A stretch of 64,000 nucleotides of DNA from Liopterus haemorrhoidalis (Eukaryota > Arthropoda > Insecta > Coleoptera > Dytiscidae). Shown piece by piece: positions 1 to 64,000 of the stretch. The notes beneath the pieces were generated by a model. The model did not search any database and had not been told where the DNA came from. It saw only the letters and a list, made by a program, of their open reading frames with translations. How positions within the stretch are numbered: position 1 is the first letter of the stretch; each line of letters begins with the position of its first letter. Position numbers and translations under genes: made by a program. The stretch is taken from assembly GCA_963971575.1 (NCBI GenBank), contig OZ020622.1:29046301-29110300 (forward strand), given 5' to 3'.

Positions 1-3000
1 CATTCATCCTTAAACATTCCTAAAACTTTCTTATTAATTTGAGGTATGTCATAAACGTTATCTTGTGGGTAATCACTAGTATCAAAATATTTCAATGCAT
101 CGCGACGTATCACGCCATAAAAATCATCAGTTTGTATTTCATAAATGAATGAATCTGTATCCGTGTAGCAAATTTTAACTTTATCATCGTACATTTTTTT
201 CATATACCCATAGTGAAATTCATACATCTTTAATTTAGAAATATCTAATATACACATCCCAACGTAGATCGGTTTATTTAATAAAATTTCACACTTATTT
301 AATTCAACGGCTACTAAGTTTGGTTCAAAAATGACTGATGATTTAAAATTTGGTTTCGCTATTAACGCTCGAGCGCCGTATCGCCCACCCCACTTCGTGA
401 CTAATTTTATATCACAGTGCTTACGTATGTTTTCAATCGTTTTCCCAAAAATGGCATTGTTGAAAAGCTTGTAAAGATTTTTTTCAAAATCATTAGTTGC
501 AGCCGTTCGCAAAGTTGAATTCAGATCTATGTAACTTTTTAAATAATCTCTCTGTTTGAATTTTAGCACACGATGAATTTTTAATAATTTTAAACCGTTT
601 TGCAAGCACTGTTTTAAATTTCTGTAGTGAATTATGTAATGTTTTTTCATCGTTAATGTAGCCAATAATTTTGTCTGTTTCGACATCGGTGCATGCTCGT
701 GCGTTGGGCAAAATGGTAGACAGGTGTGCGAATCATGTAGGTGTTCGGGGTAGTCAATATCGATTTCTAAAATAAAACCAACGTCATTATCATCTGATAC
801 GTTAAAATTAAAGTTTTCTAATTGCTCGTCAGGTATCTATTCAAAACAACCGTATGGTAAATGCTGTGACATGGACCATCCGTATAAATTATTGACGTCG
901 AGATAACATAAAAATATACTCGGTTTCGATGGATCATAATCGGGTGTGTGATATTTATTGTTGGCTTTGGCGAAACGTTTAGAACACTGACTTAACCCGC
1001 CCTAATACCGCGCTCAATAAAATAAATCATATCAACGTCAGTTAATAATTCCAATTTTACTCCGGTGTATTTTAACATTGCGCTCCAACTAAGACCGGGT
1101 AGACTGTAATACCAGGCTGGGTCAAGTCCATACGTTCGTCTACAATTTGATCGAAAACCCTCAAATATTTCAGTCAGAAGTAAAATATCAAGTTTCATAT
1201 ACAGATCGGAATACTCCCCGATATTTGACATTTGAATGTTGTGAAAACTTTTATCGCATGGTCATAATCGGAATCGCTTATATGTTCGTCGTTGAGTTTA
1301 CTGTAAAACGCATCTTTATCAGGCAAACTTACTTCCTTTAATTTTTCGTATGAATTAATATAATCGTAAGGGAAGACACCCTTACGTGTGAGTAAACTAA
1401 ACATATCATCATCCAGGCATGAAAATTCCCGTCTTAAAATCGGATAGTCTTTTAAATATGAAGCGAGTAATTGCAAACTGGATGATAAAAACCTGAAGGA
1501 ATCGATAAATTTTAATTTTAGAAAACTATCTTTTAAGAAATATATCTTTCCTTGTTTATTGGTAACAAATCAACTTTTCCTTCAAAATCCTTAGCAATGT
1601 TTTTTATAATAAAGTGCGCGTCATATCCACTGAGATTATGAAACACTATCGGTATTGCAAAATTTTTACGGTAAGACAGGTTACATTCTTGATGAGCGAA
1701 CCCTCTGAAGACACCGCTAAAATGGTCGTGATCTAGAACGAAAAATGACCCAATAGGCAATTCGCAAATATGACATATTTTTTCCGCTTTTTTTTTATCA
1801 TCTGTCAACCGATTCATGGGTAACGGACACATATACACCGGTTCAACATCCTCAATAAATTGAGACAACTGTTTAGAAAACCACCGTAAACAATCCTCGC
1901 CACGAAAAGATCTATAAAACGATAGGCTGTCATCATATGCACATTTAACGTAATAGCCTATGCTATATGGTATGTGTTTTTGATATTCGTTATCATTATC
2001 ACTGGGAACAAGTAAACACTCCAAATCAGCGTATATAATAAATGGACAAATTTGTTTATGGTGGAAGTCTTTAAAACTCACGTAAGCATTATCTTTAGAT
2101 GGTAATAATATTTTACATGAATTTAACAATCCACAATCATTAATGTGTATTTTATATTTATCCAAAGATTTAAAAACATGTAAACATCGATCACAAATGT
2201 GTTTTTTATGACCATTCGAATTAATTTGATTGTTGACTAGTCGCGATAAACTTTTTATATAAACAAAATGATATTGAATTTCATCATCATCATCATCATC
2301 ATCATCATCGTCATCATCGTCATCATCAACATCATCAGCGTCATCAGCAACCGTATATGAATTCTTTATCAACAGCAAATTTATATGCCTCTCCTGCTTA
2401 TTATTAGTAAGATATGTGGGTGCAATATGAAAACCGTTTTTATTTTTTTGTAAAATATAAATATTAATTGAAATTTTGTTTTGTTTTTCAAATTTGGGGG
2501 TTTGTTTCACCGTCATCGGCATGGATATACCATCCAAATTTAAAATTTTAGAATAATGCTGATATGATGATATTCTTTCGGGATGTATAATTACCCCGGG
2601 GGTTAATGATGCAGTGACGCACCACGCAAAACATGCGTCATCATGATTTTTTATGTTGATGCACGCCTTTTTTTGTTTTATTTCCTTGGGTAGGTCTATA
2701 TATGAAGAACCAATAAGATGAATGTGTTTGTTGAAACTTATAATAATGTTGATTATTTGTGAGAGCATCCATCCGCTATCTCGCTCCTGAAAAATCATTT
2801 CAGTTCATTAGAATTATGTTACCAGAATTAAAATTACAAAATACCTGAAATTCCTCGAGTTTCGTTAAGATTTTATCTCGTATGTGATCCTTGAACCATT
2901 CATCGGTTGATTTATTTCCATCAAAGTACGCTGATTTTGTTATGAAGTGCTTGATATCTTCCACCTCGGTAAGATCGACAGTCTTCTTGATGAATTTCCC

Positions 3001-3446
3001 GCAAAAATCCGTGTGAATTTTTAAATGTGGACTTTTTTTAAGAATGTCGTTAATATGTATTTTAAATAATTTCAAACAGTCATCCAAAAATATTGACGGA
3101 TCTTTGTGTTTTATATTGATATTTGCAGCCGTCTGGTTTCTGGAGTTAAATGCCGTCTCTAAATTAACCCATTCTACTTTTTGTTTTTTTTTTTAGAGAC
3201 TGAAAAATTTCCGCTACCCATAATTTTTCTCGCTTTCAACACAGTTCTGCACCCTTGTAATTGGGCCTGTGCCGCAATCAAACCGTTTTTTACACCCAAT
3301 TTCACGCCACTTTTTATTAATTTATTCACTAATATGATGTTCTCAGTACATCTATTAGTCCATCTGTCGACTAGTGAAAAATCATTCATTTCAATATACT
3401 TCTCGATAACGGCTATGATTGCTTTAATTTTCTTTACAGCGGACAT
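1..3446 (-). pseudogene. polB: Polinton A DNA polymerase B (protein-primed), decayed and 3'-incomplete
   Basis: The minus-strand pieces align in order with the polymerase of Polinton B. The N-terminal helical region lies at 3446-3174, the region before the exonuclease at 3087-2800, and a long block at 2798-1533. That block carries a C2H2-like zinc finger (CDRC...), the Exo I aspartate (YADLE), an endonuclease VII-like HNH stretch (CHIC...DHDH) and the Exo II motif NLSGYDAH. Exo III (YMKLDILLL) and the palm follow at 1476-992 and to the left. The reading frame changes at an A-run near 3185, near 1530 and near 1190, and there are further breaks below 990. An acidic aspartate run encoded by a GAT microsatellite (near 2281-2340) is specific to this copy. 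The gene would copy the element by protein priming. It is a relic now. Confidence 0.88.
2787..2844 (-). other. 58-bp GT-AG intron in Polinton A polB
   Basis: On the minus strand the sequence leaves the exon as ...TTTCAG/GTATTTTG and re-enters as TTTTTCAG/GAGCGAGAT. Removing these 58 bp joins the residues EEFQ to ERDSGW in frame. The intronless polymerase of Polinton B (near 24315-24345) has exactly [10 protein letters not shown] at this point. That match, the canonical splice dinucleotides and the polypyrimidine-like end support a real spliceosomal intron over random decay. Confidence 0.8.
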
Positions 3447-3527
3447 TTTTTAATGATGGGTTACTGCGACGTGACTGATGTTGAATATCTCAAAACGGGT
3501 TTATATCCATCCGGTGCATGTGATAAG

Positions 3528-3823
3528 GTAACCGCAAGAAGAGGGCCCGCAATCCATTGAACTAAACCGACTAAACAAGGACGGCATACTGTACTTATCT
3601 TTACTGATAAAACTTCAAAGCAGGAAATTTTATTTTGCTTTAACTTAGATGATTAGGAAATTCATATAAAATAATGTAACCACAAGAAGAGGACCCGCAA
3701 TCCGTTGAACTAAACCGACTAAACAAGGATAGCATGCTGTACTTATCTTTACTGATAAAACTTCAAAGCAGGAAATTTTATTTTACTTTAACTTGGATGA
3801 TTAGGAAATTCATATAAAATACA
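3528..3823. repeat. 148-bp tandem duplication
   Basis: Two copies in direct repeat, starting at GTAACCGCAAGAAGAGG (3528) and GTAACCACAAGAAGAGG (3676), differ by a few percent and lie between the polB start and the neighbouring gene of Polinton A. No convincing reading frame runs through them. The stretch otherwise looks non-coding. Confidence 0.8.
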
Positions 3824-3908
3824 GTTTTTACATTATCTTTATTGATAGACGCAGTTACAATTAATAAAACAGACTATGAAAAAGAAAATGAATTTTAATA
3901 CAGATTTT

Positions 3909-4658
3909 CTATTTACATCCTTCAACCCCACCAGTGATTTCATTCAAACGTCTAATTTTTGCCGATCTTAAATGTTTAAATTTTTCATGGTTACTTGGTA
4001 CGTAATAATTTATAGTGTTTAAATCATCCGTGATAAATTCGGGGTAATAATAAAGCCTTTCCCGATAAATAAGACATAATATATTATTTTCATCTTCAAT
4101 AAATTTTTGTACAGTTTCGATTAACGGGTATTTTGTGGATGTGTAATGAACCTGTGTATTAACATCACAATAAAAAGACCTGAAGTTAAGGTTCTTATAA
4201 AAATCACATGTTTGTCTGAGAATATCTCTTAGCGTTAACAATTCTTTAACGGTGTCGTCGGTCATAATCAGCGTTCGTCCTCCCCATTTTAGTGAAAAGG
4301 TTGTTTTCATGTCTATTACAAACTAATGTGCATCTGGGGTGGAAACCTTTATGTTTTTCTTCATGTATTCATCGGTCTCTTGTATAAAATCCAACCACCC
4401 ATCTACATCAAACGGTACATCAATCTGATTCAGCACATCGTTAACCCTAATGCATACATTTAAATCGATAGGGTTTAACCCAACCATCACATGAACACAA
4501 TGATTTTTTTTCAGTGTAAAATCCGTTTCAAATAACAATTTTTTAATGTTATGTCGAATATATTCCTGAGACACATCACCAACTGTTGACGGCAACTCGG
4601 TCATTTTGTATGGCTGTGAAAAAATACATAAACATCTATAACACATCTTTTTAAGCAT
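3909..4658 (-). pseudogene. Polinton A gene of unknown function, split by one in-frame TAG
   Basis: Two minus-strand frames, 4658-4323 (111 codons) and 4310-3909 (133 codons), lie in the same reading phase. They are separated only by a TAG and four sense codons before the next ATG. They are either one gene of about 249 residues with a nonsense mutation or two adjacent cistrons. I prefer a single broken gene because the phase is kept. The first half has CxxC near its N-terminus (CYRC) and a hydrophobic-rich core. The second half is rich in Tyr, Asn and Lys with a basic tail. I do not recognise the family. Position, directly upstream of polB and next to the terminal repeats, argues for an early or regulatory role, but that is inference. 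Confidence 0.5.
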
Positions 4659-4758
4659 TATATTTTATCTCACCTGAAATCAGCAAATGATGATGAACTG
4701 GTTAACAAAGCACCAGCACCAGCGCTTTATATATCATAAACCCCCACTCTACATTAAA

Positions 4759-4960
4759 CTAGGACCCATACTCTGAAATTTTTCTCGTGCAAAAGCTAGA
4801 CCAGTTCTAGGACACATGCTCTGAAATTTTTCTCGTGCAAAAGCTAGGCCAGTTATAGGACACTTTTCTCTCGTATAAAAGCTAGGCCAGTTCTAGGACA
4901 CATACTTTGAAATTTTTCTCGTGCAAAAGCTAGGCCAGTTCTAGGACACTTTTAGGTGTC
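4759..4960. repeat. ~48-bp subterminal tandem repeats of Polinton A
   Basis: Four imperfect units with the core TGAAATTTTTCTCGTGCAAA followed by AGCTAGGCCAGTTCTAGGAC, spaced at about 48 bp for the first units (starts near 4771 and 4819) and less regularly after. They lie within 250 bp of the proposed element end, like the internal repeats in the Polinton B terminal repeats. They could bind the integrase or terminal protein, or form part of the promoter for the gene starting at 4658. Confidence 0.7.
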
Positions 4961-5091
4961 CTTCACCCTTCTTCCTCTTTTAATTCTTTAGTATACCACT
5001 GATTTTTTTCTGAAATTTTTCTTTTTACCTTTTTAAACGGAAAATAATAGTTTGCTTGTACTAAAAAATGCTCTTAAAATTTTGAAAATTG

Positions 5092-5631
5092 TCAATTAAT
5101 ATTATTAACATCTAATTCTAAAACTGATTCCCAATCAAAATAAAATAAATAATTTTGAAAAATTTCTACATTTAGTACGTTCATATCTCGTACAAAATAG
5201 TAAGTACTTTCAGTCCCTTTCTTATCCTTGACATCTGATTTGAAAGTAAACATCAGACCTAAGTGATCAGACATGTAAGGATTAACAACAGTTGTATCTG
5301 TTTCTTCTTCAGACATATTTGTCAGTATGTTATCTATACATGTGCCCCTTCCTAAGTATGAATATCTTGTTATAGTATAATTTGTAATTTTAAGACCTAA
5401 GCTAAATATAACATCGGTTAGATCATAATAATCTTGGTTCTTGTCAAAGAGATCGATATTAAAGTCGCCACATACTATTAATTTATGTTTTTTGAATTTG
5501 TCGCATATGTTTTTTACAACATCGTTAAATTTTTCTAAAAAAATATTTAAATTACCTATTGGTGACCTGTATAATGAAATTACAATTATTTTTAAATCAG
5601 TAAATTCTACAGCGATTATTTCACAGTGCAC
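5092..5631 (-). pseudogene. LINE ORF2 endonuclease domain fragment
   Basis: This is the endonuclease/exonuclease/phosphatase fold part of a LINE ORF2. The motif LIVCGDFNIDLFD (near residues 48-60) holds the metal and catalytic Asp/Asn pair, and YMSDHLGLMF holds the terminal SDH active-site signature. TRYSYLGRGTCIDNILTN matches the usual 'S.IDhIltN' stretch. The N-terminal part of the domain (YYQN-type motif) is missing, and the frame closes at 5092 where a connecting region normally leads to reverse transcriptase. Coding resumes in another phase to 5001. Confidence 0.8.
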
Positions 5632-5648
5632 GTCTACAGCTAAATTTT

Positions 5649-6601
5649 TTACAAACTTAATATTTTTAAATTGTACATTGTTTTTTGCATAATAGCCGCA
5701 ATTATTACATTTGTATGTTTCAGAACACTAGTTAATTGCATGTACGTTTTACATAATTTAATAAGATTACTACTAGGAAATTCGTTCGTACCACCTAGAA
5801 TTATCACTAAATCTTTATAAGTGAAATTCTTAGTTAGTTTGTCTATATCACTTAACACATCACTGATTTTAGCATTTGGCTTGAAAATATTAGTAATTTT
5901 ATAGTTCAATTTTTCATTTTTGTATTTATATAAAATTTTTCCAATAGTTCGGCCATGGCTATCACCTAATACAAGAATATTATTTTGTCTTGATTTGCTA
6001 AATGTCTCAATGGGCGGCTCCTTCAGAATATTATCGATTTCCGTATTTATAGTTGGTTTACTTGGTAAAATAGTTGAAACCTGCATCTTGTCTGTCTTTG
6101 GTTGATTTGCCATTATGCTTCAAATTATTGGGGGGGGGGGTGTCACTGATACAAGAGTGGGGGGTACGTCACATTTATTTTTTGGGATTGTATCTATTGT
6201 GGGAGGTGTTTTACTTTTGACACACGTGTCAGCTGATTGACTTGTCTTGTCTGTTGTTAGGTCAATAACCTTTGCTTCAAGTTTGTAACTGTCAGAATTT
6301 ATAACACTGATTTTTAATTTTTCATTCTCCTGTATTAACGCTTTTACCTGTAATTTTAGTTGTTCATTGTCCATTTGTAAATTATTTATTTTAATTTGCA
6401 TTGATTTAACATCACTTTGATTTTGTATCACGTTATACCTGTCGTTCGTACTTACACTACACTCCATTTTTTCACATGCTTCTCTCAGTCTACACACAAG
6501 TGTAGCCTTATTACCCTTTGGATCTAAACCTAGTTGATTTAATTTATCTTTATTTCGGCAATTTTTAGATCAGAAATTTTTAATTCATTTAATTCATCCA
6601 T
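5649..6601 (-). pseudogene. LINE ORF1: SAP-like, coiled-coil and SGNH-esterase segments
   Basis: The start at 6601 opens a short SAP-like motif (ELKISDLKIAEI, then a one-base slip, then LNQLGLDPKGNKATLVCRL), typical of DNA- or RNA-binding SAP helices. A heptad-rich coiled coil follows (6420-6290), then a Thr/Pro-rich linker. After another phase change near 6115 comes an SGNH-hydrolase-like segment (LVLGDSHGRTIG at ~5985, GGTNEF at ~5790). Esterase domains in ORF1 are known in CR1-clade LINEs. A G10 run (6131-6140) lies in the linker. The protein would coat the LINE RNA. Confidence 0.65.
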
Positions 6602-6904
6602 GACTCCGCACTTCATTACCCTGGTAAAAAACTTTTAACAAAATTAAAAAATATTAACTTAACTCTTATATTATAACTAATATTATTTATTAATATTATT
6701 ATTATTATTATTATTATTTTTTATGTATACACTTATAATCTCTTAATTTTATTGATTCACAATTACACTTTTATTTATAGATTAATGTTATTTTATTTCA
6801 TTTGTCACACGAGTTCGCTCTTATACGTGTTGCTTCTAGCACGACTCATTTGACTATCATGTATTAAATGACATATTGGTGTTTATAAATTCTTTAGGGT
6901 TAAA

Positions 6905-7102
6905 TAATGATATTATGAGTAATATAATCCAAGGCAAACTCTTCAAACAAAGACATAGTGATAATTAAAAACTGGAATTTCCTTTAATATTGTATTATGA
7001 TGATTTTGAAGTGGGAAATCCACTAGGGTCACATACGGGAATCCATAAATTAGGGGCAGTTTATTTGTCTATACCAGTTTTGCCTAAATTACATTCATCT
7101 TC
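6905..7102 (+). pseudogene. 5' half of a repeat-family protein interrupted by Polinton B
   Basis: A plus-strand frame ending in LILYYDDFEVGNPLGSH... then KLGAVYLSIPVLP and HSS runs into the target duplication at 7097-7102. The signature DDFE.GNPLGSH is familiar to me from a multicopy transposon-like protein of insects and other animals whose mechanism I cannot name. Reading continues in the same phase (SSLENIYK) on the far side of the Polinton at 28901, which independently confirms the insertion junction. Confidence 0.7.
7097..7102. repeat. Target site duplication of Polinton B, left copy (ATCTTC)
   Basis: ATCTTC directly precedes the left terminal repeat and recurs directly after the right one at 28901-28906. 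Six base pairs is the usual Polinton duplication length. Confidence 0.95.
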
Positions 7103-7503
7103 AGTAGTATAACAGTGGGCATACGGGCTCATTACCCACGAAACCCTGAAATTTGCACAAATTCACATTTCGCAAACGTACGCGACCATCGCTGTGCGTC
7201 CCCCCTCCCCCCGCCTCCCCTCGGCCTCGCTCGTCCGATCACCGCGAGACTCGAGGTCAAAAAACAGGGTCCTTATCGGTCGCGGCGTCCGGCGCGTGCA
7301 GCGAACGAGTTCAAACTTGTTCGGGGTCAAAACCGGGTCATCGCAATCTTTGCTGACGCAATATGTTTTTCTGTTCGAGGTCAAAACCGGGTCATGACAA
7401 TTTTTGCTGACACAATATGTTTTTCGATCGGTGTAATCACGTTTACGAACGGGTATTGATAAGGTTTATTTACGTCCGCAAAAATTTGATTTTTGTACGC
7501 AGA
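7103..7503 (+). repeat. Left terminal inverted repeat of Polinton B (401 bp)
   Basis: Matches the right end in inverse orientation to base 7503. The left copy has 24 extra bases (about 7426-7449), which accounts exactly for its greater length. It contains two 54-bp tandem units built on GGTCAAAACCGGGTCAT (starts ~7325 and ~7379). The distal 150 bp are GC-rich. No gene is supported inside it; the open frames in the repeat appear in all phases because the segment is GC-rich. Confidence 0.95.
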
Positions 7504-7530
7504 TTCAAGGTTTTTTAACTTATCGTTTCG

Positions 7531-7539
7531 TATATATAG
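7531..7539 (+). promoter_or_regulatory. TATA box for the left-end spliced gene
   Basis: TATATATAG 48 bp upstream of the intron-defined ATG at 7587, just inside the left terminal repeat. Spacing allows a short leader of roughly 20-25 nt. Confidence 0.55.
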
Positions 7540-7586
7540 AGCGGAATTTCAGAAGTTGTATCACAGTGACAACAGCATCATATATA

Positions 7587-8170
7587 ATGGCAAATATACC
7601 TACAACTTTGGTCGTTATATCAAAGGACGAGGCGAAACTTCCCTTGCCTATGTTAGTTGTGGTGGTGAAGCATTTATTCAGGTGAGTTATTTTATTTATT
7701 TATTTTTCATAATTTTTACATGTATTTATATTTTTTAAAGATTTGGTTTGACTAACGTGGTAATACAAGGAGATCGGGTGATTGTGAGTCTGACCTACTC
7801 ACCGAAGAGCAGCACGCTGGCCGCCAAGTTCGGTAACCTGCCGGTCGCATACTTCAGGACCGCTCTGGAAACCCCTGAGGAGTTCGCGTTGCTCGAGCGA
7901 GCTTGTAAAAGGTTCGCCTTCCAGCTAAAGGATGATGAAGAGAGCAACTCGAACTCGCGACGCCCATCGGTGAAGGAGTTACCGCCACCACCACCACCAT
8001 CCGTATCAGCGGGGACGGGGACATCGGCGGCGGCAGCGGCACCTGCAGCATCTGACTCGGATGAAGAGGCCGTACCATTTAAACACGTTAAAAAATTAGC
8101 AGCAGCAGCATTCGACTCAGATGAAGAGGCCTCATCCCCATCACATAAACGTGCAAAAATTTTTTTATGA
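7587..8170 (+). CDS. Acidic Pro/Ala-rich protein, two exons, function unknown
   Basis: Exon 1 is 7587-7681 and exon 2 is 7741-8170, giving 174 residues. The 59-bp intron 7682-7740 has a strong donor (CAG/GTGAGT) and a TTTTTTAAAG acceptor. It joins the ATG frame at 7587 to the long downstream frame without a stop, whereas the unspliced readings have no good ATG. Residues ~1-100 form the only structured-looking part. A poly-Pro run (PPPPPP), an Ala-rich stretch and two DSDEE acidic repeats follow, with basic KHVKK and HKRAK segments between and after them that could act as nuclear signals and kinase sites. I do not recognise the family. Location next to the terminal repeat suggests an early regulatory or host-interaction gene. 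AATAAATAA just after the stop may serve for polyadenylation. Confidence 0.7.
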
Positions 8171-8337
8171 AAAGTAAACCGAATAAATAATATTATGTAA
8201 AATGTTGTGTTTAATATCTACTTTCCCTTCACCCCTGCTTACCCTCATAATAGTCCGTAACAGAGAATATAATAATAGTTCAACTGTAATATTTGGTATT
8301 TATCAACTAAACCCCCCTCAAGTGAACACATATTATC

Positions 8338-8814
8338 ATGAAATTCATTGTTGATCTTCAAGGATTTTATACAAATACATTTATTTTAAAAGAAATAACT
8401 ATTCTGTCCTCGGGTGAAGGCAGTGAAAAAACTAAAATCAGTCATTTTATACTGAAACCTCCTTTTAAATGGCGTTCATTAGACAGCGAGTACAAAAAAC
8501 GAGCGGGCTGGCTTTATTCTCACCATCACGGTTTGAGGTGGTCCGATGGATTCGTGGATTATGAAGAATTTATTAAAAATCATTTACCAAATTTATTAAA
8601 ATCAGCAACGGTGATTTATGTGAAGGGTGATCAAAAGATGAAATTTTTATCATCTCTGAATCTTAAAGCGATCATTGTGGATGTACCCGAACAACCATCA
8701 CTGAAAGAGTGTGTGAGTAAAACACGATGTTTCCATCATAATACCGATGGTAAAATATGTTCCACCGATAATGCATACAAAATTGCGAATATTTTAAAAT
8801 ATAATAATAAATGA
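8338..8814 (+). CDS. Conserved Polinton-type protein with DLQGF and HHHGLRWSDG motifs
   Basis: 158 residues, ATG at 8338 directly after a C-rich leader. N-terminal strand FIVDLQGFYTN with a conserved Asp, then HHHGLRWSDGF (near 59-70), IYVKGDQKMKFL (near 96-107) and a C-terminal Cys/His cluster (C...C.HH...C). This layout resembles a hypothetical family I associate with arthropod Polinton and retroelement neighbourhoods. An RNase H-like or DEDD-exonuclease-like fold is possible from the N-terminal D and the spacing, but unproven. Codon use and AT content match the other Polinton B genes. It sits in the left-end group of plus-strand small genes. Confidence 0.6.
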   Translation: MKFIVDLQGFYTNTFILKEITILSSGEGSEKTKISHFILKPPFKWRSLDSEYKKRAGWLYSHHHGLRWSDGFVDYEEFIKNHLPNLLKSATVIYVKGDQKMKFLSSLNLKAIIVDVPEQPSLKECVSKTRCFHHNTDGKICSTDNAYKIANILKYNNK

Positions 8815-8960
8815 AATGTGATGTATAATAATAAATAATGGCGGGGGGTGATATAAAAATTATTTTTAAAATTTGATAAACTCACTTCCACTTCTGTATA
8901 TATTGGTTAACAAAAGAATTTTGCATACAATTCATTTAAAGTTCTTGTTCGGTGAGAAAG

Positions 8961-9122
8961 ATGAACGCTCGCGTGAATTTGCTGAATAAAATAAACACAC
9001 ATATTTGCAACATAAAAAAACTTAAAGAAGACATAAATCAGTATGAAAACATATGTAAAATAACAACAGCTATGAAGAAGTTAGATATTCATAAGGATGG
9101 AAGAAAGAAAAGTTCAATTTAA
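8961..9122 (+). CDS. Small helical protein overlapping the PPP1R15-like gene
   Basis: 53-residue frame starting at ATG 8961, rich in Lys, Asn and Ile with heptad-like spacing, so probably one long helix. A TATATA at ~8897-8902 lies about 60 bp upstream. Its last 26 bp (9097-9122) overlap the start of the next gene in a different phase. It could be a true short gene, an upstream frame that controls translation of the next one, or the N-terminal part of that protein separated by a frameshift. The sequence does not settle this. Confidence 0.4.
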   Translation: MNARVNLLNKINTHICNIKKLKEDINQYENICKITTAMKKLDIHKDGRKKSSI

Positions 9123-9294
9123 TGAAGTCGTTCGGGTGCATCATCTCATAGTGTGGGGGTATGCGACCCGATCGGTGAGACGAGGGTGTTGGGAGCAGCA
9201 TGCAGATCGAGAACGGTTCCAGCGTAGAATAATTGAATTTAACGAAAAATTTAAATATGTTTTAGAAAAAAAAGAAATGTATCCGACTGAATAA
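9097..9294 (+). CDS. PPP1R15/GADD34-like PP1-docking small protein (virus-type)
   Basis: 65 residues. KVQF at residues 5-8 fits the RVxF docking motif for protein phosphatase 1. It is followed by V-R-V-H-H-L-x-V-W (12-20), A-T-R-S-V-R-R-G (23-30), W32 and D-R-E-R-F...R-R-I (37-45). That order of features is the signature of the PPP1R15 C-terminal module (GADD34, CReP), which recruits PP1 to dephosphorylate eIF2alpha. Herpes simplex ICP34.5 and African swine fever virus DP71L are viral forms. I infer that the element could keep host translation running under stress. The family is small enough that chance resemblance must be considered, but five separate anchors match. Likely cytoplasmic. Confidence 0.7.
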   Translation: MEERKVQFNEVVRVHHLIVWGYATRSVRRGCWEQHADRERFQRRIIEFNEKFKYVLEKKEMYPTE

Positions 9295-9457
9295 TTTCAG
9301 ATGTTTTATTGTAATAAGTTAGTTATGTAATTGAATAATATAATGAATGTATAGAATGGTCGGGGGATATATGGAAATAATTAAAACACATTTATTTTTT
9401 AGAATATTATTTATTGTTTGTACATTGTAATAATACATTAATAAAACATATATATGA

Positions 9458-9781
9458 TTAAAATTGGTGTTTTTCTTTCTTCATATCCACATCCCACAGA
9501 CATGAAGTATAATCATGGTTCGGTTGTTCAACAATGATCTTTTTATACCAGACATCATTCGAAGCGTCGGAGTGTTCGTCACAATTTCTAACCGGATATC
9601 CTTCCTTTTTAAATCCTTCATATTCCGCAGGGTCAAGATGTTGACCTCGGTGAAATTCTTCCGACGCGAACATCCAGCAACCATCGGCGTAGTATTTTTT
9701 TACATCTGCACCGCAGGTGATGGTGAAATCCACCCAACGATCGCCATCAAAGTATTTAATAATCTGACCGTGATCAACCAT
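9458..9781 (-). CDS. Hypothetical 107-residue acidic protein
   Basis: Minus-strand frame with ATG at 9781, ending 9458. It is rich in aromatic residues (several Trp and Tyr) and acidic residues, with Cys at four places (CGAD, GCWMF, NCDEH, SCLWD), which could form disulfides or a metal site. No signal peptide or membrane segment is seen. It lies downstream of the fiber-like gene on the same strand, so it may be the last gene of that late-type cluster. Function not recognised. Confidence 0.5.
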   Translation of the reverse strand: MVDHGQIIKYFDGDRWVDFTITCGADVKKYYADGCWMFASEEFHRGQHLDPAEYEGFKKEGYPVRNCDEHSDASNDVWYKKIIVEQPNHDYTSCLWDVDMKKEKHQF

Positions 9782-10222
9782 CTTTCACAGAAGTAGTAGT
9801 AGTAGTTTTTGAATGAGCTCCGGTTAAACAATCTCCTTTTATTTATCCAATTGTATTTCTTATCTAACCCCACCCTCACATCTGTTAGTTTACCATAAGT
9901 CGAATCAAGTTTTATTTATGAATTATTTAATAATATTATTATTTCTACATATAATTTTTTAGGATATTGACCAACAGAGTCACCGCAATAAAATCGTATT
10001 TTATCATTTTCCACAATTTCATTATTATTATTTTTTAATAATAGTGTTTCATTATTTATATTTGCGATGAACTTTAAGTTCCTACCGCTGTAGGAAATTC
10101 GTATTATTTTCCCACTAAATGGCGATGTATAATATTCATCATTCGGACTATTTAAAACTTCATAAAGTACCAAGGAACTCGGTTACCAAGGCGTCCCCAG
10201 CAATGTTTACGTCAACGAAAAC

Positions 10223-10438
10223 TTGACACAGCGTCGTCGATCCCTGCTAGCAGCTGCCCGGAAACTGAGAACAACCTGCAATGTTATGTATGTGTGGACC
10301 AGGAATGGAAGAATCTACGTGCGTGAAAATGAACGTTCCCCGGCAGTGAATGTAAATAGTGAGAAAGATATAAGTGTAATTGAAAAGAGGTGTAAAGAAA
10401 AAGCAATGAGTGTGTTAAAATCAAGTGTCACTGAATAA
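10223..10438 (+). pseudogene. LINE ORF1 C-terminal remnant
   Basis: The last ~75 residues of ORF1, with QRRRSLLAAARKL and YVWTRNGRIYVRE, the usual C-terminal end of jockey-like ORF1 nucleic-acid-binding proteins. The N-terminal part was lost by 5' truncation. The stop at 10436-10438 is 4 bp before the ORF2 ATG. Confidence 0.7.
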
Positions 10439-10442
10439 ACAA

Positions 10443-13247
10443 ATGTCTTTGTATTACCAGAATGTACGCGGACTTCGAACCAAAACGCATCTGCTCTATC
10501 CTAACGTTCTTGCTTCTGATTATGATGTAATTTCGTTTACTGAAACATGGCTACATGAAAGTATATATAACAGAGAATTGTTTGATGTTAGATATGCCTG
10601 TCATCGTTCAGACCGGCAGGACGGTAGGAGGGGCGGAGGTGTTCTGGTAGCAGTCCATTCACGTTGGAAATCTATAAACCTAACGAAACATGTAACCTCT
10701 CTCGAGTATGTACTGATCAAACTGTATGACGATAGAACGACAATGTTTATATCATGTGTTTATTTACCACCAAAATCAACAGCTGATCAGTACAGACTTT
10801 ATTTTGACATCTTAAACTCTTGCTTAGATATCACTGCAAATAACGTTATAATAATTGGAGATTTCAATGTTGATATTTTCAACGATATTAATCAGTGTGA
10901 TAGCGCGGCAGCAGAAGTTGCCAATAATATCAGTTTTTATGGTTTGCGAAGTTCAAATAACATATGTAATGCATATAATAAAACTTTAGATCTAGTTTTG
11001 ACAAATATTGCTAGTGTGAGTGTAGAAAAAAACTATGATCCTCTGTTACTTGAAGACAAATATCACCCAGCACTTACTATTTGCAATAAATACACTTGCT
11101 TTGTGGTGAAACAAGAGTCAGAAATTAACAAAGGATATAATTTTAAAAAAGCTGATTTCTTGAAGTTGTATAATGAACTCAGTCAAGTTAACTGGAGTTT
11201 TCTCAGATATTACGATGATGTCAACCATGCCTTGGACGAATTTTATAATGTTTTATATAATGTCCTTAACAATTGTGTACCGATAGTCCGGTCGCGGGTT
11301 GGCACTTATCCCTCTTGGTTCACGGCTGAGATTAAATCACTGATTAAACAGAAAAAATATTTCCATAAAAAAATTAAAAATAAATCTGGAGATGTAGACT
11401 ACCATAAGCACAAGTTCTCTGAATGTAGGAGAACTTTAAAAGCTCTGTTAAAGAAGGAATATCGGAGCTATATTGAAGAAATTGAACAAAACATTCCTAA
11501 TGATTCAAAAAAATTTTGGGAATTTGCTAAAAGTAAAAGAAAATCCGATCTTCTTTCTTGCTTAATTACTGAAGACAATGTCGTTGTGGATGATAGTCTA
11601 CAGATTGCGGATACTTTTGCATCTTATTTTGCTTCTGTTTTCAATGATGATATTGATGACGTGAACAATGCTAGAAAAGAGACATGCAACATCGAGTCTC
11701 TCAATATTAAATCTGTGACTCTGGAGGATGTAGAGTGGTCCATAAGGAAATTAAAGCCCAAAAAATCTTGCGGTCCGGATAATCTACCGCCTTACGTAAT
11801 AAAAGGATGTAAAGATATTCTGACGTATCCACTTCACATTCTGTTTCAAAAATCAATTGATACACATACATTCCCTACTAGGTGGAAGATGTCTAGGGTA
11901 TGTCCTATACATAAGAGCGGAGATAAAAAAGACGTTAAGAATTATAGACCGGTATCCATTATCTCGCCTCCGGCCAAAGTTTTTGAACAAATTATTTATA
12001 AATATTTATTCCAACACGTCTCTCCAGTTATTAGTAAAAAACAACACGGATTTATGCCACGTAGGTCAACAGTTACTAATTTGATATCCTTAACAGAATA
12101 CGTTAGTCACTGTCTGGATTCTGGAACTCAAGTAGATGCAGTATACCTCGATATGACGAAGGTTTTTGATAAAATAGGGCATTCCCACTTACTTGGTGCA
12201 TTAAAACATGTTGGTGTTTCACCTCTAATGTGCACTTGGTTTGAAACCTATTTACGTAACAGATCACAATACGTTCAATTCAACGGTTCAAAGTCGAGGA
12301 ATTATTTATCAACCAGTGGTGTGCCACAGGGGTCGAATCTCGGGCCCCTGATGTTCCTTCTGGTGGTCAATAATATCCCAGATATTGTGAGCAACAGCCA
12401 GTGCGAGATGTTTGCTGATGACGTCAAAATATATCGCCAAATAACTGACTTGTCTCACTGTCTTGCACTTCAAAGTGATTTACAAAAACTCTGTGAATGG
12501 AGTAAATCCACTGGTCTAACATTTAACACCACAAAGTGTAAGGTTATGACTTACTCTAGAAAGAGGGAAGTGATCACATACAATTACAATATGGAAGGCT
12601 GTATTGTTCCTCGAACAGAGACAATCAGAGATTTGGGAATATTGTTCGATTCGAAACTGAATTTTCACCATCACGTTGAACATATTGTCAATAATGCATT
12701 GAGAAAGGTTGGGTATGTACTTCGTGTAACTAAAGATTTTCGTCATAATCGGACGTACATTGCATTATTCAATGCTCATGTTAGACCTCTACTTGAGTAT
12801 GGTAATATTATATGGGCACCGTATCAAACTAAATATATTAAACGCATTGAAACTGTACAAACGCGGTATTACCGTGTTGTGAAACTACGGATGACAGGAG
12901 TATATCCAAAGTATACGTCCGGTGAAGTAATTTTGGCAGAGTTTAATGTTAAAACGTTGGCTGCGAGAAGAGATTTGGCATCACTGCTACTTCTATACAA
13001 AATATTTAATAATCTTGTGGACGACTCTAACATTTTATCTAATATTTACGTAAGAGTACCTTCCCGTGATTTTAGGACAAGAGACACATTATTCTTATGT
13101 AAAAGGGCAAATACGGAGCATTGCAATATGAGTCCTCTGCATAAAATGACCGCACTGTATAACGATCTTTTGTCAAAAGACCGATCTATTGATATATTCA
13201 ATGTAAGTTATGCAGGTTTTCGCAAAGCTGTAATAAGCGTGATGTAA
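10443..13247 (+). CDS. LINE ORF2: endonuclease and reverse transcriptase, intact
   Basis: 934 residues from ATG 10443. The endonuclease begins YYQNVRGLRTK, with TETWL and IIGDFNVDIF carrying catalytic residues. The reverse transcriptase follows, with CPIHKSGDKKDVKNYRPVSI, the palm Asp in YLDMTKVFDKI, SGVPQGSNLGP, and FADDVKIYR for the catalytic Asp pair (FADD). The C-terminal thumb contains HVRPLLEYGNIIW. No RNase H domain, consistent with the jockey clade. It makes target-primed cDNA copies of its RNA. No stop or shift is visible, so it may be active or recently so. TKVFDK in place of the common SKAFDK is a small oddity. Confidence 0.93.
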   Translation: MSLYYQNVRGLRTKTHLLYPNVLASDYDVISFTETWLHESIYNRELFDVRYACHRSDRQDGRRGGGVLVAVHSRWKSINLTKHVTSLEYVLIKLYDDRTTMFISCVYLPPKSTADQYRLYFDILNSCLDITANNVIIIGDFNVDIFNDINQCDSAAAEVANNISFYGLRSSNNICNAYNKTLDLVLTNIASVSVEKNYDPLLLEDKYHPALTICNKYTCFVVKQESEINKGYNFKKADFLKLYNELSQVNWSFLRYYDDVNHALDEFYNVLYNVLNNCVPIVRSRVGTYPSWFTAEIKSLIKQKKYFHKKIKNKSGDVDYHKHKFSECRRTLKALLKKEYRSYIEEIEQNIPNDSKKFWEFAKSKRKSDLLSCLITEDNVVVDDSLQIADTFASYFASVFNDDIDDVNNARKETCNIESLNIKSVTLEDVEWSIRKLKPKKSCGPDNLPPYVIKGCKDILTYPLHILFQKSIDTHTFPTRWKMSRVCPIHKSGDKKDVKNYRPVSIISPPAKVFEQIIYKYLFQHVSPVISKKQHGFMPRRSTVTNLISLTEYVSHCLDSGTQVDAVYLDMTKVFDKIGHSHLLGALKHVGVSPLMCTWFETYLRNRSQYVQFNGSKSRNYLSTSGVPQGSNLGPLMFLLVVNNIPDIVSNSQCEMFADDVKIYRQITDLSHCLALQSDLQKLCEWSKSTGLTFNTTKCKVMTYSRKREVITYNYNMEGCIVPRTETIRDLGILFDSKLNFHHHVEHIVNNALRKVGYVLRVTKDFRHNRTYIALFNAHVRPLLEYGNIIWAPYQTKYIKRIETVQTRYYRVVKLRMTGVYPKYTSGEVILAEFNVKTLAARRDLASLLLLYKIFNNLVDDSNILSNIYVRVPSRDFRTRDTLFLCKRANTEHCNMSPLHKMTALYNDLLSKDRSIDIFNVSYAGFRKAVISVM

Positions 13248-13594
13248 TGGAAACTTTGTGCTGAAATATTGTAGTAAATGTCTAAAATAGATAAAAATGT
13301 CATACATGTTCGTACCTCCAAATTTAATTCTGTGTAGTACAAATGACCTCCAAATTATGAATGGAAACTACAACGAATGTGTATATACTGTATGAATGAT
13401 TCTCAATGTACCTAATAAATATGTGATTGTGTGAACATGTTATAGTAAGTTTTGTATGTAAAATTCTTATGCTTGTGCACTTTATAAACGTATTTGTACA
13501 TATGTTAGAGTATTAAGTTATTTTTTATGTTATTGTATTTATGTAATTTATATATGTATGGGCACAATTAAGGACTTTGGTCTGTCGTGTCCAA

Positions 13595-13633
<39 letters not shown>

Positions 13634-14135
13634 ACATCCACATTTAATTTTAGTTGTAAATTAACTAACACATAATTATGTATTTTCTTTAAATTATCAT
13701 TCATTTTAATAAATAGTTGATTCATTGTTTTTTTCAAATTTTCTTTGTTTTCCCCCGTTTTCTCATCAATTATTTTACACAACTCTCGTAGTAAATATGC
13801 TTGTGTTTTCTCACGTGTTTTTATACATTCATCGGCAGCAATGTCGGGTATAATTTTTACTATATTATCTACTTTACGCGTTAAATTTTCAATGTTAGTT
13901 TCCATTTTGCCACCGATTAAATCAAATTCATTTTTTAACTCGTGCGTCACCGAGTCCGCATACTTTTTTATGCACGCATCATTTTCATCCTGCGGATCGG
14001 CGACGTTCACCAGTCGTTTGAGGTTAAAATTTAAATTCCCATCTCTGGTACGATTGAATCCTGTATTTACTACAGGTCCGCGAACATTTGCTGAAGAATA
14101 TAGCTCATCCGAATAATGTCCGAACTTGTTGATGC

Positions 14136-14591
14136 TCATTTTGAAATTGCGAGAGTTCGTCCTTTGCGCGGGTATTTAAAGTAATATAATGTTATTATTA
14201 TTATTATGTATAACACAAGAAATATCATAAAAGTTATCTTAGAATAAATATATATTATCACGGATTTTTGTAATGACTCATAGGTTTTTACATCGCGAAG
14301 CGTTGATATCCACTCATTCGTAGGCATCCAGTGACTGTTATCATGTAATATATAACGAATTTTATACCGGATAAATGCATCATCCGAATTTTCATCGATA
14401 TTTATTCGACAAAACTGATAGTAATTTTCCATTAAAGACCATCTCTGCGGATAAGATTCGGTCATTGTTTTATCATAATCTATTGTAATCACGCACTGAT
14501 CAGTCCCCTGCGGTTTTGTAATATACAAAGTGGTGTAATTTAAAACATTTGTTAATAAAATAAAGTTCACGACACCGATCGCGCTATACAT
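14136..14591 (-). CDS. Membrane protein with signal-like N-terminus and C-terminal anchor
   Basis: 151 residues, ATG at 14591. The N-terminus is hydrophobic (VVNFILLTNVL), fitting a signal peptide. A middle region with two cysteines (QCVIT, QFCRIN) and an NYT glycosylation-type site near residue 18 follows. The C-terminal helix at ~115-135 (ITFMIFLVLYIIIIITLYYF) is a strong transmembrane segment, with a basic tail FKYPRKGR after it. This is a type I topology with a short cytosolic tail. The stop overlaps the ATG of the fiber-like gene, so the two are probably co-transcribed. A TATA-like CTTATATAAC lies upstream at 14644-14653 on the minus strand. Could be an envelope-type or membrane-modifying protein. 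Family not recognised. Confidence 0.6.
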   Translation of the reverse strand: MYSAIGVVNFILLTNVLNYTTLYITKPQGTDQCVITIDYDKTMTESYPQRWSLMENYYQFCRINIDENSDDAFIRYKIRYILHDNSHWMPTNEWISTLRDVKTYESLQKSVIIYIYSKITFMIFLVLYIIIIITLYYFKYPRKGRTLAISK

Positions 14592-14757
14592 AGTGTATGT
14601 TTGGAGTGCGACACAGAATTGAAAATTTCACAACTCATGATGAGTTATATAAGGGTAAGGAGGGGGGTGAAGGGAAAGTAGAAATTAAACACAACATTTT
14701 ACATAACATTATTTATTAATATTAATTAAAAATATTTACATTAATTTGCTGTTTACG

Positions 14758-15390
14758 TTAGTCGATAACAATAAAATGGAATATGGTTCCACGGGCCGTG
14801 TCTTCGTTTTTCTGAAACCGCACTTCGCAGAATTGTTGCGATGATTCTCCATACGTCGCAAAATGAGCGTGTGCTATATCACCATCAACTTCGGAGCGAG
14901 AGGAAGCTGTACCATCACACACGATCCTATCACCGGAGTCATAATAATGATGATATTTTCGTTGTCGTTTTAGTTGTCTATAGGTGGTGAGAATTAAGCG
15001 TGTTGGTTTATCATCGGTGTACTCATCCAGTAAAAGTGTCGCTTTACTTTCCGGATTCAATATGTACAAATCACCACCTTCATTACCCCAAGAACGGAGA
15101 GAATTGTCCCCCGGATGTAGAACAAAATTTATATCATAATCGTTATAACAGGGGTATTCTTTTTGGAGGTTCAACAAACATGAATGTTTCGATGTTAAGT
15201 TCAGTTTGAAACGAACTTGATCCGTGTTACGACCGGTGAAAACCTTGCTGGGTATGTACCATTTTACTATATCACCATCAACTTTAAATGTTAAATTAAT
15301 ATGTAAATGGTAAAGATCCACCAATTCTACTCGCGCAAAAATATCATTACCGAGCGAAACATAATTTTCAGATGGTGGTTGTGAACGCAT
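14758..15390 (-). CDS. Hypothetical 210-residue soluble protein, probably structural
   Basis: ATG at 15390. Predicted mostly beta strand from alternating hydrophobic and polar residues, with no membrane segment. Contains KYHHYYDSGD and several N-x-S/T sites. TATAAAAAG at 15454-15462 (minus strand) lies about 65 bp upstream of the ATG, and the segment further upstream repeats a motif of the terminal repeats. It is preceded by the integrase gene and followed by the membrane and fiber-like genes. Position in the virion-gene cluster suggests a minor structural protein, but I do not recognise it. Confidence 0.5.
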   Translation of the reverse strand: MRSQPPSENYVSLGNDIFARVELVDLYHLHINLTFKVDGDIVKWYIPSKVFTGRNTDQVRFKLNLTSKHSCLLNLQKEYPCYNDYDINFVLHPGDNSLRSWGNEGGDLYILNPESKATLLLDEYTDDKPTRLILTTYRQLKRQRKYHHYYDSGDRIVCDGTASSRSEVDGDIAHAHFATYGESSQQFCEVRFQKNEDTARGTIFHFIVID

Positions 15391-15508
15391 TTTGACGAAG
15401 ATATGTGTTGGGCGAGGTGTTAACGGTTAATGTTCCACATCTCTATGCAAACTCTTTTTATATTTAATTTTTTTCCATCATGGTGGGGAGTACAACTGGA
15501 AATCGTTA

Positions 15509-15620
15509 TCACTGTGGGACTCAAGGTCAAAACTGGGTAATCCCCTTATCAGTTGTGATGTCCAGCGCGTGCAGACACGTCCAAGGTCGCACGAACAGGT
15601 TCTAACAAGTTCAAACATGT
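15509..15620. promoter_or_regulatory. Internal copy of a terminal-repeat motif, upstream of a minus-strand gene
   Basis: Shares CTTATCAGTTGTGATGTCC, GCGCGTGCA and CGAACA...AAGTTCAAAC blocks with 23487-23590 and, more loosely, with the GC-rich part of the terminal repeats (7275-7330). It falls in an intergenic gap. Likely a shared promoter or replication element; its GC content contrasts with the AT-rich genes on each side. Confidence 0.55.
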
Positions 15621-15632
15621 CGTAGTCGTCTT

Positions 15633-16556
15633 TTAATTTTGAATTACATCTGATTTATCAACCCAAGAATTGAAAGATTTATCGAAACCCAACCATTTAA
15701 CGTACACCTTAGACCCCTTAGTGCGCAATATCTTTTCAACTAGATAAATATCGGGGTATGCGGTCTTTTGTAACTCGTACTCGTAAAACCCGCCTGAAAT
15801 AGGGTTATTTTGAAAATCTTGTAGTTTATAAGTAACCGGATTTGTGTGTTGAATTTTATCAATTTTAAATATTTCAGTGGACCAGTTGGGTTCATAACCT
15901 TTTTCAAATAAGTGCTTTATTTTACTTATTCGTACATAATCTCCAACTTTAAGTTTAGCTTTACCGCTAATTTTAATATTACTGTACACCGTTTGTAATA
16001 AAAGTTTCTCATTTTTATGCGTAACTTCGACCGGTTTCATACCGATAGTTCTGTGTCGTTTATTATTGTATTGTTCGACCAATTTCGATAAAATCTTCAA
16101 CCAAATATGTGAACCTTGGTGGCTAAATCTTCGCCACATAGAATTCTTAAGTGTTCTGTTGAACCTTTCACAAACGGAGGCCTTAAGATTACTGAACGAA
16201 GAATAATGATTGACGTTATACCGTTTCATTAATTCTTTAAATTTTGAATTATAAAATTCTTTACCGTTATCTGTTTGTAAATTTTTCGGGACACGACCTT
16301 GCTCGAAAACTTTTGAAAGAGCAAGCGATATATTTTCGGCAGATTTTGATTTTACCGGTACCACCCAAGCATATTTGGAAAAAACATCTATAATTGTTAA
16401 TAAATATTTGTAACCCTTATTATATCGAGCGTGAGGAATCATTTCAACGAGATCACTCTGCCATAAGTCATCAATACCTTTAGTTATCACACGTCTTCGC
16501 GGGTAATTTCTACGAGCCGATCTGTGTAACTCGTTTACGATTTTTAATTTACTCAT
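15633..16556 (-). CDS. int: Polinton integrase (retroviral type) with C-terminal chromodomain
   Basis: 307 residues, ATG at 16556. The catalytic core has D35 (LWQSDLVEM), D96 (LQTDNGKEF) and E130 (SVCERFNRTLK), the DDE triad of the rve family. A beta-barrel-like segment (KVGDYVRISK) follows. The C-terminal ~50 residues (YLVEKILRTKGSKVYVKWLG...SWVDKSDV) are a chromodomain that could steer insertion to marked chromatin. The N-terminal zinc region common in retroviral integrases is short or absent, as in many Polintons. It cuts and joins the inverted-repeat ends to make the 6-bp duplication. A palindromic CTTATATAAG at 16606-16615 is a likely TATA box. The gene looks intact. Confidence 0.95.
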   Translation of the reverse strand: MSKLKIVNELHRSARRNYPRRRVITKGIDDLWQSDLVEMIPHARYNKGYKYLLTIIDVFSKYAWVVPVKSKSAENISLALSKVFEQGRVPKNLQTDNGKEFYNSKFKELMKRYNVNHYSSFSNLKASVCERFNRTLKNSMWRRFSHQGSHIWLKILSKLVEQYNNKRHRTIGMKPVEVTHKNEKLLLQTVYSNIKISGKAKLKVGDYVRISKIKHLFEKGYEPNWSTEIFKIDKIQHTNPVTYKLQDFQNNPISGGFYEYELQKTAYPDIYLVEKILRTKGSKVYVKWLGFDKSFNSWVDKSDVIQN

Positions 16557-16628
16557 TATACACAGACGAATTAAAACGTTCTGTTTTTAAAAATTTGGAA
16601 TTTCGCTTATATAAGTATCATCATATAA

Positions 16629-16898
16629 TTACTCCTCCTTCTCCTCCTTTTCTTTCTTTTTGATCTTGATTATACCTTCTTCATACAACTCCTCTTCTAT
16701 CGCTAAAATTTCGTTATTATGATTTGAATGACCGGCATTTTTAGATGCGATTAACAACTGTAATCTGTCTACGATTTCGTTTATATTATTCCAATACCAA
16801 TATATGCAATTATAATCATTATCGTTTACAGTTAACTGAGGGTTTTGAGTAAGACCTAATCCTGTACCAGATCGCTGTCTTGTTTTCAAAGCAGTCAT
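16629..16898 (-). CDS. Small conserved-type protein with basic/acidic tail
   Basis: 89 residues, ATG at 16898. N-terminus TRQRSGTGLGLTQN, then a region with YNCIYWYWNNINEIVDRLQLL that looks amphipathic, and a tail of alternating Lys and Glu. It sits between the integrase and the 250-residue gene, with 21 bp to the latter, so they are probably expressed together. I have the impression of similar short frames beside Polinton ATPase genes in insects, but no function is known to me. Confidence 0.5.
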   Translation of the reverse strand: MTALKTRQRSGTGLGLTQNPQLTVNDNDYNCIYWYWNNINEIVDRLQLLIASKNAGHSNHNNEILAIEEELYEEGIIKIKKKEKEEKEE

Positions 16899-16919
16899 CG
16901 CCGGTTTAATAATTTCTCT

Positions 16920-17672
16920 TTACTTTCTACCACCGTTTCCGTTTAACTGACCATCCGCACGATACCCCCTTCTATGCGCGTTTGTTTTTACAACAATGTC
17001 AATGTAGGATTCCACATCTTCTGGAGTATAATGTAAAGGACTTCTCTTAAATAATAATTCATATAATCCCCTCGTGCCCTCGTACCATTTATCGTTGACG
17101 GATATATCATTATGTTTAATTGTAATTATTGTATTACCGACCACCCAATTACCGTCAGAATCCCTATGAATTCCATACACCGTATCTTTTTCTTTATCGT
17201 CCGCCGTTATGAAGAAGTGAAAATATTCCGCAGCTCTGTCACCTAGTAAATTACTAAGTTCAGCACGCGTCTCCTCGGTTCTAAGCGATTCACGTACAGG
17301 TCTAAAAACATCCTCCTCATCTTTACCTCGAGCTTCGGCAATTAATTCGGTGTTCAGAAATGATGTTCTCGTCGGTGTTTTGAAGGTTCGTGATCCTACC
17401 GCTTCACCTTCCCCCTCATCATCCCCATCCACACCCGGGTATAATTTTTTAGGTTTTATAAGAGGTGTCACCACTGACGATCGCGGTGTGGTTTTAACAA
17501 TGTTTTCAAACTTTAATTTCTTTAAGGAGTGAGTTATGGGTCTAAAGGTTTCCTCAAGATTTTTCTCGGTTTCAGTTCGCCCCCGCTTCAGACTGTTATA
17601 TTTCAGACGAATAGCATTACTCACATCTATTATTCGTCTGAGAGTATCATCATCTGTTGTTTTCACACCCAT
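16920..17672 (-). CDS. Conserved Polinton protein, DUF8207-like
   Basis: 250 residues, ATG at 17672. N-terminal ~110 residues are charged and low in order, with Ser/Thr-Pro sites. The C-terminal part has VYGIHRDSDGNWVVGNTIITI, NDKWYEGTRGLYELLFKR, and YTPEDVESYIDIVVKTNAHRRGY, the hallmarks of a family often annotated in insects as DUF8207. The name is from memory and should be checked. The family keeps company with ATPase and integrase genes in Polintons, so a virion or packaging role is plausible. TATATATATATATA at 17733-17746 lies 60 bp upstream. The gene is intact. Confidence 0.7.
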   Translation of the reverse strand: MGVKTTDDDTLRRIIDVSNAIRLKYNSLKRGRTETEKNLEETFRPITHSLKKLKFENIVKTTPRSSVVTPLIKPKKLYPGVDGDDEGEGEAVGSRTFKTPTRTSFLNTELIAEARGKDEEDVFRPVRESLRTEETRAELSNLLGDRAAEYFHFFITADDKEKDTVYGIHRDSDGNWVVGNTIITIKHNDISVNDKWYEGTRGLYELLFKRSPLHYTPEDVESYIDIVVKTNAHRRGYRADGQLNGNGGRK

Positions 17673-17756
17673 CCGTTTCTACGTGTCACCTTATACAGGT
17701 TTGTTTAATGAATGCGATATAACAACACCCGTATATATATATATATAGCAGTCAGG

Positions 17757-17915
17757 TAGACCTGTTCTCGACCTATATTACCTGTCTGTTCGACCTATTC
17801 AACCTGTTCAACCCGTTCGACCTGTCTGTTTGACCTGTTCAACCTGTCTGTTCGACCTGTTAGACCTGTCTGTTCGACCTGTTAGACCTGTTCAACCTGT
17901 CAGTTTGACCTGTTT
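17757..17915. repeat. GACCTGT minisatellite between two minus-strand genes
   Basis: About fourteen degenerate units built on (c)GACCTGTctGTT and AACCTGTtc, mostly 10 or 20 bp apart, fill the gap between the ATPase stop (17919) and the TATA of the DUF8207-like gene. This is outside coding sequence. Possible roles are transcription termination, factor binding or an origin-like element. Confidence 0.8.
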
Positions 17916-17918
17916 TTC

Positions 17919-18620
17919 TTATGTTAGAATATTATGAAAACCTTTTCGATACCGCCCTTTTAGTATATCGCTGTCCTTATCGATCACGACGAATCCATAT
18001 TTATCCCGCCAACAATCAGAACAAAATTCTTTAAATTTTATGAACGTCATATCGGTATTCACGTGATCTTTATATATATGATGTAAATTCATATCGTCCT
18101 GCTTGAAAATGACAATCAAATTCACATTGTCCCGTATTAAATGCTTAGGTATACGAGCGTAGGTTTGACATAAATAAAAACAATCTATAAAATAATGACG
18201 CCCCTGACTAAAAAATTCCTGAATACACATCTGTTTGTCACAAGCTATATCGTCAAACAGAAACACCGAGTTTGACCTTGAATCTTGAGGTTTCACGATA
18301 TCAGCGTTATCAGTAAACGTAAAGTAACCCATGCCTTTTACACGAGAAACGCACTCTTCTAGAAATTTATATTTCGGTTGATTAAGTGACTTAGAATAAA
18401 TATAAATATTTTCGAATCGAAATCCGTTTTTATCTGATAATAAACTCAACATCACATTAGTTTTACCGCAATTTGACGGACCACAAATTATGCATCTGAT
18501 GGTATTTGGTAATAAATCTCCATGTCTTCTACAGACGTTACCACCACCACCACCACAGCTGTTATCCATCATATCAAAATTTTTTACATGCAGACTGCTT
18601 TTGTGCTTCGTGAAGTGCAT
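17919..18620 (-). CDS. DNA-packaging ATPase (FtsK/HerA, A32-like)
   Basis: 233 residues, ATG at 18620. Walker A is GPSNCGKT at residues 47-54. Walker B is SVFLFDD at 118-124. A sensor-like CQTYAR and IFKQDDMN follow. The length and the P-loop with an internal Cys fit the poxvirus A32-like ATPases that pump genomes into capsids in Polintons and relatives. A Gly-rich and His-rich N-terminal extension is encoded by a (CCA/CCG)n stretch. It starts back to back with the PLA2 gene, so early structural genes share one promoter region. No lesion is visible. Confidence 0.93.
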   Translation of the reverse strand: MHFTKHKSSLHVKNFDMMDNSCGGGGGNVCRRHGDLLPNTIRCIICGPSNCGKTNVMLSLLSDKNGFRFENIYIYSKSLNQPKYKFLEECVSRVKGMGYFTFTDNADIVKPQDSRSNSVFLFDDIACDKQMCIQEFFSQGRHYFIDCFYLCQTYARIPKHLIRDNVNLIVIFKQDDMNLHHIYKDHVNTDMTFIKFKEFCSDCWRDKYGFVVIDKDSDILKGRYRKGFHNILT

Positions 18621-18689
18621 CTTAACAAATAATGAAGGGTATATATGTGTGGATTTCCTATTTATATATCATTCACTTTTCATCACCTG
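18621..18689. promoter_or_regulatory. Divergent promoter between ATPase and PLA2 genes
   Basis: Sixty-nine bases hold two TATA-like blocks, GTATATATG at 18639-18647 and TTTATATATC at 18661-18670. The first reads the same way for a minus-strand start. It could serve the ATPase, and either could serve the PLA2 gene. CATTCACT at ~18670 resembles an insect initiator. Confidence 0.5.
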
Positions 18690-19289
18690 ATGATTACGCA
18701 TCATAGCGGCTCCGGTTTACTTAATTCCGCGATAAATTCTCTACCGTTTGAATTGCATTTACCCGGATATCAATATTGCGGACCCGGTACTAAACTTCAG
18801 AAAAGATTATTACGAGGTGATCCCGGGATAAACCCTTTAGACTCCGCGTGTAAGGATCACGACATAGCTTATTCTCAGAATAAGGAATTAAAAGAAAGAC
18901 ACGAAGCGGATAAAGTGTTGCAGCAGAAGGCTTGGCTAAGAGTTATATCAAAAGACGCTTCCATAGGTGAAAAAGCAGCGGCGTTGGCGGTGGTGGGTGC
19001 TATGAAAGCGAAAACAAAACTCGGTATGGGGCATAAGAAAAGAAAACCGAAAACGAAGAAAACGAAAAAACGATCGAGAACTTTAAAAACAGGTGGCGTT
19101 CTACCATTTCTACCGGCGCTGTTACCGCTGATAGGGAAAGCGTTATTGGCAGGTGTGGCCAGCGGAGCCGCGTCCTACGGAACGAAAAAGGCGTTGGGTG
19201 GCGGTCTGTATCTGGGTCCGTATCCTCATAAACGCGGTGGTAAATTACAGCGGAAAAATAAAAAAAAAAAAAAAATAATAAAACATTAA
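18690..19289 (+). CDS. Virion protein: phospholipase A2 domain plus basic core-like tail
   Basis: 199 residues from ATG 18690; an in-frame ATG at 18645 overlaps the divergent promoter and is less likely. The calcium-loop motif YCGPG is at 29-33 and the catalytic pair H57-D58 sits in DSACKDHDIAY. This is the parvovirus VP1-unique PLA2 fold, which pierces endosomal membranes. Residues ~115-145 are very basic (KKRKPKTKKTKKRSR). They are followed by a Gly/Ala/Leu-rich stretch (LPFLPALLPLIGKALLAG) like adenovirus core and pVI-type segments, so it may bind DNA and membranes. The C-terminus ends in a Lys run encoded by a 16-A homopolymer (19260-19275). First gene of the plus-strand virion cluster. 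Confidence 0.85.
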   Translation: MITHHSGSGLLNSAINSLPFELHLPGYQYCGPGTKLQKRLLRGDPGINPLDSACKDHDIAYSQNKELKERHEADKVLQQKAWLRVISKDASIGEKAAALAVVGAMKAKTKLGMGHKKRKPKTKKTKKRSRTLKTGGVLPFLPALLPLIGKALLAGVASGAASYGTKKALGGGLYLGPYPHKRGGKLQRKNKKKKKIIKH

Positions 19290-19366
19290 TTTTACCCAAT
19301 CGAGCATTAACAAATCACGATCTGCACATTTATGCTGTAAATATACCGAATTTTAGAGGTGTGTTT

Positions 19367-19636
19367 ATGCGTAATGCTTTACCGAAAAAACCTAAAACTA
19401 ACGAATGCGCCATTATAAATCTAGACAATGCGGATGGCCCCGGCACGCACTGGGTGGCTTACAAGAAATTCGGTAATTATGTTGAGTATTACGATAGTTT
19501 CGGAAAATTACCACCACCGCTTGAACTGATTAATTATTTTGGTGAGCGGGCTAAAATAACCTATAATTACAACGCTGATCAAGATTATAATTCGATAAAA
19601 TGTGGTCATTTATGTCTTAAATTTCTACATAAATAA
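19367..19636 (+). CDS. Adenain-like cysteine protease, start unclear
   Basis: Catalytic His in GTHWVAY, Asp in YYDSFG and Cys in KCGHLCLKFL, the adenovirus-protease order. Such proteases mature the capsid. The first ATG is 19367, but protein that looks conserved (LTNHDL...IPNFRGVF) lies upstream in the same phase back to about 19300 with no ATG. That phase stays open to 19262 inside the A16 run that ends the PLA2 gene, and the preceding gene is in a different phase. So either the true start is lost or altered, initiation is non-AUG, or slippage on the A run is used. At 89 residues it is short for the family. The stop (19634-19636) is followed directly by the ATG of the next gene at 19637. Confidence 0.8.
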   Translation: MRNALPKKPKTNECAIINLDNADGPGTHWVAYKKFGNYVEYYDSFGKLPPPLELINYFGERAKITYNYNADQDYNSIKCGHLCLKFLHK

Positions 19637-20422
19637 ATGAACATCTTAGATTTTACATCATTATTAACGAACATGTCGGGCGATAGCACAAACACATTTA
19701 CACTGACCGGTAAATCACATGAACTTAGTTGTGATTTTTTCCCACCGCTAGATCTGACTGATGGTGATTATGACATCGGATTAATAAATTTCTATACATA
19801 TAATTCAATACCTAATATCGATGTGGGTAATAATAAATTCTATTATGATGGTGATAAAGTAATAATTTTACCGGTGGGCGCTTATGAGATAGAAGGCATT
19901 AATAATTATTTACGGCTCGAGCTCGGTGATCCGAATGCCAAACATATATTTGAACATAACCAAACCCCATCCACATCCGTGATTAAAAAAGAAAACTTCT
20001 TAACTCTATACGCTAACAACACCACATTTAAATGCGAGCTGCTCAGTAACTGCGAGATTGATTTTACCAAGGATGATTGCATCGGGAATATGTTGGGATT
20101 TTCAAAAAGAATATTAGAACCTAATATAGTTCACGAATCAGATTTTCCTGTGGACATAGTAAAGGTTAACTCGATACAAATCGAGTGTAATATTGTAACG
20201 GGTGCATATAGAAACAACGAGTTAGTGCACACTATCCATGAATTCTACCCCACTGTTCCGGCGGGGTATAAAATAATAGAGACACCACGAAACGTTATTT
20301 ATTTACCTGTGAACGTCCGAAGTGTGAATAACTTAACTCTCCGAATTTGTGACCAGAACGGATATCTGATAAATTTCGAAAACGAAATAATCACAGTTAG
20401 ATTACATCTAAGAAGGTTATAA
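19637..20422 (+). CDS. Penton-like minor capsid protein
   Basis: 261 residues, no lesion. The N-terminal part (FTLTGKSHELSCDFFPPLDL.DGDYDIGLINF) and the C-terminal signature (YKIIETPRNVIYLPV then ICDQNGYLINFENEIITVRLHL) match the widespread insect Polinton protein that I regard as the vertex, single jelly-roll capsid protein. It would form the fivefold vertex. It lies immediately after the protease and just before the hexon-like gene, the conserved order. The stop overlaps the next ATG by one base (TAATG at 20420-20424). Confidence 0.75.
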   Translation: MNILDFTSLLTNMSGDSTNTFTLTGKSHELSCDFFPPLDLTDGDYDIGLINFYTYNSIPNIDVGNNKFYYDGDKVIILPVGAYEIEGINNYLRLELGDPNAKHIFEHNQTPSTSVIKKENFLTLYANNTTFKCELLSNCEIDFTKDDCIGNMLGFSKRILEPNIVHESDFPVDIVKVNSIQIECNIVTGAYRNNELVHTIHEFYPTVPAGYKIIETPRNVIYLPVNVRSVNNLTLRICDQNGYLINFENEIITVRLHLRRL

Positions 20423-20586
20423 TGGGTATTGATTTTAATACTCCCCTAACAAAAAAAAAACCTATACCTATAAATAACACGTCTGACAAATATAAATTCA
20501 ATCTCCCTCCAACAAGACCTGCGTTAACACCTGAAAATATTCAGTTTCTTTTATCTCAAGGTTACAAATTAAAGAAACAACAATGA
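20422..20586 (+). CDS. 54-residue protein between penton-like and hexon-like genes
   Basis: ATG at 20422 overlaps the previous stop, and its own TGA (20584-20586) overlaps the next ATG (20583). Such tight linkage on both sides supports a real gene. Sequence is rich in Pro, Lys, Asn, with FNLPPTRPALTPENIQFLLSQGYKL, a short amphipathic end. Likely a small structural or assembly peptide. Not recognised. How three overlapping cistrons are translated in a eukaryote is not evident. Confidence 0.6.
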   Translation: MGIDFNTPLTKKKPIPINNTSDKYKFNLPPTRPALTPENIQFLLSQGYKLKKQQ

Positions 20587-21791
20587 GTGAAATACTAAAC
20601 GTGAGCGGTAAAGTAAGCTTTAACAATGCCGTCAGACGTGAAGAGTGGCATACGTATGATCCATATTCATCTACGAGATATGAAAACAGTGACGAGATAA
20701 GAATACCGATTCACCATCAAGATATCTGCACAACACCGTACGATAGTTTCATTGTTATAGAGGGTAGATTTACTAAACCTGATGAAACCGCTTTAACAGC
20801 ACCGGTCGATGTGAAATTAGCGACAAATGGGTTCGCGTTTCTGTTTGATGAAATTCGTTATGAATTATTCGGTATTGAAATCGATAAGGTTAAAAATGTA
20901 GGTATTACAAGTACAATGAAAGGTTATATTTCGATTAAATCGAGGTATTAAAACGAGGTATCTAACTATGAAACCGCCGGTTGGAATAATGCAAAACTCG
21001 TGCACGCCACTGGAGATTTCACCGTATCAATACCGCTAAAATTACTGCTCGGTTTTGCCGAAGACTACAATCGAATCATTTTAAATGCTAAACAAGAACT
21101 CATACTCGTCCGTTCTAGAAACGATAAAAATGTGTATATAAATGATGCAGAATTTAAAATAAATATATTTAAGATACAATGGCGAATTAAACATATTTAT
21201 CCTAGCGATGAGGAAAAATTAAATTTGTTGAATATTATTAACAATGGCGGGGTGTTACAGGCGCCATATAGAGGTTGGGACCTTTACGAGTACCCCGTAT
21301 TACCAACCGCTTCAAAACAAATTTGGGCCATAAAATCATCGAGCCGGTTAGAGACACCCAGATATGTAATACTCGGATTTCAGAGCGATGTTAAAAATAA
21401 AACCAATACGGATTCTGGTAAATTTAACCATTGCAATCTGACAAATGTTAAACTCCACCTTAATTCAGAATGCTTTCCGTACGATAATCTAAATATAAAT
21501 TTTGGAAAAAATCAGTATGCCGTATTGTATGAAATGTACACACAGTTTCAAAAGTCCTACTATAATCAACAGACCAGCCCCCTGTTAAATTGGGCTAATT
21601 TCAAGGATGTTTGTTTAATAGTAATCGATTGTTCTAAACAGAACGAAAAAATCAAATCCGGTCCTGTTGATATCCGATTAGAATTTGAAGCCACCGAAAA
21701 TTTCCCCGCTCAAACAACGGCTTACTGTCTAATATTACATGATAAAATTACCGATTATTCACCCTTAACCGGTATCGTAAATTTGTTATAA
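20583..21791 (+). pseudogene. Major capsid protein (hexon-like double jelly roll), one in-frame stop
   Basis: The frame from ATG 20583 runs to 21791 in a single phase, interrupted only by TAA at 20949-20951, for 402 sense codons. The flanking repeat of CGAGGTAT on both sides of the stop hints at a small duplication or slip. N-terminal EEWHTYDPYSS, DEIRIPIHHQD and the middle LHLNSECFPYDNLNINF are typical of the Polinton major capsid protein. It would form the capsid facets. The stop makes this copy probably non-functional unless read through. The rest shows no decay, so the stop is recent or a sequencing error. Confidence 0.82.
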
Positions 21792-21830
21792 TAATAAACA
21801 CTTGTGGAAAATTAGTTAGTCTTCTTCAGG

Positions 21831-23363
21831 ATGTTGGGGTTACTGCTGTATATTTTTCTTCTCCCGTGTTATAACCTTATACAAGCGTCAGAATTTGAAG
21901 AAATTCTAACCCACCTACACACATACGGCTATTTTAACTTTAGCGACGAGTTAAATTTCGAAGCGATCGATGAAACAAATGGTAAATACAGAAATGCGTT
22001 AAAATATTTTCAAAAACAACACAACTTGTCCATTGATGATGCGTCCAATTTAGAAACATTGAATTTAATGAGAAAGCGGAGATGTGGTAATTCCGATACC
22101 TTAAACTATGTTATCGGTCATAATAAATGGATGAATAAAATCGTATTTTGGGAAATATATCGAACCTCTAATACTCGAGCTATCAACCTGGTGCAGAGAG
22201 CATTCGATATTTGGTCGAAGCATGCCGATATTACATTTATGAGAAAAAATGTTCGACCTGATATATTAATCAGTTTCGGAAAGAAACGTCATTTCACTTC
22301 TAAAACATACGCATATTGTGTCAATTCTTTTGACGGTCCCGGCGGTACATTGGCACACGCCAACCTACCCAACGCAAATCAAACCCCTGTAGAAATACAT
22401 ATTGATTCGGATGAAAATTGGGACTATAATTTGAACACATCATTGGATAATTTTACAAATTTCTTTGAAATGATGGTACATGAAATTGGGCACTCACTCG
22501 GAATCCATCATTCAAATAACTTTTTCTCCATTATGTACCCCTATTATTTTTCAAAAATGTTTAACAACCTCACGGCTGTGGATTTAGAAGAGGATGACAA
22601 ACATGCTATTCAATCCTTATACGGTCCTCCTCTAGAAACAACAACGACAACAACAACAACAACAACAACAGCCAAAGAACAACCCCCAGGAGCAGCAGCA
22701 GCAGCAGCAGGAGCAACCCCACCCAACATTTGTGATTTAAATAATGAATTAAATACATTCTTAATAATAAATGAACATCTGTACATATTTCATGCGGATT
22801 GGGTGTGGCAGAAAAATCTAGCTGATAATAATTTAAATCATAAACCAACACGAATTACCGACTGGCTACCATTTTTATTAAATTTTGATAAAATATCAGC
22901 TGTCTATCAGAGACCTAACGGTAATATTATACTCGTTACCGGTAATATAATATACAACGTTAAATTCCCATCTTTTCAACTTGAACACCGTGTAGTAAAC
23001 TTTAATTCGATGAAAAACATTACGAGTGCGTTTAATTCATATACGGGGCGCACGTACTTTTTCTATAATGATGTATATTGCTCGGAAATCGATGAATGTA
23101 ATATGTATGTTAAGGATAACGCATACGTTTATAAAATGTTTCCCGAAATACCACCGGGTGTTAATGGAGGCTTCCGATATACGGATGGCTTAATATATTT
23201 TTTCAAAAACAAAATCTATTACGCGTACAGTGAATTTACTAACAAACTTGTAAAGGCGGAACCTTTTGACTTGTCTATATTTGATATACAGTGTCCTAAT
23301 GTGGGAATATTTAAACAACTTAAAAATTTATTAACCAAACTTACATCTTATTATAACTTGTAA
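21831..23363 (+). CDS. Matrix metalloproteinase (secreted, hemopexin-type)
   Basis: 510 residues, intact. Signal peptide at 1-20 (LLLYIFLLPC). The propeptide holds the cysteine switch RRCGNSD with C85. The catalytic zinc site HEIGHSLGIHH is at 217-227 (H217, E218, H221, H227), with Met-turn M235 in SIMYPYY. A linker of 11 Thr, then Ala, Gly and Pro follows. The C-terminal region from ~300 resembles a divergent hemopexin beta-propeller (VYQRPNGNIILVTGN, YRTDGLIYFFKNKIYYAY-like blades). It cleaves extracellular matrix proteins. The closest known parallels are host MMPs and the MMP genes of granuloviruses, where they aid spread. Placed between capsid and polymerase genes and ends with an AATAAAG signal. 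Confidence 0.93.
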   Translation: MLGLLLYIFLLPCYNLIQASEFEEILTHLHTYGYFNFSDELNFEAIDETNGKYRNALKYFQKQHNLSIDDASNLETLNLMRKRRCGNSDTLNYVIGHNKWMNKIVFWEIYRTSNTRAINLVQRAFDIWSKHADITFMRKNVRPDILISFGKKRHFTSKTYAYCVNSFDGPGGTLAHANLPNANQTPVEIHIDSDENWDYNLNTSLDNFTNFFEMMVHEIGHSLGIHHSNNFFSIMYPYYFSKMFNNLTAVDLEEDDKHAIQSLYGPPLETTTTTTTTTTTAKEQPPGAAAAAAGATPPNICDLNNELNTFLIINEHLYIFHADWVWQKNLADNNLNHKPTRITDWLPFLLNFDKISAVYQRPNGNIILVTGNIIYNVKFPSFQLEHRVVNFNSMKNITSAFNSYTGRTYFFYNDVYCSEIDECNMYVKDNAYVYKMFPEIPPGVNGGFRYTDGLIYFFKNKIYYAYSEFTNKLVKAEPFDLSIFDIQCPNVGIFKQLKNLLTKLTSYYNL

Positions 23364-23380
23364 TATTATTATAGTTATAA

Positions 23381-23467
23381 AATGTAATACTCTGTGTGTT
23401 TTAAATAAAGATAATGTAATTTCATTTCATGTTGTTTTATTTTTAGAATTCCAACCAGTTAATTAAT
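23381..23467 (+). repeat. Shared 3'-end cassette after the metalloproteinase gene
   Basis: About 87 bp nearly identical to 27514-27602 after polB. It carries the TTTTAAATAAAGATAATGTA polyadenylation region and TTTTATTTTTAGAATTC. The same tail on two neighbouring genes points to duplication during gene capture. Confidence 0.85.
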
Positions 23468-23486
23468 TATATAAACATGTTTTGAT

Positions 23487-23640
23487 AAGGTCGAATCCCC
23501 ATTATCAGTTGCGATGTCCGACGCGTGCATCCAAGGTCGCGCGAAAAGTTTCTAACACGTCCGAGGTCGCACGAACAAGTTCAAACTAGTTTTCCTTATC
23601 AACAGGTTTTTCCAACGCGGGTTTTTGGTATAAAAGCTCC
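23487..23640 (+). promoter_or_regulatory. polB promoter with terminal-repeat-like block and TATA box
   Basis: ATTATCAGTTGCGATGTCC, GCGTGCATCCAAGGTCGC and CGAACAAGTTCAAAC repeat the block at 15509-15620. TATAAAAG at 23629-23636 lies 53 bp before the first ATG of polB (23689), giving a leader of about 25-30 nt. The block is GC-rich against AT-rich genes. Confidence 0.65.
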
Positions 23641-23688
23641 TGCTCAGGGGGGGTTTTGGTAAAGTATTATTCGAGAACTGATAAATTC

Positions 23689-26600
23689 ATGATGAGTTCT
23701 AACAGTACAGTTTGCAGTATTAGCGATCGGGCTATTATTAACATTCGAAAAGCTTTATCGCTCATTAGAACTGTCGATGAAGCCGAAAGATGGCGGAAAC
23801 ACATAAACAAAATTATAATAATAGTTCAGAAATGTATCGAGAACCAAATCACGGTGTTCAGGTGTAAAGATGAGAATTTAGCCAAATTGCAAGGCAATTT
23901 AACTATTTTAAAATTTTTCCGTGAGAAGCTGAAGAATATCAAAACGAGTTCGACAAAAACCGGAGCAGGACTATTGACACGGAGGAGGAAGCAAAATTTG
24001 GTTTGGGAAGACATCAAATCCGTGTTCAATAATCGAATAAAAACCGGTGCCATAATAAACAAAGGAGGGTTTAAAGATCCGAGAACATTTCTCGAAAAAT
24101 CCAAAAGGATTTTCACGAATAAAATTAAAGCCAGCCTGAAGAAATCGATTTTAAAAGTGAACGTGATATTTAGTGGGGAATTTGTGTTACCATCAACCGG
24201 TAGGATAGAAATAAAAACATTTAACACGAGCAATAAAATTATCGATAACGCCACCGATATCAACGTGTGGTATAATGAAAACGTGAGAGAAAATATATTG
24301 CGTGATCTGGAGGAGTTCCAGGAACGTGACTCCGGATGGTCGTTGCATGAGATAATGCATTTAAACGTGAACATAAACAATTATTCACCCATCACCATAC
24401 GTGGATATATTGATTTACCGGATGATGTGAAGAAGAAACAAGCCGTAATAAATATGAAGAACCGTGATGAATACTGTTTCTTGTGGGCTGTTATGTCCGC
24501 ACTGTATCCGGCAGATAAGAATTCAGATCGTGTGACGTCATACCCACATTTTAGTACATCATTAAATTATGACGGAATTCAGTTCCCGATTCGAATTAAG
24601 GACATACCGAAATTTGAAGAGATGAATAAATTATCGATAAACGTGTACACGCTTTTAAAAGTTGGTAAGAATAAACATGAAGTCGCCCCCGTTAAATTAA
24701 GTAAAAAAACTGATGTGAAAACCATACATCTTTTAATGATGTACTCTAATGTGGAAGATGAAGATGAAGAAGAAGAAGAAAAAATGGAAGAGGGGGATAT
24801 CGTCGCGAATATTAGAGCACCGCGAAATTACCACTTCATGTGGATTAAGAATTTATCAAGATTACTCTCCGCACAGATTTCCAAATCACACCATAAAGCA
24901 TATCTGTGCGATAGATGTTTGAATCACTTCATAACCGAGACTTCGCTGCAAAAACATTTATTAAATTGTCGTGTCACGAATCCGTGCACGCGAATTGAAC
25001 TACCCGACGAGACGCATAAAATTTTAAAATTTAAAAATTACAGCAATAAAGAGAAAGTACCTTTCGTTTTGTATGCGGACATCGAGGCCATTCTCGAAAA
25101 AATTGATGACAAAAGTGGGAAAAATACAATTAACACGCATAAACATATTCCGTCGAGCGTGGGATATTACATGAAGTGTTCTTATGATGGTTCGTTATCC
25201 GGTTACCGATTTAATCGCGGTAAAGATTGCATAAATTGGTTCACGGATCAACTTAGTAACATCGCCACGCAAGTTGATGAAATAATGCGCAACGCTTTGC
25301 CGATGAAACTGACACGCGAGGAACAAAAGCGGTTCATGAACGCTACAATTTGTCATATATGCCACCAAAATTTTCACGCGAACGACGTCCGGGTCAGGGA
25401 CCATGACCACCTGACCTCTAATTACCGCGGCGCAGCACATCAATCATGCAACCTAAAGTATCACGCCAGTCACACGATACCTGTAGTTTTCCATAACTTG
25501 TCCGGGTACGATGCACATCACATCATTAAAAATATAGCTAAAGGGATACCGGGATCTGTTTCATTACTACCGATAAATAAAGAACGGTACATATCCTTCA
25601 CTAAATCTGTGTTGAATACAAAAGTGAAATTCAGATTTATCGATTCGTTTCGTTTTATGGCGAGCAGTCTTGATAAATTATCATCCTATCTGAAAGATCC
25701 GGAGATGTCGATCACCAGATCCCATTGCGCATCCGCAACCGAGTTCAAATTATTAACGAGAAAAGGTGTGTTCCCGTACGAGTACATCGATTCGTGGGAA
25801 AAACTCGATGAGGTACAATTACCCCCGCAAACCGCATTCTTCAGTTCCCTCCGAAATGAAAGTATAAGTGAAGAAGACTATTCGCACGCTCGAGAAGTTT
25901 GGAATACGTTCAACGTGCGGACATTGGGTGATTACAACGACCTCTACTTGAAGACGGATGTGTTATTATTAGCGGATGTCTTTGAGGCTTTTCGGGGTAC
26001 CTGTTTACAAACGTACCGATTGGATGCTTTACATTATTACACGGCACCCGGTCTTTCTTTCGACGCGATGTTAAAGTGTACTGAAATTGAGCTCGAGTTA
26101 TTGACCGATGTTGATAAAGTTTTGTTTTTGGAAAAAGGGATCCGAGGCGGTGTGTCACAGTGTTCGAACAGATATGGGAAAGCCAATAATAAATATATGG
26201 GTGAATATTACAATCCCGACGAACCCGAATCTCACCTGATGTATTTCGATGTTAACAATTTGTACGGTGCGGCTATGGGGATGAATTTACCATTTGCGCA
26301 ATTTGAGTGGGTGGCGGAAATGGACTTTTATAAAATCGATTTATTAAATTTATCTGGTGAAGCCGATACCGGTTATATTTTCGAGGTGGATCTAGAATAC
26401 CCCGTAGAATTGCATAGAATGCATAAAGATCTACCTTTATGCCCTGAACATTTTACACCCCCCACCTCAAAGACTGCAAAATTAATTCCGAATTTATATG
26501 ATAAAAAAAAATATGTTATACACTATCAAAATTTACAACAATGTGTACAATTCGGAATGAAATTAATGAAAATACACCGCGTGCTCAAATTTCAACAAAG

Positions 26601-27463
26601 TCCCTGGTTAAAGAAATATATAGATTTAAACACATCGTTGAGAAAAGTAGCCAAAAATGAATTCGAAAATTTTTTTTTTAAGTTGATGAACAATTCCGTG
26701 TTCGGGAAGACGATGGAGAACGTTCGTAAACATTCAAATGTGAAATTAGTTACAAAATGGGGGGGGGCGTTACGGAGCCAAATCATACATATCACAACCT
26801 AATTTTCACAGCTGCACCATACTTGATGAAGACATTATACTGATTGAAATGAATAAAAATATGGTGATATTCAATAAACCTATTTATGTCGGGTTCTCAA
26901 TACTCGATCTTTCCAAAACTTTCATTTACGATTTCCATTACAACTATGTTAAAGCAACGGTCGGTGATAATGCGAAATTACTTTACACAGATACAGATAG
27001 CCTCATATATAATTTTTTAAATTTTGATGTTTACCAAATGATAAAACGTGATATAAGTAAATTCGACACATCAGATTATCCCAAGGATAACGTATTCGGC
27101 ATGCCTCAGGTTAACAAAAAAATAGGTTTGATGAAAGACGAATGCGCTGGCCAGATTATAACAGATTTTATAGGATTACGATCAAAAATGTACAGTTACA
27201 AGGTGTTGAATGCGAAAACGGGTAAACGGGCGAAGGGTGTCACGCAAGCCGCTTTAAAAACTATAAACTTTGAAGATTATTATGATTGTTTATTTCAAAA
27301 CATTACACTTATCAGAGAACAAAGCATTATAAAATCTATACGGCACGATGTATACACAATTAAACAAAAAAAACTTGCGTTTAGTCCGCATGATGACAAA
27401 AGGGTTGTAAATTATTTATACACCGACACGATACCGTGGGGTTATAAGGATAGGATTAAGTAG
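23689..27463 (+). pseudogene. polB: Protein-primed DNA polymerase B, one G-run frameshift
   Basis: First ATG 23689 or 23692. N-terminal helical region, then a conserved block with [12 protein letters not shown], a C2H2-like finger (CDRCLNHF...HLLNC), Exo I (YADIEAI), an endonuclease VII-like HNH insert (CHICHQNF...VRDHDHL...CNL), Exo II (NLSGYDAHH) and Exo III ([12 protein letters not shown]). The palm follows with [10 protein letters not shown] (motif A), [14 protein letters not shown] (motif B) and, after the frameshift, YTDTDSLIY (motif C). The first frame ends at 26802 and the second resumes before 26849. The break is a run of nine G at 26759-26767, one more than the phase needs. Otherwise complete, about 1,250 codons. 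It replicates the linear element by protein priming. Confidence 0.93.
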
Positions 27464-27513
27464 GAATAAAATAAGTATTAGATAAATTTTCAACTTATGT
27501 GTTTTTAAAATAC

Positions 27514-27602
27514 AATGTTATACTCTGTGTTTTAAATAAAGATAATGTAATTTAATCTCATGTTGTTTTATTTTTAGAATTCCCGACTCCCAGTTAATTA
27601 AT
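27514..27602 (+). repeat. Shared 3'-end cassette after polB
   Basis: Second copy of the cassette at 23381-23467. Differences are a few substitutions and two short gaps. It contains the AATAAAG polyadenylation signal for the polymerase gene. The stretch from 27603 to 27844 holds an (AT)n run (27648-27670) and a G-rich patch and no gene. Confidence 0.85.
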
Positions 27603-27844
27603 CACAGTTAATTGTTTTAAAAACAAAAGTTGCTCATTCATCATGTCAATATATATATATATATATATATTTGAATTATAGTTGATTTATTAATTAAAGT
27701 TAATATTAGTATAATTAAATTTTTTATGGAGGGGGTGGTGATGCTGGGGGGGAACAGATGTGTTGAACCTGATCATTTCTGTAAAAATAGAATATAAAAA
27801 ATAATTTAAAACCCTCAAAAAAGGTTAAAACAATAATTTAATAC

Positions 27845-28401
27845 TCACTCAGCGTTCACACAACGAGGGCATACGTCTGTGGGGATTGCCAACACCAAGG
27901 AATCCCCACAAACATCGCAGCGGTAGTCGGCCGCAGTAGCTCTTGCTTCATCTGTTGGAAATAATATATTTTTATATATAATTATTTATAACTTCATATA
28001 TTGCTTTTTTTCTTACGCGTCACGGGGTTCACCGTCGTATGCCGGCTGTACGTCATAGCGACGTAGCCGGCATCCTCCTCTTCTAAAAACCGGTAAATAC
28101 ACAGCGCACAAACTCGGCGGTAAGTTCCAGCGGAATTTACCTCTTTGTACGCAGTCAAAAAACATACGCTTTTGCTGGAACTATCCAGCCGAATTATGCT
28201 ACTGTTATATTGTCGGTGATCGTCCGTGTCCGACTCCACACCCTCATCACCAATTTCAATAATGTCAATGTCTTCTTCCGCCTCACTTCCACTGCTCCAA
28301 CTATCACTATCACTATTAATACTGATCACATCTTCTTCTTGAATATTATTCATCTTCGTAGTACGTAGTAATATATGAAAATGATTTGATTGTGAATTCA
28401 T
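27845..28401 (-). CDS. Acidic protein with SUMO-interaction-like motifs and zinc ribbon, two exons
   Basis: Exon 1 is 28401-28017 and exon 2 is 27951-27845, giving 163 residues. The 65-bp intron (28016-27952) has donor C/GTAAGA and acceptor TTTCCAACAG, and it joins in phase to a compact zinc ribbon (YRCDVCGDSL...TDVCPRC). Two stretches, DVISINSDSDS and IDIIEIGDE, fit hydrophobic-core-plus-acid SUMO-interaction motifs. A central CALC pair may add to metal binding. The TATATATA at ~28403-28411 is so close to the first ATG that the ATG at 28353 may be the real start. SUMO-binding plus zinc binding is a pattern of viral regulators that disturb nuclear bodies. That role is inferred only. The gene points inward from the right terminal repeat. 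Confidence 0.65.
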
Positions 28402-28523
28402 CTGGTATATATATTATTTTATTATCAACATCCGGTTTATATCATATTTTTATTAAATTATAATTAGTTGATAACTGAGAACTTAATTATGTAAACATGT
28501 CATGTTTACACCAAATTTTTGTG

Positions 28524-28900
28524 TCTGGGTACAAAAATCAAATTTTTGCAGACGTAAATAAACCTTATCAATACCTCGAAAAACATATTGCGTCAGCAAA
28601 AATTGTCATGACCCGGTTTTGACCTCGAACAGAAAAACATATTGCGTCAGCAAAGATTGCGATGACCCGGTTTTGACCCCGAACAAGTTTGAACTCGTTC
28701 GCTGCACGCGTCGGACGCCGCGACCGATAAGGACCCTGTTTTTTGACCTCGAGTCTCGCGGTGATCGGACGAGCGAGGCCGAGGGGTGGCGGGGGGAGGG
28801 GGGACGCACAGCGATGGTCGCGTACGTTTGCGAAATGTGAATTTGTGCAAATTTCAGGGTTTCGTGGGTAATGAGCCCGTATGCCCACTGTTATACTACT
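28524..28900 (-). repeat. Right terminal inverted repeat of Polinton B (377 bp)
   Basis: Inverse copy of 7103-7503, lacking the 24-bp segment and differing at a handful of positions. It holds the same pair of 54-bp units. The terminus reads ...GTTATACTACT outward. Confidence 0.95.
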
Positions 28901-28906
28901 ATCTTC
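28901..28906. repeat. Target site duplication of Polinton B, right copy (ATCTTC)
   Basis: Second copy of the 6-bp duplication. Removal of the element and one copy restores an open frame in the host repeat. Confidence 0.95.
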
Positions 28907-29339
28907 CTTAGAAAATATATAAATCGCTGCAATCGTTGGCTTTCAAAATAATATTAAATATTCTTCAGGTCATGTAGATATATCTAATGATATGTTGAGA
29001 ATTATTCCAAATGTTACGGATATGAATGGGCTTATATGTGTCAAATGGGTAAATTTTAATGGGACCTTATATAAAATAGATTACCACGTTTTTTTAATAA
29101 TTGATCAGTATGGTTTGCCAGTGTACGGCAAAATAGCTTTCATATTAATTCGAGGCAAACTTATTATTTTTATTTGTGTAACTTTAAAAACAATATCGTT
29201 TAATTCGCATATATTTGGTTATGAGGTGTTAGAAACTAATGAATATGAACATATAAAACAGTCAGATTTATTAAATTTTATGCCAGTTTTGTTAGTACAT
29301 TATAAAGCAAAAACTTACATATGTTCACGTTCATACTAA
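28907..29339 (+). pseudogene. 3' part of the repeat-family protein interrupted by Polinton B
   Basis: Reading continues from the left flank (SSLENIYK) and, after breaks, a 115-residue frame (28992-29339) ends in IDQYGLPVYGKI...FNSHIFGYEVLET, which I recognise as the C-terminal end seen in the same DDFE.GNPLGSH protein family. The large middle of the protein is absent, so the host copy was already deleted before the Polinton arrived. Confidence 0.55.
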
Positions 29340-29484
29340 GCGTATAAATGCGTCGCGACATACAGGAATCCCCCGTCGGTGATAGGGCACCGCACTGGAC
29401 TCACGTACCAGAGATGTTGGGTTGTGACGTAAGTCTGTTTGTTTTTTTTAAACATTTTATTGAGTAAAATATATATACATACTA

Positions 29485-29785
29485 AAAAAAAAGATTTTAT
29501 TATCAAATGTACCGTCCATTATTTTCTATCACTCTGATCCATAGTTCAGGCAATTTCATAATGCCTAAGAAGGTTCTATCTTTACTCTCGAAAAATCTGT
29601 CGAGGTGAATTTTGATATCATCCAAAGATGTGAATTTTTTTCCGTTAAGGGAATTTTGTAGAGAGCGGGACAAATGGCAGCCGGACGGTGCGATGTCTGG
29701 ACTATATGCTCCTCATTATGAACTTGCCTGAGCGTTGGATCAGAGTGATAGAAAATAATGGACAGTACATTTGTTAATAAAAGCT
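29485..29785. mobile_element. Mariner-derived palindromic remnant
   Basis: The minus strand reads ...KLPELWIRVIENNG (29580-29510) and the plus strand reads NLPERWIRVIENNG (29723-29764), so the same transposase C-terminal end occurs twice facing away. Irritans-type mariner proteins end this way. It looks like a rearranged or end-joined deletion product. Confidence 0.65.
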
Positions 29786-30189
29786 TGTTTTTAATGTATA
29801 TTTTATTGTATAAATGTTAAAAGAATATGAACGTACCTACGTAAAAACCCACTATATCTCAACCTGAGCTTGACCACGCTTGTACAATCTCCACACGGTA
29901 CCGAGCGGGGGAATATTGTCTAAATTTTTGGGAAGAGTTTCACATTTCAACGGGATTCGCCCGTCCATCAGGGTGGAAAAATTTTCTTTTTTTATATTTT
30001 GACCTGGTCAGTCTTAGTGGATTTAAGTGGGATTTCAAATATAGTTTTGCCTCGTACGCGACGGGGTCTAGATACGGATGGGGATAAAATCCCTTATATG
30101 TAGTGATAAGGGCCTTCAGCCACATTACCCTTCTTGTCGACGCTAGTCAAAGGGTTAATCTGTATTTCTTCCGGATATTTATGACTGTA

Positions 30190-30356
30190 CCCCGAGCGGT
30201 CAGTCAAAACCATATACAGTATAGAATAATGGTGATTTAATAAATGGAAGTTTGACCTGATGTCGGCCATTTCTGCTTCTCACACTTTTAATTAAATTTC
30301 CCTGTTCGCCGTTTCACCTTATAAACATAACCACATATCTATAATATGTGGCCTAT
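30190..30356 (+). repeat. Direct repeat flanking the mariner element, copy 1
   Basis: About 165 bp including GGTCAGTCAAAACCATATAC and TCGGCCATTTCTGCTTCTCA, recurring at ~31849-32012 on the other side of the mariner. 29786-30189 between this and the mariner palindrome has no gene I can support. Confidence 0.85.
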
Positions 30357-30457
30357 TAAAAAGTATTAATTTATCTGTCTAGATTTGGTCGATGTGCAAG
30401 CAAAACTTACCTATGTGAAATTAATATGTTTTACTTGCACACCGTCCGTATGTAATA

Positions 30458-31767
30458 CAAGGTGTCTCAAAAGAAATTTTATATTTAGTGGATCGATTAA
30501 AAAAAAAGTAAGCCGTATATAGAAAAAATGTTTATTAATTATTAAAATACACTTTTTGGGGATTTATTTCTTAAAAATAATATCGTCTAACTGTAGACCC
30601 TCGCGTTCTCGGCACTCATTTAATCGAACAGAAAAATTACTTATGACGTCTCGGCAGGTGGATTCAGGGATGGCTGCCATTTCGTGACGGATATTTTCTT
30701 TCAAATGCGCCAGTGAAGTCGGTTTATTGGCGTAAACTTTAGATTTAAGATAACCCCATAGGAAAAAGTCCATAGGGGTTAAATCTGGACTGCGTGGAGG
30801 CCAATTTATGTCACCTCTCCGGGAGATCAATTTGCCTGAGAAAATTTCACGAACACGTGGCAGAGACATATTGGACGTGTGTGAAGTTGCTCCGTCCTGT
30901 TGGAACCATGTTCTTTGGTTATAGCCAGGAAAGTTTTGCAGTTCAGGTACCAAGAAGTTGTCTAACATCTCCACATAACGCTCTGAATTCACTGTAACTG
31001 CACGCCCCCTTTCGTCTTCAAAAAAGTAAGGGCCGATAATTCCTCGCGCCGACATCGCAGCCCATACGGTCACTTTAGGCGAATGTAGGGGTTTCTGATG
31101 TTTGCGTTTCGGATTCGTTGCACTCCAGTAGCGGCAGTTCTGCTTATTTACGTGGCCATTAAGATGAAAATGGGCTTCATCAGAAAACAAAATGTTGGTA
31201 AACGTTGAAAATCGCTCAATCACCTGATTTACGAAATTAAGCCTCTGACTGGCATCTTGGGGCTTTAATTCTTGCACCAATTGAAGTTTGTAGGGGTGCA
31301 GCTTTAGGTCTTTGTGTATAATGCGATGTAATGATGATCTATGCACATTTAAAGCACTTGCGCGCTTCCGAATTGAAAGGTTCGGGTCGTCACGAACAGA
31401 CTGATTAACATTCTCCACGTTTTCTACCGTTCTTGATGACCTAGGTCGCCCGGATTTTGATTTATCTAGCGTTGTACCAGTCTCTTCAAACTTTTTAACC
31501 CAATGTCGAATGAGAGGAATGCTTGGCGCATCATTTAAGTGGCGAAAACCTCGAATACTGCAGAATTTTCTACGCGCTACAGTCGCCGAATCACCGTTTT
31601 TGTAAAACTCTCGCACGCATAACGCGCGGTCTGCTCCCGAGAAACGCTCCATAGCTACTGAATTCCCAAGAGCCAGGCTACCGATTGACATAACCCCCGC
31701 GCCCCTCGGATACGTTGCGTTCACGCAGTAAGCTAAATAATTATAAAATTTCTTTTGAGACACCATG
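30458..31767 (-). mobile_element. Complete mariner-like element (1310 bp) at TA
   Basis: Terminal inverted repeats start CA(A/T)GGTGTCTCAAAAG on both sides and run at least 24 bp. TA flanks each end (30456-30457 and 31768-31769). It contains one intact transposase gene, so it is recent. Confidence 0.92.
30564..31691 (-). CDS. Mariner-family transposase, intact
   Basis: The ATG at 31691 gives 375 residues; an earlier in-phase ATG lies inside the terminal repeat at 31766, so it is less likely unless transcripts start outside. Two helix-turn-helix parts come first (ALCVREFYKNGDSATVARRKF, then RKRASALNVHRSSLHRIIHKDL). The catalytic core follows, with Asp in LFSDEAHF, QQDG and RSPDLTPMDFFLWG. The last two aspartates have 36 residues between them, an unusual spacing next to DD34D mariners and DD34E Tc1. 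It performs cut-and-paste at TA. No stops. Confidence 0.9.
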   Translation of the reverse strand: MSIGSLALGNSVAMERFSGADRALCVREFYKNGDSATVARRKFCSIRGFRHLNDAPSIPLIRHWVKKFEETGTTLDKSKSGRPRSSRTVENVENVNQSVRDDPNLSIRKRASALNVHRSSLHRIIHKDLKLHPYKLQLVQELKPQDASQRLNFVNQVIERFSTFTNILFSDEAHFHLNGHVNKQNCRYWSATNPKRKHQKPLHSPKVTVWAAMSARGIIGPYFFEDERGRAVTVNSERYVEMLDNFLVPELQNFPGYNQRTWFQQDGATSHTSNMSLPRVREIFSGKLISRRGDINWPPRSPDLTPMDFFLWGYLKSKVYANKPTSLAHLKENIRHEMAAIPESTCRDVISNFSVRLNECREREGLQLDDIIFKK

Positions 31768-31769
31768 TA

Positions 31770-32814
31770 TTACAATAAATTAAATTTTTTAAAAAAATGT
31801 AAATGAAAAATGTTAAGATAATATATTAGGCTTATAGCTGGACCACAATCGGTCAGTCAAAACAATATACAGTAGAATAAGGGCGATTTAATAAATACAA
31901 GTTTGTCCAGATATCGGCCATTTCTGCTTCTCACACTTTTAATTAAATTTCCCTGTTCGCCGTTTCACCTTATAAACATAACCGCCTATCTATTAATAAT
32001 AATATGGGGCCTTTTATTAAGTACATGCAACCAGAAGATGCAGTGTTATCATAACAATTAGCATAATTAAAATGTATAGTTTTTTCTAGAAATCCGCAGT
32101 GTCGTATTATGGATTTACCGAATTTGTAACGAATACGTATGTAAAATATATACATTTTTTTCCTGAGTACAGTCCAGGATATCAAAGCTATATATCCTGC
32201 ACAACTGGAAAAGCAAAATTATTTGAAATCTTTTGTTTTCGTGGGCTGTGCCTTCTCGTTGGACATACCATATATACCATATTTAATGTTCAATTTCACC
32301 AACGTCGAATAAATTTATTCAATGAATAAAGTTCCCGGTAAAACATTATTCTTTTAATAGCAATGTTAATTACTACATAAAAAATTTAAAACCAATGCGA
32401 TACTGTCAATTTTATTCGTCGGACAAATTTATTAAACGATGGTGAAACTGGCTATTAGTGTATTTATTTATCTGTATCAATTTAGTCGAAATGCAAGTAA
32501 AACTTATGCGAAATGAATATGTAACACATCACCGTTCTCAAGTATTAGTATTAAGATCAAAATTAAATTTAAATAAAAGATGTAAAAGAAAATTGTAATT
32601 ATATCTCAATCCAATCACCAAGCAGTTTATCAGGTTTATTTTGTTTACCGAGATGTTAAAACGAAATTATACTCTTGTTTAAAAGGAGAAATTTTTCATT
32701 ATAATCAAAGTTGATCGTTTTTACCATCCGGTTTAGTAGCGGCTGGTAAACTGTTTGGTTGTTGCGGATTGGACAATGTAAGGAATAAAAAAACAATTAA
32801 TTAACCATACCAGT
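31770..32814. other. No gene supported (AT-rich intergenic)
   Basis: Apart from the repeat at 31849-32012 and short frames without recognisable content, I see nothing here. Base composition is low complexity in parts. Confidence 0.6.
31849..32012 (+). repeat. Direct repeat flanking the mariner element, copy 2
   Basis: Second copy of 30190-30356 with roughly a tenth of positions changed. The two bracket a mariner insertion, so they are probably ends of an older element or a local duplication. Confidence 0.85.
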
Positions 32815-33015
32815 ATGGTAGTTTTATTTAGCACCCTTTATTTTGCAGGTTTAAATAAACTGTATTGCTAATTATACAATACTGTATGGTAAATATTACA
32901 ATACACAGTTTGTTAATGTTACAAACTAGTTTGGTTATTTCAACAAACTTGTTTTGTAATTTTAAATGAACTGTAATGTTAATTTTACAATACTGTTGTA
33001 ACAGTATAAAAACGC
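32815..33015. repeat. AT-rich ~60-bp repeat array, block 1
   Basis: Repeated phrases such as TTACAATACTGTATGGTAAA, ATGTTACAAACTAGTTTGG and AACAAACTTGTTTTGTAATT recur here and at 35285-35640. Many units are close to palindromic (TTGTAA...TTACAA). 33016-34150 between contains no gene I can support beyond the start of the Mutator-like fragment. Confidence 0.75.
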
Positions 33016-34154
33016 TGTTAATTTTATATTTAGTAAAATCTATTTTGTTAACTTAAGAAGATTGTTATCTTAACATGATGGTCAGCCTTTCATTGTTACG
33101 GTCACAAGTACAATCTTGAGTTACCTACCCTTAGACCATTAGAACTATTCAGTAAATTGTACAAAAGAGCATACATAAATCAGGGAAAAGAATGACTTTA
33201 ATGTAAAGTAATTCTTTTCTAGCATCGGCTTCTAAAGCTAAACTATTAGAAGCAGATGTACAGGTATTCTATTGTCTGAGGGCTGCTTATATAAGCCTAC
33301 AAAATTAGCACGAGGGGCATTCTGTTATTTACCGTCAGTTAGTTATGTAGAGTCATTCGATAATAATCAAAATGAAGAGAAATATAGAATTTAAATTAGA
33401 TAAAAATGTCAAGTGAAGATTTTAAGAATTGTACATGTAAGTAGGCTAAGTTTAGGTAAGATTATTTTATGTTATAATATGTAGTTTTCTTTTGTTAGTT
33501 TTAAGTTGTTTTTATTAATAAATATATTAAAGCCATAAGATTGTTTAATATTGAGATTGCCAATAATACCACTAGAGATTTTGATTAAAAGCTTTTCCTA
33601 ATTTTTGCTACTAATAAATTAGGTGGTGGCAGCTGAACAGTTAAGTAAATACCTTGCATAGTTTAATTGTTTACTTATTATTTTCCTCCCGTAATTACCA
33701 CTTTTACAACTAGTACAGTTGGGGTTGTTGTTCTTAATTATTTATATAAATTATCTTTTACTCGTAGTTTGCCACCTTTTACCATTGGGGGCAATCGGTG
33801 GGATTGTTCATTATTGATCTAAATCATTGTCTTTAACCCCGTAAAGGTTTGCACGTTCACAACTGGTGTCACCGATGGGATTGTTTTAAGGGACTATTAC
33901 CGGTTATAATTTTCAAAATATCGTTTTTTTTTTACATTTTTTGATTCCTTATACCTTCAGAAATCATATCCTAAATTTTTATAACGAAATTCAAAAAAAT
34001 AAGAAATTGGTGGCAATTTTAGCGCATGCACTTTTTCGGTGCGCGACAGCTGGTTTGACGAGTTTCGGCAGGTGTGCTTCTCAACACCGTTATTCTGTTC
34101 AAATACATATATATATATATAATTAAACATATAATAAAACATTAAAATATATAT

Positions 34155-34479
34155 ATATAAAACACTTTGGGCTATCGTTCCCAAACATACGTTTGTGGGA
34201 AGAGAAGTTACTGAGTTGGCTGCTAATATTTCATTAGCAATATTTAATGAAGGTAGAACGTCCCTCTTGAAAATATTGGAGGTAATGGGATGCATAATTG
34301 GACACTCTGCGTATGATTATGTTTAAAAAAAAGATGAGGAACGCATTGAGATGGCCAATAAAGCGAGTACCGCGGCGTCGAAGGAAGCTCGCTTGGCAAA
34401 GCAAACTGCTCAGCAAGAGGAACAGCAACAAATGATTGATTCGGCAGTACTTTTATATGGACCAGGGATTGCTGATTAA
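34155..34479 (+). pseudogene. C-terminal fragment of a Mutator-like transposase
   Basis: Plus-strand frame with IVPKHTFVGREVTELAANIS and FNEGRTSLLKILEVMG, then a stop at ~34324, then NKASTAASKEARLAKQTAQ in a nearby phase ending at 34479. This matches the tail I associate with arthropod Mutator-like transposase proteins (APK...G...E.A...FN.G). The catalytic core is missing. (TA)n runs at 34108-34160 precede it. 34480-35284 contains long A- and T-runs and no gene. Confidence 0.5.
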
Positions 34480-35284
34480 CCAATTGTAAGTGCTGAAACT
34501 TAATTTTTTTAAAAATATTACAATACAAATATTAAAAAAAACTTTAAAAGTGATTTTCTCGAAATGGTGTTTTTTCAATCGGCCCAGACTTATTCTCCAT
34601 AACTACACAACGGATATTTTTAAAATTTAGTGAATTTGGTTCATTTTGATGTCCTCTACCGTAATTTACCAGAAAATTGCAAAAAAATTTGAAAAAAAAG
34701 AAAATTGATAAGGTTAAAAGGGGAAAAAACATGATTTTTAGAAAAAAATTTTCACCTATCCGCCATTTTGTTTTAACACCCTTTTTTTTATAATAGGTGG
34801 TAAATTACGATGTAAGACACCTTCATCTTTAAAATTATTTTTGAATTTTTTGTTTCAGACTTGTCAATTTCGAGATTAACCCCGGGCCATGGAGCATCAT
34901 AATTTTTTGTTACTGAACTTTGGCGCCATCTATATAATTATCTATGTATTGAAAAAAAAAAAAAAAAAATTTATAATCTTGAATATAATATTAATAAAAT
35001 AAAAAAAGTTGCACAACGTTCTATAATAAAGGAAACGAGAAAAAAAATATTTAATTATAGGTCATTTTTTGCCTTTCTAACCGGTAATAGTCCCTTAATC
35101 AGTTATTTACAATATTTTTAAAGAGTAATTTTGCACTGTTACATTTGGTGGCACCGGGTGGGATAGTTGTTTTTACTCAATCTTTCCCCCCGTAATACAA
35201 TTTGCGCGTGTTACATTTTGGTTGTCAGCGGTAGGGATAGTTGTTTTTACTCTATCTATCCCTATCTCCCCCCCGTAGTAAAAT

Positions 35285-35640
35285 TGCGTGTTCTACACTG
35301 TATATTACAATATAGTAAACAGTACAATACATGGTTTGCTAATGTTACAAAATAGTTCTGTTAATTTTACAAACTAGTTTGGTTAATTCAACAAACTTGT
35401 TTTGTAATTTTAAATGAACTCTAATGTTAATTTTACAATACTGTATATTACAATACGGTAAACAGTACAATACATGGTTTGCTAATGTTACAAAATAGTT
35501 TTGTTAATTTAGCAAACTTGTTTTGAATTTTAAATAAACTGTATTGTTACTTTACAATACTGTATGGTAAACATTACAATACATGATTTGTTAATGTTAC
35601 AAACTAGTTTTGTTAAATTAGCAAACCAATACTACAAAAC
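35285..35640. repeat. AT-rich ~60-bp repeat array, block 2
   Basis: Same units as 32815-33015 with more copies. The two blocks enclose the Mutator-like fragment and may be subterminal repeats of one degraded DNA transposon. 35641-36400 holds no gene I can support. Confidence 0.75.
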
Positions 35641-36408
35641 TTTTATTGTACCAGGCAACAAATTAATTTTGCTGTCACTTTTTTACAAAATTTTCTTGTT
35701 ACACTTGCTCCCTTTTTTGCTATTCCAACATAAACTTTTTCTCCGTGAAAAGATATTATTATTTTCATTTATTATTGATTTAAATAATACAAAAAATATA
35801 AGTTTAGTCGGATTGCTGATAGGTGACTGTTACATGTATGTATCAAGAAGTGCTTTCATATAATAATCTAGTTACCATTCTTCAGGGATTTTAAAAATGT
35901 TTTTTGTTATTTGTCATTACTGTCAGTGTCTGGTAATAAATATTCATTAAAATATGGCTTGCGGCCAATTATTAAATTCACAAACTTTAATTTTAAATCT
36001 GCTAGAATAAATAACAAATTATAATCCAAAATTTACGTATGAGTATAAATTTTTCCTTATTTATAATTATAACCTTAAAATTAATAATTTTGTTTGTTTG
36101 AGTACTGCTGTAAATTTATTTTCGCGCTCTAATTAGTAAAGATATCTACGAATCATGCTCTTTCTTTCTAATGCTTTGTTTTTTATTCAAATAATTTTGA
36201 ACGTTAGTTGTCAACTTGGATCACTATACGTTACTATGGGTATGCAAATAATTATAATGATATAGACAGAGAAAGCATATAGTATTGAATATCGATACTT
36301 GTAGAAACGAACAGTCACTTATCAGCAATCCGACTATATAATCTATGTACAATTGTAACGGAAGGTACAGTAGCACAATTAGATGGAAATTCAAATATTC
36401 AAAATGAC

Positions 36409-39262
36409 ATGTTGACTTGTCAAACTGATGATAGTATTGGCTTTACGAAAAAGGGGAGGCCACAAAAGCGAAAATTAAAGCAAAAAAATGATTCTAATGA
36501 TGAAATGGAAAAAAAGAAAGCTTTGAAAAATAAAGAAAAACATAAGCTAGGACCTCCTTGCAAGGATTCGTGCAAAAAATTATGCTCTAAAAAAATATTA
36601 GCAGCTAGGCGTGAAACGATTAACTTAGAATTTTGGACTCAGGGATTGGACTGCAAGAAGACTGTTTGTACTCCATACTACAAAAAAAAAATGGATGTAA
36701 AAAGAAGAACAAAAAATGTATTAAGTGGCGACTCAAGAAGAAACAAAACCTTAAATTATTACCTGAGAGATGAGAAATGGTACACTTTCCAAGTTTGTAA
36801 AACATTTTATTTGTCAACATTAGGATTTAGCAGTCATAATGATACAATTATAAAGTTAGTAAGTAATGCTACGGCTGTAACGGTAGAAAAAGACAAGAGA
36901 GGATTCCACCCAAAACATAAAAAATAGATCGCCAAGTCATACATGATCACATACAAAAATACCATCTCTGCGTATCTCATTACCGGCGTGAGCACGCCCC
37001 AAATAAACTATACTTACCTTCTGATATATCCATAAAAATGATGCACTCTGACTATGTTAAAAATAATCCTAATATTGATTGCTCATATGAACTTTACAGA
37101 AATGTGGTAGTTAAAGAAAAAAATATTTCATTTGCGCATCTCGGCCACGAGGAATGCGAAATTTGTAAAAGTCATAAATTACATGATCCATAATGCGAGA
37201 CTTGCAAAACAGGGAATACCCATATTAAACGCGCACAAATTGCTCGTCAAAAGTACAGGGATGATGTTGAAAAAGCCAAAGATTCGCCGCAACTTTATTT
37301 TTCAGCGGACTTACAAAAAGTTATAATACTTCCCCGACTCGACATGTTCAAAAGTGTCGTCTTTACGCAACGCGTCATTGCATTCAATGAGAGCTTTGTA
37401 CCCCTAGGAAAAAATTCTGAAGAAAAGCCTTTCGCGGTGTTATGGCATGAAGCCACAGCAGGGCGCAAAAAGGAAGAGCTAGTAAGTGCATTTTTCCAGT
37501 TCTCTATTTACCATCGTGACAAAAGACACATTGTTCTTTGGCTGGACAACTGCACTGGCCAAAACAAGAACTGGGCACTATTTTCATTTCTTGTGTATTT
37601 AATAAACTCGAATTATGTCAGCACGGAGTTAATAACTTTAAAATATTTTGAATCCGGACATACTTTTACGTCTGAGGACAATTTCCACCACCAGGTGGAA
37701 ATCGCCTTAAAGAGACTTTATGACTTTCGCGATTTTGAAAATGCTGTCTCCAGTGCAAACTCAGTGTAGGGCCCGCAGTTTCTAAAAAGCGACGCACAGA
37801 GGCAGAGCTCGTAAATAAAAAGGTTTCATAGGCGTACGACGGACCATCTGACTTTATAGGCGTCAGAAACCATTAATATTATAATTGTATGGGTTTATGA
37901 AATTCTAACATCAGGGGATGGTAAGGATATGGTAGTTTCACCCGAAATCGGCTCTAATGACGGGACTTTAAACAGAGTAGGACTGTTAGCCTGGAACACA
38001 TTAAGGTATATATGCACTCATGAAATGTTGTTCGGATAGGAATCAAAACTGTACCCGTAACTAACAACATCTACAATCGTAACCCATACGTCAGGTGAAC
38101 ATGTGTACACTGATCCGGAGAATAATAACATGAGGAAAGACTCACCAAATTGTCAGACATAAACTTAATGCATGAATTAGCAGCCTCCACCTAATAAAGC
38201 CGTGCACTACCACTACTTGCAGCTGAACAGCCAGTGTATGACGCAAAGAAGCTGATAATGTCTTTATTCTCAGTGTCTCGTGTGTGGTACAAAATGTATG
38301 GAGTCCCTTCTCATGGTAAAACAGCCTATAATATACACAACAACAGCCAATAGCATAAATAAAGTACAACTTTAATAACTACCTTATAGCACATGTATAT
38401 TTCACAAGATTAACTCTAACACAAAAAAACCCTGATTTAATATATATACAAACAGTAATTTATGCCCTGAATGAGCAGTTAGTAAATTATAACCCAAATT
38501 AAACATGTGCTTTTATATAGCAAAACATGTGGTTATGTGTAACATAACCTAACTTAAATACCATATATTCAAATACAGTAAATTTTGACAACTTAAATAT
38601 CTAATACTTATCATAAGTCCACAACATAGGAAATTCTCTCTCTCAATTACAGCCTTCAGACAGAAATATTACATTGCAATATACAATAGGCTTGCATAAA
38701 TATATTCTTCATTCTTCAAATTAAATGTTACAAAACAATTGTGTGTGTTCAACTCTTCGACTTGACTTCCGTTCAGTCGCATTCGACGAACTGCATGTCC
38801 TTCAGTTGGGGAAAAACAAAACTCCCTAACCATAACTTATTCAAAATAATTGCGCGGGCGCAACACTCAGGAAAAGTCATAATAAAATCAATGGAATTTT
38901 CTGATTTTTATCACTGGAAAGATCATTCATCAAAAAATATTTTAAATAGACTAAGGCCCAAAGTTTATGTATCAGATATTGTTCAAGTTGTTGCAAAACG
39001 AGGTTTCTACTACTTGGAATATAAAAACAATTTTTCAGAGAGTGACTTCAAGCAATTAAATTTTTTAAAAGTTTCAATTACTAAAAACAAACATCAAATG
39101 ACAGATCCCGAAAAATATTCTGAAAGTAGAATGATGCCTGTTTCAAAAAGAGACAATATTTTCAAAAAGTTATCTTCAATTGTGACTAAAGATAGGTTGA
39201 GGTTTTGGGAAAATATTCCAGTTTCTGACGAGTCCAATGATTTAGTTGCAAGTTTCGAATAG
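36409..39262 (+). pseudogene. Broken DUF7869-like transposon-associated gene
   Basis: Frame 1 (36409-36927) is Lys-rich with KRKLKQKND and a Cys-rich GPPCKDSCKKLCSKK. After a one-base slip in an A-run (36918-36923), coding continues with EHAPNKLYLP, HEECEICKSHK, then an in-frame TAA near 37191. Then comes LYFSADLQKVIILPRL, RVIAFNESF, AVLWHEATAGRK, ILWLDNCTGQNKNW and LKYFESGHTF, the signature of a domain I know as DUF7869, proposed nuclease or transposase-like. A foreign ~950-bp stretch (37800-38740) splits off the C-terminal part (38741-39262). Function of the family is unknown; it is often multicopy in insects. Confidence 0.6.
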
Positions 39263-39263
39263 G

Positions 39264-39827
39264 TTTGTGTATGATGAGTTAACTTTTATTTTAGTTTTAT
39301 TAACTTTAGTTATATTTCAATTTATGTATTATTATTATTCATTATTAGTAGTAGAAAATGCTTAATAAGTTGAAAAGTTCCTATTTTGTGATTTTTTTGT
39401 ATGTTTTCTATTAATATTGAAAATATTATAATACAAATATTCAATAAAATATTTTGAGGTTTATATTAATTTTATTTTATTAATAATAAAAATGGTTTAT
39501 AATATGTTGTAATATACAGAATATGGTTTTTTTTACCCTACATGCCACTTTACATATTATTGATTTGTATTAGCTTAAAATCGTCACTGCTTTGTGTTTC
39601 CGATTCTTTTGCCTACTTTTAGCAACCCTATAAATTACTTTGTAGTAATCTAAAATGCCGTAAGTGCGTTTTATACCCAAAATAATTGATTTACAGCTCT
39701 AATTTTATTACCATCAAATTTATCATACCAAAATCCTTGATAATAAAATATGTAAGAAATATGTTGTACATTAATTAACGCAACAGAAAACTAAACGCGT
39801 TTATGACGTTTTCTCGAAACTGAAATT
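39264..39827. other. No gene supported (AT-rich)
   Basis: AT-rich DNA with TTATTA runs. I see no reading frame or repeat structure worth naming. Confidence 0.6.
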
Positions 39828-39842
39828 TTGCAGATACGGCAC

Positions 39843-40190
39843 TCTTTCTTACGACGGCAGCATAAAACTATGGTAGACAAATTTACGGTTGTCTTACCGA
39901 CTGCTATTGTTTTCCTAAAAAATTTCTCGGACGAATTTTTTCCTATTCGCTGTCTCCTAGACACAGATAGTCAGTCCTCGTATATTACTAAAGATTGCGA
40001 CTCCATGCTTAATTTAGAATGCAACCCATTTAAAACTGACGTTTTTGGGTTAGGCAAAACACAATAGCCTAATATAAATCATTTGACTAACTGTCTCATA
40101 GCCCCTTCTGTAAACGCAGCTCGTCAATTGGCTACGACAGCTTTGGTGGTTGAATTGATTTCGCACAGAATGCCGCAAGTACCTGTGTCT
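39843..40190 (+). pseudogene. BEL/Pao LTR retrotransposon protease fragment
   Basis: VLPTAIV...FFPIRCLLDTDSQSSYIT is the retropepsin region of BEL/Pao elements, with DTD in place of the usual DTG. After the stop at ~40067, LIAPSVNA-like content continues briefly. No LTRs are seen. 40200-40830 contains a GC-rich patch (GATTCCCAACGGGGGCGG, 40229) like a hAT end, and no gene. Confidence 0.6.
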
Positions 40191-40831
40191 ACATCACGCT
40201 TATTTCATTTGAGAAGGCTTAAACCATAGATTCCCAACGGGGGCGGTTCCGCCCCACAGTGGGCGCTAGAGCTTTTCAGGGAGGCGGTAGCGGATCCAGA
40301 GGAAAATGGGTGGCGTTAAGGCAGTCAGTGGGGCCGTGGCGTACCTATTTAAGAAATTAATAATAAAATACTTTGAAAATATTGTTTTCAATAATAAACA
40401 TTTTATCTGTCTATCCTCTATCTAAATCTAAAATTTTCTTCTTATTGTTATCGAGTAAATAAGCATTAAAAAGTTTAAATTAGCAATATGTATACGTCCA
40501 AAATGATCTGTCACTAATCAATGTCTTTAATGTAACCAAAATTGACTTCCACTAATGACTTAGCTCATCAAACCTTACTTCTAGTTAGATGCTTTATCTT
40601 TATAGTTTTAACTCCGTTCCTACATTATAGGAACGCTGACTCATTAGTCAGCGACAGTTTGCGGACCGGAAGTCTCCACCCACTCTCCGCACGCGCCTTA
40701 CCAAACGCCTTACCAAAGGCGGTGCAGGGTTATTTTTGTGTGCTTCGCAAATATTTGTTTCGCCTTATTTGTGACTGATAACTGGTAAAAGTTATTAGAA
40801 ATTACAGTTTATTATATACTAATAATTTAAA

Positions 40832-40846
40832 CTTTTATTAACTACA
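40832..40846. repeat. LINE D target duplication, left (CTTTTATTAACTACA)
   Basis: Fifteen bases identical to 46774-46788, exactly at the 3' end of the minus-strand LINE. Confidence 0.93.
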
Positions 40847-41151
40847 GTTAGTTAGTTAAAAGTTTTTGGCGCACAGCAACAAAGGCTATTTGCGCCTAAC
40901 GCAGCCCATATAAATGACTAGACTATATATTAAAAACAATATATTAGACTATAAATAAATAGATAAAATCATTAAAGATACTCATACTCAATAAAAGAAA
41001 TCTTGCACTGACAAACACAAATAAATAATATAAAAAGTCTGTTCGAAAATTTGAACAGACTCAGGGTGATGGTAAGAGGCTGTAAAGGAACCAATTACCA
41101 TCGAATATCACAGTCAATAAATAGAAACACATTAAAATAAGGTGCAAGACT

Positions 41152-43956
41152 TCACACATAAAACAATAAGTTCGATTCTCTCAGGAAGAGTACCAGCCTG
41201 TCCATGAGTACCCTGTCGTCACCTAAAGCAACTGACAGGTCATAGCACAGGCCTAACCTCTCCCTGACATCCTCGAACTGTATACACTCAGTTAAAAAGT
41301 GTAACACAGACAAATCTGTGTTACACGTCTCACAGATAGGGGACTCTTCTCCTCGAAGGAGGTGTCCATGGGTCCACCAACAGTGACCTATACGAAGGCG
41401 TGTGATGGCGGTTTCCTCCCTGCGGTTAATCCTGCAGGAAGAACCCCATGGTTTAACGTCTCCCTTAATCTGTCGCAACTTAACGTTCTGCGTGCGGCTC
41501 CATTCATGTTGCCACATGTCTAAAACCAGATGTTTCAGATGACTCTTTGCGTCATCTGGAAAAACGAAACTCACATCAATCATAGGTCTGTGAGAGGCAG
41601 CTTTTGCAGCTGCATCTGCCGCTTCGTTGCCTTTAATACCAACATGTCCCGGTATCCAAAACAGCTCTATCCTCACATTCTGAGCATTCAGATTGTGGAG
41701 TAGCAACCGGATCTTTAGTACAAGAGGATGCACTGGATCTGGATCTTGGATACTGTTCAGAGCGCTCAGCGAGCCCGCCAAGATAACACTTGACCGACTT
41801 TGCTCTGAGGAAACAAAACACAGGGCCTTGAAAAAAGCATACAGCTCAGCAGTGTACACACTCGTTATAGAGTGCAGACGGTACTGAAACTGTTGGCGTG
41901 GACTCCAAACAACGAACGCACACCCAACCCTGGTTCCGGATTTTGATCCGTCAGTAAAAATGACAGTATCCTCGAACCTAGGGACCAGTGTTCTTTGTAA
42001 CTCATGTTGGTATTCGATAGGCAACGTAGTATCTTTATCAAACCTAGTTAATGTGAGGTTCACAAGTGGACGCGGTAGCGTCCATGGTGGAACAGCACAC
42101 AAAACGAAACTTGCCATTTCAGGCATTATAAAATCAATATCGCCCAAAATGTCGATAGTCCTCAGACCAAAAGGCCTATTGGCTCTTGGTTTTCTGTCAT
42201 AAGTCTCTGCATGCCTATTTTGTAGAATAGGGTCATAAGCGGGATGATCTGGCTTGGCACTAAGTGCAGCCATATATCGCAGAGATAGAATTTTACGACG
42301 ACTGTACAGTGACGGTTCGCCTGCTTCACACAGCAGGCTTAGTATTGGACTGGTGCGAAATGCACCTGTGGCTAATCTAACCCCAGTATGATGTACAGTG
42401 TCAAGAATTCTAATCTCTTGGTGTTTAGCTAACCCATAAGCTAGACATCCATAGTCCAGCTTAGAGCGCACTAGAGAACGATATAAACGTAACATGACAG
42501 TGCGGTCTGCACCCCATGTCTTGTGACTGACGACCCGCAACAAATTGAGCGACTTTTGGCATTTTTTCTTAACGGGCAAAAAATGTGCCCGCCAAAAAAC
42601 GAGACCCAGAAATCCGGCAGTATCGGCAAATGGTAACTGTGCTCCATTTAGCGTGAGTGTAGGGTTGGGATGAACATCCCTTTTCCTACAAAAATGGACA
42701 CACACAGTTTTGCTGGTCGAGAATTTAAAGCCATTTTCGGTTGCCCATGTAACGAGACGATTGATGGTCAGCTGGAGCTGACGTTCGATTGTACTAGTCT
42801 TTTGTCCGGCGACAAAGATACCAATGTCGTCGACAAATATCGAACTCTGTACAGGTAATCGAATACATGAAGCTGCACCGTTAATGGAAATCAAAAATAG
42901 CGTAACGCTCAGTATGGAGCCCTGTGGGACCCCATTGTCCAGTGCGAACATTTGTGACAGGGTATTTTCGATCCGCACCCTGAAGTGTCGGTTCGACATG
43001 AAGTCTTTTATAAAGAACATCAAGCGTCCCCGGAGACCCCAGGAATGCAGAGTACGGAGAATACCGTAAATCCATGCAGTGTCATAGGCTTTCTCAATAT
43101 CGAAAAACACAGCTACCAGGTGTTTGTTTTCAACGAAAGCATTCCTGATAGCTGTCTCTATTCTGACCAGATGATCTGCTGTTGAGCGGTGACGGCGAAA
43201 GCCGCACTGTGTGTTGGCCAGCAAGTCGTTTGATTCTAAAAACCAAATCAGACGCTTGCTGATCATTCGCTCCATGAGTTTGCAGAGACAACTGGTCAGC
43301 GATATAGGTCTATAGCTAGAAGGCAAGTGTTTATCTTTCCCGACTTTGGGGATAGGAACTATATGAGATTCCTTCCACTTGGTCGGGCACTTGCCCTCAG
43401 TCCATATCCTAGTATAGACATTCAAAAGCCTAGACTTAGATGATTCCGGAAGATTTCGGATCATACGATAATGTATCGCATCTGGACCAGGAGAGCTATC
43501 CTTACACTTTGACATCGCGCTATCTAGCTCTTCACGAGAGAAAAGCAGGTTGTATACCTCGTCATCTCTGGAGAAGCAATTAAGAGGTATAGACTCTAGA
43601 CCTGTTTTACGAGTTAAAAACTCGGGTGGGTAGTGTTGAGAGCAAGAATTAAATGCGAAATGAGACGCCAAAGTGTAAGCAATTTCGACCGCTGAGGTAA
43701 CTACGTTACCATTTACCGATAAGCCAGCAATGGTTGTAGCTGTATTTAAGCCGGATATTTTCCGGACCTTCTCCCAAACTTTGGCCACTGGAGTGGCAAC
43801 TGTAACGGTGCATACGTATTTGCGCCATGATTCGCGCTTGCTTTCTTTCACAATCCTCTTAGCACGAGCTTTCGCTCGTTGGAAAGCTATCATGTTTTCC
43901 TCTGTTGGACAACGATGGAATGTATTGAAGAGGTGTCTCCTTTCACGTAGCTCCAA
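41152..43956 (-). pseudogene. LINE D reverse transcriptase and RNase H part of ORF2
   Basis: About 934 codons in one phase, cut off from its endonuclease by the deletion near 43920. RT motifs include PIPKVGKDKHLPSSYRPISL, FFDIEKAYDTAW (first palm Asp), NGVPQGSILS and SIFVDDIGIF (FVDD catalytic pair). RNase H has IFTDGSKSGTRVG (first Asp), a Glu in YTAELYAFFKAL, and WIPGHVGIKGNEAADAAAK. LAGSLSALNSI has GS where most copies, including the second copy at 63.6 kb, have the catalytic Asp in LTDSLSALNSI. The C-terminus has a Cys-rich CETCNTD...C. The missing RNase H Asp is another sign that this copy is dead. Confidence 0.9.
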
Positions 43957-44645
43957 GTCGCTTTGGTTCGCTGGGATTCGGTAACAGTATTGAACAGAGG
44001 CCTTAAGAGGATTGGAAAGTGATCACTACCGCAAAGGTCGTGATGCACATCCCATTTGAACAACGGAGCGATGGCTCCTAAAACGACGCTAAGATCTATG
44101 GCACTGAATGTACCCGTTGCTGCACAGAAGTGCGTGGGTCTGCCGCCGTTTAAAAAGCTCAAACTCAAATCGTTCAACATATTCTCCAGGTGACGTCCCC
44201 GTCGATCGTTCCGCACCGATCCCCAACACACATTGTAGGCGTTAAAATCGCCTAGTAGTATGAAGGGTGGTGGGAGTTGATCGATGATGTTCACGACATC
44301 TCGGATGTCAGTTCGAACACCAGGGGGAAGGTAGATAGAACAAATCGTCACCTGGAGGGGAAGTGCAACACGAACTGCTACGACCTGCAACTCCGTGTCA
44401 ATGTCTACAGGATTGTGGTACAATGTGTCTCTAACGAGAATTGCCACGCCGTCACATGCTCTTAACCCCGTAAGGAAATCCGTGCGAAACACGGAGTATC
44501 CCCGAGGAGAGAATGTGTCGGTTTCGTTGAAGTTTGTTTCCTGTAGACAAACACACGAAGGAGCAAAATCTGATAATAAAAGTCGCAGTTCTTCGTAGCG
44601 CTGATATACACCGTTACAGTTCCACTGGAGTAGTGGGCCGTTCAT
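43890..44645 (-). pseudogene. LINE D ORF2 endonuclease part
   Basis: ATG 44645. LLQWNCNGVYQRYEEL, CLQETNF, LGDFNAYNVCWG and LCGSDHFPIL are endonuclease motifs with the SDH catalytic end. After the SDH motif only about 20 residues follow before the RT frame takes over in another phase (overlap 43890-43956). The ~80-100-residue linker normal in this family (with the DW.LF and PWW.. motifs) is missing, so an internal deletion has joined the two parts out of phase. Confidence 0.8.
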
Positions 44646-44848
44646 TTCTATTTAGGGGAGTTACCCCGCAACATAATGATCTTTGGTTTACCCTTTGGTT
44701 GCGGGTCTACAGCCATTTTCTCGGCTACACTTTCATTTGGTAGTCCAGGTGTTTTGATGGACACACTGGACTCCTTCCTTGATTGTTTGGCTCTCACTGG
44801 TATCCAGTGAGAACCGATCAGTATCCGAGTCCCTTATCAGTATCCTTT

Positions 44849-46072
44849 TCAGCAGTGACCGATGAGGGCTTTGTAGAAACGACCATTCTCTGGTCGCTTC
44901 TCGTTTGTGGAGAAGACTGTGGGGGTCTTCTCCTTAGGTGGTTGGGAGAACTGAGGTTGAGTGCGTTCTCCTTTAGGCGAGGGGGATTTATTCAGACCCG
45001 ATCCCCCAGGTTGTAGGGTCTGAATACTGGTCTCTTGGACCGATTCCGCCACCTTTTCTGTTCCGGAATTCTTCGCAGTTAATCCTACCGCTTTAACTAT
45101 CGGACGAGGCACTGATTCTGTCTGTGTCTGGACGCTTGTTGTCTTCTTTGCTGCCACTTGTGCGAAGGATTTCGCAAAAGTGACCGGCGCAGTCTCTTTA
45201 TACTTTCTCTTGGCGTCAAAATATGGTATCCTATCGTGCGTCTTGATGACCTGGATAGCCTTCTCCTCTAAGTACGTTGGGCAGTGGCGTGAAGTAGAGG
45301 CATGCGCCCCTTTGCAATTTACGCAGTGTGCCGCGTTTGGACAGGTTTCAACATCATGTTGGTCCTGTCCGCAGTTGGCACAGATAGAAGATTTGCCACA
45401 ACGACTAGAGGTGTGACCGTAACGCTGGCACTTATAGCATCGCATCGGGTTGGGGTAGTAGGGGCGAACGTTACAAACGTTGTACCCCACCCTTACCGAT
45501 GTTGGACACTTGGTGCCAGCGAAGGACACCACCATAGAGATCGAAGGCTTGCCGTTCCGGGGGTTGAGCTTCTTGCATTCCACGACACCTTGCGATGCCA
45601 TTTCCTGCACAAACTCTTCCTCCGTAACATACGCAAGGTCACGATCCGTTACGACGCCTTTGGAAGTATTCAGTGCCTTATGTGGCTGTACTGAAATACG
45701 AAATTCACCAAACTTTTCACACTTCTGAAGCGTTGAAGAAGCCTCAGTTTCGCATTCAATAAGCAATGTACCATCCGACAGTTTTCGCACCGATCTTATA
45801 CCAGTTGCACACGTTTTTCCCAGCGTTCGGGCAACAAAGAAGGGGGACATCTCTTTAAAAGACTTTCCCTCTTCTTGCACCTTCACAACAAGAAAACGAG
45901 GCACTGGCGCACAAAACTCCACAGTTCTGTCAACCTTCTTTGCAGAAGGCCTTGCACATCCCTCATCGGATGACTGAGCATCACGACGAGGTCTCTTATT
46001 TGATTTTTTACGGAGTTTACTCTCAACCTTGGCGGAATTTAAAGAAAAATTATCCCTCCGGGTAGTCGCCAT
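44849..46072 (-). CDS. LINE D ORF1 (gag-like) with three CCHC knuckles
   Basis: 407 residues, ATG at 46072. N-terminal basic region (RKKSNKRPRR), then an RRM-like central part (ATGIRSVRKLSDGTLLIECE). Three zinc knuckles follow: CYKCQRYGHTSSRC, CANCGQDQHDVETC and CVNCKGAHASTSRHC. The tail is Thr/Lys/Gln-rich. It packages LINE RNA. No lesion seen. Confidence 0.9.
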   Translation of the reverse strand: MATTRRDNFSLNSAKVESKLRKKSNKRPRRDAQSSDEGCARPSAKKVDRTVEFCAPVPRFLVVKVQEEGKSFKEMSPFFVARTLGKTCATGIRSVRKLSDGTLLIECETEASSTLQKCEKFGEFRISVQPHKALNTSKGVVTDRDLAYVTEEEFVQEMASQGVVECKKLNPRNGKPSISMVVSFAGTKCPTSVRVGYNVCNVRPYYPNPMRCYKCQRYGHTSSRCGKSSICANCGQDQHDVETCPNAAHCVNCKGAHASTSRHCPTYLEEKAIQVIKTHDRIPYFDAKRKYKETAPVTFAKSFAQVAAKKTTSVQTQTESVPRPIVKAVGLTAKNSGTEKVAESVQETSIQTLQPGGSGLNKSPSPKGERTQPQFSQPPKEKTPTVFSTNEKRPENGRFYKALIGHC

Positions 46073-46773
46073 ACCCGTATACTAAGTTTCATCACCCTGC
46101 CATGCCCACCCACCAGGGAGCCCCACACAGGGGACGTTGACCGCAAACCGGCTCATTGCACCAGGCATGTCAGGATGATATAGCATCGGAGGCAGTAGTC
46201 ACGGGCTGCTCGACCCGCTCGAGAACCAGTAGTAACCAACTCTGGAACCTTGCGAGCTGCAGCCGCTCCCAAAGACCCCCGAATACTTGTCTAGTGGCAC
46301 GGCATTACCCCGGCATCCACGATCCAGTAGTGGAGCCACTCTATTCATGAACCGTGACACCAGCCGATTGACTGAGCTGACCAGACTCAGCCTCCCGTTT
46401 TACCGAATCCGAGGCCAAAGAAGGCGTGTTGGGATCGTACTGTCCGCGGGCAGCAGTCTCCCTCAACCGACCAGGATCCTCTTCTCCGGCGTTACGGGTC
46501 TCCACGCACGGCAAACACGTGGGTAGGAATTTAAATGGGAGATAAAAGAGACAACAGATAAGCCTATTCCTACAATCGGCTTCTCTGAATTGTCTCCTCC
46601 CAAATGATATGTGATTCAGGGTACGTGGGATCATCAGGCCCAAAAGCTCTATATGGTCAGGTGATGCGACCATTATGAACTTCCCTTGCGTGATTGAGGG
46701 TACGCGGGATAATCAGGCCCGAAAGCTCGACAAATGGCCAGGTGTTATGGCCATTATGAACTTCCCCTGCGGG

Positions 46774-46788
46774 CTTTTATTAACTACA
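46774..46788. repeat. LINE D target duplication, right (CTTTTATTAACTACA)
   Basis: Second copy, immediately outside the 5' end of the LINE. The match fixes the element length at 5,927 bp. Confidence 0.93.
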
Positions 46789-46960
46789 AGTTTCGCCATA
46801 TTTATTTATTTATTTGTGAGTAATAAGTGATAAAAGTTATTAGACATTACAGTTTATTATAAACTAATAATTTAAACTTTTATTAACGACAAGTTTCGCC
46901 TTATTTGTGGGTGATAAGTGATAAAAGTTATTAGACATTACAGTTAATATTAATTAAGTA
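46789..46960. repeat. ~105-bp repeat units beside LINE D
   Basis: Two units (AAGTTTCGCC...GATAAAAGTTATTAGACATTACAGTTTATTATA) start near 46787 and 46889. A third lies at 40753-40846 on the other side of the LINE. They are therefore an array the LINE jumped into, possibly internal repeats of the hAT element that encodes the ZBED-like gene. Confidence 0.7.
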
Positions 46961-47020
46961 TATCTATAAATCCGTTAAAAAGTTATTTCATTGAAACCGT
47001 TGCAAATTTTGTCTTTCAAA

Positions 47021-47893
47021 ATGTATGAATCTAAGAAGAAGTGCCGACAGTACAGTATTGAGTATTTGAAATATGGATTTACATACTCTCCTACGAACCA
47101 ATCATTACCTATGTGTTTAATTTGCCAAAAAGTATTTTCAAATGAAGCCATGAAGCCTTCTAGGCTACAAGACCATTTGAATAAAATGCATCCTGATAGA
47201 AAGGACAAAGATTTATCATAATTTCAAGGACTGGAAAAGAAATATTTAAAACAACCAAATATATCAACCCTTTTTGCGTCGTCTTCTAAACAGGAAGATG
47301 ATGGACTACGAGTTTCATATAATATTTTGTTGGTAATTGCAAAAGTGGAAAAACCACACACAATTGGCGAGGAATTAATCTTGCCTGCAGTCAAAGAAGT
47401 ACTTAAAACTGTTCTTCATCATAAGACTCCATCAGATATCATCAGAAAAATTCCTCTGAGTAATAATTCAATGCAAAGAAGAATAGATGAAATGGCAAAA
47501 AACATTGAAATATCCTTGAGCGATTACTTGAAGACATGCAAATTTTTGATTCAACTCGTTGAATCAGCTCTAACAAATAACGAAGCACTACTCTTATCAT
47601 ACGTACGATTCATAAAAGAAGAAAAAATATGCCAAGAGTTATTATTTGCAAAAAATTTGGAAACCGATACAAAAAGAGAATCAATATTTAATATCATGAA
47701 CAAGTTTTTTCAAGAGAAAGAAATTCCTGTTTGTAATATTTAGTCAGCTGCTACTGATGGTGCTCCAGCAATGACGGGGCGTCATAATGGTTTCATATCG
47801 TATTTGAAACAAGCAGTACCAAATGTACTCGCTGTACATTGTGATATTCATCGACAGCATTTGGTTGCAAAAAATCTGAATGAACGCCAGTAG
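47021..47893 (+). pseudogene. hAT/ZBED5-like transposase relic
   Basis: ATG 47021. BED-type zinc finger: CLICQKVFSNEAMKPSRLQ with H...H in DHLNKMH. The same phase continues past stops at 47219-47221 and 47741-47743 with IPLSNNSMQRRIDEMA, a hAT dimer-helix region, then TDGAPAMTGRHNGF and HCDIHRQHLVAKNL, typical of ZBED5-like hAT proteins. It ends abruptly near 47893. The rest of the catalytic domain is missing. Such proteins move hAT elements; this one is a relic. Confidence 0.8.
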
Positions 47894-47939
47894 AGGATCT
47901 AGGCACGTTCTGCTTCATTTCAAGGTCACATAGACACTT

Positions 47940-48025
47940 TACTTCCACATTTTACTTTCTCGTCCATCCCCTTCCTCATTTTACTTTCTCGTCCCATCCC
48001 CTTCCTCATTTTACTTTCTCGCCAC
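47940..48025. repeat. ~35-bp C/T-rich tandem repeat
   Basis: Three units of CATTTTACTTTCTCG(t/c)CC followed by ATCCCCTTCCT. It lies between the hAT relic and the spliced gene at 48.4 kb. Two copies of a GTTAGAATGTG-type phrase (48144, 48236) follow. No gene in this gap. Confidence 0.75.
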
Positions 48026-48422
48026 ATCGCCAGGTGTTTTCAAGAAGGTCATATTTTTCAGATCTCCGTGTTAAGCCCGAGGCGAGTTGCAACCCTAATT
48101 ACACACCCCGCCCCTATCCTAAGCCTAGACATGTTATTGTCGTTAGAATGTGAGAATTTTATATAAAAATGAAAATATTTCCGTTACAAGGATACTTAAC
48201 TTTAACAGTACAATCTACTAATTAATCTCGTTAAACGTTAGAATGTGGAGGCCATATTTACTTTCTATAAAAATGAAAACATTTCCGTTAGAAGGATATG
48301 TTGAGTCTATAATTCTATTTACAATCCATTGCGAATTCGTTGGGAAAAACCTTTATAATGAATACTTTTGAGATATGTGCACAGTCTTGAGACTATCACA
48401 CACGCACACATACGTCACAGTC

Positions 48423-48821
48423 ATGTTTTATGTGAAACTCGTGGATGTGTACGATGTTTATAAACTAGTTCAGGATTTAGTGCCTAAATTGAATCTGCAG
48501 GGTTTTCAGTCAGATCTATTTTATGTAACAGATGTGCAAAATAATCAAATAACTGAAACTTTATGTATGAATTTTAAGGAAAATATTGGCGAAGTAATAT
48601 CTGCCATATTATATGAGACATTCGATCCGCCTGTAATTGCTAGGTTCGTCATCGGAAAATACTCGCTGATTCGAATATTTTTATGTTCTTAGGAAAATAT
48701 GGAACGATTTATTGGTAGACTTGGTTATGAAACAGATATACCAACGTGGGCTGAAGCATTCAAAAATTTTCCCGAAGAACACGATTGCCATCTTAAACAT
48801 ATTATGTATGAGTATTTATGA
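48423..48821 (+). CDS. Small two-exon gene of unknown function
   Basis: Exon 1 is 48423-48632 (ATG 48423) and exon 2 is 48693-48821, giving 112 residues. The 60-bp intron (48633-48692) has GTAATT donor and GTTCTTAG acceptor and joins phase 0 to phase 0. Without splicing, exon 1 runs into a stop at the end of the intron. The protein begins with a hydrophobic, Asp/Tyr-rich part (FYVKLVDVYDVYKLVQDL) and ends in a compact aromatic and acidic section (WAEAFKNFPEEHDCHLKHIM). I do not recognise it. The intron size is the same as in the Polinton genes here, so it could belong to a further element or to the host. The two-exon model is inferred from the sequence only. Confidence 0.5.
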
Positions 48822-49429
48822 CCATAATAATTAATAAATAACATTTAATAAAAAATTTAATGTTTTTCCTTTATAATCATTTCACGTTACGTATGTTAAA
48901 ATAATTTTGTAACTGTGTTACATATAAATAAAAAATCTTATTGAAGTATAAAATACCATTTCGATTTCTAAATAACAATTAACCTACTAACCGTTCCGCT
49001 TCCCATATTCATTTTCTATTTAGTCTTTGGTATAAATGCAACTAGTAAAGTGCTAACAAAATAGGTCTGTGATTAAAGTCAAGAAGAATTTTACTTGTAT
49101 GTTTATTAAAAGTGGTTTTACAAAATAGTGATCCTATGTTTTGTTTAAATTGTATCGAAGAAAAGCATTAAGAATAACAGACTCTTGTAAGTACATAGTT
49201 ATTTTAACACAAAATCTGTTTTATAATAAAAACCTTCATGTATTTTTACCCTATATCATTAATATGAAATACAAACTACTAATAAAAGTATTTATTTACA
49301 AAATTTACATATACACATACATTTCTTACAATAACTTAATAACTTACAATAAAATACATGAAAATATATACATATGTTAAAAGAAAATAACAAATAATAT
49401 AACTAAAATTACAATAAGAAAAAATACTA

Positions 49430-50010
49430 TGTATATATGATATATGCTACCACAACACAAGTCTTTCAACGTTAGAAGTTGGTAGGAACTATAAAGTTTT
49501 ATAGTTAGACAAGAAAAAACAAAATTCGGGATAGAATTTTGGTTGGATTTGAGGAATTCAACTCTTTTTAAGAAGTTAAAATCTAGGAGCAAGTTCTTAG
49601 TTCAGTCGATCGGGGGAAAATTCTTCTCAATGCAGTAAACGAGGCTACGTTAGCCCTCATGCCTTGAGTTCACCGTACACAGCGTTGACCGAGACTAACC
49701 GTTCACTATACAGAGCCGTACTTGCACAATTTTTAATTAATCTCACATTCCTTACAGTACTCTTAAGAGTTAAACTGTGTCTCTTTGAACGTGTACTGTA
49801 AAATAATTAAAAAAATAATTTAAACTAAAAACACAATAAGAAAAAAAAATTAATATCTCTATATATGTATGATATATGCTACCACAACACAAGTCTGAAA
49901 AAGTCTTTCGACGTTAGAAGTTGGTAGGAACTATAAAGTTTTATCGTTAGAGAAGAAAAAACAAAATTCGGAATAGAATTTTGGTTGGATTTGAGGAATT
50001 CAACTTTTTT
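49430..50010 (+). repeat. ~140-bp direct duplication (49430-49570 and 49863-50010)
   Basis: Both copies carry GATATATGCTACCACAACAC, ACGTTAGAAGTTGGTAGGAA and TTTTGGTTGGATTTGAGGAA. They lie ~430 bp apart. The stretch 48822-49429 and the spacer contain no gene I can support. Confidence 0.85.
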
Positions 50011-50095
50011 CTTGGGCGACGTTTCACCGAAAAATTTAGTGAAATTAAATAAAATTGTTGCAGAGGGGGGACCTGTCGAGGGAAACTGAATAAAG

Positions 50096-50170
50096 CAATA
50101 GATTTAGAGTTTGTGGAACAATTGTTAATTAATGTCACGTGTACTGCAAAATAAATAATAATAATAATAA
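50096..50170 (+). repeat. Paralogous empty site of the piggyBac insertion
   Basis: GTTTGTGGAACAATTGTTAA followed by TTAATGTCACGTGTACTGCA is uninterrupted here. The same two halves flank the piggyBac element at 52866-59901, on each side of a TTAA. Confidence 0.9.
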
Positions 50171-50215
50171 TAAAATAAGAAAAAAGAAATTTAAATATTA
50201 CTTTAGTAACAAGAA

Positions 50216-50354
50216 CTGTTCGTCGTCGTAGATTAATTTTAAAAGAAGTGTGTCTCTTTAAATGAAACATGCACTGCAAAATAATAATTTTTACAGTGCA
50301 CGTTTCATTTTAAATTACACACTTCTTTTAAAATTAATCTACGACGACGAACAG
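50216..50354. repeat. Inverted repeat with ~65-bp arms
   Basis: Arm CTGTTCGTCGTCGTAGATTA... at 50216-50280 is matched in reverse by 50291-50354, with a 10-base AT loop. The outer ~38 bp of each arm are a near-perfect match. A weaker version lies at 60066-60190. It may be the fused ends of an inverted element, or a hairpin. Confidence 0.85.
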
Positions 50355-50588
50355 TGGTATTTCGCTCCTCCGATTCTGAATCCGATTCGTTATCCGTAAA
50401 TCCATCTTCATGATACATCCACACACCATGACATAAAAAAATATATAAAATATTTTATTGCCAGGCAATTAAAGTACAATTTAAAAAAAAATTAAATTAC
50501 ATAGTGGTTATACATATGCCTAATTGTATTTCTATGTATTCATGTATAAATATTTTATTATTATTATAAAACAGTGTTTAACACTATG

Positions 50589-51168
50589 TTACCACACACA
50601 ATTAGTTACGCCGGGAAAAAGGGCAAAACCCAGCACTTTGATACCATGACATAAATCCTTGGTGTATAGATAATCAAACAAAGGTGTTTTTAAACATAAT
50701 ACACACCAGTTTTCTTTTTTCCATACCACATTTCGTACGAAACAAGAGGGATTTTTTATAAGATCATGGCAAGTGCGATGCCAGTATTGATCGCCAACCG
50801 CCATAGAATTTTTGTTGTTGCATCAAGCACACATATAAGAAGATGTTCCACGACGTGAGCATTTTCATATCGGGAATATCGAATGTGAAACGAGAAAACT
50901 TCAGCGAGAGATTCAGGTAAATCTTCCAAATTAAGCTGCATACTTTTGATAAATGTTTCGAGTGGGAATGGTGCGAACTCATCACGATAAGCTCGGGACA
51001 GAGATCAAAGTCTTCTAAATTTTCTTTTGGTTTTATTTTTTTATCATTTGACCACCAATCTAAAGTTAGATCTCTGTAGATTGTTTTGGGAAGTTCTTGT
51101 TTCACAATGCTCCAATGCCCCTGATACACTTCACGTACTTCTAATTTTGCTTGTTCGTACAAAGACAT
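50589..51168 (-). pseudogene. Decayed gene of a Polinton-C-type element, function unknown
   Basis: Minus-strand frames from ATG 51168 continue through phase changes near 50940 and 50760 to a stop at 50589. The N-terminal part has LYEQAKLEVREVYQGHW and LPKTIYRDLTLDWW; the C-terminal part has WHRTCHDLIKNPSCF and WCVLCLKTPLFDYL with Cys/His that could bind zinc. The same start is found at 60331 in front of the Polinton C genes, which suggests that this region is a scrambled second copy of Polinton C's left end. Function not recognised. Confidence 0.5.
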
Positions 51169-51184
51169 GGTATGTACTTACTGG

Positions 51185-51545
51185 TATGTATTGTGTTGAG
51201 TGATTTTTGCTTAGAAGATCTTGATGCCTAAATGATCTTTTTTGCCCAGATCTTGATGCAGGCCCCAGAATTTTTAATTCTTCAGCGATGTACTTACTCC
51301 CAACTCTCACAATCTGCTGGGAGTGATGGTGTTGGGAGATTTTCGCCTTGAAGACCAGATCTTGATGCAGGCCTCAGAATTTTTAATTCTTCAGCGATGT
51401 ACTTACACCCAACTCTCAAGTAAGTACATCGCTGAAGAATTAAAAATTCTGGGATCTGCTGGGAGTGATGGTGTTGGGAGATTTTCGCCTTGAAGACCAG
51501 ATCTTGATGCAGGCCCCAGAATTTTTAATTCTTCTGCGTTGTTAA
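51185..51545. repeat. Promoter-proximal repeat cluster with inverted unit
   Basis: Units of TTAATTCTTCAGCGATGTAC and TTTTCGCCTTGAAGACCAGA occur three times, one of them inverted (51419-51455). A shorter version is at 60370-60530. They lie upstream of the decayed gene's ATG in both places. Confidence 0.8.
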
Positions 51546-51668
51546 AAAACTTTTTAACAGATTCAGGGTGAACCTTTAATACGTGCTTAAACTATTCTTT
51601 TACACACGATGTGATGGATCAAATGGGCACGTTACATAATGATGTGCAAAATTATTTTGTTTTAACAT

Positions 51669-52600
51669 TCTTGAATAATAATAATAATAATAATAATAAA
51701 TTTTATTTGTTTCAAGGTGCAAACCTTATACAAAAGAGAGAGATAACAGCGAATATAATATGTACATAAGCATACAATATTCAAATTAATCTAAACAATA
51801 AACAATAATAGACTAATAATAATAAATAGAGAAATATATATTATAATATTAAAATATAAATATGTGAAAATATGAAAATATAAAAGTGTAAATATGTGAG
51901 TATGTAACAATAAATATAAATAAATTAATATAGATATTAAATAAATATGTGAAAATACAAAATTATAAATATAAATAAATATAGATATTAAAATATAAAA
52001 ATAAAAAAGGAGATATGTGAAAATATGAATACATAAAAGTATAAAAATGTAAGAATACAAAAATATGAAAATATAAGTATATGGAAGTGTAAAAATGTGA
52101 AAATATGCAAGTTTGAAACTATGTAAATATAAATATATGAAAATGCGAAAGTGTCAAAATATACTAGTTTGAAAATATGAAAATATAAAAGTATAAATAT
52201 ATGAGTAAATGACAATAAATATAAATAAATAAATATAGATATTAAAATATGAAAATATAAAAATAAAAATGGAGATATCTGAAAATATGAATACATAAAA
52301 GTATAAAAATGTAAGAATACAAAAATATACTAATTTGAAAATATGAAAATATAAAAGTATAAATATATGAGTACAGGACGATAAATATAAATAAATAAAT
52401 AAATTAATAAATAAATATAGATATTAAGATATGAAAATATAAAAATAGAAATGTAAAAATGTGAAAATTTGAAAATATGGCAGTATAAGAGTGTAAAAAT
52501 ATCAAAATGTAAGAATATAAAACTGTAAAAATATAAAACTATAAAAATATAAAAATACTAAAACTCAGAAATATAGTATAAAAATAAATAAATATACACA
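51669..52600. repeat. (AAT)n and AT-rich minisatellite
   Basis: (AAT)n at 51677-51700, then ~800 bp of degenerate units on AAAATATGAAAATATAAAAG and ATATAAATATAGATATTAAA. It yields spurious open frames rich in Phe, Ile and Tyr on the minus strand. No gene. Confidence 0.9.
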
Positions 52601-52861
52601 TACAAAAAAATAAAATAAATATATAAATATGTAAAATATAAAATGCAAATATAAAACACAAAAAAACATAAAAATTATAAAATTGAAAAATATTTGAGTA
52701 TTGAAACGAGAGCTATTAGAGACAATAATACTGATAGACATAAGGAGAGACAGGCGGCCTAATATAATTTTAATTTTTACAACAGTTACAACTTTCAAAT
52801 GACCTGATATCATCAAGGATATATAGTTCATCAGATATAGAGTTTGTGGAACAATTGTTAA

Positions 52862-52865
52862 TTAA
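52862..52865. repeat. TTAA target site, left of piggyBac
   Basis: TTAA directly before CCCTTTCGCGAC. Its partner is 59902-59905. Confidence 0.93.
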
Positions 52866-53262
52866 CCCTTTCGCGACTAAGACCGGATATATACGGTTTG
52901 GAGTATGAAGTACCACATAGCGAAGACCGTGTTTTTCTTATGTCATTTTTTCTTACCTTCAGTGGTTAAGACCGTACAAATATCACGGTATAGTGCAAGT
53001 TTATGACGAAGACCGGACGTATACGTCGTCAAAATCATGTTTAATTGTCTAACTGACATGCACCGACCTGTTGCGCAATATTTCGTCAGTTTGTTTTAAT
53101 CTGTCTTAGAGTGTGCATGTATCCGCATTATAAATTAAATAATTCTTTGTTGAAATAAAATACTTGGTAGAAGTAAGTATATTTATTAATTATGTCTTTA
53201 ATACTTTAAATTATTATAGTAAATTTTTTTAATTTTATTAGTTTTATAGCATTTATGGTACG

Positions 53263-54972
53263 ATGAGTCGAAGATTGATAGAATTAGAATTAGAAAAAAT
53301 AGCTCTCGATACAAATTTAAGTGAAGAAGAAGATGAACCTATCAGTAGTGGTGAAAGTGATATAGAAGTAGAAGAAAATTTTGAAGAAGATTTGTCAGAA
53401 AATGAGGCAGACAACGTTTTGGAAGATGTGGTAAGTGAAGATGAAGGACAAGAGGAGCCAGATCATTATAATTGGAAATATGATCCAACATGGACACCTG
53501 AAATCCTTGATTTCGAAGAGCAAAATTATAGTGGTGTTCAAAATCTAAACATCACTATCAATTCTACGCCACTATCAATTTTTAAAGAACTTTTTAATCA
53601 AATTTTGGTTGATAAAATTGTAAATGAATGTAACAATTATTATCAACAATTAAAAGAAACTGAGAAAAATATTCCAAAAAATTTGAGAAATGTGGATTCG
53701 AGTGAATTCATGTGCTTTATTGGTCTCACTTTACTAATGAGTAGAGTTAAAAAATTGAAAGTTTATGACTTTTAGTCAACCAATCCACTGATAGAAACAC
53801 CCATGTTTGCAAAAATTATGAAAAGAGATAGATATATATTTTTACTAAGAATTCTACATTTTTGCGACAATAATGAAAAACAGCAAGACAAATTACTAAA
53901 AGTTAGATTGGTAATTGACGCAATAAAAATATCGTTTCAAAATAATTTTACACCTTATGAGTTTATGTATTGATGAAAGTTTAATTTTGTTGAAAGGACG
54001 TTTGGGATTTAAACAATATATATCATCTAAAAGAAGTAGATTTGGTATAAAAATGTTCCTGATTTGCGATTGCAAAACAGGTTATGTGTTAGATTTCATA
54101 TTTTACACAGGTTCATCCACTGAAATTACAACAGATAGTAATGATTTAGGAAAGACTGGCCAAATAGTTCTCACTTTGCTGGAAAAATATTTAAATAAAA
54201 GACATTCATTGTATGTGGATAATTGGTACTCAAGTCCGTCATTATTTTTATATCTTTACGAAAAAAAAAAACTTACGCCTGTGGAACAGTTAAAAAAAAA
54301 TACAAAATACATGCCGCATCTTCCAGAAAAGTTAAAAACAGGCGATGTTATATTTATCACATCTGGACCTTTATTGGTCATAAAATGGTGTGATAAGAGA
54401 GAAGTAATGATGATAACCACGAAACATGAAATTGGAGTGTCTGAAATTGAAAAAATAGACAGGAAGACAGGAGATCAAATTTTAAAACCATCCGCAATAG
54501 TCGAATATAACAAGTATATGGGTGTTGTAGACCGCTCAGATATGATTTTAAGTAGCACAAAATCTATACGAAAAACCATTAAGTGGTATAAGAAAGTATT
54601 TTTTCATTTAATTGATTTATGCGTTTTAAATTCGCATGCATTATATAATTTAAACAAAGGAAAAAATCCAGCTTTGCCGATTTCCAATTAACACTTATTG
54701 AAGAATTATTTGAAAAATATAATCCTGTTGATAAGTCCTGTACTGTGGGAAGATCACATATAAAAAATCCTATCCGATTGACTTCGAGACATTTATTAAA
54801 AAAATGCCAAACGAAGAGGAAAAAAACAAACGGTAAGGAGATGTGTTGTTTGTTGCAAAAATAAGAAAAGGCGAGAGACCGCATTTTATTGCAAGGAGTG
54901 CAATGCCGCATTATGCTGCACTCCTTGCTTTGAAGTGTATCATACAAAAAAATATTATTATAATAAAAATTA
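53263..54972 (+). pseudogene. piggyBac (PGBD-like) transposase, decayed
   Basis: ATG 53263. Acidic N-terminus (EEEDEPISSGESD). The frame ends at TAG 53773-53775, shifts again near 53955, then runs to 54691 with the catalytic aspartates in CIDESL, YVDNWY and GVVDRSDM. The C-terminal cysteine-rich domain follows in another phase to about 54972 (RRCVVCCKNKK..CKECNAALCCTPCF). All domains of a piggyBac transposase are there in order, but three breaks make it inactive. Confidence 0.9.
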
Positions 54973-55522
54973 ATATTTTGTTTACAATTTTTTTATAAAA
55001 AATTATAATGTTATTATAATTATATTGTCTTGAATTATTCATTCAGTAATGAATTTTGTGATAACACGTGTTAACATCGTCTCTGTGGTTATTAAAAATC
55101 TTCGAGTTTTTCTAGTGCCTAAATTCTGGAAATTGTTATAATAGAGAGAACACTTCGTGATCTATCTCTTGTGTAATTTTCGGAACGCTGTGTGGTAAGA
55201 CAATATCATTTTTAAGGATTGTTATTTTAAAGTTTTTCGCTATATATCTTCGGAGTGGACAATATCATCTTATACAAGAACATGCGAGTGGTAACATAAT
55301 TAGTGCGTCATCTTCTTTCACTTGGAGAACACTGGTGCTACACCTGTGTACGCGAGATTGCCTGCCAACTGTTATTTGCTGTCCATCGTCCATCACTGCC
55401 CACACGCCTACGCGCCAACTGACTGGTGATACACTAGTGTATGTTTGGCTGCCTACCAACTGTAAATTGTTGTTTGCTTACATATCTCAACTGTTCTTGG
55501 TTCTTTTTATTATCAAGTCTCA

Positions 55523-56455
55523 ATGGCTGATAGAAACAAACATTGTTCTATTTGTAATGAGCCGGTTAACCGGCAGAATGGTGGATTTGAATGCTCAGGC
55601 CCGTGTAACAAAAAATTTCACACAAAATGTGGGACAGTACCAATAGACCTGATAAAATTCAAGGATACACCGGGTTTTTCAGTCAAGTGTCCTAATTGTA
55701 TTAAAAATACACCGACAGGGATTTCGACTAGCATTTCTAACCTCAAGGATGAGCTTATGGCTAAATTAGACAACATACACTCTGAGATATCCTCCGTCAA
55801 GCGTCAACAGAGTGAATTTGCGACTTGACTGCAGCATTTCAGTGACGTCATTGATGACTTTCATGTAGAGATGACTCAAATGAGGGAGAAAGTAAAATCC
55901 GTTGCTAAGCTGGAAGCAGATATCACCTCTTTGCGTAAAGAAAACAACGATATGAGGAAGGAATTAAATAATATGCAACAATACTCTCGTAGGGAAAATG
56001 TTGAAATTCTAGGGGCTAAAGAAACAGGCAATGAGGACATCTTGAACATTATTACAACTATAGGCGCTCATGTGGGCTGCACTATAGAGCGAAATGACTT
56101 AGTAACATATCATAGAGTAGCCCACAACCAGGAAGGGGACAAAAAGCCTAAAGCTATCATTGCAAAATTTGCAAATAGATTTAAAAAAGAATCATTTATT
56201 GGAGCCTCCAGGCTGAATAAGAATAAAGGATTAACAGGAAAGGAACTGAACTTAAATGACGGCATGGATAAAATTTTTGTTAACGATCATCTTACTCTAC
56301 TAAACAAGGAACTACTTAGGAAGGCTACAGCGCTATGTCACGCTAAAGAATACAAATATATTTGGGTTCGAGATTGTCGTATTCTAGTACGCAAGACAGA
56401 TGAATCCAGATTTATTCATATTGATAGTGAACTAGCACTTCAAAAAATCGTATAA
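55523..56455 (+). pseudogene. LINE E ORF1 with PHD-like finger, one in-frame TGA
   Basis: ATG 55523. CSICNEPV...GFECSGPCNKKFHTKC...VKCPNC is a C4HC3 PHD-type finger (residues ~8-58), then a coiled coil. A TGA at 55826-55828 breaks a single continuous phase that goes on to 56455. YSRRENVEILGAKE, and a C-terminal domain like transposase-22/L1 ORF1p, follow. It coats RNA and may bind modified histones. Confidence 0.8.
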
Positions 56456-56507
56456 ATAATAAAAAATTCGTTCCTTAATTACTAAGTTTTTTCTTTAGTA
56501 GTTCATT

Positions 56508-59368
56508 ATGAGCCTATCTACCTACTTTCAAAATGTCAACGGTCTTCGCACCAAAACTGACCAATTCCTAACCTCATCAACAGTCAGCAGTTATGACATA
56601 ATTTGTTTATGTGAAACTAATCTAAATATCGAACAATGAGATTTTCGACTGCAAAAAATACAATGTGTTTCGAAAGGATCGTGATAATTTAATTTGTAAA
56701 AGTGATGGTGGGGGTGTACTTATTGCGGTATCCCGTGATCTTCGTGCTCAATTACAAGAGTGGTCCACTAACGGCATCTGTGAGGACCTGTGGGTATCAG
56801 TTCAACTGAATCCAACGAAGACATTGCATATATGTTGTGTTTATAACCCTCCTTATTCTACCTACAACAACTTGTTGGCTCATTGTAATAAGATTAATGA
56901 TAAGATTCAACTGCATTTTAATGATGACTTTCTGATGGTGGGTGATTACAACTTACCAGATATAACATGGCAGTATTCACATTTTTATTCTTATTTAAAA
57001 CCTAGTAACAATATCACTATCACTTCTAGATTATTGGTTGACACTTTATCTTTCCTTCAATTCAATCAGTGTAATCATGTTACAAACGCTAATAATAAAA
57101 TCTTAGATTTAGTATTATATACTACTCCTTCTGTTATAACAATTAGTAATAGTTCGTTTCCATTGGTTTCAGAGGAAAGCCATCACCCGGCCTTGTCAAT
57201 ATCACTTGCTCTTAAAAATTATGATACTTTAAAAGATATGCCGTATCAAAGAAGAAATTATAAAAAGGCAAACTATGATCAGATTAATCTATCTCTCAAT
57301 GATATTGACTGGGACCATGAATTTGAAAATAAATCAATCAATACATGTATAGACATATTTTATGCTAGAGTCAGGAACGTTCTTGATAATTTCTGACCTT
57401 TACGCTTAGTAAAAAAATGCAAACATCCGTATTGGGTTTCCTCAGAAACTAAGAGAGTAATAAATGAGAAAGACAGATATCATAAACGATGGAATATATA
57501 TAAAAATAATTTAGACTATGCCACTTTCTCATTGTTACGCATGCGGTCAAAACAATTACTGAGAAATGACCACAAAAGGTTTATTAACAACATTGCAGAA
57601 TCTATTAGTGAGAATATAAAACCTTTCTGGTCATTTCTCAAGAGTAAAAAAAATAGTAATAGTCTTCCCAGCGTTATGTCTCTAAATGGCACAAGATTGG
57701 CTAATACCCAAGATATTTGCAATTCCTTTTCGGATTATTTTGCGTCAGTCTTTGAGTCGAATGATACTCCTGTAGACGATAGTATAATTAATTCCCTAAA
57801 TAATTCATGCAGCTTTACTATAAATAATATTTCACTACTGGAGATCGACAATCAAATTTCTAAACTAGATAAACATAAAAGTGCAGGGCATGACGACCTA
57901 CCTCCTTGTTTTATAAAGCAATGTAACTCCTCCTTACAATATCCATTGTACATTTTATTTAACAAATCTTTATGTGAAGGTGTTTTTACATCTTTTTGGA
58001 AAAAAGCCAAAATCTGTCCGGTATTTAAAGATGGAAATAAATCCTGTATTGAGAATTACAGGCCAATATCTCTCCTACCTGTTTTAGGGAAGATTTTTGA
58101 AGCATGCGTGGTAAATCAATTGTTTTTCCAAATAAAAAATAATATATTGTCCATGCAACATGGTTTTTATGCAGGTCGCTCGGTTTTAACTAATCTTGTG
58201 CCATATTTACAATATATAAATGATTGTCTTGATAACCGACAGCAAGTAACCGCAATTTACAGACTTTTCTAAGGCCTTTGATAAGGTACATCATCCAACT
58301 CTAATGCTGAAATTAGAGAAGTTTGGTATCTGCGGCAGCTTGCTCCGATGGCTAAAATCATATTTGTGCAACAGAAGTCAATATATTGCCATAAACAGCA
58401 GTCTATCATCTCTTGTTCCCGTGACGTCAGGAGTGCCGCAAGGATCTCATATTGGGCCACTCATATTTTCTATCTTTATTAACAACATAGATTCCTGTTT
58501 TCAGCATTCCAAATTCCTTCTGTATGCGGATGATTTGAAAATCTTTAAATGTGTTACCAATGATAATCATTGTCTTGAATTACAGGCTGATCTTAATAGG
58601 TTGAATAACTTTTGTATCACCAATAAAATTAGTCTCAACGAAAGTAAATGTAAGATTATAAATTTTACTAGGAACTACGTAAATCGTTACACACTGAATT
58701 ATAATATAAATGGTAAAAATCTCCAGGAAGTGCATCACATTAAAGACTTAGGGATACTGTTGGACTCTAAACTCATCTTTGATATACATATATATAAAAT
58801 AGTACAAAAAGCACTTAGAAATGTTGGTTTTATTTTCCGTGTCACAAGAGAGTTCAAGTCGATTAAAACACACATCATATTATATAACAGTCTTGTTCGT
58901 AGCCATCTCGAGTTTGCTAGTACCGTCTGGAACCCTCAGTACAGTAATTATATTAATCACTTAGAAGGTGTACAAAAGAAATTTATCAATAAACTTAACT
59001 TCAAATTTAACCGTCCAAATTATTACAAATCATATGAATTTAATTTGCAACATTACAAAATGGTTAGTCTTTATAACAGAAGAATTATTCTTGATCTTTC
59101 TTTAGCACATAAAATATTAAATAATTCAGTAGACGTTCAACATTTCCTCCTTTTTATTAATTACAATGTCTTCAGCTATTTAGTAATAAATCCTCCGTTA
59201 TTAAATATTCCGTACAGTCGCTCTAACTCTAATTTAAACTCACCTATTAATCGACTTTGGAGAACAGTAAATGCGGTGAACAGCCAAATCGACATATTCA
59301 GCTGTCCTGTCAATACGTATAAAAAACTCTGTTTAGGGCTTTTATTGACTTCTGATGTACTGAGCTAA
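56508..59368 (+). pseudogene. LINE E ORF2 endonuclease and reverse transcriptase, decayed
   Basis: ATG 56508 starts TYFQNVNGLRTKTD, with a stop at ~56637. Endonuclease continues at 56665-57396 (MVGDYNLPDITW, ESHHPALS). RT follows in pieces: 57532-58272 (CPVFKDGNKSCIENYRPISL) and 58304-59368 (SGVPQGSHIGP, YADDLKIF, LVRSHLEFASTVW). The palm Asp region is lost between the frames at 58262-58300 by a small shift. At least three breaks. Confidence 0.85.
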
Positions 59369-59901
59369 TATTAGTTCTATAACCACTTCAAATTGTATTT
59401 CAAATCCTATATAATATTATTATATTATTATATTCAAATTGTATTCTATATTTTCACATCTGTGCGTATTGTAATATAAATGTATTTATTAACTACTTAA
59501 ACAATGTTAATAACTAGTTAACAATTATTGTAATCTGTGTTGTACAGTAATTGGGGCGGCTCTATGAGTACGTCCTGTTGTACAGCCTATTCTTAATAAA
59601 TAAATAAATAAATAAATAACTGTAAATTTTGATAATTTATGTTTATAAATAATTATATTTCTTTTGTATATAATCTTATTTTTACTCTCCCTATTAAATA
59701 AAAATAAAAAAAATAAATAAATCATAAAAAATATATATAATACATTTGTATACAAGTACGATTGTTGTTGATTGTTTTAAAACCGAAGACCGTGTTTTCT
59801 CGATAAAATTTGCTTCAACTACGAACGCCGTACGATTCCGCACGGGCTTAGAATGCCCGTCCAGGGGGCACGACTTGAAAAATTCGCCCGTCGCGAAAGG
59901 G

Positions 59902-59905
59902 TTAA
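59902..59905. repeat. TTAA target site, right of piggyBac
   Basis: TTAA directly after GTCGCGAAAGGG. Matches the left copy and the empty site at ~50126. Confidence 0.93.
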
Positions 59906-60700
59906 TGTCACGTGTACTGCAAAATAAATAATAATAATTTAAAAAAAAAAAACATACAGCATACATACAATATACAGAAGTTTTAAAAAAATTACTTTTT
60001 AAAGAAAGAAGTTTTAAAAAAATTAGTTCTTAAAAAAAGAAGTTTAAAAAAAATTACTTTACTAACAAGAACTGTTAGTGAAGTAAACTGTTACTCATAA
60101 AGCTTAAACTGTGTCTCTTTAAATGAAACTTGGACTGCAAAATAATAACTTTACAGTGCACGTTTCATTTTAATTTATACACTTCTTTTTGGTTTTATTT
60201 TTTTATCATTTGACCACCAATCTAAAGTTAGATCTCTGTAGATTGTTTTGGGAAGTTCTTGTTTCACAATGCTCCAATGCCCCTGATACACTTCCCGTAC
60301 TTTTAATGTTGCTTGTTCGTACAAAGACATGGTATGTACTTACCGGAATGTATTGTGTTGAGAGATTTTTGCTTAGAAGCCCAGATCTTGACACAGGCCC
60401 CCAAATTTTTAATTTTTCAGCGATGTACTTACTCCCAACACTCACAATCTGCTGTGATTGTGTTGGGAGATTTTCGCCTAGAAGACCAGATCTTGATGCA
60501 GACCCCAGAATTTTTAATTCTTCAGCGTTATTATTTAACAGATTCAGGGTGCACCTTTAATACGCGCACTCTTAGTCTGTTTATTTAACATACGATGTGA
60601 TGGATTAAACGGACACGTTACAAAATGATGCGCAAAATTATTTTGTTTTGACATTCTTGAAACTGAATCGAATATGAACCTACCGTTAAATCAGCGTGCA
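59906..60700. repeat. Left part of the Polinton C region: duplicated with 50.1-51.6 kb
   Basis: From 59906 the sequence resumes the host side of the piggyBac site, then a degenerate version of the inverted repeat and, from 60185, a 150-bp piece of the decayed gene (minus strand, ATG at 60331), then its upstream repeats. It is the second copy of what is seen at 50.1-51.6 kb. Confidence 0.7.
60188..60331 (-). pseudogene. 5' end of the unknown Polinton-C-type gene
   Basis: ATG at 60331, reading ~48 residues highly similar to the gene at 51168 (VYQGHWSIVKQELPKT), then broken off at ~60188 where the inverted repeat begins. Divergently placed to the Polinton C genes at 60905. Confidence 0.55.
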
Positions 60701-60904
60701 TTTATACTAGTCTACATTTTTATATTCACCACCCAACAATATTACATAACATTTACATTTTAATTTTTACAACAATTACAACTTGCAAATGACCTGATTT
60801 CATCAAGGATTTCTAGACAACTTTCACTTTTCCCGATTTAGAGTATAAATACGGATCTAATCCAAAACGAAAACAGTTTTGTGCGTCAATTGTATATTAG
60901 AGAC

Positions 60905-61289
60905 ATGTCTGCAAATAATCTCGCAACAGCATTTAATAAAGTTGGGTATTCTAAACCAACTTTACCGTTAAATAATTTAGTTGTAAATCAAAAATATAAA
61001 ATAATAGTATTAAGAAGAGTAAATACAAGAGGATGGCCAAAGGTTGCTGGTTGAATTGGATGAAGCTGTGATAGTTTTCGGGCGCAAATAGCCTTTGTTG
61101 CTGTGCGCCAAAAATTTTAACTAACTAACTGTGATATATTTCGGGCCACGATACAATACCATTGAGGACGAGCAATTAGAGCAAGCCAACGAAGCGGCTA
61201 GAACAGGGCGCGCATATTTAATATCTCACGGTGAAAAGACTGGTAGCAATAAATCAAATACTGTCGAAATCGAATTCAGTTTTGAATAA
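60905..61289 (+). pseudogene. Polinton C gene of unknown function, frameshifted and with LINE microinsertion
   Basis: ATG 60905. N-terminal LPLNNLVVNQKYKIIVLRRVNTR, then a shift near 61050, then ELDEAVI, the 55-bp LINE scrap, and FGPRYNTIEDEQLEQANEAA...VEIEFSF to 61289. I recall similar small proteins (leading 'kY.I...r..T..G' and 'LP.RY') as common hypotheticals in arthropod genomes; no known function. It lies 83 bp before polB. Confidence 0.55.
61074..61128 (+). mobile_element. 55-bp 3' scrap of an I-type LINE with 8-bp target duplication
   Basis: TTTTCGGGCGCAAATAGCC...TTAACTAACTAA equals the last bases of LINE D (inverse of 40847-40905). CTGTGATA flanks it at 61066-61073 and 61129-61136. 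An extreme 5' truncation by target-primed reverse transcription. Confidence 0.92.
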
Positions 61290-61371
61290 TACATAAAATA
61301 AAATAAAATTAATAATAATAATATTTGTTAAATAAAAAGTGATTAACTATAGAAAAATTGAAATATATAAT

Positions 61372-62687
61372 ATGAATTGTGATATAATTAACAATACTAC
61401 TGATGAAGTTATTAAAAATTTAAGGAATGCTTTGACATTGATTAAAAGAAACGATGAAGCCAAAATTTGTGTAAACATCTGAATAAAATAATTTTAACAG
61501 TTCAAAAAGTCATTCGAACATCTAAAAATCATAACAGGAGGTGTGGAAAAGAAAATTTACATAAATTGGAAGCAAATCTCATTATTTTAAAGTATTACCG
61601 TGAAAAATTAAAAACTTTAAAAAATAATCAGCTGAAGATAGAAGCAGGACTCAAACGCAAACGAATACAAAATAATCTAATATGGGTGGATGTAAAGTCA
61701 GTTTTCAAAAATCGAATTAAAACTGGAGCAATAATCAAAAAACCTGGGTACAAAGATCCAAAAATATTCTTTCAAAAAAGTAAGAATATTTTTATAAACA
61801 GAATCAGAAATGCTTTGAAAACTTCAATTTTAAAAGTTAACACTCTCTTCAGTGTAGAATTTATTCTTTTCACAACGGGAAACATTGAATTAAAAAAATC
61901 TAACGTTAAGAACATTGAAATTGATAACGGAACTGATATTTCTGCCTGTCTTGATAAACATGTTACAGAAAAACTACAAAATAAATAATAGAATATTCAA
62001 GAAAAAGATTCTGGGTGGGCTTTATGCAATATTCTGCATCTAAAAGTGAACATAAATAACAATTTACCTATCGCAGCCAGCGCATATATTGAATTGCCTC
62101 AAGATATTAAAATTTTAAAAGCAATCATTAATATTAAAAATAATGACAATTATTGCTTTTTGTGGGCTCTAATGTCAGCTCTATACCCCATTCACAAAAA
62201 CTCAGATCGTGTTTCTTCCTATCCACATTTTGAAGATGTATTACAATATGATGGAATTGATTTTCCAATTAAAATAAAAGATATATCAAAATTTGAAGAT
62301 ATGAACAATTTGGTTATAAATGTATACACCCTTGAAAAAATTGGTAGAAAACATGAAGTAGTTCCGGTTAAGCTCAGCACTAAATTTAATAATAATATGA
62401 ATGCAATCAACCTTCTGATGATGTGTTCGAATGATGAGCAGTAAGAAGAAGAAGATGAAATGATTGAATATTACCAGGAACAACAGACACATCAGAGCCC
62501 CTGAAAATTATCACTTTATGTGGCTTTAAAATTTATCCATGCTCTCACGTAGACAAGTTTCTAAAAGTTATAAACCGTTGTTATGTGATAGATGTCTCAA
62601 TTTTTTTAGAACACAAACATCATTGCAAAAACATGTGATATATTGTATTGAAGCAAATAAATTCAGACTTGAAGTTCCAGATGAGAA
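61372..62687 (+). pseudogene. polB: Polinton C DNA polymerase B, N-terminal third, decayed
   Basis: ATG 61372, shift near 61470, then a frame to 61988 matching the N-terminal region of Polinton B polB ([20 protein letters not shown]). After stops, QEKDSGW, then 62046-62444 with NYCFLWALMSALYPIHKNSD and PHFE. Then stops, a zinc-finger piece (LCDRCLNFF...), cut at ~62687 by the LINE. The exonuclease and palm are missing. There is no intron at the [10 protein letters not shown] point, unlike Polinton A. Confidence 0.85.
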
Positions 62688-64000
62688 AGTTAGTTAGTTA
62701 GTTAGTTAAAATTTTTGGCGCACAGCAACAAAGGCTATTTGCGCCTAACGCAGCCCATTTAAATGACTAGACCAAATATTAAAAACAATATATTCGACAA
62801 TAAATAAATAGATAAAATCATTAAAAAATACGCATACTCAATAAAAGAAATCTTGCACTGACAAACACAAATAAATAATATAAAAAGTCTGTTCGAAAAT
62901 ATGAACAGACTCAAGGTGATGGTAAGAGGCTGTAAATGGGCCAATTACCATCGAATATCACAGTCAATAACTAGAAACACATTAAAATAAGGTGCAAGAC
63001 TTCACACATAAAACAATAAGTTCGATTCTCTCAGGAAGAGTATCAGCCTGTCCATGAGTACCCTGTCGTCACCTAAAGCAACTGACAGGTCATAGCACAG
63101 GCCTAACCTCTCCCTGACATCCTCGAACTGTACACACTCAGTTAAAAAGTGTAACACAGACAAATCTGTGTTACACGTCTCACAGATAGGGGACTCTTCA
63201 CCTCGAAGGAGGTGCCCATGGGTCCACCAACAGTGACCTATACGGAGGCGTGTGATGGCGGTTTCCTTCCTGCGGTTAATCCTGCAGGAAGAACCCCATG
63301 GTTTAACGTCTCCCTTAATCTGTCGTAACTTAACGTTCTGTGTGCGGCTCCACTCATGTTGCCACATGTCTAAAACCAGATGTTTCAGATGACTCTTTGC
63401 GTCATCTGGAAAAACGTAACTCACATCAATCATAGGTCTGTGAGAGGCGGCTTTTGCAGCTGCATCTGCCGCTTCGTTGCCTTTAATACAAACATGTCCC
63501 GGTATCCAAAACAGCTCTACCCTCACATTCTGAGCATTCAGATTGTAGAGTAGCAACCGGATCTTTAGTACAAGAGGATGCACTGGATCTGGATCTTGGA
63601 TACTGTTCAGAGCGCTCAGCGAGTCCGTCAAGATAACACTTGACCGACTTTGCTCTGACGAAACAAAACACAGGGCCTTGAAAATAGCGTACAGCTCAGC
63701 AGTGTACACACGTTATGGAGTGCAGACGGTACTGAAACTGTTGGCGTGGATTCAAAACAACGAACGCACACCCAACCCTGGTTCCGGATTTTGATCCGTC
63801 AGTAAAAATGACAGTATTACCGAACCTAGGGACCAGTGTTCTTTGTAACTCATGTTGGTATTCGATAGGCAACGTAGTATCTTTATCAAACCTAGTTAAT
63901 GTGAGGTTCACAAGTGGACGTGGTAGCGTCCATGGTGGAACAGCACACAAAACGAAACTTGCCATTTCAGGCATATTAAAATCAATATCGCCCAAAATGT
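62688..64000 (-). mobile_element. I-type LINE F, 3' end (continues beyond right edge)
   Basis: Near-identical to the 3' 1.3 kb of LINE D, with the tail (GTTA)4 as read on the plus strand at 62689-62708. It truncates Polinton C. A difference of few percent from LINE D shows recent activity of this family. Confidence 0.93.
63002..63995 (-). pseudogene. LINE F RNase H region, one 2-bp deletion
   Basis: Same protein as in LINE D: IFTDGSKSGTRVG and WIPGHVCIKGNEAADAAAK. The two overlapping frames (63995-63696 and 63709-63002) are joined by a shift at ~63708 where GTGTACACAC lacks two bases relative to LINE D. LTDSLSALNSI keeps the catalytic Asp that LINE D has lost. The RT part lies outside the window. 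Confidence 0.85.

Follow-up and report, generated by a model that had tools for sequence, protein, structure and literature searches.

A Polinton, a virus-like mobile element, in the genome of the dytiscid beetle Liopterus haemorrhoidalis carries a 65-aa open reading frame, here called R15, that is homologous to most of the core of PPP1R15 (GADD34), the adaptor by which cells resume protein synthesis after stress. Related frames, which we sorted by sequence into lineages A to E, recur in several Polinton lineages of the same genome, and the divergence of lineages A and B shows purifying selection on R15. R15 is probably an eIF2alpha-phosphatase adaptor like DP71L, ICP34.5 and a granulovirus protein, which would keep host translation running. 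The window is the whole stretch of DNA that was analysed, 64,000 nt at C11:29046301-29110300, for which an earlier note made from the letters had proposed a PPP1R15/GADD34-type module encoded by a Polinton.

R15 and the PPP1R15 core

The R15 frame, the core motifs that we located in it and a further frame overlapping its start lie in the window as follows.

9097..9294, + strand: R15 ORF of the Polinton, PPP1R15-like, 65 aa, with its own ATG and stop
9109..9120, + strand: RVxF motif K5-V6-Q7-F8 (human KVRF 555-558), from the alignment to the human core
9136..9141, + strand: V14-H15, aligned with the PhiPhi pair V564-H565 (numbering from PMC10743859)
9178..9192, + strand: R28-R-G-C-W32, Arg-pocket residue and Trp582 equivalent, from the alignment
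9205..9231, + strand: D37-R-E-R-F41-Q-R43-R44-I45, aligned with the eIF2alpha-/actin-contact helix
8952..9122, + strand: 56-aa ORF overlapping the R15 start in a different frame

The motifs K5-V6-Q7-F8, V14-H15, V19-W20, R28-R29-G30-C31-W32 and D37-R-E-R-F41-Q-R43-R44-I45 follow one another in the order of the PPP1R15 core, as the earlier note had read from the letters: its KVQF, V-W, RRG-x-W and DRERF..RRI elements are all present in the 65-aa frame. The resemblance that it had claimed on this basis is borne out by database searches. Among 177,635 distinct PDB sequences, a phmmer search with the window R15 returned six hits at E up to 10, the best of which was PPP1R15A (7nzm_C, E 9e-8), matched over residues 4-52 (49 residues). 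The other PPP1R15-type matches were PPP1R15A (4xpn_B, 2.3e-6), DP71L (9nb9_B, 1.4e-3) and PPP1R15B (4v0u_E, 0.42), with unrelated mitoribosomal mL84 chains (0.067 and 0.076) ranking between the last two. When a profile made of Polinton sequences only (six sequences, two from lineage A) was compared with the PDB, the top six chains were all PPP1R15A, PPP1R15B or DP71L (E 4.1e-14 to 6.3e-4; next 0.24), and with the core exon of the host PPP1R15 gene added to the profile the values were 9.3e-16 to 8.2e-6 (next 0.22). PPP1R15A was also found in the PDB by lineage B alone (1.1e-5) and by lineage C alone (5.7e-3), and lineage A shares 51-53% identity with the PPP1R15A/PPP1R15B core over ~49 residues.

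The BLOSUM62 local score of the window R15 against the human PPP1R15A stretch is 115, compared with a maximum of 56 in 20,000 shuffles; the runner-up among the 1,020 stop-to-stop frames of the window scores 32. The block RxGxW...DRxRFxR, a pattern written after the ORF had been seen, occurs a single time in the window and in 0 of 100 shuffles. The profile check that the earlier note had called for came out partly in its favour: the PDB search and the Polinton-only profile extend beyond KVQF over most of the core, but the window R15 misses the cut-off of Pfam PF10488 (13.4 bits against a gathering score of 26.1). With the same model, a lineage A copy reached 22.7 bits and E 18.6, both below 26.1, copies of B, C and D were unmatched, and two mammalian-type cores scored 34 and 29.8 bits. 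A chance resemblance might be suspected for an ORF of only 65 aa that lies below the Pfam cut-off; the shuffle test, the PDB searches and the genomic matches described below, 50 of which lie outside the host gene and most of which are free of stops, refute this reading, and we give it practically no weight.

An AlphaFold2 monomer of R15 is of low confidence (mean pLDDT 63); its predicted helix at 31-61 is compatible with the actin-binding helix, of which it is no proof, and its N-terminal helix is probably not meaningful. A protein database search with the R15 ORF alone gave no candidate, and the search with the R15 ORF and the human stretch gave six candidates with five proteins among them, namely jerboa PPP1R15A and four unnamed ones with near-mammalian cores. 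An X-padded R15 search for longer proteins returned three candidates, none at E <= 1; scans of IMG/VR with the R15 ORF, the ATPase, two further queries and two motif patterns yielded no confirmed relative; and tblastn against phage records gave 20 records, all at E 3 or more. These negatives say little on the spread of R15 in other species, since the collections may hold few animal Polintons.

Of 16 lineage A copies compared, 12 have an open 56-aa frame across the R15 start, three hold a stop in it and one is without the start string. Upstream frames are described as regulating the translation of cellular PPP1R15 (PMC10743859), and a regulatory role of the 56-aa frame for R15 is conceivable. 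We also considered a programmed -1 frameshift from this frame into R15 and rejected it, as the two frames differ by +1 and the R15 ATG stands in an AGGATGG context.

The Polinton in the window and its relatives in the genome

The R15-carrying element spans 7103-28900, and between its left terminal repeat and the R15 ORF lie 1.7 kb. Its remaining features are listed here.

7097..7102, no strand: 6-bp target-site duplication, left copy, exact
7103..7427, + strand: left terminal inverted repeat, 325 bp, 3 mismatches in 325 against the right one
10425..13247, + strand: non-LTR retrotransposon ORF with reverse transcriptase (E 5.9e-32) and endonuclease, inserted in the Polinton
15633..16556, - strand: integrase, rve core PF00665, with a chromodomain match below cut-off
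17919..18620, - strand: A32-like packaging ATPase
18645..19289, + strand: phospholipase A2-like domain protein
20583..21788, + strand: double jelly-roll capsid gene with one internal stop, second piece PF21738 at E 1.1e-99
21831..23363, + strand: matrixin/hemopexin metalloprotease, PF00413 at E 2.6e-33, plus a hemopexin repeat
23689..27463, + strand: presumed protein-primed DNA polymerase B, broken into two pieces and recognised by eye
28576..28900, - strand: right terminal inverted repeat, 325 bp
28901..28906, no strand: 6-bp target-site duplication, right copy, exact

The terminal repeats, the target-site duplication, the integrase, the ATPase and the capsid together make the assignment to a Polinton firm, and the earlier note had thus named the element correctly. 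The window copy is decaying, since its capsid frame holds one stop and its presumed polymerase frame is broken. In a Pfam scan at E 0.01 the two presumed polymerase pieces weakly matched zinc-finger and endonuclease VII models and no model of a polymerase. At 1-2798 of the window, on the - strand, two open frames resemble by eye pieces of a second broken Polinton DNA polymerase B; the longer one is matched in Pfam by endonuclease VII alone, and weakly, like the presumed polymerase frame of the window Polinton. The retrotransposon ORF sits downstream of R15, between R15 and the Polinton core genes; the offset from R15 to the ATPase is 8.8 kb in the window and 4.5-6.0 kb in 12 of the 15 lineage A siblings with a listed ATPase within 15 kb, to which this comparison refers. 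A 158-aa ORF at 8338-8814, without a Pfam match, has counterparts in lineages B, C and D at 34-37% identity and in shifted positions.

Searching the 1.02 Gb genome with the window R15 ORF gave 51 matches at E up to 10, of which 50 lie outside the host gene and 43 are without an internal stop. Lineage counts rest on 50 of these 51 matches (C13:11376727 was left out), which were sorted by sequence into 22 copies of lineage A, 5 of B, 7 of C, 13 of D and 2 of E, plus one cellular gene. An open frame in which a motif pattern of our own design is unbroken is seen in 13 of 22 copies of A, 4 of 5 of B, 6 of 7 of C, 11 of 13 of D and 1 of 2 of E, and the identity to the window R15 over the matched part is 80-100% for A, 54-58% for B and 33-43% for C, D and E. 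Intact Polinton copies of R15 are about 60-71 aa long and have continuous ORFs, with the ATG two to five residues ahead of the RVxF motif. Genome queries with the E and C proteins yielded only a few additional partial matches; the partial R15 matches at C1:204450575, C11:35134525, C13:11386665, C13:11397368, C4:25367151 and C3:68770146 were left out of the counts.

The genome is rich in Polintons, with 153 ATPase matches, of which 150 are listed at 47-100% identity. Among these listed ATPases, one lies within 15 kb of 34 of the 51 R15 matches, while 0.44% of the genome is that close to one; seen from the other side, 33 of the 150 have an R15 nearby and 117 are without a recognised R15. The ATPase is 3' of R15 in 31 of the 34 cases and 5' in the three B copies; in 32 of the 34 the two genes are on opposite strands, and in L006 and L018 on the same one. 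The 9.9 kb read for a single copy of B, of C and of D hold integrase, ATPase and phospholipase-like gene in each case, and in B a capsid gene as well. The flanking DNA of 49 of the 50 copies (all except the cellular gene) matches the reference piece of its own lineage, six of the 49 having supplied the references (L001, L024, L027, L032, L038 and L047), and the flank of L027 also matches the piece from L038.

Lineages A to D sit with Polinton genes, and lineage E is less certain as a Polinton-borne one. Its copy L038 adjoins a broken piece resembling the presumed polymerase of the window; for about 9 kb in both directions L027 is free of Polinton genes, and it shares 377 bp at 91% with the L038 stretch. 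L027, at C15:17214194-17214385 on the - strand, is an intact lineage E frame amid other repeats and may be either a relic or possibly a retained single gene. As to whether the frame is found in related elements, on which the earlier note had made its proposal depend, R15 recurs in four Polinton lineages and in this less certain fifth.

Conserved residues, the cellular gene and selection

The core exon of the cell's own PPP1R15 gene is located at C15:6477889 (L028, L054), begins at ttttcag/GTTTCG and passes PF10488 with 39.2 bits. A 322-aa open frame upstream, for which Pfam gave no meaningful match, ends ...GAQKK at AAAAAG/gtatat. If the two exons are linked as the splice signals, rather than a transcript, indicate, the gene would have a KVSF motif split K/V by an intron; in mammals the PPP1R15 core is a separate exon (PMC4394352). 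The cellular gene has retained a tail, HRAKVY, that resembles the RARA region of mammals. The host exon shares 31-42% identity with the Polinton proteins; compared with human PPP1R15A as a relative, it is lower in identity for all five lineages, and in alignment score it is higher for C and E and lower for A, B and D.

We compared seven rows, consisting of the window copy, one representative for each of the lineages A to E and the cell's own gene. V6, F8, W20, A23, R28, D37, R38, R40, F41 and L56 are invariant in all seven, whereas W32 and V14-H15 are not, and the invariant set takes in the RVxF pair, the Arg-pocket residue R28 (= R578), R40 (= R591), F41 (= F592) and D37 (= D588). R591 of the human complex touches eIF2alpha and F592 touches actin (PMC8500838), and the PP1 Arg pocket is filled by the residue aligned with R28 (PMC4394352), an assignment for which mouse and human numbering were matched in this analysis. 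Single copies depart from the RVxF motif, for example L007 with G for V, and the window copy is one residue shorter between W32 and D37 than human PPP1R15A and the sibling copies. The RxGxW block is complete in lineage A, has one extra residue before the Trp in B and keeps the Trp with Glu for Gly in E; in C and D, Tyr replaces Trp582 and Ser replaces the Gly. Lineages B, C and D have Ile at the R587 position, which the window copy lacks. At the R594 position C shares a Gln with the host gene, most copies of D have Lys and E has Leu; at that of R595 the Arg of the window copy (R44) gives way to Lys in D and E. No equivalent of the Arg612 contact or of a RARA-like C-terminal tail is present in the Polinton lineage representatives. 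According to PMC4394352, actin stimulation is abolished in vitro when the cellular core lacks its last residues, and the core fragments sufficient to repress the stress response in cells include the tail.

The missing tail, the changed RxGxW block of C and D and the variation at R587 and R594 would also suit a PP1 adaptor derived from PPP1R15 but now directed elsewhere, bringing PP1 (and perhaps actin) to another target such as Polinton or chromatin proteins, or competing with the cell's adaptor for PP1. Yet D588, R591 and F592, which make eIF2alpha or actin contacts in the human complex, are invariant in the five lineage representatives, and binding of PP1 alone would not need them; we regard such a redirection as unlikely, and an adaptor acting on eIF2alpha as the better reading.

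Constraint on the frame, the other point on which the earlier note had called for a check, is evident between lineages A and B; with it, neither of the two outcomes by which that note would have been refuted was observed. For L002 (A) against L024 (B), pS is 0.74 and pN 0.27 (Fisher p 4.8e-7), with dN 0.33 and dS 3.0, the latter near saturation. Differences at the three codon positions number 18, 17 and 30 (p 0.008), and 34 of 60 aligned residues are kept, whereas scattering the same 65 changes at random 5,000 times left 22 on average and never more than 30. Constraint between C and D was not significant (p 0.22), and synonymous sites are saturated in most other between-lineage pairs. Codon-position bias is absent among 15 lineage A copies (3, 4 and 2 variable sites in 36 codons), a pattern consistent with decay once the copies had inserted.

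Polintons can pick up host genes, and the same lack of bias among the A copies would be expected if a piece of the host PPP1R15 had been captured passively and carried without function. Such a history is very improbable: the A-B divergence rejects neutrality, the cellular core exon is split K/VxF by an intron whereas the Polinton ORFs are unsplit and begin with an ATG, and the Polinton proteins are not clearly closer to the host exon than to human PPP1R15A. Because none of the Polinton proteins stands out as close to the host exon, and because of the same difference in exon structure, a recent capture of R15 from the source genome is unlikely as well. Simple capture of the genomic exon was rejected, as no AG stands directly before the V codon in the Polinton, unlike in the host gene.

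The identities of R15 (A-B 58%, A-C 37%, A-D 39%) and of the ATPase (A-B 49%, A-C 54%, A-D 52%) suggest that the two genes may not have had one history, with either exchange between lineages or separate gains. FastTree placed host and mammals apart from A to E (0.857) and IQ-TREE joined E to the cellular proteins (support 47), trees that are too weak for claims on origin.

The putative adaptor and its known counterparts

Acting as an eIF2alpha-phosphatase adaptor, R15 would wrap host PP1 with its N-terminal half (KVQF, VH, R28 and W32), and the two faces of its C-terminal helix D37-R-E-R-F41-Q-R43-R44-I45 would hold G-actin and the eIF2alpha domain, respectively. The complex of R15, PP1 and actin would then strip the phosphate from Ser51 of eIF2alpha, and translation would continue while host stress kinases respond to the replicating element. 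We infer the binding of PP1, actin and eIF2alpha, the dephosphorylation and the benefit to the element from known PPP1R15 structures and from the viral homologues. Against the adaptor reading stand the missed PF10488 cut-off, the absent tail, the varying substrate contacts, the altered RxGxW block of C, D and E, the low-confidence AlphaFold2 model and the lack of significant constraint between C and D. A core this short can be functional, since DP71L is similarly short and is reported to promote dephosphorylation (PMC5346070).

These results bear on the open question of whether animal Polintons are mere transposons or partly infecting viruses. We are close to evenly divided, leaning slightly to the doubtful side, on whether animal Polintons carry, keep under selection and pass among lineages a dedicated integrated-stress-response antagonist. 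If they do, Polintons would go through an infection-like phase that is fought by host eIF2alpha kinases, and 'transposon' and host would be in an arms race over translation shut-off. A conserved gene with known relatives that undo translation arrest under stress is evidence for such a virus-like phase. The Polinton proteins also form a natural set of minimal divergent cores, with Trp-to-Tyr exchanges and without the tail, from which it may be learned which residues the phosphatase needs.

The cores of PPP1R15A/GADD34 and PPP1R15B/CReP (human 555-621) have in common with lineage A the order RVxF, V-H, VW, Arg pocket, RxGxW and DRxRFxxRI. In contrast to cellular PPP1R15, the Polinton R15 is short and intronless and has neither the long N-terminal region nor the Arg612/RARA tail. 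DP71L of African swine fever virus (PDB 9nb9) is likewise a short stand-alone viral PPP1R15 core, with a 71-aa chain, which was matched at E 1.4e-3 by the single R15 ORF and at 5.4e-9 by the Polinton-only profile. DP71L recruits PP1 and dephosphorylates eIF2alpha (PMC5346070), an activity tested by experiment for DP71L and predicted for R15, and the carrier of DP71L is a large cytoplasmic DNA virus, that of R15 an integrating Polinton. ICP34.5 of herpes simplex virus is described as a viral PP1 adaptor for eIF2alpha (PMC4394352, PMC8500838), the role that we propose for R15.

In insect DNA viruses, a PPP1R15 core is described for coGV-gp036, the granulovirus PPP1R15 homologue (PMC4394352), and for the homologues of other baculoviruses (PMC5704228), which we liken to R15 by their published description; the baculovirus gene is said to be most likely of lepidopteran origin. 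The caution of the earlier note, that it knew of no such module in Polintons or adintoviruses, therefore holds in part: PPP1R15 homologues in insect viruses were already known, but the open-licence literature searched, as far as its accessible text goes, made no mention of a PPP1R15/GADD34-type gene in either group. Adintoviruses and animal Polintons/Mavericks share with the present element the rve integrase, the double jelly-roll capsid, the packaging ATPase, the terminal repeats and the presumed polymerase B. If R15 acts as we propose, an integrating double jelly-roll virus lineage would join the herpes-, asfar- and baculoviruses that have PPP1R15 homologues.
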